A stretch of DNA of 64,000 nt from Apostichopus japonicus (Eukaryota; Echinodermata; Holothuroidea; Aspidochirotida; Stichopodidae): assembly GCF_037975245.1 (NCBI RefSeq), contig NC_092579.1, positions 18,163,678-18,227,677 on the forward strand. Direction: 5' to 3'. Positions 1-64,000 of this stretch are shown one piece after another. A program made the position numbers and the translations under genes. Position 1 is the first letter of the stretch; every line of letters begins with the position of its first letter. The notes under the pieces were generated by a model. That model did not search any database, had not been told where the DNA came from, and worked only from the letters and a program-made list of their open reading frames with translations.

Positions 1-3000
1 GACCTTTGCTGTATTGATCAGTCTCACACTAATATATATAGAACGAAAAAGGAAAATTCACCCAAGATTGAACCCGGGCCACGGCAATCAAAACATCTGA
101 ATTCTCATCTCAAGCCCAAGTTCCCTAAGACACAGAGACTTTAACCTAACCATACATGTGATCATTGACAGTGCTACGTCAAGTAAAGTACCCACTCGCT
201 GCATCCAAATCCAAAATTCAAATCATGAGTTTGATCGAAGGTTGATGATTGATAGGCGGTCTATAAAAAATATTCATCTGAAAAGAACAGAAACTATACA
301 CATAATGAAAAAGCCAACATAAACGACAAAATGATAGCGGAGGATTATTCTATATGACGTAAGCAGTCTATTTAGCTTTAGACTTTTTTCCTGTTTATTA
401 TAACGGGACTATGCTGTATATTCTCATGAGTAAATGCAGTACAAACTGTGGTATATTTAGTTTATTTTAATGATATTTGGATCAAAGTCGGTCTGTTTCA
501 TTGTCAGAAAAGAAACACATGCTCACACAACCGAACAGACAATTACTGATTTGAAAACACCTCGCAAATAATCATGTTTTAGCATACTTTGCTACAAATA
601 AATTATAAAGTCGAGTAAACTTTACTGTTTACAAAAACACAAATGAAGATATTAAGGGAAGGGTAACTGATTTTGGGTGTTTAAAATATGTGACAGTTCG
701 AAAAGTCAAAACTGCTTATTGACTGAAAGCTGAAATTCATAATAACAATCATGCAGTTTGCATCTATAAGCACCGTTATTTTACCCGAATTTCTCAAGGG
801 TGGGGTGGGTGGGGGAGGGAGAGATATTTCCACACAATGATCAAACTTAGCCCTCTGTAAACATAGACAGTAGTAAATAAACAAATGATATTAATACGTA
901 CTTTCAGAAGAGGGAATTTCGACGTATATAGTTTGGTTTGGTAAAAAATAAAGTTCAGTTATACTCTAAGAAAGTAACTTTAATGGATAGAAAGTATGGA
1001 TAAAAATGTACAAACGATGTTATAATCTTAAAAGGATATTACTAAAGAGCTAAGTTCTTTTTTTCTTTAATTCACATTCATCGACATAAAACAAGAACAA
1101 ATACAAACCAGCACTATTTCAAAAAGCATTTACTCATTTAGTTTACAGGTTGAGAGAAAAAGACATTTTGAAAATGATGCCAGGTCCCCCAAACTTATAA
1201 ACCAGTCAGCAGTCATAAATTAAATGTTGCAATGTATACAACTCTTTTATTGTTCGTCATAGACTATATATTCCTTTAAAACGTCAGACACAATCAAAGA
1301 TACAATACATTTTCAATCTACATAAAATGATTCATCGACGTCTGTAGGTAAGAAATTCTCTCCCCATCGGCATTATCGGTCACCTTTAGAGATGTTTAGA
1401 TACCCTTTTTTTCTTCGACATAATGTAATAGTCTCTGCATAATTGGAAAAGTCGGGCAAGGGAGAGAAATAGGTATAATGTAATGCTGCACACAGTCAAC
1501 CATTATAATATCACGGAACGCCGTCTTACTTATGTCCAGGTCTTGTAGATTGCAACGTGGTGATAGTCCTGGGTTTGTTTTTTATTTTATTTTTATGTGA
1601 AACTTCGAAAGCTAAATGAAACTGACTGAAAGACGATGTCAATTTTATATGATTCATGGGCAAGGGTAGGTGAACAGGACATTAGAGGGGCTGCTGGGAG
1701 GTGAGAGGGGAACGGGAGATGGGTGTAGAGGAGATGGGAGGGAAAGTATGAGGGTAGAGTGGAATCGGAAAGGACAGGTCACGTCAGGTATGACAGGAGA
1801 AACAAACATTGTGTGGAAGAAGTGCACTTGTTCTGTAACCGAATTCTGGTAACCATAATTACGTCTGCTGAAATCAGCCATTATAACGTTCTGACGTCAT
1901 GCTATGCAATTACTTGTTTAGTTTTGTTGTTGATACTTTTGTTTTGTTTTCCAACTCGTATTCCCTATTCACTGTGTATGTTACGTTAATGGTTGATGAA
2001 ACTCAAGTTACATTTAGCATGGCAAACCTATTAACACTTTAATTTTACAAAGACACATTTTAAATAATCTTGGTTTCGTCTATACCAGCTCATGTTTTTA
2101 AATGTTGACCTATGACCCCTGCAAAGCTTTTAACGCAAGTTCATCCGCATATCAATGCAGCAGTTTTCTAAAAGGGGAAAAATGATGGCTGCAGGGGTAA
2201 TAACAATAATTCAACCAATATGTCCGAACAATCTTATAAGATAAACTGAAAGTCCATAAACGTGAAATAAATACCTCTAGTTTATTTCCTGGAGCGGTAC
2301 GAGGCCATCAGTTAGGACATTTGTTCATATTCTTTATAGAACAAGATTGATCGAATTCGTTATTACGAGACAGAAATTTACATTTCATTTTTGTTTGTTT
2401 TTTAACGATGGAGACGCTGTGACGTTGATAAAGTTCAAGGCGAGGCTGCTTTTAAAAACAAAAATTGTGTGTGAATACTTTGCAACGGTGAAGGGCCGAA
2501 AGACGGGGTATATTATACCATTGGAAAGATATTTCATACGTCATAAGACGGACGATCATAGCTAAGGATTGCTGGTTTTAATCGAGTAATGGAATTCTCA
2601 GTGCTTCTCGTGATAAGCCGTGTTGAATCTTTCACGCTAACCTTATATAGCGAGGTACATTGACAAGTATATCAATTGGTATAATGAAATCTTGCATTTC
2701 ATAATTTTTTAGTTTTCCATTTCAATTGGGTTCATTGAGGTTCGTTCTATCATGGCTACAAGGTTTTATATAAATATCGATGATACTGTATTTCATGAGC
2801 ATAGAGAAATGATATGTACACCCTTGACGAGTTTACGGGGGTGGGCGGGGAGGGTGGTGCGGAGTGAAGATTCACTGCAAGGTTCAAACACGTAACTAAA
2901 AGGTATCATTTCAAGTTTGTTTCAGAAAGATTGGGAATGAAAATGAATGACGCAGTTTGTTTGGTCAAAGAAACATGTAAACTGAGAGAGTAAATAGGGC

Positions 3001-3744
3001 AAGTGGGAAAGAGGGGTGTGATGTTGTGCGGTGGATCAGTGGGTGCAATAATCTCGTGAACTTAGTTACTTCACTAAGCCCAGACTAACCTTTACATGTA
3101 AAAAATGATTTACCTTCATACACTGTATATTAGTACATTGATTATCAAAAAAATGGAGACAAAAGAATTATGTCCATGATATTTATATATCAACAATAAT
3201 GAAATGAAAAATATTTAATTACAAGAGGCAATATACCTTTCTGTTAAAATTGCGTGTGAAAGGTTTGAAAATAAAGGTAATTAACCCAGAGCCCGTGACT
3301 GTATAACAATTCCCATTCTCGTCAGGCCTGGTATCAAATCTCGTTGGCCAGCATCCACGAAACCACGTGACATTTGAATTCACAGTGATTCGCAATTTTG
3401 TGCATATACCATGCACTAACCACATTTGTTGCCTGCAGAATATGCAGGTTAGGACTCATATTCATGAAAATGATGATAACACATATTCAGGTCCATGCAT
3501 ATTCATAATATTGTTCTATTGTTCTGTGCCTTTACTAAAAGTTTGAAAGTTAATTGAATATTGGATTCACCATTGACAGTGGCATACACTATTACGATTT
3601 TTTATTTACTTGTGTATTTATTCATTCATTTTCTTTAATGGCGCATGTGTAAATATGTATCATTAATATAACTGTTAGTAGTTTCGGAGACCGTCTGTCA
3701 TTCAACCAATGTTTATCTATTTCCTTTTGTTTATTTATTTATAG
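1..3744. other. Non-coding flank or intron upstream of the RASD exon
   Basis: I find no coding exon here on either strand. The missing first half of the RASD GTPase (P-loop, switch I, switch II) would be expected upstream on the + strand, but no frame shows a GxxxxGK-type P-loop, so it must lie outside the window. The stretch holds A/T-rich sequence, short G-rich tracts near 1,680-1,760 and 2,840-2,870, and a weak tRNA B-box-like sequence on the minus strand near 70-80. Confidence 0.6.
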
Positions 3745-4319
3745 GAGACATTTTCATCCTCGTGTTTAGCTTCGCGGATCGTAACTCCTTCCATGAAGTT
3801 GTTCGACTACGTGATCAAATTGCTGAGACGAAGTTACAAATCAAAGGGAGTAAAGTCGTTCCCATGGTGATAGCAGGCAATAAATGTGATCTCGCGCAGG
3901 AGGAGAGACAAGTGAATTCGGAAGAGGCCCTGAGGATGTTTGATACCGCCCGGAGATGTACCTACATCGAAACGTCGGCTAAAAGACTCATGAACATTGA
4001 CGTACTCTTCAAAATTCTTTTCGAAAACGCCAAACTACCCAGCGAAATGAGCCCATCTTTGCACAGAAAGATTAGCGTAAGTCAGAGCCCTAATTTGAGG
4101 CCCTCCGGACCTGGTAAATGGGGTATTCGTCGTAGGCTGAGTGAGGCGTGTGGCATGGTGACGCCAAACGCCAGACGCCCCTCGGTGAGGAGTGATCTGA
4201 TGCAACTGAGATTTCAGGCGATTCACGGGAGCAGCTTCGATTTCGAAGATGAAGACGAAGAACACAAGACGGATGCCGTTCAAAGGAAGTTACGTAAATT
4301 GATGTGTTGCATATCCTGA
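3745..4319 (+). CDS. RASD-type (Dexras1/Rhes-like) small GTPase, last coding exon
   Basis: This is the C-terminal exon of a Ras-like GTPase of the RASD1/RASD2 group, membrane-attached signalling GTPases linked to G-protein and cAMP pathways. The exon follows a TTTATTTATAG acceptor and starts in phase 1; the split codon gives Gly, then DIFILVFSF, at the same position where I recall the vertebrate RASD1 intron. It encodes 190 complete residues and a TGA stop. The G4 motif NKCD and the G5 motif ETSAK are intact. Family-specific segments follow the G domain: AKLPSEMSP, LHRKISV, ARRPSV and SDLM. The protein ends in a basic stretch and the CAAX box CCIS; the final Ser predicts farnesylation. An acidic run (FEDEDEEH) precedes the basic tail. 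The P-loop and switch regions are not in the window, so catalytic competence cannot be judged. Assignment to RASD is strong; RASD1 versus RASD2 cannot be decided. Confidence 0.88.
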
Positions 4320-4600
4320 CCTGGAAATTTGGAGGGGAAAAAAAAAGGAGAGCCAAATTCCCAGGTACTTGGTTTTGACGCCAGAAAAATGACATGTTTA
4401 AATGTCTCCCAGGATATATAAGAGGGAAAATGTTCTCAAGATCGGAGAGATGTAACCTGCATATTGATGAGTATATTCAATAGGAAGATGAAAGACCGAT
4501 TGAGGAATTTGAGATGAACAAACGATGGTTAAAAGATGTAGACCTCGGTTTAACTAGCATACAGAATACAAGAAAATAAAAAACTATACAAAGGCTTATC
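4320..4600 (+). other. Probable 3' UTR of the RASD gene with a candidate poly(A) signal
   Basis: Non-coding sequence directly follows the TGA. The first good AATAAA on the + strand is at 4575-4580, about 256 bases after the stop. No transcript evidence is available, so the cleavage site is unknown and later signals could be used instead. Confidence 0.35.
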
Positions 4601-7600
4601 GCGAACTTCAGTTCATAGAAGTAACATGTTTTTTGGTCGACACATTTTCTTACTATTTACTGATTAACATTTTCACTCGATTTAAGATGTAAGTTTTTTT
4701 CTTATAATGGAGACACCTTTGAATTGAAACGTCCATGAGCCAGTCGTGTGTTAGAGTTTGGCATATATGAAGATGTGACCGTATGTTTGCATTCGGTAAT
4801 ATGTAGCCTGTATACGTCTAACAGTATAAGAAAAGTATACACAAGATTTGGAGTTGAATGGCATCACTTGTTTTGCATTCCATGATGTGAGAAAGCGACG
4901 AAAAGGGGCCGCCATTTTCAGTTACAATTCATTCGATAGATTCTTAATCAAGGGTCAGTTTAAGTTCGGTTAATTAGGATATTTAACCGCATTTTCGAAA
5001 CACAGTCGGCCATGAAGCGAGATGGAAGGTTTAGGGGATACAGGTCTGGGCTAGGGCTAAATGAGGGGGACGGGAAATTATGGAGGGGGCCCAAGAAAAG
5101 CAGTATACAGAATATCTCGTTAATGGCTTAAGAATTTATAAGCTGATCAAGGATTCATGACAGCTAATCGAATATAAGCCAGAATATCACGTTAGGATAA
5201 GTTAGCCTGTACACACAAATATAAAATTATTTTTGTTGAACTATGTCAGTTTAGTAATCCTGGAATACTAAAACAAATGTAGTTGACAACTAATGGGTTA
5301 GCACTTCCGACAAGGGGCAGAAATTCATTCTGGGCGTTATAAAGTATTTGAAGATGTACTTCAGTGGAAACTTTCAAGAAAGGAAGAGTTACTGGGGGCA
5401 TACCTGCTGAAACTTCGACAGGCTTTAACACTATATTATAATGATTGACAATTTCACGTTTGTTCGTCTGTGAAGACCCTCGTCCGGTTCTTCTCTATGT
5501 GTTATTATCTTGCTATCTGCTAGTTCCATCTAGCTATTTGACCACCAGTCAATTCTCAGTTAACTTTGATTTATTGTTTGGCCTAGAAATAAATTCTACA
5601 ACTCTTTATTAATAAAAAATGTCATCCTTAACTTTATTTGCGGTCGGAAATATGAAACGTCAGCAACCTACACTAGGATAAATCCAATAACTTCGTTGTA
5701 TTTAAAGGTATGGTTCGTATTTCCTTTGGTAAATTGTGTACGTAATTGAGCCTCTAGATATTTCCAGAAGAAGAAGACAAAAATAGCACTGGCAATTTTA
5801 ATCAACTAACTATTTCTACGAAGTCCTTTCGATGACGTCACTGAATGAATATAATGCATAACTCCTCTCTAGCAGACAATGTAGACTTATCTTTTAACAA
5901 TGCTTTCTCGATAGAAATTCCCATGTGTATTGCATTCTTCTTTTATTTTCCTCCTGCTTTTGTTTAGTTTTAATTAAAAGTAGCTTAGCACAAGAATTCA
6001 TTAACACAAGTGCATATTTCAAAGATTCGCAAGGACGTTTTTTAGACTATATCCACCAAGCTAGTTTTGATCCCTCAGCTTCAACAACACATCAAAGTTT
6101 GATTAACGGAGACCATATTTGTTGGTTACATTATTTTTGTTCTCCTTTTGGCTTCTGATGGTACTTCTGAGAATTAGTCGTAATTATAATGTGTGCTTTT
6201 TGGTTTTGAAACCAACCTGCCCGGATTTTTGGTCTCTTACAAGCACAAAATAGCTTGCTACTTATGGTCATCCTTTCGTAACGAAATAAGTTTACAAATT
6301 AAAGAATTTTAAGGCAAAAAAAATATTACATTCTTTCACTCTGTGCATCAAAAAAAAGTAGCTGCAACTTTAGAATTCATTTGTTCGTTAAACAAAGTGT
6401 ACAATTATTAAATCAGTCGTCTTTGATTTTAATTTGATTTGATTTTTTTACTTTTAACTGCATAGGTTGTAAATATAAAAATTTTAAACATAAAAATAAG
6501 ATAAGATAAGAAAATGACATATTTGATTACAGATAAATGTGTTTTTTTGGATGTTTGCTTTCAACGCTTTGTAATACATTTAATACACGATTGAAATAAA
6601 CCTAAAGTTTCTTCTAAACTATCCATTTCTGTTTTCATTGTTTTTTTCATTAATTTAAAGTTCGGGTCAGGGACACAAAAATATAAAGCCTGTGTAGGGT
6701 GTTTGCAACAAAACTGTACGTCTTTCAAAGTTATTATTATACTTCCTTCTGTACGATTCCGAAAAAAAACTTGCTAAACTTACTTCGTAACGTCAATTCT
6801 CGTAACCATTAAACATGCTTGAAAATAAAACCAATGTATAAAGGCTTGATGAAAGAATCTCAAAGAGCTGTTTCAATGTCTTGAGAAAGATGTATCATCT
6901 AGACTACGCCTCTATAGGCCACCTATCCTAACATTACTTTGCACAGAAGAATCGGGCTATGTTACGTTGATAACCATGCACAGAGGGTAAGAGCCTAGGT
7001 GATGGACAACTCTCCATGCGAATAGGGGGTGTGTCAGAGGGTGCTTTTTGACCTACTTTCATTTGTTCATCGTGTAGACACCACTGTTTTACTGTGTGTT
7101 CGCTCGCCACCATGCTATCGGCGATCTCGTGACGTCACTTGTGATGTCCAACTACCGTATGCCGTGGGCGCATAATGGCGAATGTATGACTATACAACTG
7201 TACAGCAATGTCTATCATGGTGGTAATGATAGAGCCCCTGACGCCAGCTCACATAACATATGTACATAGCCTAGCATACTTTGCATAACAAAAAACGGGC
7301 TGAAGTTTTCATTGTCACTCGCTAATCGCATAACCAGTTGATAACACCTTTCTGGATTAGATGACAAATTTCACAGAATTCTTTGAGAGTATTGCATGTT
7401 GTGACCTCGGTGCAGAAGAAGGAAGCCCGTAACCATCCGGGCGCAGGGACTGTAACCCCCTCCCCTCCCTCCCTCCCTCCCCCTCCCTCCCTCCCCTCCC
7501 TCCCCTCCCTCCCCTCCCTCCCCTCCAAAAGCAGGCTACTGTTCCCCTCTCCCATCTTTACCACCATCATGAGTAAAATCAAAATACCAAGTTACAGGAT

Positions 7601-8780
7601 ATGAATATTGTGCCCTCCTTAAAATGTTGGTGCACCTCCAATGGCCCTAATGGGGTATACATGAGTGGCATGAAGTTACGTGGGGCTATTAGCTACATTT
7701 CATTTGATAACGTGACAGTTTATTACGTTTTTTGGACGTTATATAAAAACATATGTAGCAAAAGGACGAAAATACGGGTGATTTGAGGCTCGATAATTGT
7801 TCAAAAGCAGTTTAGTGGAATAACTCCGGTTCAATCATAAACCTATTCTTAACGTATATTTTCGTTCATTTTGTCAATTAAATAACCATAAAAACAAATT
7901 GGTTAAAAATGTCTTAACGATGTTTTTATTCTTCCTTTCTCTCATTCTTGTTTTTGTTGCACTGTATACTAAAGGACTTGTTTACGATTGAAGAGATCGC
8001 TCCCTTAGGGTAAAAGATCAAAATATATCCATCAAAAGCCTCTTAAGAACCTTGAAATGACATGCCTGGGTTAACCAAATCAAGTATGTAATCGTGTGAC
8101 TACATAGGCCGGACACCTTAAAAAGGATTTCACAATACGCACTTCCAAGACACCAATTTTCTTTTGGTTAGCTATACACTGAATTTGAAGCTTAACACTA
8201 AGGCGAGATATTTTTTTTATTTTTTGTTTGTTTCGTAATCAAGCCTGAACATTTAGAATAAGAAATTAGGTCCTCTGACGCGCGAAAGTCTCTATTAACT
8301 GCAGGCGCAGCTTATACTAACAGTTTGATGAAAAGATGCATATATATATAGTAATAAATAATAACAAGTATACAGAAACAGGTCACCGTGTATTTAACAT
8401 TGGCCCAGAAAGGACATGGTTGGGGGAGGGAGGAGGGAATTAAAGAGATCACCCTCTTCAAAGTTTACAACTTTTTAATCGTAAATATCGACATTATGAT
8501 GACTAAATTTCGAGTTTCTATCTCAAGGTCAAAATATTAACGTAAAAAGGCCAGATTTGTGGTTACAAAGTAAAAGGTTAACATAATTTACTTTTGGGCT
8601 ACTGTAGGATTTCGATAGTTGGAAAATAATTTAAAATAATTTCAATCATTCAAATGAAGGTTCTGCTCTTCGAACTTTCTATTTAATTCAGTTACAATAT
8701 ATTGGTGTTTCGTAATACATAGTCGTATAGTCATGCTCAAATTAAAACTAGAATCACAAGTAATTACAGTGTTAGCTCAA
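4600..8780. other. Intergenic, no gene recognised
   Basis: No ORF here resembles a known family or has convincing splice borders. A 77-residue ORF at 5925-6158 (+) begins with a hydrophobic signal-peptide-like stretch but then ends without domain character. The only clear structure is the polypyrimidine tract at 7456-7527. Confidence 0.55.
7456..7527. repeat. (CCCT)n / CCCTCC polypyrimidine microsatellite
   Basis: About 70 bases of nearly pure C and T built from CCCTCC and CCCT units. The reverse strand is a GGGAGG-type G-rich run able to form G-quadruplex or triplex structures. Confidence 0.85.
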
Positions 8781-9006
8781 GGAGTGTTAGCTCAGTGCTT
8801 AACGCCGGTGCCTTTCAATCATAAGGTCCCGAGTTCGAGTCACTCCAAGATTAATGTATGTCGTCCAGTTACAGAGTTGTTGACAATTGACAATTCATAA
8901 TCATGGACGTTAAATATGAATCTAAGAGGCTGACTTCGATCAGCTTGCGGCTTTGATAAGCCAATGAGGCTTCCTCGCGAGTTCATGCATGCAGGAGGAT
9001 CTAAAA
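8781..9006 (+). mobile_element. tRNA-derived SINE, family 1, copy 1 (full length)
   Basis: The head, 8781-8846, looks like a tRNA: GGAGTG and CACTCC pair as an acceptor stem, TAGCTCAGTGCTTAA is an A-box region, and GAGTTCGAGTCAC contains a B box. These are the internal RNA polymerase III promoter elements. A tRNA-unrelated body of about 160 bases follows, ending GGAGGATCTAAA. The same head and body recur at 16282 and, 5'-truncated, at 26761, which shows a dispersed retroposon family. A partial duplicate of the head (GTGTTAGCTCA) sits just upstream at 8769. Confidence 0.85.
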
Positions 9007-11310
9007 ATACAATTGCAGATGGAACGTTAGATACATCAGAACGACAGATCTAGCCTATTTCTTCCCGCGAGGTGGATAAGAGATAAATGTTACCTGATAA
9101 TAAACCACGTTCCAGCTAGTATCGACAACATGCTCAAGTTCTCTCTTTAAGCAGGAGGCATACATACCCTCGCATATACTACTCGTTAGTACGTTTTCCA
9201 CCGAAGCTTGCGGCACTTTTAGCTGACTATTATAACTCGAAGTTGCTAATGTGTGTGCACCTTCTTTAAAACACGCTGTCACTCCCCGCATGCACAATTA
9301 CTGTCGAGTTGACACTTTTAGGGCAAAACCTGTGCTCATCTATATTTGTAGGTCGTAGACAGCGAGTCTGTGTTTTGAACAGAAAGGAACTTCAGTACCT
9401 CGGCCTCTATATGTGGATTTTAAAAATGCTCAAATCAAATCCGAACGACACATTTTAAGGTCAAGTGTATATCGCCGGTGTTGTATTAAGTGTAATAACA
9501 TCAATTATGGACGTGGACAGGGGGTCATGCCAACCCCCCCCCCTCCCCCTCTCCCCGCCCACCTTCCACCCCTTATAATCTTTAGAGCAATGTTTTCAAA
9601 TACTTCTGACAAATAAACAACATGGAGTTATGCACGTGACTTCTTTCTTGGACCTTACCGCGGGCCATTGGACCCCACACCTCAGGGTACACGCTACACA
9701 GGCGTGATGCCACTGTTAGCAACACGTTCAACACCACTGAAGATTAGTCTGACCACTGCCTCCCCACTTCCCCCCCCCCTACCCCTTCCCTCAATCGTCT
9801 CAATCCTTGCGTTGGCGGGATTGCATATTATAGCGCGACAACTTACATTGATAACGTATAGTTGCGTGTAGAGAGATGTAGAATTTACAAACTAACTATA
9901 CAATGAAGCTAATTAAGAAAGCAACCATTCAATACATAAGGGAACCAAAACAGTGTTCCTTTAACTTAAAACTTCAATTATGTAACTACTCTCTTTTACG
10001 TCCGACAAACACAAATTTATAATATCTTAATTAACGATGATAACAGCTTCAGTAAATCAAAATTTTTAAATTTCAAACAGAAATTCTATGAATACGTATA
10101 TATTATCTTTAAGCGATACGCGGTTCGTTTTCCATTAACCAAAATCACCTCCCTCTTCATAAAATTCATTCTGGCAACAGTATATTATCGGGATGGTTGT
10201 TGAAAGCTTTTTCCTTTTTCTTTGCATTTTTTGTTTGTTTTTGTTTTTCCTGGGGCTCAGTGATGATATCGTTGGATTTTTGTCAACATACTGTTACAAT
10301 CATGCATTAAGCGTTAAAGGTTTGTTGATGTTAAAAAAATACTGAGCACTTTAAATTGAGATGTCCGTATTTTTAAATTATGAATGGATGGCATTGAAGG
10401 AAATTGATTTTACGAAACAGAAAGGATGATAGAGAAGTATTCCCTTCGAGATAGTTAATATCACTGAAGACGAATGGATGACACAAATATATGGGAAGAG
10501 ATAAAACACAATCTGCCTGGCGAAGAGAAAATATAATTATGGCAGAAGAAAACTTTAAAGTGGTTTACACAGCTGTAGAGGACTAAAGGAAAAACATTGC
10601 TCAACAATTTAAGAAGTAGGATTACTTTGTAAAAGCTATTTTCAAGTCAATTAACAAAGATAAAACTTTTAAAAAAATTACATGTTTCGGTTAGAGTTAT
10701 TTGTCATGATTTATTTAAAACCAATATATTACATTGGTTCATGTAATGGCTTGATTGGGTTTGCTTTAATGACTATAATTACGGTTGTATTAATTTAGTT
10801 TTATTGTATAATACAACTAAAACAAATTATAATATAAATTTGATGAAGCGGCAGCTACGCTATCAACTTTAATTAATATGAATTATATATAATTGTAGTA
10901 TGATTATCCAATCTACTGACACTACAAAGTTAATTATCTCTTGCTTGTGTTTTGCTTCACATGTTGGAGGGAGCCCAGGGGCATGAGAGGGGCCTCGAGA
11001 GAGGAATGCAAAACTATACTTATTCCTGCGAATAGACAACTTTCTTTAGTAGACGGCTCTTAGCAGACTACATTTACGTCATTCCTTAAAAACGAATCCA
11101 TATTGTATTGACCAGAGGCGGATATAGGACTTTGAGAACTGTGTAGGGGGGGGGGGGTTAGTGAGGTTTATAAAACCGACTCACCTGTAGGGGCTCTGAC
11201 CCCCCCCCCCCATCATTCCGTTTAGACGTGCAACGGTGCATCCTTATGCAAACTTGGGCTATAAATTAGGTCTGCACGAATAGGCTTGATAATAGCTACG
11301 TTTACTTTCT
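9007..11310. other. Intergenic, no gene recognised
   Basis: A/T-rich sequence with poly-C runs near 9533-9545 and 9771-9780 and a G12...C13 pair at about 11148-11212 that could fold back. A CAGAGGCGGATATAGG sequence near 11115 resembles a hAT end, but no matching partner end was found. No coding signal. Confidence 0.5.
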
Positions 11311-11670
11311 TTGTGTGTTGTTGTGTGTTGTTGTGTGTTGTTGTGTGTGGTTGTGTGTTGTTGTGTGGGGTTGTGTGGGGTTGTGTGTTGTTGTGTGTTG
11401 TTGTGTGTTGTTGTGTGTTGTTGTGTGTTGTTGTGTGTTGTTGTGTGTTGTTGTGTGTTGTTGTGTGTTGTTGTGTGTTGTTGTGTGGGGTTGTGTGGGG
11501 TTGTGTGTTGTTGTGTGGGGTTGTGTGGGGTTGTGTGGGGTTGTGTGGGGTTGTGTGGGGTTGTGTGGGGTTGTGTGGGGTTGTGTGGGGTTGTGTGGGG
11601 TTGTGTGGGGTTGTGTGGGGTTGTGTGGGGTTGTGTGGGGTTGTGTGGGGTTGTGTGGGGTTGTGTGTGG
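11311..11670. repeat. 10-bp G-rich minisatellite, 36 units
   Basis: Exactly 36 head-to-tail decamers: TTGTGTG followed by TTG, GGG or TGG. Units ending TTG dominate the first half (11311-11480) and units ending GGG fill the second half (11511-11660), with TGG units at both borders (11341 and 11661). The GGG half reads GGGGTTGTGT repeated, a regular G-quadruplex motif with six-base loops. Long ORFs across it in several frames are artefacts of the repeat. Confidence 0.97.
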
Positions 11671-13387
11671 TTGATCCACATCTATTGGTTCGATACAAGC
11701 CTTTACTTTGCGACAAATTTGAAAATAAACAATTTCTGTTTTGTCTTTTTGCTTTTACTTTTAAGGTTTAACAAATATCGACAGCAAAGTTTAACATAAT
11801 TGTCATGTCTCGACTGAACTTCAATTCCTCCATTCTATTTGTTGATGGCACTGCAATACAGAATAGCCTATGTTCATTTGTCCGTATTAACATCATTGTG
11901 TGTGTGTGTGCTTCTTAGCAGGAATTGACAGCGTCGAGTCATCGAGGTGGCCCCTACCATAGTAATGAATGAGTCAGTTTAATTCAAGGGACAGTAGAAA
12001 GATGCAGTGTTCCAATTAGCCTGAGCAGGGGCGGAGGAAGAGGGCTCAATCTAGACGGCAAAAGCTCGGTTTGAAGGAATAAACCGCAAGGATATTTCAA
12101 ATCGTTCGGGAATAATGGATTCACTTTGTAATGTTAACCAGAATTTTTTTTTCATCAAAAAGGTTATTTTCTAATTACATTTTTATTCCGCGTATAACTT
12201 TTCAACAACAGGATACTTTATAAAGAACAGAGGGCACGTTTAAATTACAAAAAAATGGACGGAGGGTCCTTCTATTCCCAAAATGAACAGTTCTTAGTTA
12301 TGACAAGGAGAACTTCGGAGTTTCAAATATCCAGGGAAACGTATCCCCTTCCCCCCCCCCCCCTCGTCCGTTTCTCCTTTCCTGTGGCTCCTGTAACCCT
12401 GATGAGCTTTAGTTTCCTTAATTTTCTTGGCAAAATTCTCTTGCATATCTATATAAATACCTTTACATATAATCGAAGAGTGTTTCAACATTTAGCCTTG
12501 TAGGATAATCGCTAAATTACTACTCCTCCATGTTGTATATACACAAGCTACGTATATACATAAATAAACCTCTGTACTGTCATCATTCAATTGGGGAGTA
12601 TTCAGGAAGCGTGCATCCATCTTTTACTACTATATGCGACGAAACGTTTGCTCATATATACTCACAAACGTTTTATCGCCTAGCAAACATTAATGTATAG
12701 GCAGATAATTAAATATTATTTCAACTTTATCAGCTTGAACACGAAAAAAAGCTATTAGCGATGTTTAATTTATATACTTGATTGATGTAAATGTCCATGT
12801 TGGATTAGCACTAGTTTTATATAGAACATAAAAAGCAAGACATGCGTTAATGTATTCCCAATACACAGGACAGGAAATAAATTCACCGGTCTTGATTTAC
12901 TATTCAATCCACAGCGCACTATATATACTCTGTTGTATAGCTTTGTTGACTTCGTGCTTACAAATAAATCATAAAATCGGAGAGATTTGAAATTAATGTG
13001 TTTACACAGATGATCATGCATCTTGTAGTGTAAATACATAAATCAGCTGCACATTAATGTGTTGGGAGAAAGAGAGCAGAAAATTTCCACTACAATTAAG
13101 AGAATGACATTGATTAATTTCTTAAACTCAAAATATAAATTTTCCAAAAACGTGATGTTTCAATATCAGTGCAGTATTTGTAAAAGTTTATTTGTTTATG
13201 GTTTGATAGAACGATGCATTTGTGGGTGGTGGTGGAAGGCTTAGATATTTAGCATGTTGCTCAAGGTACAGAGTCTCCCTAAAGTCCCCTCCCCCCCTAA
13301 TATCCCTTTATTGCTCTTTCTCACCTTTCCCCTTCCTTCCTCAGACATTTTAACTATAGTTTGTGCATGCTTTATTTCAACTTATGT

Positions 13388-13534
<147 letters not shown>

Positions 13535-14469
13535 CCTCCGAGGTTGTTTGCAATTAAAATGAAACAATGCAAATCAAAGTGATAATTTTTGAGAGATGAA
13601 AAGTTCCGTTATGAATTAATTTCTGTATATTCTGATGAAAAATAAAAAAGGATCCAGTTAAGCCACTCAGGATTAGCAACCTCTGCACTACTTCTGAAAA
13701 TAAACAGACCGACTTCTGTCGGTAGCAATCTGAATAAAAAATCCCTAGAAAAGGGAAAAGGACAATCTATTTCTCCTTAATTACGAACCTGTGATTAATG
13801 AAAACTTTTAATACACTTTAACCCTAACTTGAGCATTTCCTGACATGTTTTCCCCTTGGGTTATTTCCTTCTCGTCATGAAACGAAACAGACGACAGTTG
13901 GTATTAATATTTAATGTTTTCTTGCGCAGGAAACGGTTGCTACACAACCGTTAATAGACCTCTTTCAAAGAAAAAGAATAGAAGAAAGATTATCAGTGAT
14001 TTATTATTCTTGCTTCTTACTATAGCTTCCACGAGGGAGAAGTTCGATAAGCTCTCGACGGAAGCAGTCTATCATACCTAGAAAGCGGGGTAAGGTTAAA
14101 AGTTTGTATTATGTCTGTTTTACGACACATTTTCTCGGTTACATAATATACTTTGCCCCCCACCCCCAACCCCATCATTCCACCATGCTCTTTTACTCTC
14201 TCTATTTCTCATCAAACGACGATACGGCTTGATTAAATTGTATTCGAGCTATTTACACCTTGCGATAACATAATAATAAGGCGCTACTGAAATAATCCTA
14301 GCACAATCTCTTATGAAATCCACAGTCTCTAGTAACTCCAACAAAGGCCCCTATTTAGTGTTTCGTAGGCCCTAGGCACTGGGCCTAAGAAGGCTTGAAA
14401 GTATATAAATTCTCGAATATATCTAAGCGAAGCATCAGCCAAGGTTGGTGTAGTGTACCGCAGGAAGAA

Positions 14470-14575
14470 TTTTTTTTGGTTAAAATATCTTCTAGATTGC
14501 CGGAAATGACAATTCCTAGGCCGTGTAAAGTTGCAGATAAAGATCTCAATGGATAAATAAAAGTTTCATAACACA
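14470..14575 (+). repeat. Dispersed repeat with ATTGCCGGAAATG core, copy 1
   Basis: Shares an ordered series of blocks with 50318-50425 and 51178-51290: a TCTCCCAGATTGC-like start, GGAAATGACA, a GTTGCA block and GATCTCA followed by T/A-rich sequence. This is an old interspersed element of unknown class. Confidence 0.55.
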
Positions 14576-16281
14576 TTGTAACAGCTACAGGGAAACCACC
14601 CAATAAATGATTATGCAAGCTATGGGAATGTAGGAGTGATATACGGCTCACGTCTTATAGTTAAAAGAAGCAAGGAATAAAGTATATATACTCCAGTTTA
14701 CATACTGTGTATTTTCGTAGGCCCCTTTTTACTATTGGCTTCAATAAAAAAGAAGAAAAATAAATCACTTTTCAACAACAAAGTACGTTTCAACAAAAGC
14801 GCAATTTTCAATTACAAAGATGGCAAAAGGCCGGTAACTGTTTATTACCAAAAAAGGGTCACTTCTGATTTATGAAGAGGAACACCTGTAAGATTTTCAC
14901 AAAACTTGATGATACGTCCTTTTTATGACCCCTCCCCCCTCCTCCTTCCGGTTTCCGCCGCCCCTGTTCATATATTCTCTACGGTAAGGTATGGAATATA
15001 TTATCTGTCGTGATATTAAGGCATGTAAGTAGCTTTGTGCTACATTTTGTAGGACGGTCGGTGGACGTTAAGGTTACATACATAACCACCTGTCTTTAAC
15101 TCAAAGCTTAGTCAGTGTGAGGCTCCTTCGGTCGGACATGAATGGAATCTATGGCACGAATAAGTTATCTGTGTGTACACACTCAATTAGCGAAATTTCC
15201 CCCTCTTAAGAATTACGAGAGTATTATTCACGTATTCTCGTCTTTGACTGTAAAGTGCCTTCCACTGGCCTCACACATTGAAGTCCAGCGAGCTCAATTT
15301 GAAGAGTTTTAAGTACATAAACCCTTTCCTGTACTTTTCTTCCTTCGTCCAAATATGTTTAAACTGGGAAAAAAAAGACCTCGGCTCATTGCAACATACG
15401 TTGAAGTGATCCCTGGATGCTAAAAGCGACATGTTGACAGTGAGGATGGTAAAATTTGAGGGGCTTGACATTTTAACGTTATTTGTGGCGACTTAAAGGG
15501 AAACCGACCAACTCTTGGTCTAACATACTTGCACTGAGATACCGGTTGATAGCAGCAAACATTTATCAACTTGTTTGTGAAAATGATGTCAGCGTTACAG
15601 AGCAGAGGCGTTTTGTATATCCTAAAGTGTATCTACCGCTGGCTTGGAGCGACGGACCCGAGTGGCGGACCATAATGATAGGAGAGACGAACCCAGTGGC
15701 ATACTTCCGAGGAAAAATTCTGCAAAATACACCTTTCCATAAGTAATAATGGCCCCATTGTTTTCTGAGATTACGGTTATTTTTTGAACAGTTTGAGGTG
15801 CTTTCTCGCTTACGATGTTTTCTCATGTGAAGTTTTCGGTCTACATGGAGGATAACTTTCTTCGTAAAGCTTTGAGGTAATGTTGTGGTTTACCATATCA
15901 TATCGAAAGTCAGATGCCTCAATAGCCCTGGAAGTTAACACCTCCACCCAATCCCCTCCCTCACAGGGGTAATATAATTATGTCGCCCCTGTCATGCTTT
16001 GGGGTAAAATAAAAAAAGTGATCTACCAATAGGGGTTGAGGAAGGGGCCAATCATTGTAGATGTAATCAGTCAGTACCAAATCCTTCCCGACAAAGACGA
16101 CCGTCTATTGGCCAGTCGGAAAAATTCCGTTGGTGCTACCCTTCCCAAACACTCCCATAGTGATGCCCCCTGGGGTAAAGCAAAAGAGGAAGATGTGGGG
16201 AAGATGGAAGGTAAGACAACTAGGTATGAGGAGCAACACCACTGAACAGGCCAACATCAAGGCAGCCTCACATAGCAAATA

Positions 16282-16508
16282 GGAGTGTTAGCTCAGTGGT
16301 TAATGCCGGTGCCTTTCATTCATAAGGTCCCAAGTTCGAGTCACTCCAAGATTAATGTATGCCGTCCAGTTACAGAGTTGTTGACAATTGACAATTCATA
16401 ATCATGGACTTTAAATATGAATCTAAGAGACTGACTTCGGTCAGCTTACGGCTTTGATAAGCCAATGATGGCTTCTTCGAGAGTTCCTTTTTGCAGGAGG
16501 ATCTAAAA
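16282..16508 (+). mobile_element. tRNA-derived SINE, family 1, copy 2 (full length)
   Basis: Same head and body as copy 1. Here the A-box region reads TAGCTCAGTGGTTAA, closer to a functional tRNA than copy 1. In the 3' body CTGAC-TTCG-GTCAG (16431-16444) is a perfect hairpin with a UUCG loop, followed by GGCTT-TGAT-AAGCC. Confidence 0.88.
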
Positions 16509-18058
16509 CACATACAAACATAGATGGCAAATGCTTTGGTGGAACTTACATATAATCAATATGGTGGCTTAAGCATCGTAAAAATAATTGCTGGTTACTA
16601 TTATTTTTTTAGGTTAGTTTGTCAACCGAACCCCCCCCCCCCCCCGCAACCCCCTCCCACCTCACCCATTCTTCTCTCTGTTACCTAAAGTCAAGAAAAC
16701 ACTGTGGAGTGTTGATCAACACCGGAAATGACAGGCAACAAAAAAAAACACAATGAACTGAATTGTTAGAATTATTTTATTGAAGACCTTCGGCTATTGC
16801 ACAGAAACCTATCCCGAAGACAGAAAATAGACGAAAATTCCATTGATAATGCTTGAATGAATCAACAATTTTTTGCTTAGTACTGTAAAAATACAGTTAA
16901 ATAAATTAATAACATCTATATTTACAACGAGTTAAACAAAAGATTCAGTTGAATGACGAAGCTTATGTTTGTCTCCACTCGACTTCCTTACTCACAACCT
17001 GTAACCCATACAACCATACAAAAAAAAAAAAAAAAAAAACCTAGTGCATTTTGTAGGGAATGTGTCTGACTAAATTGAAACTCAGAGCTCTCTTCTTACA
17101 TCAACGTATAATTTGTCTTTTCTAACAAACCAGACACTGATAACTATTTCTTTAAGAATGCTTAACTGTACAATCAGTATCAGTAGTATAGAATACTCAC
17201 TGTTCTGGAAATAATACACGACTATCAATGTACAATCAATACAGGTTGGATTACCCAGACCTGTATTAATCCAGGTCCCGGATTATCCCAATCCGATACC
17301 CTTACTATACATAATTGTATCATATTGCAATTCTTCTAGTTGTTGATGCCCCGGTCACAGTAGAACATTCAGAAAACTGGAGAAAAGGGTTTCATGCCGA
17401 AGTACTTTGTAGGAATGCCGTAAAAAGTTTTGTTCTGTTCATTGCAAGTAGCAGACTATAGTATTGTATAAAGCCATTGATTTTCCCAGTCCTCTTCATA
17501 TACAGAAAACCTCTGGCCAGATCACTCGACTTCAAATGTATATTTATCATTCTTCATGTGGTTCATCGATGATGTAGTTAGCCAAGACATTTCTAAGGCT
17601 GCTAAACATCTTGCCTAATTGGGACTCCTGAAGATCTTTAATCCTTCAGATAATTTTTCCAAACCTTGTTGAGGGTTTAATCAAACTACAAGCTAAATAC
17701 TCATGGAAAAATAAAATGCATTGTCAAAAAGAGAGTTCTTCAGGGGTTAAACCGCTATCAAAAACCTAACCATTTGCTTCCCAACGAACCCCTCACCCCC
17801 CAATCCCCACTGGATACTTTCTGTGGGTGTCCATGCAGAGCAGTTTATATTTTCAATGACAGAAAAATTCCTATGAAGAACTGAACTAATAGCAAAATAA
17901 ACTGCTAAACTAGTTTTTATGTTAACCTAGGTCTAACTTCAAGTCTTGATTCCCTATCCTAACATACAGAGCATAATGTAACACATGCAGCAGTGCTAAA
18001 GACCTCTCAGGACTAGACGAAGAATAATTCCTGTAAAGTTTGTGATCCTGCTTAGAAC
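16509..18058 (-). other. 3' flank and probable 3' UTR of PICK1
   Basis: No coding signal. On the minus strand the first exact AATAAA after the PICK1 stop is at 16776-16781, about 1.28 kb downstream; ATTAAA variants occur nearer, around 17637 and 17677. Poly-C (16630-16646) and poly-A (about 17021-17039) runs are present. Confidence 0.35.
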
Positions 18059-18330
18059 TCAGGACGTGTCTATCAGGTTATGATCCTGGCTCTCTTCGAC
18101 TAGGTCGACCCCTTCTCCTTCCTCTGGCTTGGAATTCTGGCCTCCATTCTCCTCTTCTTCATCGTCGTAGCCGTCTTCAAAGTCGTGGGCGTGGGTGTAG
18201 TCCATGGTAGTCCTCAGGAGGTCCACTTCTATGGGGAAGACCTCTGCTCTCTTAATCTGGAGATGACAATTTCTTAGATACTGTGCCATCGCTGAAACCA
18301 ACCTGTTCAGATGGAAGACCAGGTCTTGGA
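18059..18330 (-). CDS. PICK1: PICK1 coding exon 9 (end of BAR, acidic tail, stop)
   Basis: A 272-base coding part, acceptor TTTCGCAG, stop TGA at 18059-18061. It encodes VQDLVFHLNRLVSAM, FPIEVDL and then a highly acidic tail of about 45 residues ending LIDTS. The tail position and acidity match vertebrate PICK1, but its sequence is divergent, as usual for this region. Confidence 0.95.
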
Positions 18331-21300
18331 CTGCGAAAGGGAAAAGGATGGACATGTAATTACCTTCATATACTCCGAGGGGTAGAGATAGGTGGTTCAG
18401 GTGATTAGCTGAACCAGGGTCCCCAATGTCTAGGGACCCATAAAGGTTGGTAAACCAATGGATGATAAACTGCCAGTCCAGCCAGATAGCCAACAAGAGC
18501 TGAGTGGTTCTTACATTGATGGTTGTGTTAACCATGACTGTATTAAAATGCTTTATAAAATACTATCACCTTTCCACTTAAGTCTAGAGAACTTGATAGC
18601 CAATGATTATCCAAAAGTGCATTTTAAATCATTCAATTAGAGGCACTACTTCATAAACATTATCATAAAATGTAAGATACTAACCAATGGCTATCGTGGT
18701 TACAAATTGAGAAGCTTTATTGTGGAAATATCGGTCTATGGTTTTTCACTTCTTAGCCTCCCCCCCCCCATAAAACCCATTTCATTACCCAAAGCTAACC
18801 ATTACATGCACCTTTTCTGAAGTTTGTGACCTTCATACCTCTAAGGTGAATGATCTTAAAGGGCAAAATTAAAACCTTTTACATTTTTCTGCAGAGAGCT
18901 AGGGCAGGTGGACAAATAGCTGGACAATCAGAGGCCGATGATAGGCTTTGTTTTTTAATTTATTTAAAGCATGGCTGCCACAAGGACACGATAATGTGCA
19001 AAATATTCATTCTGACATCTGCGAGAGGCATATCTCAAGTATTGAGGAGAGACACTTTAAAGACTCTCGTAACATTCCTATTCCAAATCCCTCACCATGT
19101 TTCGAATCCAGAAGTTCCAACTTCACCATCACGTCGGACCGCATCTGAGCAAATTTGGCCCGGGCCAGCTGTCGGCATCTCAGAACGAGCCTACACGACA
19201 CAAAGAAAAGATAATACTCAATGTATTGTTTTCCTAATTATCCTTACAAAAATAAAAACAGAAAATCCTGAAAAAAAATATAAAAAATAGTTGATCAAAT
19301 AGATGTCTCAAAAAAAGTATCTTTATTTCAAATAATGAGAATAATTTATGGACATTGGCCTTTAACTACCACTAAGGGGTTTTCAAGTGAAAGAGCAGGT
19401 CCGTTAATGCCAATCCTTGACCCAAACCTGCAATCCTTAGAAGGAAATTCCACTGCCTTAGCCATTTGACCACTATGCAACTTTGTGAAGGCTAATTTAG
19501 GTCTTTGAAAAACATCAGGACCATATCAGTTCCTTTTAACATGGAGCATTTAAGGGGCATTTTGTTTCCACAAAATGTTCACATTTTGATGGGATGTAAT
19601 TGTCTATTTCATGTAACCGGTGGACTAGCTTGTGTACTTGCGTATGATATGGCCATGAAAAGATGAAATTATACTTTAGATATTATGTATGGGGGCTTTC
19701 TGTTCGTGGAAATAGCCAACTTGTTTAACCCTAATTTGGTCATTAGAAACATGCAGCAGTTCTTGTCTTATGCTCAAGAACATTTCATACCAACAGATGT
19801 CTTTACTACTAATGTGATGTGAAAACTTACACACTGCACACTTGCACACTGGCCACCTGATTGTAACCCAAATCAACTTAATCGTCCTAATCTGGTAAAT
19901 TGTCGATAGTCAGGCAGTGTGTGTGTGCTTAAGACTACAACTGAACACGATTTTACATAACTTTGACGTCATGTCTGGAATACTGAACGTGTGGCGTTTA
20001 TCTTCTTACTGGCATTTGCTAATGGGTTGTGGTTTACCACTTTAACTTCATAATTTATACAATGTCACTAATCAAGACAATAATTATCTGAAAAGACAAT
20101 AAAAAGGTGACCAAAACCAGCAGCGGTTATTAACAGAAATCAGTTCTTATGTGTGCTGTTCAATCGGCCAGTGTGATGGGTTCAGTAGCGAGAATACGAG
20201 TCGTCACAAACATCAAATAGTAGGTCACGACAGACGAGTTCATTCAGTTGGGGCACTGTGCAGTGGGTTTTATTCTGCACAGGATGTAAAGTCTCCAAAG
20301 AACCACAGGATGAAGTAAAATATCAAATTAAACCTTTATCAGTCTGTGCAGAAAATGTAGATATTACTTTCACGATGCAAAAAATACACGTTGCAAAGGG
20401 TTTGTATCTAATCACTGTTTTAATTTTGTGGCTACTTTTCTCAAGAATACAGTAAGAACAGTTTATATTAAATACTAATTATGTTCGACACTCGTACTTT
20501 GTGGCGATAAATCATCTCATGTCTTGTTGCAAATCACAGCCCCTTTTTTTGTCTTGCCAAGGGCACATCAAATGGTTTTCAACGTCTATTCTTTTTCAAT
20601 TTTGAAGTATAACCTGTTTTAAGCCCAGAAAAATTATTTACTTGCTTGGGGTTTTTATATATGCAAAATAGACTAGGAACCTCTCAGGAGCAGGCAGCTG
20701 TCGGGAAGTTGACCTTGTTTAACGGAAAAAAAAACTACACCGCTCGCCGAAAAAAAAAAAATTGAGAAAATTTGAGGCATGATTGAAGAAAGATGGAGTG
20801 ACTTGTGGGGACAAACCAAGAGGTTTTGGAGAGTCTCTCATAGACTTTGGAAACATTTATCTCAAATCAGAAATGATTCTTGACGGACATATTGCGGTCA
20901 GAATCATTGTAAACGAGTTATCTCACAAGGAAGACTAGTCGGTGGTGATGAATGCTGTGATATGCCGCTCTAGGTCATATCAAAACTCACTTTATTTTTT
21001 GTAGACTGCCATCCATCTCACTTTGCGAATTTAGTCGGCGTTGACTCTGTCCTCCTTAACAGAAATTTACTCTATAAAATTTTAAACAAGGAAGGTTTTT
21101 TTTTTTTCCCCTTCTATCTTTCTTCTATACCTTTTTTTTTCACTAAGGCAATGTAATTTGATACATACAAACAAATGTGAAAAGCTAATTCGGTTGAGGG
21201 CTGGGAATTGTGGGGTAGGGGGGGCAGGGGTACATAAATGCAAATTTATGCAAAAGTCAGGCTGCCAGGTTTATGGTAAATTTCCATACGCTCTACAATT

Positions 21301-24300
21301 TCTACATTATATTTGAGGTGGGAGCTAGTGATAGGGCAGATGTTCAACTTGGTAGATGAGCACCGATTGCTACGTACAGCAACTCATTGCCATTTCCCGT
21401 TTACTTGTAGTTTTTCGCAGCTACTCAGAAAATTATGAAGTTTTTAGATATTAAATTTGGAGGTTTTTCTGAATACTAAGACCTGTTTTGCAAACACAAA
21501 CAATACATATTTGTATTGCATGAAAACAGTCTGACCATTTTGCTTATAATTTTACAATGTGATACCAAATAAATTATTCCTTGCTACTGATGAGTGGCTT
21601 CTACTGCATTATTGGTAAACTCTCTACCTTAATCTACAGTATGCACCAAGTCTCTCTTCTCTCTCCGCCACCACTCCCTCTCCTCATTCCCATCTCCCCA
21701 CTCACTCTCCTCATTCCCATCTCCCCACTCGCTCTCCTCATTCCCATCTCCCCACTCCCTCTCCTCATTCCCATCTCCCCACTCCCTCTCCTCATTCCCA
21801 TCTCCCCACTCCCTCTCCTCATTCCCATCTCCCCACTCCCTCTCCTCATTCCCATCTCCCCACTCCCTCTCCTCATTCCCATCTCCCCACTCCCTCTCCT
21901 CATTCCCATCTCCCCACTCCCTCTCCTCATTCCCATCTCCCCACTCCCTCTCCTCATTCCCATCTCCCCACTCCCTCTCTTCATTCCCATCTCCCCACTC
22001 CCTCTCCTCATTCCCATCTCCCCACTCCCTCTCCTCATTCCCATCTCCCCACTCCCTCTCCTCATTCCCATCTCCCCACTCCCTCTCCTCATTCCCATCT
22101 CCCCACTCCCTCTCCTCATTCCCATCTCCCCACTCCCTCTCCTCATTCCCATCTCCCCACTCCCTCTCCTCATTCCCATCTCCCCACTCCCTCTCTTCAT
22201 TCCCATCTCCCCACTCCCTCTCCTCATTCCCATCTCCCCACTCCCTCTCCTCATTCCCATCTCCCCACTCCCTCTCCTCATTCCCATCTCCCCACTCCCT
22301 CTCCTCATTCCCATCTCCCCACTCCCTCTCCTCATTCCCATCTCCCCACTCCCTCTCTTCATTCCCATCTCCCCACTCCCTCTCCTCATTCCCATCTCCC
22401 CACTCCCTCTCTTCATTCCCATCTCCCCACTCCCTCTCCTCATTCCCATCTCCCCACTCCCTCTCCTCATTCCCATCTCCCCACTCCCTCTCTTCATTCC
22501 CATCTCCCCACTCCCTCTCCTCATTCCCATCTCCCCACTCCCTCTCCTCATTCCCATCTCCCCACTCCCTCTCCTCATTCCCATCTCCCCACTCCCTCTC
22601 CTCATTCCCATCTCCCCACTCCCTCTCTTCATTCCCATCTCCCCACTCCCTCTCCTCATTCCCATCTCCCCACTCCCTCTCCTCATTCCCATCTCCCCAC
22701 TCCCTCTCCTCATTCCCATCTCCCCACTCCCTCTCTTCATTCCCATCTCCCCACTCCCTCTCCTCATTCCCATCTCCCCACTCCCTCTCCTCATTCCCAT
22801 CTCCCCACTCCCTCTCCTCATTCCCATCTCCCCACTCCCTCTCCTCATTCCCATCTCCCCACTCCCTCTCTTCATTCCCATCTCCCCACTCCCTCTCCTC
22901 ATTCCCATCTCCCCACTCCCTCTCCTCATTCCCATCTCCCCACTCCCTCTCCTCATTCCCATCTCCCCACTCCCTCTCCTCATTCCCATCTCCCCACTCC
23001 CTCTCCTCATTCCCATCTCCCCACTCCCTCTCCTCATTCCCATCTCCCCACTCCCTCTCCTCATTCCCATCTCCCCACTCCCTCTCTTCATTCCCATCTC
23101 CCCACTCCCTCTCCTCATTCCCATCTCCCCACTCCCTCTCCTCATTCCCATCTCCCCACTCCCTCTCCTCATTCCCATCTCCCCACTCCCTCTCCTCATT
23201 CCCATCTCCCCACTCCCTCTCCTCATTCCCATCTCCCCACTCCCTCTCCTCATTCCCATCTCCCCACTCCCTCTCCTCATTCCCATCTCCCCACTCGCTC
23301 TCCTCATTCCCATCTCCCCACTCCCTCTCTTCATTCCCATCTCCCCACTCCCTCTCCTCATTCCCATCTCCCCACTCCCTCTCCTCATTCCCATCTCCCC
23401 ACTCCCTCTCCTCATTCCCATCTCCCCACTCCCTCTCCTCATTCCCATCTCCCCACTCCCTCTCTTCATTCCCATCTCCCCACTCCCTCTCCTCATTCCC
23501 ATCTCCCCACTCCCTCTCCTCATTCCCATCTCCCCACTCCCTCTCCTCATTCCCATCTCCCCACTCCCTCTCCTCATTCCCATCTCCCCACTCCCTCTCC
23601 TCATTCCCATCTCCCCACTCCCTCTCTTCATTCCCATCTCCCCACTCCCTCTCCTCATTCCCATCTCCCCACTCCCTCTCCTCATTCCCATCTCCCCACT
23701 CCCTCTCCTCATTCCCATCTCCCCACTCCCTCTCTTCATTCCCATCTCCCCACTCCCTCTCCTCATTCCCATCTCCCCACTCCCTCTCCTCATTCCCATC
23801 TCCCCACTCCCTCTCCTCATTCCCATCTCCCCACTCCCTCTCCTCATTCCCATCTCCCCACTCCCTCTCCTCATTCCCATCTCCCCACTCACTCTCCTCA
23901 TTCCCATCTCCCCACTCCCTCTCCTCATTCCCATCTCCCCACTCCCTCTCCTCATTCCCATCTCCCCACTCCCTCTCTTCATTCCCATCTCCCCACTCCC
24001 TCTCTTCATTCCCATCTCCCCACTCCCTCTCCTCATTCCCATCTCCCCACTCCCTCTCCTCATTCCCATCTCCCCACTCCCTCTCCTCATTCCCATCTCC
24101 CCACTCCCTCTCCTCATTCCCATCTCCCCACTCCCTCTCCTCATTCCCATCTCCCCACTCCCTCTCTTCATTCCCATCTCCCCACTCCCTCTCCTCATTC
24201 CCATCTCCCCACTCCCTCTCCTCATTCCCATCTCCCCACTCCCTCTCTTCATTCCCATCTCCCCACTCCCTCTCCTCATTCCCATCTCCCCACTCCCTCT

Positions 24301-27300
24301 CCTCATTCCCATCTCCCCACTCCCTCTCCTCATTCCCATCTCCCCACTCCCTCTCCTCATTCCCATCTCCCCACTCCCTCTCCTCATTCCCATCTCCCCA
24401 CTCCCTCTCCTCATTCCCATCTCCCCACTCCCTCTCCTCATTCCCATCTCCCCACTCCCTCTCTTCATTCCCATCTCCCCACTCCCTCTCCTCATTCCCA
24501 TCTCCCCACTCCCTCTCTTCATTCCCATCTCCCCACTCCCTCTCCTCATTCCCATCTCCCCATTCCCTCTCCTCATTCCCATCTCCCCACTCCCTCTCCT
24601 CATTCCTTCTTCTACCTACATTCCTCTCATCCTTCACTCTATCTCCCTCCCCCATGCATGTCCCCCCTGTTTACTCTTATGACATTGCAGTAACATGATT
24701 GTATGTTGAGCACTTAGTTTTGTGTAACCTTACATACAGTATGTATGTGTGCTACTGTAGTTGGAAGTCTGATGTACAGTACAATCTGTCCACTTTTATG
24801 AAAGAAACAAAATATGTAAAAAGATAGTAATTCTCCATTATGCAAACTATTTTATGCAATGATAAATATCTATTCAGTACTTAGGAGAGAGGAAACCTCA
24901 TAGTAGCTTTTTTTCCAGTGAGATCTAAATTTGAGATTAATTTTGATGACCTTACCTATATTCATAGTTACCAGTTTCTACTCTGTAGAGAGGTTCTCCC
25001 AGGGTAGCGTAGGCATATTCCTCATCATCCATTTCCTTCACCTTCAGGCAGAATGACTGATAAAGAAATAAATAACAATAAAGTAATTAATTATAATAAA
25101 TAAACATAAACAAGCTTAAAACTGATTGAGACAAAAGTAAACCAAAACTATGTCGAATATCCAGCAAGGAAAACAAAAATTTCCACAGAGTACCAGTAAA
25201 ACCCTTCATCGAGGTACTGGATATGCCACATTTGATTGAATCCATTTTTTTTAATCATTCCATGATAGTCACACCACTGAGGATTATCGAGACAAATTTA
25301 TACAATTTCATATTCTAAGATATATGTAAAACTGTCTTCTACTGCAAAACGAATCTTTAAACAATTAAAACAAATTATTAAACATCCCATGAGACAAAGT
25401 TCTTAACCAAAAAAGAACGTATTTAAAGTCTCCCATGAAGTTCTGTGAACTTGTAACTCTTCAACAATATTTTTTACCAATTTCCTTGTACAGAATGGTT
25501 TCCCTTTTGAAACAGATGCATGCCTTGTAGCATTATTCCTCTCAGTAAATGGAAACGCTGCGTCTAATACTTGACAGACTTTTAATCAGCTTATTCATCT
25601 CAACCCCCCCACCCCCCCCAAAAAAAAGGGCTTTAAAACAGCAGCAACCCTTTCAGAAATCAAATGTCTTGAACTATGTGCAGAACACAGTCTTTGAACA
25701 ATAGTCAATTTCAATTAATGTTGTTTAATACTCTATACCGAACAGTCCCTACTGGGCAGATTTTTGAAGGCTAACCAGTCTAACCTAAGTTCTTCTTCTT
25801 GCAACTGCTGAAACTGGTATAACCATTGGAAGGATTTTTTATATTAATGTTTCTTAAAGGAAGATGAGTAGTGGGAGTGGGGGCATAGGGAGGGGGGTGG
25901 TTGAGACTCTTGAGTAAAAGTCATCCTAAGTCATAACACACTGTGACAGACTAATTGCGTACAGCAGGCGGTCGATATTAAAAAAAAGAATGATGCCATC
26001 CTTCCACTGGTAAAGTGAAGGAATGCTAAACCCTTACAAATTACTACTGTAAATGTCAACTGTAAATGTAAAGGCAGAGTGAAATGTTAGCTCTACTGAA
26101 CATGAGGAACCTACAGTAGATTCCTTAGGCAAATGCAAATGATGTTGGTAACCTTACCTACATAAACGTATCATCTAGAAAGTCCTATGGCTTTTACACT
26201 AGGTACATTACAATCATGAAAAGAGTCATTCAATTTGTAATTTACAAAAAGCAAAGGGAGGAAGGCAGGGTTGAAAAGTTGGTACAGTTATATGGACATT
26301 TTGCATAGAATTTTGCTATGCAATACTGGAAAAAGAATATTCCCCGAATGAACGCACGATTGTTGCATGGGATGTTAGTAGTTTTTACTTCCCTGTGGCT
26401 TCAGCAAGGCATTTGCCTGAACTTTCATTTCTTTGCCATAATTTACAGTTGCAGAATTAACCAAAAATAAGAACAAACAATATAGAGAGAGAAAGGGAGA
26501 AATAGAGAAAAAAAAAAGAAAAAAAAAATTATATTGCTCAATCTCCTAAACTCTTCAAAACTGATGAGAATCATACTAGACTCTTTCAGGAGGAGAGACA
26601 AGCAATTCATTTTTTACAAATAATTTATCCAAAATAATGAAAAGCACAAGATCAAGTCATTTTGGTAGGAGCTTTGAAGTTTGCTGCTACAACTCTCAAC
26701 ATTAGACTGATCATGCTGACCAGTCCTATCTGGGACATGATTGCTTAACATATGACACTAGTTCGAGTCACTCCAAGATTAATGTATGTCGTCCAGTTAT
26801 AGAGTTGTTGACGATTGACAATTTATAATCATGGACGTGAATATGAATCTAAGAGACTGACTTCGGTCAGCTTGCGGCTTTGATAAGCCAATGAGGCTTC
26901 TTCGTGAGTTCCTGCTTGCAGGAGGATCTAAATACATACATGACAAAACATATTTAAGAGATTTCAAATATGAGCAAACCAAATAATTCCTTTTAATCAC
27001 ATACACAAAAGAGTACTACATCATATTTTCCATTTTTCTGTGTGTGTGTGTGTGTAACACAGGGAAACTTCAAACTGACACAGTTCTGCTGGAAGGAATC
27101 AGTATGTATTAACGATGTCAGATTTCTCCCTCATGATTTTTGTTTTTAATAAAAGGCCTCAAAATGAAAATTTAAAAAAATTTCCAATAAAACTAAAGAG
27201 TTGTATTTAATGGAATTTGAACGCTGGATTGAGCCGGCAAAGCTGCAGGCCGGCTTCCTGTCATGTTTCCTCTACAGATGAATCATCCACAAAGCTACTT

Positions 27301-30300
27301 AAGAATAATGACAATTTGATAGAATCTACTGAGATAGACATCCCAAAGAACAATCATCATTTACTGAAGATATTACACGCTCACAAGGTATTCCTAACCA
27401 TATAAGAGCATTCACATTTAAACAGACGGTTTTCTTGTGATATTGCTGTTTTTTCGTGGCAGGGGAGGGGATGGACTGGGGGATGGAAGGGGGGTTCGCC
27501 CTGCAGAATGAGTAGTAAAATTGATTTTGGTATTTTGGTACTTGAAAAGTTAACAGTTTAAACATGGTTGGTGATTGCTTTTGAAATTTTGAATAAATAT
27601 ATATATATATATTTAAACATGACATGATATTTTTATTGTCATGAATTTTCAAGTATAGACTTACATTGGTTTTTTTGTGCAGTAGTCATTTACTGACCAG
27701 AGCAACTGTGAACTGTCACCAAACGTTATGTTTTTACCAGCTTTGTTGTGTCAACACAGTGTATGCATCTATCAGTAGTAGAACTCAAAGAGCCCTCACT
27801 CCCACAGTAGTTTAAGATTACAAAGCGCTGGATATTGTAAAACGCTTTTTAACTATCAGCAAAGTACAATAGGTGCATATGTATAGATATTCCACTTAAC
27901 CCTACGATTCACTAAATGAAAGTAAGTAGTACTTTATACATGAATATTCATCATGCTTTTCTGTAGAATATGTGGGTCTTACTGTACATGGTTATATCTG
28001 TTAATATCACAGTGTAAGACTCAACTATGCTAAAGTTTTGATGTCTATCTTGATGAGTTACATACACTGTATGAACTTTAATTGTAACATCAGTTATGCA
28101 ATGCACTTGGGATAGGCATGTTCTTGTGTGTGAGATGTTACATGGTAAAAACCCAAGTGTTGCTCAATAATGCATTTTCATCTTTTGCTGTTATAGTTTT
28201 TTTTTTTCTTCTTTCTTTTTGTGGTTAATAATAGTACTCTTCTGTTAGATAAAGCCAATTAATTTAGTTGAACTATTTCATGGTAAATTAATTAGTATAG
28301 CATAGTTTTTTATGTAAATTTGTTTTAGCTTTAAATTATATCAGTGATTTAAAGTCAAGGTGATTGGTCAACCCTGAATATTGAATAGCTTTATCATAAA
28401 TTATGATTAATCACCTGATGACAACCTTGTTATTCAGAATCATATATGTACTGTTGGCAAAGCTTAGGAATTTCTGCTGCCAAAATGCTCTCCTACCTAT
28501 TAGTATGTCAATATGTTTTACTTTTTTTATTTAGATATCAATTTTTCAGACAAGATGTAAAAAAGACTCAGTTTGGCAATCAATGCACACCCTACTGTAA
28601 CAACTCATTCCTTGTCTATAGGCTAAATGAGCTTACGAATGAAGACACACAGGCGGTGCTACTGTATTCTGAACTGTTGAATACCTGGAGGTTTTATAGC
28701 TTGTTCCACCATACTTATTTTTGGGGTAAAACCTAATATTCAAATCCCAGAAAGCACTTCTGTGACGCAATGCCTTGCTATGGATATATCAAATTTAGTT
28801 ACCTGATGGTGAAAGTTGACAACATCTGTAAATATTTATTTGCAAAACGACAAACTACATTGCAAAACATGAATTTTTTGAATATTTATGAGTTTGGGGA
28901 AAAGGAACACCTTATTAATCACAGTTGGGCATAAATTTATGCATATATGCATGAGGGAAAAAATTAATCATTTCCACCAGCAAAAAACACATGCTTCTGT
29001 CATGTATATTCTTCACAAAGTATGACATTTCGTGCGGATATCTGCAAGCAGAGGTGTGAATTGTTGCGTGATACGAAACCTGCAAAAACCTGACAGGAGC
29101 TTGTTGAGCAGATGGTATTACTACAGAGGCAGTATGAAACTATTTAAAGGCATTGACGACTCGCCCCAACCATGTGCCGCGCTCTGTAAAAGTTAACTTT
29201 CCGTTGCTTGCAAGTGAAGTTTTCTGATTGTCACTACAAAATGCAGACAGTAATGAAACGTGATACCTTGTTATCTTCAGCTGGACCTGAAATGTCCATT
29301 TTGACCGCAGCTGTATATACTGACTGTACACAAGTGTCTAATTACCGAAGGTAGCAAGCTGTGTGCATATTTTCTGGGATCGATGGTGGTGTCTAACACT
29401 TCTGTTACACCTCATTTGAAACTAGGTCAGATTACCGGCATTAGACGTTTCTTTTTGCGCGAGTCTTTACATCCTTTAAGTGGTCATATGTAAATGTTTG
29501 ACGTAGTAGCATAGTATTTGACAGCTCAAAAGTGTCAATACCTTCTTTACGAATATTGAAGATAAGTCTAGAAGTGATGCCTAGACCAAACTTCATTACC
29601 TTTAGGAATCAAGGTAATCAGTCAGTTAGTTATATTAGGATAATTACAAACAGTATCTACTTCCAAGGAATAGAAGACATGCCAAAATAAAATAAACAAG
29701 GCATGTGAGTGAAAACCAACTGAAAATGACTGAAAATGGGGTTGAACAGGGTTGAACAATTTTGCTAATTAAAAGAGACACCCTGCTGCTACTGTGAAGA
29801 CTTTTCATCAAAACGTTTTTATGCTTGCAGTTATTTATTGATTTATTTATGATTGATTGATTTAGTTACTTATTTATTTTCTTTAAAATGTTCCTTTCTT
29901 GTCAAATTGCTCATAATTTTTTCTTTTAGTGAAATTTCCATTGTCCTTATAAATTACATGTTATTTTAGAAACCCAATTGAAATTTCATGTGAAACCTCA
30001 TCATTACTAATTTCTGATGCGATGCATGGTTATTCCAAATGCAAGGTGCTTTGGCATGCATCTTGCGCCCCCTATACCCCCCCCCCTCGAGAAAACCAAT
30101 GTTTACATATTGATTGCATCTAAGGGTTTGGATACCTCAGTGTTGCTAGCAGAGCAAATGACTTCTAATCATAAACCGGTTTGAATCCTGTTATGGCCAA
30201 ACAAAAGGGCTTTTGCTTTCTTCCTATTTTCTCCTTTTTTTTCTTTGAAGTGAACTGAAAATATGTTGTCATCTTAAATTATCTTTATGATACCAATTAT

Positions 30301-33300
30301 TTAAATTTCATTGCGCTGATCAATCACATCACCGTTAGCCACAGCTGTCATACAGACGATTCAAGATCCATCATGCCGACGTGAATTGTAATCCTAAAAT
30401 CGTCTTACCAAATATTCAAATTTGACGTCAGCGTATTTCTTGATAGTCAGCTTCGTGTCTGGGATGGCCTTGGTGAGGAATGTACCGAGATCAGCTAACA
30501 TCTGCAAAAGTGAAAAAAAAATAAAAAGTAAAAATAGCGTGATCGTAATCGAGAGATTCAGACCTCGAGCGATACAGAGTGGAGAGATCCTAGAGATAAA
30601 ATACCAGATATGATCCCTAGATACATGTAAAAAGTACAAGACTGTATCGAGCAGAGAGAGGTGGTGTTGACGTTGATGTTAAACAACAGGAAAGAGTAGA
30701 GGGGGAGGGGGGCAAAACAGGGAGTAGAAATGAGTAAGGAATATTTTAAATACCCTTTGCAGGGCGCCTAAGGATTGGCAATAGCTAAGCAGGGTTACCT
30801 AAAGTATCGAAATATTCTCTGCCAATAATATGACCATATTTTTAAGTCACAGTTTATTTTATTTTTTTGGTATTTATTTCTGAATATGCTAATGGGAAAG
30901 TAAAAGGTGGTGGGCAAACTAAGATGGTGATTGCTGATGTCTTGTGAAACATTTAAGCTTCATTGGAGGAGTCACTGAAGATTCATTTAGCAAAAGAAAG
31001 TTAAGGTACTTTCCAAAGATTTGGGCGTGAATAATCAATGAACTGATACAGTCCTTTTTAAATAAATATAGAATGTCAGGTAAAATGGAACCAAACGTTG
31101 TCTCTCTTTTACAGATCAAATGATTTTTTTTTCGTGGTGGAAGTATAATTCATGGCATCTAACATGTGGATTAACACTAAAAGACATATGCCTAGACTTC
31201 ATAGAGATGGGAGTATTTCAAAATGGAAATTTCTTTGCAATAAATGCTACATTTCTCTATATTTATTATCTAGTTCTTGGATTCCTATGAAACTGACAAT
31301 GAACATCTCTGCGTGGCAGATAGATTAATAACACCTGTACAGTAGCATAGTCTAGTCTAAAATTTGGCTTTTCCAATAATTCTTAGTGACTCAACTTCTA
31401 TCATTCCACAAGAATCTACATGATCATTTCATTCCTTTAGCAATTTCAGAGTTCCTTAAAGGCATTACTTGTGTCACTATTTTTCAAAATGAAATAATCA
31501 TAATAATGATTAAAAAATGTATAAATAAAGCACAACAATTCCATATAACATAATCGAAGGTGCTACTACGTCATAAAAAAAAAAAACACTAAAAAAGAAG
31601 AGAAGATAAGAAAAATTTTCAAGACAGTGAAAATTCTTTCCCATATCTGAGATAATGCAATTACTTGAGTCTATAACACAAGGCAGATGAATGACTTGTA
31701 GTGAATTGACCCGATCTTAAAATGAAGTAATTCATTACAACTCTGGATATAGTTTGTAAAAACACTCTAGGGACAGATGTACTCGGCTCATAAATTTCAT
31801 GAGTCGCAGCTTTGTTGGTAACAGCACAATATGGCTTACGTCGGCATTGATGATCTCTATCACTGACATCGATGACACCAATAACACAGACACTGATAAC
31901 ACCGACATAAAGTCGTCACGGCCAGTCAAGTGTGGTGCCAAATGCAGAACTATGGTTGATACCAAACAATATTTGAGTCTTTTATATATTCACGTTCAAC
32001 TGCTGGGAGGCCTTAGAATTTTATTTTTTTTCTTAATATTTTCAAGAGGTGAGGTCTTCACAAATTAGAGAGTCAATCTTCAAAGCATAAATGGCAAGCT
32101 AAGCTGTCCAGTTCTGCAAACAACTTCAGCGATCTTTTAATTCGCTTTGTAACCTTCCATCTTGATGTGGTAAACTGTAATGAGGAAACCACTGGTCGTC
32201 CACGTAAACTAGCCCGAGGGGAAGAGACCACTTTTAAACTTACAGGTTTGCATATCCGGAGGAGATGAATGCCATATTTTTCCATATTCCTGTGAGCTTC
32301 TCCGAACGTCTGGAATGCATCGCACGCCTTGGGTTGGGGTTCCCTTGCTCCTATCAGTGAGAAGAGATCTCCAAATGCTGCAAGATATATTGACAAATTT
32401 TTATATAAATTCTCATCTCCGCAGAAATTATTTATGAGCCTACTTTGTTTCATTGGTTTTGCAATAATCATTGTTGTCGTTATAAATTTTTACACAAAAT
32501 TTATGTTTTGCTCAATATTGAACAATTATGCAAAGCAGCAATACTATAATAGCAGTATGGATGGATGGTATTAATAAATAGATATCAATGTATGGTAACA
32601 CTGCTTCCTGAATGTATAAACACCAACCAGTTTCTAAAGCATGTGCAAAATGGTTCTGGGATATCGTATGGTTTAAATACAAACAGCCACTGCTAGAATT
32701 CAACTTCCCAACCTAGCAATCCGTTAAGGTCCTGAGTGGGGAGGAGGGGGAGAGGGGAGGAGGGCTCCAGAGATCTGGACAAAAAGGGAAGAGGCATTAC
32801 ATGCTCCCCTCCTCACAGGCTTCCTTTTTAACAACCCAAGAAGATTTCATTTGCTATATAGCAGGGTTTCCCTAACTTTATCCCCATGAACCCCCTGTGG
32901 ATGTCAGTGTTATCCACGAACCCCCAACTTTTCGAGACACGAGCTGGGTCATTATTATACAATAATACGTATAACAGCCCCCTGTGTCTGTTTCTTAATT
33001 CAGTTTTTTATCACATGCACGGTACTGTACTACACTATGGCAACATATGCGTATGGCACGCGAAAAGAGTTTGTTGATAGGTACGATTTTTGTACATTAC
33101 TAAATTATATGATATATCAGATTTTAGTTCAACAAAAAGTACTCTAGTTTTGACTTTCAGAAATGTCTCACGAAAACCCTGGGATGGACCCCAGTTAGGG
33201 AACCCCTGCTCTATAGGGTTTTAGATAGGATACAACACTGGTGACTATGCCAGAGATATGCCAATGTTTGACTGGAAGAACAGTTTACCAAACTTATCGA

Positions 33301-36300
33301 CCACTCACTCAACATAAGATCGCAATGGTGACACTCTCCCAATGCTAATCAGCCAGGGGCTAATGTGATTCTGATCTCAACCTCTCATCGCCCAGACACT
33401 GTTTCATTTAAATATTATTGGGACTACATGCAAAACAAATGCAATTCTGAAATTTTGAACAATTTGACCTTTGCTATGTTTATTTGATACTGGATTATGA
33501 AAGTGAACGGCTGACATTGTCAGGTTTATGGTATCGGTTGAAAGCAACGCGACAGATTGCTGGAGAAGCCATATGTTAATTCTGAAAAGAGATATTCTGG
33601 TGACCGACATTAATTGCTTAACAAAATTGTTGGAAAAATTTCTGCATAACTCGTGGCATTTTGTATGACAAAAGATTTTGTGAGTGCAGATCTATCAACA
33701 GCAGAGCAAGTGATGTCCATCACGGCAACTCAATCGAGGTGTACTAACAGGTTTAGCTAGTCAAAATAGGTTACATTCAATCAGCCATAATTCGAGTCAG
33801 GGACAAGATATTGAGATGGGGGTTTCACATAAAATTGTAAAATATTTTTCTCTTTCTAACGATAATAATAATAATATTTGATTTTTATATAGCGCTTTAC
33901 ACCAGCGATAGGTCTCAAAGCGCTTTACAGACGTTACATTACTCCTGGTCAATGATAACCTGTCCCAGAGACAATCCCTCCAGTCGGCCCCAGTTATTTA
34001 CTGCATCCAATGACAAGTTACCTCACAGGTACCCATTTAACCCCTGGGTGGAGAGAGGCAAGTGAGATGAAGCATCTTGCCCAAGGACACAACGTAATGA
34101 ACTAGGCATGAATCGAACAAGCAATCCTTGGATCACGAGTCCGACGCCTTAGCCAATTGGCCACCACGCTCTCTTTCTAGATATAATGAGTATAATACAT
34201 AGTCTGCCTCCGGAATAGCCCTCTTATTCTAACTTTCCAAAAGACGTGGTGTGGGACTTTGCTGCTGTTACCCGAACAGAACTTACCTTTGTGGGACTGT
34301 GAGAGGTCGTAGAAAGACCTCAGCATCTTTTTACTGTGTTCGATCAGGCCTTTGTAAAGATTAGCCGTCTTCTGCAGCTCTTCTAACTTTTTGATGAGTA
34401 CATCTACAAATAAAGGAATAGAAAATCCAAAAATGATCCATAATTTAAACAGTTTGGAAGATTTAGTGATCATCACTGATGCAAACTTAGTTCCTATTTC
34501 CAGGAATCAGCAAATTTATAGCATGTTACATTTCAAAAGGTGTCAATCTTTCTTGTTTTGTTTGAACTAAGCTTGGTTTTAATTTTATGGATATCTCTGG
34601 AACCAGATCATAGAGTGAGGAATCATCACTGCAGATGAGGTTTACCAAAACACCATAGATGTATCTTTATTATGAGTGCAAAATTGTTTCCAGTCCAAAC
34701 AGGATCATGAAAATCTTACCATTTTCTTTCATCAACTTACAAATCTATCCTCCTGGTAAGCACACACTCCAGATGAATTTACACAAAATAGCAGCTTACA
34801 GCCTAGATGGTTGATTGCCTAGAAGAGGTCTGCTTGAAAAATCTGGACTAATTATGATGCTAACAAATTTGGCATCCACTTTGACTGGATCTCAAAGTTT
34901 ATCCAACAAGATTACAGTAAACAAAACAATTCCCACTGTTTGTGCCTAACAAGATAGACTCACCATTACACAAGATCGCTCTGCTCAAGCCCAAAGCATC
35001 TGCCGTGGAGGAACTCATATTTTCAACCATTCTATGTTTCACTTTCTTTAAGACAATGTCCAAGGTTTTCCCTTGCTTTTGGTCTGCTTGCAACTTGTTG
35101 TAACTCAATGTGACCTCTGTCTGCAAAGAAAAAAGACAACAGCAGGCCAGATTTTACTTTCAGTGTTTCCATACTGTACATATTATTAAATGTCTATGAG
35201 AAGACTCAATAACATCAAAGCAGAAAGAACATCACTCAAAAGTCCTCATTTGGTTTGATTACTTGCAAGAAAACCCCCTGTCCTGAACCTCCCCCACCTT
35301 CCCTCAATCATTCTATCAAGTTGACAACCACTCAATCTTCTGTACCTACAGTAGTACAAATTGAACTGGTAAGTGGTAACCCTAGCAAAAGCCTTAGAAA
35401 TGTGTTCAGTTTTGGGTAACAACTTTCCATAACATTTAACTATTCAAAGAACATCAAAAGCAGTTTCCAAATTACCATTCTAAAAAGGATAACAAAAAAA
35501 GTTCATACTCTGAATTGTCACTTTGTATCATGAAGGACCTAATGATTCTACTTTATAATGAACCAGATACAGTAGCATACATCTCTTTAGTGTTAATTTG
35601 TATCTTTTATTTTCATTTTGAAAATTATACTCTTATGATCACATCAGATTTAAAATTTAAGTGGATGACTTGGTAACAAAAAAAACAAAACATAAAATAA
35701 AATAAACATATTTTACCTTGATGGCTTGGATCATGCGAGCAACCTCTACCTTTGTGCGACCTTTGACACTTTTATTATTTACTGCAACAAGTTCATCCCC
35801 GGCTGCCAGACTGCCCTCCTTGGCAGCCGGGGTGTTGTCAAATATCTGGACGATGTAAATACATGGACACAGGGGTGCTCCACCGCCTATACTGATACCA
35901 ATTAGGTTCTGAGAGTCCTTTGCGAGAGTCACTGAGCCAGGTACAGCCTGCATTCCCCTGCAACATGCGAGAAGGAATATAAATTATAAATGATATCATT
36001 ATTAAATGAGTGTGTAATATGGCAAGTCACTGGCAAATGCTAAGAGACTGAACTACAGAGAAGGTGAATGTGGTAGGATCTTATCCTGCAGAAGTTCATG
36101 TTATATGACAGTCCATACTGCACTGATTGATAAAACACAAGGTTAAACTTGTTACAGCCAATATGTGAATTATCACAGCAGTTGCTCAATTACTTATTTC
36201 ATTTCAAGAAGCAACTGGTGGAAATGTTGCTGACAAGTTTGTCTGCATTAGTGATCCTAGATCATTACCAAATTTCTTAATTTTTTTAATTAAGCTAGGA

Positions 36301-38101
36301 GGTAAAAAACTACTTTTATGAAGAAAAAAAAAGTGGGTCTAAGTACCTCCCTAACCTTGTTAGTCTTTAGTCCTCTTACCTTCCCATTATAGTCTTACCT
36401 AGCGCTCAGTACTAAGTCTTTCTAATACCTATATGTACAGACTTCCTTATATCTTTTGCTTCTTTCATTTTCTGACAGAAGCCAAACAACCTTCATAGCC
36501 AAAGAAAGCAGCAGAGCTGCCAATGTTCATTCAAGATTGCTTGAGATAAAGCAGAGTGTTGAACATGTTCACGATTCTGTCACATGCTCTTACTTTTGTA
36601 CCTTGTCATATTTTTGGGTAAATATACTGAGTACTTTTACTGAAGTTCAGAAAGGTTTGACTAATGCCAAGAAATACTATGTTGGCCTAACTTTCATTAG
36701 CCCACACTGCACAGTACATGTCTGCAACTTAAAACGTAACATTATCAGTGGCAGGCCTGTGTTTCTTTTACTTTGGCCGGTGGAATATCTTTTGCCAGCC
36801 ACCCTAGCCATATGGTGAATGAGATAAAAAACAGGATGTATTTGGTGATGTTTCCATCTTAAAAACAAGCTCATTACTTTCCACTGAGGGACATATGTTA
36901 GAAGGGTTCCACGGTAGCACTGAACACTTGGCCCTTTTCTGGTACGTACATTCTTGTTATAACTACTGTCATAGCCACTGAACACTTGGCCCTCTCCTTG
37001 TACATACATTGTTATCATAACTACTGTCATGATCATATATCAGCCACAGTCCACGCGTAAATATGTGAACCACAAGTCTCAGGTTTACGTCAGTGATACA
37101 TTTGTCAACAGCAAACCACAATCTTCACTTTCAAAGATCTTATCTTCATTGAAATAATCAAACAGCTGATTACAAATGCATGAACCAGTTCAGAACTGAC
37201 ACAGTACACCATGCATTATATGGTGTACTGTAATTTTGTATCTTCCATAGCTTTGTGTGGTGTTAACACATGTACATTGCTGCACTGATACTGATAGACA
37301 CTGTACTGTAGCTGCCATATTTATAAGTCAAGTTGTTAAACACGTTTCACACTTTAATCCACATACATAATACACTATCAAATAACATATAAGTGCATCT
37401 TTGACCACAATGTTACATGATACTGTACGACCAAGAGGTGATCTTGTCAGAATATCTGTTAACTTGTTGACTTTGTATGGAATGGCCCCAAACCAAAGCT
37501 GCATGGAAGACACATTTCCTAGCTATCAGCTAGGAGTAGGACCTATGGCTATTGGCTAGGACTAAGCCTGCATTGTCTCACATTAGATAATTTATGCTTG
37601 GGGCTATACTACTAAACGTAGACCTACGCTAGCCGCCTAACGAGTGACATAAGTTTATACCACTTTAGCCTTTACTTAGTTCTTGCCATTAAGAAGCAAT
37701 ACTTAATAGTTCAGTTTGTTTTACCCAGAAGCAGATTGCGATTTGATTGTACACTTTTACAGTGGGCCTGTTCTTCCCTAACAGTAACACTAGTAACAGT
37801 AACAAAAGCCTACAATAGGCTGCAGATTTTGGTTAACTATATTATAGGCCTAGGCTAGACCTAGCCTAGGCCTTTTATTAAGTTTGGTCTAGCCTAAACC
37901 TAGCCTTCCGATGCATGTATTATTGTACATGTATTGCTTAACCTACGTAACGTTGTGTTAGTAGGCACTACTCTATATTAAACACCTCATAATAAAACAA
38001 GCTTTTAGAGTGTAAAACCTGGTGGAACGAGAAGAATATGAATCTTACATTTTGTCTTCCTCGAGTTCATAATCCAACATACTGTCTATCTCAGCTAGCA
38101 T
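18059..38101 (-). CDS. PICK1: PICK1 (protein interacting with C kinase 1), complete nine-exon gene
   Basis: PICK1 is a peripheral membrane scaffold whose PDZ domain binds C-termini of AMPA receptors, PKC-alpha and transporters, and whose BAR domain dimerises on curved membranes. Coding exons, 5' to 3': 38049-38101, 35717-35957, 34964-35120, 34287-34403, 32244-32377, 30409-30501, 24956-25056, 19096-19190, 18059-18330. They total 1,263 bases, 420 residues plus TGA; I recall human PICK1 as 415. Every donor is GT, every acceptor AG, and all phases close. The PDZ domain (about residues 24-108) keeps the IGISIGGG carboxylate loop and the CPC motif (Cys48, Cys50). The BAR domain (about 150-365) keeps the paired Lys255-Lys256 in LTIKKY. 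An acidic tail (DDEEEE) follows. The start was chosen because it gives the EEDK...VPG...VTL order seen in vertebrates. Introns are 0.6-5.8 kb and full of mobile elements; none interrupts an exon. Confidence 0.96.
19096..19190 (-). CDS. PICK1: PICK1 coding exon 8 (BAR)
   Basis: A 95-base exon, acceptor TCGTGTAG and donor CATG|GTGAGG. It encodes residues 299-331, LVLRCRQLARAKFAQMRSD and KLELLDSKH. A 5.8-kb intron, half of it minisatellite, separates it from exon 7. Confidence 0.95.
19395..19490 (-). mobile_element. tRNA-like SINE head remnant
   Basis: On the minus strand TAGTGGTCAAATGGCTAAGG resembles an A-box/D-arm region and GGTTTGGGTC a B box, with spacing typical of a tRNA. No matching body was recognised. 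It lies in a PICK1 intron. Confidence 0.45.
19497..21664 (-). other. PICK1 intron 7, unique part
   Basis: No exon-like conservation between exon 8 and the minisatellite. Poly-T and poly-A tracts are present near 20748-20761 and 21098-21140. Nothing else recognised. Confidence 0.5.
21665..24605. repeat. 27-bp minisatellite, about 109 units, inside PICK1 intron 7
   Basis: Head-to-tail 27-mers (CTCCTCATTCCCATCTCC then CCACTCCCT) run for 2.94 kb with almost no length change. Because 27 is a multiple of three, long spurious ORFs appear in three frames: + LLIPISPLP repeats, - GNEEREWGD and RRGSGEMGM repeats. None has gene context. About 19 units carry a C-to-T change (CTCTTC for CTCCTC) at irregular intervals of 1-9 units; single units have ACTCA or ACTCG variants. 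The transcribed PICK1 strand is the purine-rich one (GGGAGTGGGGAGATGGGAA). Confidence 0.98.
24956..25056 (-). CDS. PICK1: PICK1 coding exon 7 (BAR)
   Basis: A 101-base exon, acceptor TTTATCAG and donor AG|GTAAGG. It encodes residues 266-299, CLKVKEMDDEEYA, LGEPLYRVETGNYEYR. It is too short for a 60-codon ORF filter but matches the family closely. Confidence 0.95.
26761..26933 (+). mobile_element. tRNA-derived SINE, family 1, copy 3 (5'-truncated)
   Basis: Begins inside the B box (GTTCGAGTCACTCC) and continues through the complete body to GGAGGATCTAAA. The three 3' hairpins are all present: CTGAC-TTCG-GTCAG, GGCTT-TGAT-AAGCC and CCTGC-TT-GCAGG. 5' truncation fits interrupted reverse transcription. 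It lies antisense in a PICK1 intron. Confidence 0.88.
30128..30205 (+). mobile_element. Possible tRNA-like SINE head remnant
   Basis: Contains GCTAGCAGAGCAAATGAC and GGTTTGAATCC, spaced like the A and B boxes of a Lys/Arg-type tRNA. No body or duplication recognised. Confidence 0.35.
30409..30501 (-). CDS. PICK1: PICK1 coding exon 6 (BAR, Lys-Lys motif)
   Basis: A 93-base phase-0 exon, acceptor TTTGCAG and donor TTG|GTAAGA. It encodes residues 235-265 with AIPDTKLTIKKY and DVKFEYL. The two lysines correspond to the BAR lysines implicated in lipid binding in mammalian PICK1. Confidence 0.95.
30502..32243 (-). other. PICK1 intron 5
   Basis: 1.74 kb, A/T-rich, no recognised exon or element. 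The ORF at 31799-32068 (+) is low in information (repeated Asp, Thr, Asn) and has no family resemblance. Confidence 0.6.
32244..32377 (-). CDS. PICK1: PICK1 coding exon 5 (BAR)
   Basis: A 134-base exon, acceptor CTTGCAG and donor CCT|GTAAGT. It encodes residues 190-234, AFGDLFSLIGAREPQP through LLRICKP, matching the corresponding human BAR block almost position for position. Confidence 0.95.
32862..33208. mobile_element. hAT-type MITE with 8-bp target duplication
   Basis: A 347-bp non-autonomous element in a PICK1 intron. Left end CAGGGTTTCCCTAACT and right end, reversed, CAGGGGTTCCCTAACT are terminal inverted repeats. Flanking octamers CTATATAG (32854-32861) and CTCTATAG (33209-33216) differ at one base. 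CAGGG ends and 8-bp duplications are hallmarks of the hAT superfamily. No transposase is encoded. Confidence 0.9.
33859..34169 (-). mobile_element. tRNA-derived SINE, family 2, with perfect 10-bp target duplication
   Basis: On the minus strand it starts with a tRNA-like head (GCGTGGTGGCCAATTGGCTA as A-box region, GTTCGATTC as B box), continues through a body with AAAGCGCTTTGAGACC and TATATAAAAATCAAA, and ends in an (ATT)n tail. TCTCTTTCTA occurs exactly on both sides (33849-33858 and 34170-34179). It sits in the PICK1 intron just downstream of exon 4. Confidence 0.92.
34287..34403 (-). CDS. PICK1: PICK1 coding exon 4 (BAR, first helix)
   Basis: A 117-base exon, acceptor TTTGTAG and donor G|GTAAGT. 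It encodes residues 151-189, LEELQKTANLYKGL through FYDLSQSHK, the first BAR helix. A SINE ends only about 118 bases downstream in the next intron. Confidence 0.95.
34964..35120 (-). CDS. PICK1: PICK1 coding exon 3 (PDZ end and linker)
   Basis: A 157-base exon, acceptor TTTGCAG and donor G|GTGAGT. It encodes the last PDZ strand (TEVTLSYNKLQAD) and the linker into the BAR domain, including VKHRMVENMSS and ADALGLSRAILCN. Confidence 0.95.
35717..35957 (-). CDS. PICK1: PICK1 coding exon 2 (PDZ domain)
   Basis: A 241-base exon, acceptor TTGCAG and donor AAG|GTAAAA. It encodes residues 18-98 with VPGSVTLAKD, IGISIGGG, the CPC motif and TKVEVARMIQ, nearly the whole PDZ fold including the carboxylate loop and helix B. 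Confidence 0.95.
35958..38048 (-). other. PICK1 intron 1
   Basis: 2.09 kb, no coding exon recognised. The 120-codon ORF at 36456-36818 (+) has no family resemblance. It contains a 59-bp tandem duplication (36917-37034) and two perfect inverted repeats (37201-37231 and 37846-37873). Confidence 0.6.
36917..37034. repeat. 59-bp tandem duplication
   Basis: CACTGAACACTTGGCCC begins at 36917 and again at 36976, and both copies continue through a TACATTNTTNT block and ATAACTACTGTCAT. Two units with a few substitutions. Confidence 0.85.
38049..38101 (-). CDS. PICK1: PICK1 coding exon 1 (start codon)
   Basis: ATG at 38101-38099 opens a 53-base coding exon giving MLAEIDSMLDYELEEDK plus two bases. It ends at AT|GTAAGA. 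The acidic ELEEDK matches the vertebrate N-terminus, although the first ten residues are longer than in human. The 5' UTR upstream is undefined. Confidence 0.88.
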
Positions 38102-38820
38102 TAACGTTTAATCATCTACCAGCAGATGTTGTGAATGAGAGCTTGTAAGTGTTGGGTGACTGACCAAACAACTTGAACCAGACTGCGCTGCTATCATTTG
38201 TTATAACTGTATGTCTATCATTTTCTGACTGTTTTGTACTGTGTACAGACTGTATATCACTACCACGACTGTTCGTTTTTAATGACAGAAAATTCTAGTA
38301 CCGTGCACGAAGTAGTGTTATTGGGGTTATTTTACCAATGGCCTTTTCTCAAGAAGACAAATTGGTCACCAGCTGGTAATTTCCCCGTTCACAATGGAGG
38401 ATGAACTGTCTTTGAGTTTTCCTTATAAACCACCCTTCCCCTTGCAATGTGGACAAAACCAGAGGTCATTTGACACATGGATACCATGAAGGCCAACAGC
38501 AGATTTCAAAAGTTACAATCGTACTCACCTGCGGTCCGCAAAACATTTAGGCACAGGGCCTATGCAGAATCCAATGGCGTCGCCAAGTGTGCCCCCCTCC
38601 CCTCCGATTCGTAGTATTAAACAAAAATACTCATACAAAACTTTTTTACAAAGGACGATGCGTATTTTGTTCATCAGTAAAACTTCTCTCCACCGACCAT
38701 CACAATAATCATTTATCTCTCACTAACAAGGTCATAACGAGCGGCCCCAGCGTAAACCATAGTGCTTAAAGGGTCATACTAATTAGCATCAACAGGCCGA
38801 TTTCACGACAACTCAAGACA
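38102..38820 (-). other. PICK1 5' flank, putative promoter and 5' UTR
   Basis: Upstream of the PICK1 ATG. No TATA box or start site can be fixed from sequence alone. It ends at the (TA)n tract that borders the 6.3-kb element. Confidence 0.4.
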
Positions 38821-38892
38821 ATACATATATATTATATATATATAAATATTAAATATATATATATATATATAAATATTAAATATATATATATA

Positions 38893-38922
<30 letters not shown>
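38821..38922. repeat. (TA)n tract at the left border of the 6.3-kb element
   Basis: About 100 bases of TA repeats interrupted by AATATTAA-type spacers, directly abutting the element end ATACCCAG. Confidence 0.9.
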
Positions 38923-38923
<1 letters not shown>

Positions 38924-38940
38924 CCCAGAAAACATCATGC

Positions 38941-39412
38941 TAGCGGTCCACCGGCGGCCCGCCAGCTGCACCACTGGCGGTCCACCGGCGGGGAAAGCCG
39001 GCGGAACGCCAGAGATTTGGCCAGCTTTAATCCGGCGGTCCGCCGGCGACTACGCCAGAAGACCGCCGGAGAAACGCCAGCGTACCGCCAGTGTTTCACA
39101 AGCAGACCGCCGAAGAAACGCCAGCGTACCGCCGGTGTACCGCCAGAGAAACGCCAGTGTACCGCCGAAGAAACGCCAGCGTTCCGCCGGTGTACCGCCA
39201 GTGTTCCACCAGCAGACCGCCGAAGAAACTCCAGCGTACCGCCGGTGTTCCACCAGTAGACCGCCAAAGAAATGCCAGCGTACCGCTGGTGTACCGTCAG
39301 TGTTCCACCAGCAGACCGCCGAAGAAACGCCAGTTTTCCGCCGGTGTACTACCAGCAGACCGCCGGAGAAACGCAAGCTTACCACCGGAGTACCGCTGAA
39401 TTTCTGTCAGAG
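38941..39412. repeat. Left subterminal array: 11-bp subunits in 44/55-bp higher-order units
   Basis: Built from short GCC-centred blocks: ACCGCCGAAGAA (12), ACGCCAGCGT (10), ACCGCCGGTGT (11), ACCGCCAGTGT (11, sometimes absent) and TCCACCAGCAG (11). The ordered set repeats with period 55 or 44. The first 120 bases are a more palindromic version with GCGGTCCGCCGGCG. ORFs crossing it are repeat artefacts. Confidence 0.9.
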
Positions 39413-39805
39413 AGAGCCATTGGCTATCCACTAGCTAATATCCAGTGTTCAAGCGACCTGCTAGCCCAAATCTGGTATTTCGCCAGCAACCCGCTAGGCA
39501 GAGATCTTCACATGAATTGCTAACCAAATATCTGTGTTCCGGTAGAAAACTGTCCGTCAAATATCTGGTTTTGTCCCAGCACATTGTCAAGGGAATGCTA
39601 GCAAGAGAGCCAGCTTGTTTGGGGTGTACTACTAGAACAGAGCTATTGGTCTACCTGCAGATTTTACTGAATTACACATGCGGTTACATATGAAGAAATA
39701 ATGACTAACACAGTGAAATTAGTTGCTATCATTTTATTACGCCTATAAATTACAAAGCGAGAAAATGAGTTCCAGCGTTAAATATTGCAACAGCACTAAA
39801 GAAAT

Positions 39806-41802
39806 TCACTCGTCAACTGTTTGTGGTGAAGTCCGAGATTTTCGCCCTCCCTCACAATCTGATGCATCCTTCAGAAATCTAACCACCGCCGCCTGAATAT
39901 CAGATGAAGTCGATTGTGCAGTTCCTCCGTACAGCTTCTGTTAATACAAAACACATTACACAAAACATTACATAAAAGATTGCATTCTACACAAGCAATA
40001 AAATGAAGCCAATAATGGGTTACCCGATACTCATAGCTAGGACAGTTACTACTGTTCATGTTCCACAACCATGCATCAGTTACTACTGTAACTGCTCGTA
40101 ACACAGTAACATGTGTTACAGGTGGCAAGTTTTTTGTAAATGCAAATTTAAAAAAAAAAAATTTAAATTATAAAATTTAATATACTAATTTTTTTTTTTT
40201 TTTAAATTACTGCAAATTTTCACCTGTCTGACTCTTAGTTCAACGTGTCACAGCTTTTTGATAATTACTGTGCCAACTGTAACACTAGCTATGAGTATCG
40301 GCTGGGGTCTCACATTATGATCACAATTGGTTAAACTACATTATTCACATTTTCACACATTTACCATTTTTTCAGTGATATACGAAATATTTCCTTTGCA
40401 TTTGACAGTCACTTTCTTTCATTTTATACTGAACACATGCATTACTGTTGCAAATCCAGGTCCCATCAATTGGGAAAGAAAGTGACAATGGACGGGTCAA
40501 TAAAATCATATGGTGAATTAACTTTAAAATCAATGCTGAATGCTGCTTTTCAACTGCATCTGAAACAACACATCTTACATCAAAATATATTTGTAGTAAC
40601 TTATTTAAATGACCAGAATTCAATGTATATTAAAGCAAGAATTCTCGTTGATGGGGTTTTGCATTGAAAAGCTGGCCGATCCATGAGTCAAATGCACAAC
40701 CCCCTCCCCACAACTCAAGGTTCTCTTCACTGCTGCTGAAAACAAAAATGACACATATAAACTCACTTTCAATTATGTATTTCATACATGCAGCTTCGCA
40801 AAGGCTGTTTTCCCAGTGGTACATGTCCAGTTCAGTGTGGTAGCAACTGCATTTGCCAATAAATCACCCATGATTCTTTTAACGCACTCCTTCAACGTGT
40901 TGCCACCAAGAATTGATAGTCTTCTCTTCTTGAAACAACAAAAAGAAAGAAAAGTTAATCAGAAACCATTCAATAATTATTATACAAACAGAAATATTCA
41001 AGTAATTCTATTTCATCCAAACTTTGGCATCTTTTGCTAATTTCTTATCAATATTTTAAGAGGAACTAGCAATGCAGTGCTGCAATGTTCCTTTCTGGGT
41101 CCAGTCAAAAACAAGATTGATTTAACAGCCCACTTTTGTAGAATGCACCGCAATGTAAAATCATTTCTGGCCAAACTCTTGTTACCTAAATGCTTTCATG
41201 TCTGTTACTACCTTAGAGTTTTAATTGTCTCCCAGGAAAAGGAAATTAGCCCCTCAGGAAATATTTTATTTTGTACAGACCACTGACACAATAAAACCTG
41301 ACTTGGCTTCAAATTTATAATGATAAACTAACATTACACTCTGGAAAACTGTTTTCTGATTACTTTCCTTACACTTTTAAACTGACTTACCAAATATCTT
41401 TCCAAAGCCTTGTTTGTTTCAATAGAGTCATCCAGGTTATTAAATTCCTCCAAAGATCCCACAGGAATAGTAACGCGCTGGCTTCTAACTTAGTTCCTGA
41501 AATCCTGATCTGGAAAAATTGATAAATTGTGATTTAATCTGCTGACTCCATCTTCCTCAAAAAACAACAACAGCAGCATACTTTGGTGTTTCCATACTTC
41601 AAATTAAAGTTAAAAACAGTAAATAAGTTCACAACAACATATTGTGCAGGAGAGGAATGGCTATCTGTGGCTCCTTTATATACTTAGAATCCTTTCACTA
41701 ATAACTTCAACTGTGTCATCATGCAGCTCAAAGTTGTTATCATTATTGCATGTTTCTTGTAAAACAGTGTTGACATGCCCATCAACCTCATTTTGTATTT
41801 TC
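39806..41802 (-). CDS. DUF4806-type domain protein gene inside the 6.3-kb element (partial model)
   Basis: Exons in order: 41684-41802, 41391-41488, 40788-40928, 39806-39937. Phases agree at every junction (1/2, 0/0, 0/0). The first exon encodes an acidic linker (EVDGHVNTVLQETC, DDTVEVISERIL). The next three give a domain I recognise as DUF4806: VTIPVGSLEEFNNLDDS, ALERYL, then LGGNTLKECVKRIMGDLLAN, LNWT, GKTAFAKL, then AVVRFLKDA and a TGA stop. The function of DUF4806 is unknown. A 5' exon could lie at about 43634-43700 (an ATG ORF ending at a GTATGT donor), but no typical N-terminal domain was found. The acceptors of the first two exons have poor pyrimidine tracts and stops lie just upstream, so decay cannot be excluded. 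Confidence 0.6.
40024..40301. mobile_element. Fold-back element (278-bp imperfect palindrome) in the DUF4806 intron
   Basis: CCGATACTCATAGCTAG at 40024-40040 is exactly inverted at 40285-40301. Nearer the centre ACAGGTG is inverted again, then an A-rich arm (AAATTTAAAAAA) faces a T-rich arm (TTTTTTAAATT). The whole 278 bases can fold on itself, as in a MITE. It lies between the last two DUF4806 exons. Confidence 0.75.
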
Positions 41803-43795
41803 CTTGTTTAGTTCGCCAGGGATTTCACATGAGTCATTTTTTCCCTGTTAATCTACTGCAAAAAAAGAACCAAAAACAATAATCTAGAGCTCTTCATTCT
41901 GTATCCATTACTTACAATGGGCATTAACCCTTGGATTATTATTATTTTTTTTTGGGGGGGGGGGGAGAACTATTATATAATGTCAAATTTACATCATCAA
42001 ATACAGACAAATCATGTTATTCGTTACTCTGTCTGCAGAGCTTTTTAAACAGAATAACATACCTTCCTGCTTGCCGAAAGTTGTATCTACTTTCATTGCC
42101 ATTTAATTCATTTGGGAATACAATAGAGGGGCAAATTGAACCTAAACTACCTCCACTAACTATGCTTTCAATGATTTATTGCCAAGGAATTTAAACAGTT
42201 CTCCCCGCAGCACTTTAAACTTTGAACCCTTTAAAGTAACTTTCCATAGAAACGCAGTACAGACATAGCACAGAGGCAGTTCAGCTATTGGGCAAATATA
42301 CTTTACTTTAACTGAGGATCACTTCAATGTAGGCAGTTATTTTCTTGGAAATCATGTGCAGAATGATTCACCAGAAACTGAGCACATGGAATAGACCCAA
42401 TGCAAATATTTCAAATTGACAGTAGCTAAGACAAAAAGCAACAAAAAGAGATAAGGCAACCACAATTTTTTTAGAAGCCTAGAGGCTAGATATGAAATAT
42501 TTTTCATTATCGTGTTGGTTGGTATCACCAAGAGCGTAGGAACCGGGGGGGGGGGGGGATGGGGGCGCCAGCCCCCCAGTGAAAACTGTGGAGGGGCGGA
42601 AGTATCATTCCGCCCTCCCCCCTGGCTTCGCAAGTCAGAAAACCCCTTTTTCATTCCCAAATGAGAAAAAAATCTCACTTGGAGCACCAAATTGCATCTA
42701 AGGCCAGGTGAAAATACAAAATTAAGTTTACAAAATTGAGTGGGTGTTGAAGTGTGCCATATTGCACCCTCCCCCCAGGCCGGCCATCAGTCTCTTAAGC
42801 CCCCCACTCAAAAGTACCTTCCTACGCTACTGGGTATCACTATACTCCACATGAGTACTCATAAACTATGATGACGATGACCTATTGTTCTCCAAAATGC
42901 TTAATTGGTCACAAAAACTTTGAAGCCTAAGCACTAAACATGAAATCCAAAAAGATTTAACCACCAACCCATTCCTGATATTTAAAAACAACCATACTTA
43001 GGCCCTATATTATTAATAAGGTTTTAACATTGAGTCTTTACCTTCTTAACTAGCCTAGGCCTAGCTATAAACAAATAAAACAGCACATTATTTCTTAAAA
43101 GTTATGGATGACCATGATTTTTCAATACTGTAACATACCAAATGATTTAAAACTAGGCCTAGGCCCCTAGTACTAGTGTACTACCACTACTAGTAGTAAC
43201 TAGTAGTAGTACTGTACTACTAGTAAAGTAATATATATTTCAGAATATGATATTTAAAATTAGGAGGAAGCCTTCCATAGTCATCTAGTAATATTTACAG
43301 TATTAACCTTCTGCAGATAACAGTTTTCTTCTAATACAGTCAGCAAACAAATGTTTCCGCATTACATTGCATAACCTAGCTATTATACAAACAACGGTCA
43401 TTAGTTTACCTTTATGTGTGATCGTTATTGCTCAGCCTAACACAATTAACACCTACAAATGTAGGCTAGGTGTAATTCATACACCGCGAAAGGCTTCTCA
43501 TTAAGCGATACATTCTAGCCTAACGCTAGATTACGTCTAAGTTTATTTAAAAAATAGTCACTTCAAATACTTGCGAAATCAAATGTACAACTGTCAACCC
43601 TTAGTAAGAAAAAACAGGTACATACCTCTTAAGCAAATTTGTATCTGCAGACTGCAAGTACTTTCAAAACAATTGATCAGGATATCCAACATCGAAAGAG
43701 TTGTAACGGATTACGAAAGCGACCGCTTTTCAAACTAGCTGCTATATCTGAGGACACTGAGCAGTGCGGTTTAGCGATTGGATGCCAGTTATACT
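41803..43795. other. Interior of the 6.3-kb element, 5' of the DUF4806 model
   Basis: Apart from the hAT MITE (42529-42832), no recognised coding sequence. An ACT/AGT-rich palindromic stretch occurs at 43160-43225. A possible minus-strand first exon with an ATG ends at a GTATGT donor near 43634. Confidence 0.45.
42529..42832. mobile_element. hAT-type MITE with perfect 8-bp target duplication, nested in the 6.3-kb element
   Basis: A 304-bp element. Left end CAAGAGCGTAGGAACC; right end reversed CAGTAGCGTAGGAAGG. GGTATCAC is present exactly on both sides (42521-42528 and 42833-42840). G- and C-runs fill the interior and no transposase is encoded. It inserted after the host element was in place. 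Confidence 0.92.
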
Positions 43796-44290
43796 AGGCT
43801 CGTTCGATCAGTGAAAAATGTTTTCTGAACTGTTTTCTCTCAACTACGCTAAATTGTTGATTAATAAATACTTCTTGGGATAGTTGAAATTTATTAAAGT
43901 ATTTGAATATCGCTTATAACGTTATTGCTAATATTTATTTCAGAATTTGAATTTGTTGAAAATATTATTTTGTAAGTGTTCCTGTGCTTAAGGGTATTAC
44001 CCGCCCATTTTGCCCAAATGCTTGCCAAGATTTCTTCATGTGGTATCCGTCAGACTCGTTCGATCAGTATTTTTTTCCCCTTCAAATATTATGTAGTGTA
44101 TGATAATATATATAACATTGGATGGTAAGCAAAATTTAACTACTTTGAGTTAGCTCAATCTTTAATTACCCTATAGTTATTGGCGAATATAGGTTTTAGG
44201 AAAATATTATTCTGTTAATTGTGCCAGTTTGGTAAGGTAACTTCCCGCCAATTCTGCACAAAAGCTATCCAATATTTCCTCCGGCGGTAC
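43796..44290. repeat. Diverged 255-bp direct duplication
   Basis: CTCGTTCGATCAGT occurs at about 43799 and 44054. Each is followed, about 190 bases on, by related blocks (CCCGCCCATTTTGCCC versus CCCGCCAATTCTGCAC). Two old tandem copies lie just inside the right array of the element. Confidence 0.7.
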
Positions 44291-45190
44291 TGCTGTCGGC
44301 ATTCCGCTGGACTTACAAGCCAGCTGTAATATCTATCGGTCCGTTAGCGGACCACCAGCCGTTGCCTAATAACGTATAAGCCCATGCAGCCGCACCTGAA
44401 CCTGGCCTATAATACTACACAAAATCCAAGTATTCTTAATTTTTCTCTCCACAGGAACAAATATATACAAAAAGCACGGGTAAATTAGTTTAATAGAAAC
44501 TCATCTTTAACTAAACTTTCACATAGAGACTTAAGATTTTGGACAGACCCGATGGCCAATGTGTATGTGAACTTGTGTAAACTGCTGAGTGACTTTCATA
44601 ACATAATATTTGTGGGAAATTTTCTACGGCGTTACGCTGTCGGTCTGCTGTTGGAATTCTGCTAGGTTTTTCCAAGCAACAATGTCTATCGGTCCGTTGG
44701 CGGACCTCCAGCGTGAAACCACCGGCTCGTTTACGACGTTGATACGCTGTTGGTCCGCTGTCGGCAATACGCTGGGTTTTTTCCAAGCAGCAATGTCTAT
44801 CGGTCCGTTGGCGGACCTCCAGCGTGTAACCGCCGGCTTTTTAACGACGTCGATACGCTGTTGGTCCGCTGTCGGCAATACGCTGGGTTTTTCCAAGCAG
44901 CAATGTCTATCGGTCCGTTGGCGGACCTCCAGCGTGTAACCGCCGGCTTTTTAACGACGTCGATACGCTGTTGGTCCGCTGTCGGCAATACGCTGGGTTT
45001 TTCCAAGCAGCAATGTCTATCGGTCCGTTGGCGGACCTCCAGCGTGTAACCGCCGGCTTTTTTACGACGTCGATACGCTGTTGGTCCGCTGTCGGCAATA
45101 CGCTGGGTTTTTCCAAGCAGCAATGTCTATCGGTCCGTTGGCGGACCTCCAGCGTTTTACCGCCAGCGTTTTTACGCCAGCGGACCGCCA
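44283..45190. repeat. Right subterminal array: 110-bp units
   Basis: GGTCCGTTGGCGGACC recurs at 44691, 44802, 44912, 45022 and 45132, giving periods of 111, 110, 110 and 110. A diverged unit (GGTCCGTTAGCGGACC) lies near 44339, separated by unique DNA. Each unit holds the palindrome GGTCCGTTGGCGGACC, a GGTCCGCTGTCGG block and an ACGCTGG block, related in reverse to the CCAGCGT of the left array. ORFs crossing it are repeat artefacts. Confidence 0.93.
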
Positions 45191-45205
45191 GTGTGATGCG
45201 TACTG

Positions 45206-45207
<2 letters not shown>

Positions 45208-45257
<50 letters not shown>
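45208..45257. repeat. (TA)n at the right border of the 6.3-kb element
   Basis: About 48 bases of pure TA repeat directly after the element end CTGGGTAT. Confidence 0.93.
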
Positions 45258-45260
<3 letters not shown>

Positions 45261-45504
45261 TCCCTTTAATATGAATACAAAAGCAGAAAGAAGTGTATTA
45301 AAGATACTTACCTGACGTTATTTAATTTTATTTTTAAATATAGTTTTCTTTAATAAAATTCACATGTGGAATTAATACTTTACATATAATCCACATGTTT
45401 ATGCATCAAACTGTCAAAAAGAAAAATCACCCAAACAACTTGATCCACGTTCAATCCCAGTCCCCTTACATCGAGACTGTAACCATGTGATTTTGTCGCT
45501 TTTT

Positions 45505-46235
45505 AAAGATAGATAGAAACTTTATTGTCCATTTCAGAAAACAGAAAATGGAAATTATTTCTCGTCGACAGTAAACATAAAACAATAGTGAATACAAACA
45601 CAATCATACAATAAACAAACTATAAGTGAACAGCTACGAGAATAAAACTAAATAGGCAGAACCAGAACAGTAACAGAGGCAGCACAGAGGGCTGCAAGTG
45701 ACAGATCACACACTGTGGCCAAATCGCTTTGCACGCAAGTTAAATAAGTGTATTGCCTCAGGTAAGAAAGAATTGCGGAACCTGGACGTTTTAGTATTGG
45801 GCACCTGTAATCAGGGAGTTGTTATGGAACAACTCCTTGCTGTAATCGTATCCCGGATCTGTTGAAAATGAAATGACTATGAAAAGGGTGTGTGTGATCT
45901 TCTTTTATATTTTTGAGTTTCTTCAATAGACTCTCTTCATATATGGTTGAGAGTGACGGAAGACTTGAACCAATGCAACGTTTAGCTAACTTCCGACCAC
46001 GTTCCAGCTCTGCCCTGTACTTCTTCGGCATACTGCCAAAGAAACATATAATACTGGACGCTATGACACTTTGGATGATTGACTTGTAGAATAATTTCAT
46101 GATGGTATAGTTAACTCTGCATTGCTTTAATTTTCTAAGGAAATAAAGTTGTGGCAGGCTTTACCCTTAACAGCCTTTGTGTGAACATTCCAATTAAGTC
46201 AAGTGAGGTATCCATTGAAAAGGGAATAGATACGG
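45505..46235 (-). pseudogene. LINE (CR1/L2-like) fragment: C-terminal end of reverse transcriptase ORF and 3' tail
   Basis: The minus strand encodes the C-terminal end of a non-LTR retrotransposon polymerase in three broken frames. LNWNVHTKAVKGKA is followed by a frameshift; YFLRKLKQCRVNYTIMKLFY continues through LPSLSTIYEESLLKKLKNI to a TAA; and after another shift KTSRFRNSFLPEAIHLFN ends at TGA (45706-45708). The order (LRKL, FY.S.I.SV, LPSL, HP.H, R..SF.P.AI.L.N) is characteristic of CR1/L2/Rex-type ORF2 ends. The 3' end has AATAAAGTTTCTATCTATC, a short TATC tail. It is 5'-truncated and dead. Confidence 0.82.
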
Positions 46236-47686
46236 GTCTGGGATGGGGTGGTGGTGGGGGAGGGAGGTGCAGTTTTACTCCATATATCGGTTTATAGTCG
46301 AACAATGTAAGGCATAGTTGCATAGTTGACTTTTCTTGTGCCACTGACAACTTTGATAAAGTTTCATTCCTTATAATGTATTTCATTGCAGTAACTTTGT
46401 TTTCCTAAACACTATTCGTGAGCCAATACCGTGGATGATATCTTTTTACTACTACACAAGACATGGAGATATATGGAGATATGGGTACTACGGTGGACGT
46501 AAGTGATTTATCGCGACGTGAATTCCCTACTGACAAAGAACCTGGTTCCGTCCAGTAAATGCCATACATATATATATATATACATATTCTTCTCACCCAG
46601 ACATGTGCATATAACATATTTCATCGGAAAAATAATTGTTTAATTCTTATTATGAATGTGATGACCTGAGCTAATTGAAGGCCTTTGCAACACAAGAGGT
46701 GATTATGAAAGGTCACGTGCAACAAACACTGCACATTTGTTTTCTCCTGCAACATTGAGATTTTCCAAATTGCAGTGTGGCATGGGTTTACTTCGCATTG
46801 ACAAGAAATAAAGAAAGAAAGAAACACACACACACACACATAAATAAATATATATATATAAATTTTTATTTCTTAATTTTCATTTATACAGGATACAAGC
46901 TTTGATGAATGCGTAGCAAGGAATCTTTCGTACTGTGTCCCAAAATTATTTCAATATCTCAAGTATTTTGGCGGAGCCAGTCTCCAGTAGACCTATAACG
47001 GAATGACCTTTACCTCCACTACAAACGATACTTTGGAGATATTTTGGTTCACAGTGCTTTAGGACTTTGACCTCTGTTAACGAACACACACACAACTTTA
47101 GGTACACCGCTATTCAATAACCCATGGAGGAAATATCGTGTGTGTGTGTGTCTGAATATATTCTCTATACCTACTAAGTACTATATCTATTACAATATAT
47201 GCATTTTCTGAAAATATGAAGGAATAAAAGAACGAAGGATTATACTGTAAAGTAAATTTAGATCTTAGTATGCTAAGTAAAGAAAACGAGATACAGTTAT
47301 TACCTATACCATACAGACAAGAGGTAATCTGTTTTTAATTGACTGGGAAAACCATGGAGGTGTTCATGATTTTAACACACACAAATTATTTCGGTTATCG
47401 TGCAATCTTTAACATAACGAAAGTAAACTTCTTTATACATAACAAAATAATCATATACTTTGATAAACTAACTTTGCCCAAATTTATAAGATTGCAATAC
47501 AAAATGTGGTGAAAATCATGAAAACCCCTGGACTAAAAACCCAATCTTCACCCCATTTAGATTTATAAGCGGACAGCATGGCCACTAGGCTATGGACATA
47601 TCCAAAGGTTCGAAACCGGTACAGAGATCGGAATTCAACTGTGGCATTTGTCATCAGAAATGAACGACAAAGGCAAATAAATATAT
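46236..47686. other. No gene recognised
   Basis: Mixed sequence with a CA microsatellite near 46825-46841 and a short TA run near 46567. Near 47565-47625 (+) TGGCCACTAGG and GGTTCGAAACC are spaced like tRNA A and B boxes, a possible SINE head remnant. No coding sequence is supported. Confidence 0.45.
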
Positions 47687-49136
47687 ATATAATTAAAATT
47701 GTAGAGATATTACATCAATAATCCTATATGTAAATGTATATACAAGCCAAACACACACAAATAAAGTATATAAAGAAAATAAGGTAATAATGTAAATAGA
47801 GTAAATAAAGTAATAATGTAAATAGAGTAAAAAAAGTAATAAAAATAGAGTAAATAAAGTTATGATGTAAATAGAGTATGGTATAAGTAAATAAAATATA
47901 AAGTGAATAAAGTAACTAAAGTATATAGAGTAAATAGATTAAATCAAGGTGAATTAAGTAAATTAAGTAAAATAAATAAATGAGGTAAATATAGTAGCTA
48001 AAGGAACTAAAGAAAATAGAGTAAATAAAGTAAATAACGTAAACAAAGTAACTAAAGTAAATAAAGGAAATAGAGTAAATGTTGGCACATTTGTCACTCG
48101 TAACGAACAATGCCTATTCTGTTTTATACAAACCACACGCACACATATATATATATATATATAATATATAATATTTAATTAAAATTGAAGAGATATTACA
48201 TCAATAATCCTATATACAATTGTATACAAGCCATACACACACAAATATAGTATATTAAGAAAATAAGGTAATAATGTCAATAGAGTAAATAAAGTAATAA
48301 TGTAAATAGAGTAAATAAAGTAATAATGTAAATAGAGTAAATAAAGTATGATATAAGTAAATTAAATATAAAGTGAATAAAGTAAATAAAGTATATAGAA
48401 TTAATAGAGTAAATAGATTAAATCAAGTAAATAGAGTAAATCAAGTAAATAGAGTAAATCAAGTAAATTAAGTTAATTAAGTAAATTAAGTAAAAAAAAA
48501 ATAAATGAGGTAAATATAGTAACTAAAGAAAATAGAGTAAATAAAGTAAATAACGCAAATAACGTAAACAAAGTAACTAAAGTAAATAAAGGAATAAAGT
48601 AAATGTAGGCACAATTGTCACTAGTAACGAACAATGTATATTCTGTTTTATACAAACCACACGCACACACACATATATTAAAAAAAATAAAGTAAATAAA
48701 GTAATTAAAGTAAATACAAAGTAAAATATAAAGTAAAAACAAAGTAAAAAAACAAATAAAGTAAATAAAGTGAAAAATATAAAGTATATAATGTAAATAT
48801 AGTAAATAAGGTAATTAAAGTAAGTAAAGTAAATAAAGTAAATAATGTCAATAGAGTAAAAAAGTAATAATGTAAATAGAGTAAATAAAGTTATAATGTA
48901 AATAGTGTAAATAAAGTAATGATGTTAATAGAGTAAATAGAGTATGGTATAAGTAAATAAAATATATAGCAAATAAAGTAAATAAAGTAAACGTAGTCAC
49001 ATTTGTCACCATATCGATCAATGTGAGTTCTGTTTTGGTGACAAATATTGCCTTACTTAGAGATCTGTATTGAGAAGCCGGATCTCGAAAGAGAAACTTC
49101 GAAAAGACTCTTTTATATGAAATTGAAAGACAAAGG

Positions 49137-49195
<59 letters not shown>

Positions 49196-49735
49196 GTATA
49201 GATAGTACATAAATCATTCTATATACAATTGAATATACAAGCAACACACATACACGCATACACACACACACATATAGATAGAATTCTTTGTAAATACAAA
49301 CCACACACACACGCACACGCATACATATATACATAAAAATAAATAAATAAAATAAAGTAAAGTAAAGTAAACTAATTATAATAAATAGAGTAAACAAATA
49401 TAAATAAAGTAAAAAAATATAAATAAAGTAAAAAAATATAAATAAAGTATACAGTGAATAAATTATATAAAGTATATAATGTTAATATAGTAAATAAAGT
49501 AATTAAAGAAATGAAAGTAAATAAAGTAATTAATGTAAATAGAGTAAATAAAATAATAATGTAAATAGAGTAAAAAAAGTAATGATGTAAATTGAGTAAA
49601 CAAAGTAATAATATAAATACAGTAAATAAAGTTAAAATGTAAATAGAGTTAATAGAGTAAATAGAGTATGGTATAACTAAATAAAATATATTGTAAATAA
49701 AGTAAAGAAAGTAAATTAAGTAATTAATGTATTGC
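47687..49735. repeat. Complex AT-rich satellite: four tandem copies of a ~490-520-bp unit
   Basis: Each unit has a head (AATTAAAATTG..GAGATATTACATC, TATACAAGCC, CACACACA), a core of 9-bp repeats (GTAAATAGA, GTAAATAAA, GTAATAATG), a foot (TTGTCACTCGTAACGAACAA, TTCTGTTTTATACAAACC) and a CA/TA run. Units begin near 47687, 48177, about 48671 and 49190; the last two are more diverged and partly rearranged. ORFs rich in Leu, Phe, Ile and Tyr on the minus strand are artefacts of the core. Confidence 0.88.
49140..49190. repeat. (TA)n microsatellite within the complex satellite
   Basis: About 50 bases of pure TA repeat at the junction between the third and fourth units. Confidence 0.9.
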
Positions 49736-50082
49736 CCGAAAGCACTGACCAAATCCCACCATCAAACAGTTCTCTCGTAATAGAGATCATGTTGTACAGT
49801 ACCAATATGGCTGAGTGAGTGTCGGACTAATTGATGCTCGATGGAAAGTCAACTTGACAAGAACATTCTGGATACACGATTTATAGTACTGTACAAGATT
49901 GGGCCCAGTGAGACCACACTAAAAGTTGATTTGAGATAAAAATAAAATAAAAAAAGTACCTGGCGACAGGGTTTTTCAGAAGTCAGTGATGAGCATCAAG
50001 TTTTTCTTCATGGAGCCAAGTATGGCTGTACAAGAAACCAATGGCAAGAAACCAAAAACAAGCCAGTAATTTCTAATTAATC

Positions 50083-50189
50083 TTACATGCTCTGCATCTT
50101 ACATGCTCTCCTCTCATCATTTAGTTTTTCTATCATCTTCATCCGGATGATTACCTTTTTAGTGGCAGGATACTTTTGCATTACCAGCT
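50083..50189 (-). CDS. Last exon of the BEN-gene model
   Basis: Acceptor TTTTTCAG, phase matching the previous exon, 35 codons to TAA at 50083-50085. Encodes LVMQKYPATKKV and MIEKLNDERRACK, like the C-terminal helices of BEN domains. Confidence 0.5.
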
Positions 50190-50317
50190 CTGAAAAATAA
50201 ATGAAAATATGGATCAATTAATGCAGGGGTGTTGATTTGCTTTTGAAAGTGTGGGAGGGTGGGGCATTTGCTTGACAGATACTATATAAGACACTATCAG
50301 AGCGCCACCTTTGGCGG

Positions 50318-50425
50318 GTTTGGCCAAAAACGCCTCCCATATTGCCGGAAATGGCACGTCCCAGGCCTTGGAAGTTGCATCTAAACATTCCGTATTTGAG
50401 ATCTCATGTTTTAGAAATTAACATT
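50318..50425 (+). repeat. Dispersed repeat with ATTGCCGGAAATG core, copy 2
   Basis: Related block by block to 14470-14575 and 51178-51290 (GCCAAAAACGCCTCCCATATT, GGAAATGGCAC, GTTGCATC, GAGATCTCATGTTT). It lies in the last intron of the BEN-gene model, near a GAGCGCCAC block shared with copy 3. Confidence 0.6.
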
Positions 50426-51177
50426 TCCCCCAAAATAAATTTACTCGGTAAAATCACTTTGAAGGGCCAGGAAAAATGACTTATGATACTTTATAAGCTC
50501 TGCTTTATTCATTGTTTTACACAGGTAGTTAAAGGTAATCATATTTTGATAAGGAGAAGCCATGTAGGGAATTTAGGTGTATATTAATTGTTAGATTTGT
50601 GTTATCATTATTTGTTTTACATGCCAAAAGTGGACCTTCTGGGAGGAGGGGGGGGGGGAATGAGCTGAGTGGGTGGGCTGTGTAAGGGACCCCATTATGT
50701 ATGTTAAAAAAGGCCCTGAAGGAGTTCCCCCTCCCCTTTAGAAAATTTTCAAAAAAATCTTGGTGATAATTAGTGTGAAAATATTGATATATATTCGAAA
50801 ATTTAGGTTACCGGTACTATAATTGTCTAACGACAATCAAGGTTTGACTGCCAGGGGCATACCCTTCAAAAAACACTCTTATTTTAGGGGTTCAGGTCAC
50901 AAAAAGTGTGGTGGGACAACATACATTAGTTTCCCCCTCCCCAATCGACACCCCAGAATTCATGAACTTTATCACAAATTGTAACATTAAATTGATTTTT
51001 GAAAACTAGTTTTAGTTACATCGTGACCTCATTTTCATAATAATAGGTGCAGTACGTGTTCTACGCTTGTCTCTTTTTTGTCCGGGTGCTGTTGTCAATA
51101 CTAACTAAGCGCGGGTGCTGTTGTCAGTAATAACTAAGCGGAGCGCCACTATAGGTTGGCACGTAGCGTACCCAAAT

Positions 51178-51290
51178 ATTTTAGCCAAAAATGTCTCCCA
51201 GATTGCAGGAAATGACACTTTTCAGGCATTTATAAGTTGCATCAATTTTTTTATTTTGAGATTTCATGTTTCACAAGTTCTTTCACTTTT
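51178..51290 (+). repeat. Dispersed repeat with ATTGCCGGAAATG core, copy 3
   Basis: Reads GCCAAAAATGTCTCCCAGAT, GGAAATGACAC, GTTGCATC and GAGATTTCATGTTT. It is preceded by GGAGCGCCACTATAGG, as copy 2 is by GAGCGCCAC. Old element of unknown class. Confidence 0.6.
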
Positions 51291-52089
51291 TTCAGTAAAA
51301 ACACTTTGTAGGAGAAAAGCTGCCAGCACCTGACATTACTTGATAAAATCTGATGTATTCATTTTGAATAGGTATAGGCATAATGTGACCCATGAAATAA
51401 CCCCTGGCATGCTTGAAACCAGGATCCCTTTACTTGCTAAAATTAATGGTTGTTCCCAAGTTGGCAAATGTTGTTTGTCTTTCAATTATATCAGATATAT
51501 ATTGCTGCTTAAAATTTGAATCAATTACGTGATTGGCCAGGATATTACTGATATTGACGTCATGAGTTATGACACACGTGGCTGAAATCATATGTAAATA
51601 ATGCCATCCAATCAGTGATCAGTTTACAATTTACGATAAATTTAGTGTTTGATTATTTGGTATCATTTAAGATCTTAGATAGGGTAATATGTCAAAAGCA
51701 TTTCATCGTTTGAATTTCTGCGTTACTGCATGTAATGTTAGATGCTCAAATTCTGTAGCCTACGTGTACCACTGTAATACCTTTGTTTTAAATTTTAGTT
51801 AAGCGTTGAATGTTTGTTAACTTATAATAATAACATTGTTAGAAAAAATGCACACTTATGTCACAATCGGAAAGATCATACTCATACTTGTTTGTTTTAA
51901 GGTTTTGACATCATGTTTTGCTGGCCAATTGCGCAATTTGTCATTACTTTGTAAAATATATACCTTCAAAATGTAGATTGCAAAGTATATCCATTCAATT
52001 AATTAGTTTTATGTTATTACCTTTTTAAATGTTTTTTAAATGTTACTAATAACAGGTAAAAGAAGACTTTAACAGAACTGTATAAGAAC

Positions 52090-52473
52090 CAGTGGCGGAG
52101 CGTCCATACAGTCGGGGGGGGGGGGGTTGGGCGGATGCCCCCCTGACGGACTCAAATGGACTGCTAGCGCCCTTTTCAGATTTTTACCACTTTTAACTTA
52201 ATCACGATTATTGACTTTTTTATTGTGCTCTCATCTACCTATTGACATTTGTCACATTTTGTTGGTGTAATTTTCTGACAAAATGCTCATATAAACACCC
52301 ACATAAACTTCCGAGTTGTCACAAATGATGATGACACCTATTTATTCTTCGTTTATTTGCGATCTAGGGAGTGTGTTTCCCAAAAAAATCTGTACGCTCC
52401 GCGCAGATAGTGTCGAAAGCGCCCTACAGACCATTCTCGCCCCCTCTGACCAATACCCTTAGCTACGCCACTG
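52090..52473. mobile_element. hAT-type MITE with perfect 8-bp target duplication
   Basis: A 384-bp element. Left end CAGTGGCGGAGC; right end reversed CAGTGGCGTAGCTAAG. ATAAGAAC is exact on both sides (52082-52089 and 52474-52481). The interior has a G12 run and no coding sequence. It lies in the last intron of the BEN-gene model. Confidence 0.95.
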
Positions 52474-52669
52474 ATAAGAACACTTAAAATATGGAAAATG
52501 TATACACTTGTATTTGAAAGTGATGATTATAATATATAGGCTTTAACAGGTGAGCTGGTTGCAAGGGGCTGATATCGGATGGTCTGGATCGGCAAGTTTG
52601 GATAATTTTGCCGATACCGGTATTTTGCCGGTAACGGCAATATATTTTGCAACACTTTGGAAAATTTTC

Positions 52670-52814
52670 CCAAATAGTAAATGCAATGGTTTTGTACGGG
52701 CGGGCGAATAATTTGTCCGGGCGGTAACTTTATGTCCGGGCGCTGACGCACCTTTTCAGATTTTGCCTGGCGCGGCGCCCGGATCAAACAGCTAGTGGAG
52801 AACACTGCAGATGT
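52670..52814 (-). repeat. GC-rich dispersed repeat with iterated GCCCGGAC, copy 1
   Basis: Read on the minus strand from 52814: CAGTGTTCTCCACTA, then GCGCCCGGACATAAAG, TACCGCCCGGAC, CGCCCGCCCG. The same series is found on the + strand at 62436-62550. The CAGTG end resembles hAT termini, but no paired end or duplication was found. Confidence 0.75.
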
Positions 52815-53041
52815 AATGGCTCGTGTCATTGTTTATCAAAAACATGGGAATACTAATGCAGTTTTTTGTCGGACCTCAGCAATCACCTGTAAAAAAACAT
52901 TAACTAATCTGAATATTTTTTGCCTGAATTATATATTAATTGAAATTAATATGACTTTCAGTGATTACTCATAAAATTAGAGCCACCTAGCCATAAATCC
53001 CTTCCATGTAATCATGGATAAACTACTCAAATCAAACTCAC

Positions 53042-53234
53042 TTGTTATGGCATCTTTTTTCCCATTGTGCAACTGCTTCTTATTATCACTGTGGGGTGAT
53101 TTGCCAGTTAAGGAGGATGTTGCCATGGAGCTCCCTAGTAAAAAGTGTTCTCATCAAGTTGCAAATGAGTTTTTTTCATTTTTGGCCTGTAGAGCTCTGT
53201 GTAGGATCTCCTGTGGAATTTTGAAGGCTTCTAG
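53042..53234 (-). CDS. Exon 3 of the BEN-gene model, disrupted
   Basis: Acceptor CTTTGCAG, donor ACAA|GTGAGT. The outer segments share one frame (LEAFKIPQEILHRALQAKNE and MATSSLTGKSPHSDNKKQL). The middle segment (ICNLMRTLFTREL) is in another frame, leaving TGATGA in the main frame. Confidence 0.5.
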
Positions 53235-54270
53235 CTGCAAAGACAAATTATAAATGTGTTTAGAGCAGCTCTGAAACCAGGAAGCCAAAAGAGGCAGTTG
53301 TAATTCCTTACAGATCTATTGATGGTCCATTTCCAAGTTTAGTAACAACTTTTTTACTGGCCAAGCATTAATATTCATGAGAAACAGCACCAAAAGCAAT
53401 AACGATCATCTGCCCAATATATGCACAACTTTATATTTACCAGGTATGAATGCAATGTGGCACTGTTGAGAAAAAGTGGTAACATTAAGCTTGGCATCAT
53501 ACACACATACATGTTGTGACAGCATAGATTTCTTGAACCTTCGGCAAGGAATCTAAAATCTGTTTCCACCCATCAGTTTTCCTGCCAGAAAGTTGTAAAA
53601 AAGGGAGGGGGGATTGGCTAACACCGAGATATGATGCTGAAATCATCATCAATGATACATCATTAGTGAGGTATGACTTTAGCAGCATGGGTGGGGGGGG
53701 ACCTATACTAGCTAGTACAATTGTGGCTTATACAGTCTACATTATGTTCATGCCGTCAACGTATCGTCACAGGAAAGTAAAGATGTACTATGTCCAAAAT
53801 TGCCATTTTGAGATAATTGCATTTAAAGATTTTAATCGTGTATAAAATATGCTCAACTTGCTAAAATATATTAAGGTTGCATTATTGTCAAAATTTTAGA
53901 TTTTGACCGCTATATGGGGTATTTAGGGGGGCCTGAAATGAACTTTTATATTCCACAAATATGACATATATACACATTTGTTTTTGGAAATAAAATAAAA
54001 ATCCTATGTCCAGGACATAGGACAGTTTATCTTTCCCTAAAATGGACATACTAACAGTTTATCATTCCACATAGGAAAATATTTGGAAAAGATAAGGCAC
54101 CTTATCATGTTCAAGAACAATTTCCCATCAAAAACTCAATTTAGCCAAAACTGGACTTATGACACCTTTACTTTTCCTGCAATACTATGTACCAAGAATG
54201 AACCTAATCAAACAGGAGGGGGGAAGGGTGGGGGTTACAGTACCACCGAGAATGATACATTAGTACACAC

Positions 54271-54381
54271 CTCATAGCCCTCAAATAAGTCAGCATTAAA
54301 ACTGTTTTCAGTTGTAAGGCTGTCTGGGTTGGAAATGCTTCCCTGCTTGGTGTTGAGGTAGAAACTGGACACCTGTCTAAC
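54271..54381 (-). CDS. Exon 2 of the BEN-gene model
   Basis: 37 open codons (VRQVSSFYLNTKQ, then ENSFNADLFEGYE) between CAAG and GAG|GTGTGT. The chosen frame is the only one that stays open and enters the next exon without a stop. No domain recognised. Confidence 0.45.
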
Positions 54382-54534
54382 CTTGCAATGGCTGCAGGTA
54401 ATCCTAATAAGTGAAGAATGATAAAATAATTCAAATTAAATAAATATGAACAGTCCTTTATATCTTTAATCATTGTTAAAGAAGTTGTGTGTTCCTTTGA
54501 ATGAGACACGTACAAACCTAGCAGTTACCTGTAC

Positions 54535-56182
54535 AGAACCCATGAAATGACCAATTAAAAATATATCTATATATGATAGAGAATTAAATAATTATACACT
54601 CCTTGGTCCAACTCCCATTGCCATACCTTTACATCAGAAAACAGTGAAAAATAAAAGAGGGACATCCAGGCTGGGCGAGGGGCTGACCTAGACCCATTAA
54701 AAAATTCCAAGTCATCGCTACTATATAAGGGTGTGACCGTTTAACCGGCCGCAAATGCACTATCCGTTTAGAAAATCACAACCCGTATAAATGGAATTAT
54801 TTTTTTTAAATTTCGAATACATTTTAAACATGAAATTTATTTTAAAATATGTAAACAAACATCGTTAATCATAAAAGAAGCAGGCTCATTACCGATCATG
54901 TATACAATATGCTAGTCTTCCTGAGTAAAAACAAAAGCAAGTAGGATGCGGCATATTTGAAAGTCAGTAACAAAACTGATAAGTTCACACACAAGTAGGG
55001 TTGGGCGATATAAGCTTTTTACCGTCACGATAAATAGTTCAAAAATTATCGCGATATTTTGATAATTACGATAATTTTTCCCCTAACAGCATTAGCGTAA
55101 ATGTCGAGCTTTGAGTGGAGGGAGAAAGAGAGATATATATGGAGGGGACATTCAAAGAGAATATCTAAAAATTCTTACGATATTTTCACAAATATTGATG
55201 CTTAGATGAGTGCTAATTCCTCACAATCAACGAGCCACCCCAAAATATTCTCTGCTTACGTAAAACTTCTATAACACGTGGAAAAACCCGAGTTGTTATA
55301 CACATAATTCCCACTGACTTTTCTCACAGAACATAAGTAGGTCATCGACATTCCAACTTGCCCAAGTTCATCGCACCGTGGGAACGACACAACACATTGA
55401 ACGTGCATGTTACATTTTCCCGCCATCTGGATGCCGAGTGTAAATTTTGGTGTACAATAATATGCAAACTGATTTCGCCCAGCTAGCAATTTTTTTCTTT
55501 TTGGCGTTGTCCATTTATTTCAGCTAAATATCGCCGGGGTCAAAATCATCCGCCGTTGAAACATATTTTATTATCTACGTGTGCAGTGGACTTCAATGAC
55601 ATTGAAACACAAATTGAAATGCATTTATACTTTTTCTTTGTGGAAATTCAACCCCAGTTACTAACTGACACCACAAGAATGCCACATAGGTCACTGAGGC
55701 GCCCCAAATGATATGATGATTAGCGATGTCTGTGACTTCATTAGAGCAGTTTTCTGATGATCCATTGCTGAGATTTGGAATATTTAAATTTATTGGTTGT
55801 TTATTCAGCAGGAACACTCACTAAATTGCCTGCTTTCTTATATTAGAAGCCTTGTAGTTTTATGTAGGTTAATTGTAGCAACACACGCTGTTGTTGGTAT
55901 ACATGGATGGTAACATCACTTTACTATAAAGACTGCCAAAAATAATTATAAACAATCATGAAAAACAAAGGTAATTTAATTCATGAGTGTTCCTTTTGTT
56001 ACATCATAGTTGATTATGCTGCAATAATCTTTTCTTTTTTTGCAACTAATAAAATATTATATATATATATATATCTCAACAATGGATAAAAAAATATGAT
56101 GGGAGTTGGACCAATGACTATATATATTTTATAATTCTCTATCACATATATATTTTTTTGGGAATTGGTTATTTTATGAGCT
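54535..56182. repeat. Pair of ~85-bp inverted copies 1.5 kb apart
   Basis: 54535-54620 and 56095-56182 are diverged reverse complements: ATGGGAGTTGGACCAA, TAATTCTCTATCA, an ATATA block and AATTGGTTATTT-like sequence match in order. Between them (near 55006) lies GGGTTGGGCGATATA followed by nested TTATCGCGATA/TATCGT blocks. The pair could be the ends of one element. Confidence 0.65.
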
Positions 56183-56414
56183 CTTTAACATCAGCTAATA
56201 TGAAACTGGATACAAATATATACTATCATTACTGGAAACCCCTATTAAATAGGAACTCACAATAGTAATCATTCTTGCATTGTCTCCAGAAGATTTTCGG
56301 TAGCTAGAGTGAAATGACATCACAAATATTACCAAAATGAAAATATTCAAGATCTGACTATAACATGATTGCTGCTAACTGAGCATAAACCCTGATCAAT
56401 TTCAGATTAGTTAC

Positions 56415-56909
56415 TGTACTCCTCAAAAGAATCTCATTTCTCTCTTCAAGTTCCTTGATTCTTTCCTTTGCCTTCCACAGTTGATTCCGCATCATTTTTA
56501 ACCAATCTGGCTGCGGTCTGGCTGGTGGTCGCTGTTGTGGTGAGGCCGGTGCTGCTGGTTGGTGTTGTGGTGGTTTATCTGCTGGGGCTGGTGGATTCTG
56601 GGATGGGGTTTGTGGTTTTTGTGATGGAGCTGGTGAACTATGTGCTGAGGCTGATGGCTTCTTGTGTTGTTTATGTTGTGGTGAAGCCTGTTTTGGGGTT
56701 GGTAGTTTGTGTGCTGGTGTTGGGGATGGTGGCTTCTGTGGTGGGGTCTGTGCCTGAGCTGGTGGTTGGTGGATAACTTCATCCTCTACAAAGTTGACCA
56801 GCTCAACTTCATCCTGACCCAAATCCAGGGTGTTGTCCCTCTGCTGCAGAAGTTGAGCAATGATGTCATGTCCTGCAGTAGACTTTGCTTTCTTTGTTGC
56901 ATCAGTTTT
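56415..56909 (-). CDS. Exon encoding proline-rich region and coiled coil (BEN-gene model)
   Basis: Acceptor CCTTGCAG, donor ACA|GTAACT, 165 open codons. Composition: acidic N-part (DLGQDEVELVNFVEDEV), a P/Q/S/T/K-rich middle and a C-terminal coiled coil with heptad-like leucines. Antisense ORFs rich in Val, Leu and Trp are shadows of the proline codons. Confidence 0.6.
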
Positions 56910-58510
56910 CTGCAAGGTACAATAATAATAATTGAAATAATAAATGGTTGATCCCTTTGAATTGACTGCCATGTCCTCTCAGAGTTTGATGGCAATGCTT
57001 AAATTGGACTTCACTGACCAAAAAGGCAAGTTAATCGAAGCAGAATTTAACTTAATGTGGAGGGCTGCCATCTTCTGAGCAAAATGATGCCTTAATATAA
57101 CAACTTTAAAGGGCCATGAAAGGTACATATCATTTTGCATTTCCTTATGTCAATTCCTATATGTCTTTGAAATCAAATGACATGATTTTTTTTTAAACAA
57201 TTGGTTAATTGCAAAATACTTTCACAAAGGAAAGATGAATGTATTACTTTTCACTCAGGTAAATAATGAATATTGATCAAAAAAATAACGAAATACAAAA
57301 TGACATGAACCCATTGTGATCATTTGAGTTATCCTGCAGAAAATAAGGGGTTGTTTGATTTTATTCACTTTGATTAAAATCACTGATTTAAATTCCGATT
57401 TTAATCAATTTTTTTTAATCATTAATTTTTAATCACCTTTTTAGATTTTGTATAAAAATAGGCCCCGCTAACAATAGAATTGATTAATAGTGCATTACAG
57501 GTCTATCATTGTAGGCCTACTGTACTACAATCAAAACAGTTTAAGGGCCAAAGAGACTTTATGATTCTGTGTTGGAAGTTAAATAGTGTGCTTGTATAGA
57601 TGATATCAGTCAGTATGACTGTCAGTGTGGGAAACAGGGCTTTAGCCAGAAATGGCTGATAGGGAGTCCAGTTCGCACCATGAGATGAGTTCACGTCCCA
57701 GGGAGAAGGGTGCACATTAACCACACCAACATACTGAATATTGAGAATGGATACAGTGGTGTAGTATGTGGTACTGTAGTAACTGTTATAGCCCTCCCCC
57801 AAAAAATGGGGGGGGGGAGGGTGTTGGGGGTCGCCGCCCGTCTAATGAACGGCTGGATGGGTCTATGGCTAAAGCAGTGGTGGGAAGACTAAAGACAACA
57901 TTTGAGATCAAGTTGCAATGTGGATTTATAAAATATATAAAAATACACCCTGCAGAAAATTGCAGCTTCTGTGTTGATAAAGTGTACAAAGGAACTGTGT
58001 TGATCATTCATCATGTTTTTCAACAATATGAATGGTTATTTAAAAATATTAATTTAATGAAATTAAGGATACAGTACACAGAAATTCTGGCAAAATAGCT
58101 GGCCCAAAATTATAATTGCCAAGAGTCATTTCAAAAGAGTAGGCCTGTAGTAGATTTAAGATTCCATTAACTATAGATGTTGGCTTGGAGACGTCCAAAT
58201 CAACATAACGGGTCGTAATAATGGAATGATTCGCGACCTTTAATTGGCCTCACTTCACTGTATATAAACCACCACGCTCTCTCTCCATCCAGTGCCATGA
58301 ACAGATAAGACACGTTATTTTTATTAGGATACGAACTCCCTAGCACTCGATTTGGCCCTAAAACCACGCTACTTTCGAAATTATTTTCAAAGGCGTAACA
58401 GCGTGAATTTGCTAGCCTCATCATTTATAGTGCGATATTCTGGGTTTAATAACTTAGTCGCGAGTTCTATCTGGAGTTTGCTTATTAAAATACTGCTCGA
58501 GCGCGTCTCA
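56910..58510. other. No gene recognised
   Basis: Contains repeated GATTTTAATC-like blocks (57358-57435) and a G11 run near 57809. A 74-codon minus ORF at 58200-58424 could be a 5' exon of the BEN-gene model, but nothing supports this beyond its being open. Confidence 0.4.
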
Positions 58511-59435
58511 GGCTTTGGGCCTTAATCAAAACCAGAACGCATTGGACCATCTAACCAAAGGGTCATATGAAATCTAAAGAAAACGTAGAAAAGTACCATA
58601 ATGCGTCTTTCCCGGTCCAAAGAGTGCCAGTACTACTAGTGCTAGTTTACACCAGTGTGAAGTTAAATACTTATTCTGCGTGCCCCGTTCGACATTCGCA
58701 AATAAGTAACTGTAGTACACATGTTACTTATTCCATAATGGATTCGATATAACTATTAGGAAACTTAAGCCTTTTGCTTCCTTACGAGATAATCAAGGTT
58801 TTTTCGTCGAAAAAGTACATTTTAGTGTATTTTTCCAAAGATAATGAGGTTTTATCAATGGGTCATATGAACTCTGAAGACGATGAAGAAAATTACCATA
58901 ATGTGTCTTCCCCGGTCCAAACAGTGCTTGACCAATTCACATGAACAATACACCAACACTAATTAGATGGATGCAACAGGGCCATGAAAAACTTTGGGCC
59001 TTAATCAAAACCAGAACGCATTGGACCACCTAACCAAAGGGTCATATGAGCTCTTAAGACAATGTAGAAGAGTACCATTTATGCGTTTTTCCCAGTCCAA
59101 AGAGTGCTTGACCAATTCACATGACCAATACATCATCACTTATTAGATGGATGTAACTGGGCCAAGAAAAACTTTAGGCCCTAATCAAGACCAGAACGTA
59201 CGCCTTGGATCACCTAACCCATGGGCCATATGAACTCCTAAGACAATGTAGAAAAGTACCATTTATAATGCATCTTTCCTGGTCCAAAGAGTGCTTGACC
59301 AATTTAAATGACCACTACATTACTTCTTTAATGAGTGTAACCGGACTGCCAATGGGTAACATGAACTATAATGCAACTTGCCCGGTCCAAATAATGTTTG
59401 ACCAATTTACATGACCATTGACCACTACATTATTA

Positions 59436-60462
59436 TAGTCAGTTGGGGTAAAAAAAACAACCCCTTTATAGAAGGGGAATATTTAGCCAAAGTTCTAATT
59501 TATTTTGGGTGATAGTCCTACTGTGTATGTCTAGTTTATTATTATACAATTTCTGGACTACTACTGTATGTCACTTCGCTGCCAATCACCACTTCATCAA
59601 ATCAAGCGAATGCTAAAATAGCGAAATTTGAAGTTTGTACCACATATCCGAAACTTTCTCCTTCATACCCAGCTTATATGATGAGGAGATTATTCCAGCA
59701 GTTACAGCATAGCAGTTATAGTGATATTACACTCCCACATGATAGAATTACTCCAACTTCATACACGCTTCATGGGGGGCCTTGTTTTTTTTTACCCCCA
59801 AAAAATGATGCGAATGGGGTAAAAAAAAACAAGTACTTTCCGGCTCCAATGTACTCCATATTTTGCCCGAATGGATAAATTTTTCCATAATGTTGATTTT
59901 AGAGGCTATAGGCAAATAGTTTTCATGTCTGTCATGTGTCAAAAATGTTAAATAATTGGGCAGAAGTAACTGAAATTGGCTCAACTCTAATGTTTCTACT
60001 ATATTACACCACGTTTGTGTAGCATCATATACACACTGTACAGTATGAATACGGCCGAGCACGACATATGACACAAGCCATCCATAATTTTGAATTAAGA
60101 CAATTTACAATTTTTTTCCTTTTTCATGTAAAGGTAGTAGCTCATACTTAGATGTAATTATATGCAAACATGATTTTAAGATACATTCATGAAGAAAATA
60201 GCTGTTTACTAGCATTGTTTTTTTTAACCCTGCATTGTGTTTTTTTTACCCCGAATTGAGCAAATTTTGGGGGTAAAAAAAACCCAACATTTTCCGCAAA
60301 AAACGACACAAGTTCCATTTACAAAAAAGTTATTTTTGTTAGATTCTCTTTAAAAGAATCCCACTCCAAACACACTGGAACATTGGAACCGTAACAATAC
60401 CTCTTACTCATCAATTTTTAGAGCAAACTTTAGGTAAATTGTCTTTTTACCCCACTTGACTA
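59436..60462. mobile_element. 1,027-bp TIR element inserted in the satellite (TA target)
   Basis: Left end TAGTCAGTTGGGGTAAAAAA; right end reversed TAGTCAAGTGGGGTAAAAAG. TA dinucleotides flank both sides (59434-59435 and 60463-60464). Removing the element and one TA restores the satellite sequence CATTATTACTTCTT. GGGGTAAAAAA motifs recur inside in both orientations (about 59787, 59816, 60246, 60269). No transposase ORF is present; TA targets suggest a Tc1/mariner-type non-autonomous element. Confidence 0.85.
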
Positions 60463-62435
60463 TACTTCTTAAGTTAATGTAACAGGATCACGAATGAAAA
60501 GCATTTGGGCCCTAATCAAAACCGGAACGCCTTGGACCACCTAACCAATGGGCCATATGAACTCTTAAGTAGAAGTGTACAGTACCAAAATGCGTCTTGC
60601 CTGGTCAAAAGAGTGCTTGACCAATTTAATTGACCAATACATCCTTACTTCTTTAATGAGAGTAACAGGACCTCGAAAAAGCTTTGGGCCCTAATCCATG
60701 CAGCACGCCTTGGATCAGCAAACCAAATGTTCAAATGAACTCTAAGGACATTGTAGAAGAGTACCACAATGCGTCTTGGCTAATCCAAAGAATGCTTGAC
60801 CAATTTGATTGACCACTAAATCATTACTTCTTTAATGAGTGTAACAGGACCATGAGAAAGCTTTGGGCCCTAATCCATGCAGCACGCCTTGGATCACCTT
60901 ACCAATGGGCCATATGAACTCTTAAGACATTGAAGAAGAGTTCCATAATGCGTTTTGCCCGGTTCAAAGAATGCTTGACCAATTTAAATGACCACTACAT
61001 CATCACTTCTTAAATTAATGTAAAAGGACCGCAAATAAAAAGCCTTTGGATCTTAATCAAATCCATAACGCCTTGAACCAACTAATCAATTGGTCATATG
61101 ACAATGTAGAAGAGTACTATAATGCATCTTGCCCGGTAGGAAGAATGCTTGACCAATTTAAATGACAGTACTAAATCATCACTTCTTAAATTACTGTAAC
61201 AGGATCACGAATAAAAAGCACTTTGGCCCTAATTAAGACCAGAATGCCTTGAACCACCTTACCAATGGGCCATATGAACTCTTGAGACAATGTAGAAGAG
61301 TACCACAATGCGTCTTGCCCGGTCAAAAGAGTGGTTGACCAATTAAAATGACCACTCAATCATTACTTCTTAAATGAGAGTAACAGGACCAAGAAAAAGC
61401 TTGGGCCCTAATCCATGCAGCATGCCTTGGATCACCAAACCGATGGTTAACATGAACTCTAAGGACATTGTAGAAGAGTACCATAAATTATGCATTATGA
61501 TAATGCGTTTTGCCCGGTTCAAAGAATGCTTGACCAATTTAGATGACCACTACATCATCATTTCTTAAATTAATGTAACGGGACTACGAAAAAGTTTAGG
61601 CCCTAATCAAGGCCAGAATGCCTTGGACCACCTTACCAATGGGCCATATGAAGTCTTAAGAAAATGTAGAAGAGTACCACAATGTGTCTTGCCCGATCAA
61701 AAGAGTGCTTGACCAATTTAATTGACCACTAAATCATTACTTTTTTCATGAGTGTAACAGGACCAAAAAAAAGCTTTAAGCCCTAATCCATGCAGCATGC
61801 CTTGGATCACCAAACCAATGGGTAACATGAACTCTAAGGACATTGTAGAAGAGTACCATAATGCGTTTTGCCCGGTTCAAAGAATGCTTCACCAATTTAA
61901 ATGACCACTACATCATCACTTCTTAAATTAATGTAATAGGACCGAGAATTAAAAGCCTTTTGGCCCTAATCAAAACCAGAACACCTTGAACCAACTTATC
62001 AATGGGTCATATGACAATGTACAGTAGAAGAGTACCAAAATGTGTCTTATCCGGTCCGAAGAATGCTTGACCAATTTAAATGACCACTACATTTTCACTT
62101 CTTAAGTTAATGTAAAGGGATCACTAATAAAAAGCATTTGGGCCCTAATCAACACCAGAATGCCTTGGACCACCTAACCAATGGGCCATATGAACTCTTA
62201 AGACAATTTAGAAGAGTACCACAATGTGTCTTGCCCGATCAAAAGAGTGCTTGACCAATTTAATAGACCACTAAATCATTACTTCTTTCTTGAGTGTAAC
62301 AGGACCAAAAAAAAGCTTTAAGCCCTAATCCATGCAGCACGCCTTGGATCACCAAACCAATTGGTAACATGAACTCTAAGGATATTGTAGAAGAGTACCA
62401 TAATGCGTTTTGCCCAGTTCAAAGAATGCTTGACC

Positions 62436-63370
62436 AGTGTTCTCCACTACCGGTTACGTCCGAGTGCGCCGCCCCGAAAAAATTTGAAAAGACTGGCTAG
62501 CGCCCGGACATAAAGCTACCGCCCGGACGAAAAACTCGGCCGCCCGGACCAAAAAAAATACTCTGGCAGTCAGTCTGGCACCTCGTCAAACATTTTCTAG
62601 AAGTCACTCATATTCTTTAAGAGTGATGAATTTGATCGAAAAAACATGTTTTGTTTCTGCCGCGGCCGTGATTCGATTTGCCCATCACCCCCGTATGCCT
62701 GTAAATTCTCCAATACCTACACACATGACATATCGTAAATAAACACTGACTCCGCGAGGTACGAAACTTCTGTCAAATCAGTGACAAATAGCTTAGTAGC
62801 GCACGCCGCAACGTTCTTAAAGAGTGACGAATTTGATCGAAACTACATGTTTTGCTTCTGAATGCCCCAGAGGAGATAGCAGATGATGAGGAGGAGGATT
62901 TGATGACAGTCAATAGCTAGACTACCTGCATAACATGCTACATGCTGAGACATGTCTCACTGCAATTGTTATCCTGTTGGTGTTGAAATAAATAAAGACT
63001 AATTTGTTATTTGATCATCTATTTATCATTCTTTCATTCATTGTGTGCATCTGTGTAATAAGGACTGATAATTGGTTGATATGCCTGAACTTGGCAGTTA
63101 TCCCAGTCAAGCACAGGCTGTGTTGGGTTTAGCCTTGCACAGTGTAGAATAATTTTTCATTGGACTTAGGGCCTATTCATTACTACTCATATTTCAGCAA
63201 CAATTTTGAAGTGTTCTTATTTTTTTTCATTTGGCAAACAAAAGAGAAAATTTAAAACACTGCCTAAAAACTAGCAATTCCTGGAGATACATGCAAGGCA
63301 AATATAGCACCAAATGTTGCACCATTTGGCGTCTAGCCCACCTTCGGAGGGCAAAAATTTTCTACCACCT
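62436..63370 (+). mobile_element. 0.9-kb insertion in the satellite, starting with the GCCCGGAC repeat (copy 2)
   Basis: Satellite sequence stops at GCTTGAC and CAGTGTTCTCCACTA begins. It is followed by GCGCCCGGACATAAAG, TACCGCCCGGAC and CCGCCCGGACC, as at 52670-52814 in reverse. Satellite resumes near 63370 at a different point of the monomer, so DNA was lost or the array rearranged. No right-end inverted repeat was seen. Confidence 0.65.
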
Positions 63371-64000
63371 TAATGTTCGACCACCTTACCAATGGGTCAT
63401 ATGAACTCTCAAGACAATGTAGAAGGGTACCATAATGTGTCTTGCCCGGTCCAAAGAGTGCTTGACAAATTTAAATGATCACTAAAATCATTACTTCTTT
63501 AATGAGTCTAAAGGGACCACGAAAAAGCTTTGGGCCCTTATCCATGCAGCACCCCTTGGATCACCTAACCTATGGTTAACATGAACTCTAAGGACATTGT
63601 AGAAGAGTATCATCATGCGTCTTGCCCGGTCCAAAGAATGCTTGACCAATTGATATGACCACTACATCATCACTTCTTAAATTAATGTAACCCGACTGCG
63701 AATAAAAAACCTTTGGGCCCTAATCAAAACCAGAACGCCTTGAACCAACTAATCAAAGGGTCATATGACAATGTAGAAGAGTACTAAAATGCGTCTTGTC
63801 CGGTCCGAGGAATGCTTGACCAATTTAAATGACAGTACTAAATCATCACTTCTTAAATTACTGTAACAGGATCACGAATAAAAAGCATTTTGGACCACCC
63901 AACCAATGAGCCATATGAACTCTAATGACAATGTAGAACAGTACCATAATGCGACTAACCTGGTCCAAAGAGTGCTTGACCAATTAAAATGACCACTAAA

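Follow-up and report, generated by a model that had tools for sequence, protein, structure and literature searches.

A probable CACTA-like transposon of Apostichopus japonicus: an internally deleted copy with a truncated DUF4806 frame and long copies pairing DUF4806 with a transposase

The element in the window

The sequence analysed is a stretch of 64,000 nucleotides from Apostichopus japonicus (NC_092579.1, positions 18,163,678 to 18,227,677), hereafter the window, and the element in it is a non-autonomous derivative with internal deletions, in which scraps of a transposase and a truncated DUF4806 frame remain (Table 1). Its inverted ends (38898-38956 and 45175-45233) are 86% complementary over 59 nt with the TA tract included, and complementary at about 25 of 33 positions, counted by eye, without it. 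The original prediction of matching ends (28 of 36 positions) that both abut (TA)n therefore holds for this copy. Tandem arrays are also present inside each end as predicted, with a period of 11 bp on the left (autocorrelation of 0.52 at lag 11 vs a mean of 0.27 over lags) and a 110-bp unit in 5.0 copies on the right, other aligned copies having fewer of these units. The two arrays had been described as different, which is true of their periods and units (11 and 110 bp) but not of what they are made from, as both are built on one common core motif. This 9-bp motif is present 18 times in the last 700 bp of the window copy. In 8 elements tested it occurs 7-18 times per 700-bp end (shuffle means 0.1-0.8) and at most once in any element middle, and it turns up once in the remaining 57,640 bp of the window. 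A search of the element against Rfam gave no match.

Table 1. Coordinates of the element, its parts and its flanks in the window
Feature	Position	Strand	Remarks
Whole element	38924..45207	.	6,284 bp, CCCAG...CTGGG; non-autonomous deletion derivative; ends set by comparison of copies and by duplications
Left TIR	38924..38956	+	CCCAG...GCGGTCC...
Right TIR	45175..45207	-	
(TA)n at target, left side	38821..38923	.	Outside the element; flanks of other copies differ
(TA)n at target, right side	45208..45257	.	TSD indistinguishable inside the tract
Left subterminal array	38944..39404	+	CCGCCAGCG-type motif (9 in first 700 bp); period of 11 bp
Right subterminal array	44626..45176	-	110-bp unit (10 x 11), 5.0 copies; 9-bp motif as in left array
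Truncated frame, exon 1	43626..43692	-	ATG, 22 codons; leader 43626-43728; donor AAGAG/GTATGT; predicted from splice motifs
Truncated frame, exon 2	41391..41488	-	Final 81 nt correspond to long-copy exon 4
Truncated frame, exon 3	40788..40928	-	Bulk of DUF4806; relative to the long copy, new donor (CAT/GTATGA) followed by a 2-nt insertion
Truncated frame, last exon	39806..39937	-	Exon 6 of the long copy has 8 nt more
Gene-2 exon 1 remnant	41540..41596	-	First 56 nt (METPKYA...), broken frame, large deletion after
Transposase ORF end	41637..41677	-	Last 41 nt
Transposase ORF start fragment	41681..41827	-	1-nt gaps
Nested insert, 312 bp	42523..42834	.	Absent from L028 and from three complete long copies

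Copies in the genome and the target site

The left end gave 47 matches at 40 or more distinct places in the genome, the window included (40 of 50 candidates scored), and so many distinct places exclude a chance origin. Other copies with the same two ends were sought, and both ends were present in 16 of the 20 genomic regions examined. On aligning 17 short copies we found them to be 94.6-99.9% alike. Long copies with the same ends were also found, three of them complete (10,203, 10,268 and 10,472 bp, mutual likeness 98.8-99.3%) and a fourth traced up to 12 bp short of its end. A 2-bp target site duplication (TSD) of varying sequence fits all 19 copies with informative flanks (TA in 6, AT in 5, TT in 3, TG in 2, and TC, GG and AA in one each); J29, which sits in an ATG repeat, would fit a 5-bp duplication too. 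With its at least 40 places and these duplications, the element is the DNA transposon that it was predicted to be. The window copy has (TA)n on both flanks, as has only L023 among the copies with two readable ends. Since the TSD sequence varies among copies, (TA)n is simply the place where the window copy landed. The tract as a part of the element or as a required target was rejected, as the flanks and duplications of other copies differ.

The truncated DUF4806 frame

The spliced minus-strand DUF4806 gene of the prediction was recovered as a frame of four exons with GT..AG borders, from the ATG at 43692 to the stop at 39806, coding for 145 aa and scoring 28.0-28.7 bits against a curated PF16064 cut-off of 25. 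It may be noted that splicing was read throughout from GT/AG motifs only. On comparison with the long copy, it is a truncated, DUF4806-only version of a longer gene. About 1.9 kb of the transposase ORF is also missing between the two fragments in Table 1, and with its transposase reduced to these scraps the window copy is non-autonomous, as had been suggested. Of the 17 short copies, 15 have this frame open, and on this ground we rejected its being a broken remnant. Two stops were seen in L025, a frame shift in L028 and an altered donor in L024.

The short form might accordingly be read as the source of a 145-aa protein that has DUF4806 without the coiled coil or the N-terminal part and that would regulate or help the family in trans, which we place on the unlikely side. 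The largely open frame, its splice motifs and the domain score of 28.0 bits are what such a protein would call for; two length changes relative to the long copy are also compensated by the shifted donor, and the stops seen in 27 of 30 matches of short copies to exon 5 fall past that donor. The changes in L025, L028 and L024 count against it, as does the absence of the first-exon ATG from the long copy J31, and the copies are too young for open frames to prove use. Substitutions point both ways: dN/dS between the window and J31 is 0.36 over 103 codons, but against L023 it is 0.56 from 11 changes, and the changes among the 13 most alike short copies (4 synonymous, 12 non-synonymous) come close to the neutral proportion given by the respective sites (about 90 and 280). 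A protein of this kind would be compatible with the CACTA-like explanation of the family given below.

Transposase and gene 2 of the long copies

A longer copy with a transposase, which was also sought, was found among the long copies (10.2-10.5 kb). In J31 the transposase is an uninterrupted ORF of 696 aa with the signature of the EnSpm/CACTA-Mirage-Chapaev-Transib (CMCT) group; it is broken in 3 of the 4 long copies read, and 716-717 open codons are present at three places of the family, J31 being one of them. The motifs QINVDGL, FVCDAPARA, CDKC, YMHLV, HCLSH and FPFENFL supply both D residues, the C(2)C, the three H and the E, as matched by eye to the description in PMC12730594. In Pfam the family transposase gave no PF02992 match, the only hit being PF13960 at 18.3-20.6 bits, under the cut-off of 27. 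PF02992 is over its cut-off at 15 places in the genome, and 14 of these coincide with direct relatives of the family transposase (E 1.4e-27 to 1.1e-4). Viral contigs scanned with the transposase and gene 2 contained no relative, and sequence searches of the PDB gave no convincing match. The prediction of a DUF4806 gene without a known transposase thus describes the window copy, in which DUF4806 is the only intact frame that could be recognised, but not the family, whose long copies carry a CACTA-like transposase.

Downstream of the transposase and on the same strand, J31 has a second gene (gene 2) of six exons for a 361-aa DUF4806 protein (33.9 bits, E 4.1e-8), assembled by hand from J31 only; its exon motifs were found in J29, J30 and J31. 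The same exon series is present in two related families with transposases 58% and 48% identical. In the former the DUF4806 score of 22.4 bits falls short of the cut-off (25), and in the latter, where gene 2 was read only up to the edge of the domain, there was no Pfam match. The first coding exon of gene 2 was searched for in the genome, and 37 of its 40 matches, spread over several families, lie 0.7-2.7 kb downstream of a same-strand transposase match; the first query had given this arrangement at 20 of 20 places. No transposase match accompanied the remaining three (C3:5309240, C8:40767370 and C12:21034615) or the region C16:26628426-26628872, where residues 46-96 and 250-357 of gene 2 are matched. 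A PF16064 family search of the genome found none among 16 candidates, probably because of the short exons. The DUF4806 gene and the transposase gene are paired, and in the long copies their order is fixed. By motifs only, the predicted acceptor of gene 2 sits 1 nt ahead of the ATG and 35 nt beyond the stop of the transposase, with the predicted donor in the upstream leader.

Comparison with known elements

We consider it highly probable that the family is a CACTA-like cut-and-paste DNA transposon of the CMCT clade, with the window copy an internally deleted member. With EnSpm/CACTA it has in common the DDE residues, between the last two of which stand C(2)C and H(3-4)H (2C, 3H), a TSD of 2 bp that is within the 2-5 bp given for the clade, and homology to PF02992-positive transposases, although PF02992 itself gave no direct match. 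The termini in EnSpm/CACTA are CACTA or CA..TG "in most cases", as they are described, whereas here they are CCCAG..CTGGG; for this reason the family is filed as CACTA-like/CMCT and not as canonical CACTA. The DUF4806 second gene is a further difference. A close parallel in plan is maize Spm/En (tnpA, tnpD) as presented in PMC2613891: it has two genes, a motif repeated in the subterminal regions, derivatives with internal deletions that are mobilised in trans (deletion derivatives are present here also), and a transposase ORF located within intron 1 of a multi-exon second gene, as is predicted here. Unlike Spm/En, where the second protein is TnpA, our family has DUF4806, CCCAG termini and arrays of 11 and 110 bp. 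The TSD of 2 bp may also be compared with the 3 bp of a soybean CACTA element (PMC2613891).

Proposed mechanism and alternatives

The transposase of the long copies would cut the CCCAG ends in trans, and the DUF4806 protein may bind the GC-rich CCGCCAGCG arrays and assist in assembling or regulating the complex, a part that TnpA has in Spm. One promoter with alternative splicing could supply both proteins, the transposase ORF lying within intron 1 of the DUF4806 message, and short copies could spread because they retain the ends and arrays. DNA binding by DUF4806 is suggested by its description as BEN-like, which is a single sentence in one paper that also has it as possibly chromatin-related. 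On this reading the DUF4806 gene would be the counterpart of plant TnpA in a CACTA-like lineage. DUF4806 had been proposed to take part in mobilisation; its pairing with the transposase is now observed, and the role itself is probable.

The second gene may instead encode a regulator of transcription or chromatin (anti-silencing or repressor) and not a TnpA-like array binder, which we regard as unlikely. Anti-silencing enzymes, TET/JBP among them, are carried by other transposons of the clade and by KDZ (PMC12730594), and the possible chromatin link of the BEN-like domain agrees with such a function, but the arrays, which share a single motif at the two ends and lie next to a conserved, putatively DNA-binding partner gene, favour binding of the ends. 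Spm TnpA performs both jobs (PMC2613891), so that the two functions overlap.

A Foldback/Rehavkus-type element, the comparison first made, has tandem repeats close to its termini as here, but the 2-bp TSD in 19 of 19 copies, the short TIR and the CACTA-like transposase of the long partner make it very improbable, and it was rejected on its TSD. Rehavkus has 9-bp TSDs and long TIRs built of repeats. A host DUF4806 gene adjoining unrelated satellites, which finds no support beyond the window itself, was rejected as next to impossible, since the left end is present at 40 places and the layout with target duplications recurs in the regions examined.

Significance

DUF4806 (PF16064) genes are expanded in Hydra (69 and 54 genes) and on zebrafish Chr4R (PMC7642931, PMC11075544), the domain being tabulated alongside transposase domains in PMC7642931 and placed on a sex chromosome in PMC11075544; the available parts of these two papers do not tie it to a transposon. 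In the open-access literature we found no paper connecting DUF4806 to a transposon, and no link between the BEN domain or its relatives and transposons. We tentatively propose, with slightly less than even confidence, that DUF4806 belongs at root not to host genes but to an old animal lineage of CACTA-like transposons, as their constant second gene and an unrelated substitute for TnpA coevolving with the arrays, that DUF4806-only deletion derivatives act as its regulators, and that the Hydra and zebrafish expansions are copies or descendants of such elements. This would offer a possible explanation for the multiplication of DUF4806 genes in some animals. A domain of unknown function thereby gains a concrete, testable role as the partner of a transposase, with its candidate binding sites adjacent in the same DNA. 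The comparison also points to a recurrence of the Spm layout in an animal genome with another protein as the partner, the layout being a transposase ORF within intron 1 of a DNA-binding partner gene, subterminal arrays and deletion derivatives. The identity of about 99% among long copies, with some frames open, suggests a recently active system which, if so, could be assayed.

Copy number, ends and target site

The inverted ends, the subterminal arrays and the minus-strand DUF4806 frame claimed for the window in the original prediction are all present, and comparison of genomic copies fixed the limits of a 6,284-bp element (CCCAG...CTGGG). As had been suggested, the genome was searched with the element end: its first 480 bp gave at least 47 matches at no fewer than 40 distinct places of the 671.6-Mb genome to which the window belongs (the window's place counted; 40 of 50 candidates scored), and the family is therefore mobile. 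Both ends were recognised by pattern in 16 of 20 fetched regions; of the others, L015 was cut by the region limits and L022, L026 and L027 had no recognised second end. The 16 two-ended copies and the window copy are 94.6-99.9% alike. For the target site we used 15 of these 16 copies, having flanks outside (TA)n, together with the fetched region L033 and three long copies. A 2-bp duplication fits all 19 (TA 6, AT 5, TT 3, TG 2, and TC, GG and AA once each); the flank of long copy J29 is an ATG repeat, where a 5-bp duplication would fit too. Since the duplications vary, the (TA)n flanking the window copy on both sides is its target. One copy (L011) has a 1,947-bp insertion, with ends CAGTGGCGGAGA..TCTCCGCCACTG, at the inner edge of its left array.

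Features in the window
Feature	Position	Strand	Remarks
Inverted-end element	38924-45207		
Truncated DUF4806 frame	ATG 43692 (in leader); 41488-41391; 40928-40788; 39937-39806	minus	GT..AG borders; 145 aa
Nested insert	42523-42834		312 bp, G-run, ends GCGTAGGAACC..CCTACGC; absent from L028 (a short copy) and three complete long copies
ORF immediately right of element	45825-46160	minus	Resembles the C terminus of a non-LTR retrotransposon reverse transcriptase
27-bp tandem array	21671-24606		108.7 copies, 98% match; several frames open on both strands
10-bp array	11311-11673		36 copies of TTGTGTGGGG
179-bp tandem array	60464-62436		10.9 copies, 75% match
ORF of 215 codons	3672-4316	plus	NKCDL and ETSAK motifs; resembles part of a Ras-type small GTPase

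Long copies and their transposase

Six more divergent places were also fetched, and four of them (L029-L032) have the same left end with additional internal DNA. Rightward extension gave three complete long copies, 10,203, 10,268 and 10,472 bp in length, which share the right end of the short form, are 98.8-99.3% alike and have the target duplications AT, TG and AA; a fourth (L032) was traced to within 12 bp of its end. A longer copy with a transposase, whose existence had been left as a check, was thereby found. In the reference long copy, J31, the ORF is uninterrupted (696 aa from MDLSE, minus strand in window orientation), and it is broken once each in J29, J30 and the L032 copy; among the matches listed, 716-717 open codons occur at three places of this family, J31 included. 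The motif order in J31 is D (QINVDGL), D (FVCDAPARA), CxxC (CDKC), a single H (YMHLV), HxxxH (HCLSH) and E (FPFENFL). For the CMCT clade, which includes EnSpm/CACTA, Mirage, Chapaev and Transib among others, PMC12730594 gives the residues D, D and E together with the motifs C(2)C and H(3-4)H, counted as 2 C and 3 H in a figure legend, and target duplications of 2-5 bp. A Pfam search of the family's own transposase gave no match to PF02992, and PF13960 (DUF4218) scored 18.3-20.6 bits, under the cut-off of 27. A genome scan with this transposase gave at least 102 matches, with 100 of 145 candidates scored. PF02992 exceeds its cut-off at 15 places of the genome, and 14 of them overlap these matches (E 1.4e-27 to 1.1e-4).

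It may be added that contig C17 (37.2 Mb, 5.5% of the genome) holds 54 of the 102 listed transposase matches, a number of them broken. One possibility for C17 is a sex chromosome, or a heterochromatic one, serving as a transposon graveyard. A curious parallel is the location of DUF4806 genes on zebrafish Chr4R (PMC11075544).

A second gene downstream of the transposase

After the transposase stop of J31 come 35 nt, a splice acceptor, one base and then the ATG of gene 2, whose six exons with GT/AG borders predict a product of 361 aa. This consists of an N-terminal region bearing a WPP motif, a region rich in Ser and Pro, a stretch resembling a coiled coil, and DUF4806 (33.9 bits, E 4.1e-8). Each of the three complete long copies has the exon motifs. 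The upstream leader ends AAGAG|GTATGT and is retained in the window copy; given this donor and the acceptor past the transposase stop, the most likely position of the transposase ORF is within intron 1 of the predicted DUF4806 message.

When gene 2 of J31 was the genome query (113 of 481 candidates scored), all 20 N-terminal-exon matches among those listed lay 0.7-2.65 kb downstream of a same-strand transposase match; 12 of the 20 belong to families whose transposase is 53-61% identical. Left out of the 20 is C16:26628426, a weak match to residues 46-96 beside DUF4806 exon matches, with no transposase match among those listed. Two other families, represented by L039 and L040 (58% and 48% transposase identity), were read. 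The exon series of J31 recurs in both, and over the part read their gene-2 products are 39% and 37% identical to that of J31. In L039 DUF4806 reached 22.4 bits, short of the 25-bit cut-off; it gave no match in L040, whose sequence covered the gene only to the domain start. Exons 1-2 of L040 as query returned 56 rows, which less 14 exon-2 rows and 2 second pieces leave 40 exon-1 places; 37 of these have a same-strand transposase match within 3 kb upstream, against 0.02% at random positions, the exceptions being C3:5309240, C8:40767370 and C12:21034615. The pairing of transposase and DUF4806 gene is, on these matches, old.

At C3:8859003-8861278 there are matches to gene-2 exons 3-6 and, among the matches listed, none to exon 1 or the transposase; this is possibly an intermediate deletion form.

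What the short copies retain

Compared with J31, the window copy lacks about 1.9 kb from the middle of the transposase ORF: 147 nt remain at the start, with 1-nt gaps, and 41 nt at the end. Of gene 2 it preserves 56 nt of exon 1, which are out of frame, and the final 81 nt of exon 4, while exons 2 and 3 found no match in it. Exons 5 and 6 are retained, but 2 nt have been inserted and 8 nt deleted there. Judged from its sequence, it can encode a DUF4806-only protein (28.0 bits in the 145-aa frame) and neither the transposase nor the complete gene-2 protein. The claim of DUF4806 without a known transposase is thus true of the window copy, which holds only transposase scraps, but not of its longer partners, which encode a CACTA-like one. 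Signs that the short frame is used are mixed. Of 17 short copies, 15 have it open, the exceptions being L025 with two stops and L028 with a frame shift; L024, though open, has a changed donor. The dN/dS ratio is 0.36 against J31 (103 codons) and 0.56 against L023 (11 changes); the 13 most alike copies have 4 synonymous and 12 non-synonymous changes, close to the neutral share, and the start ATG is missing from the J31 leader.

Subterminal arrays

The two arrays, described earlier as different, do differ in period (11 bp on the left, a 110-bp unit on the right, its number varying among copies) but have a site in common. The 9-mer CCGCCAGCG was counted on both strands with up to 1 mismatch allowed. 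In the window element the terminal 700 bp contain it 9 times on the left and 18 times on the right, where 200 first-order Markov shuffles gave means of 0.45 and 0.27 and a maximum of 3, and it occurs once in the remaining 57,640 bp of the window. It was chosen from this element, so that the count there is not independent; across the 8 elements tested, the other seven being relatives, it occurs 7-18 times per end and at most once in any middle. Being dense at both ends, it is a site that the arrays share.

Relation to known systems

In maize Spm, intron 1 of tnpA contains the tnpD ORF, TNPA binds to the subterminal repeats, and elements derived by deletion are mobilised in trans (PMC2613891). 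The likeness here would be a transposase ORF inside the first intron of a second gene, as predicted from splice motifs. By such a scheme the transposase of a long partner would cut short copies in trans, the transposase and DUF4806 message would arise by alternative splicing, and the DUF4806 protein may bind the subterminal arrays. Two Hydra species have 69 and 54 DUF4806 genes, tabulated with transposase domains (PMC7642931). No link between DUF4806 and a transposon was found in the literature searched, as far as the texts were available (Repbase, where such families may be filed, lay outside the search), nor a paper on BEN domains and transposons making it. The window element is a genuine transposon and belongs, as a deletion derivative, to the known CACTA-like kind; for its second gene, DUF4806, no description in such an element was found in the literature searched.
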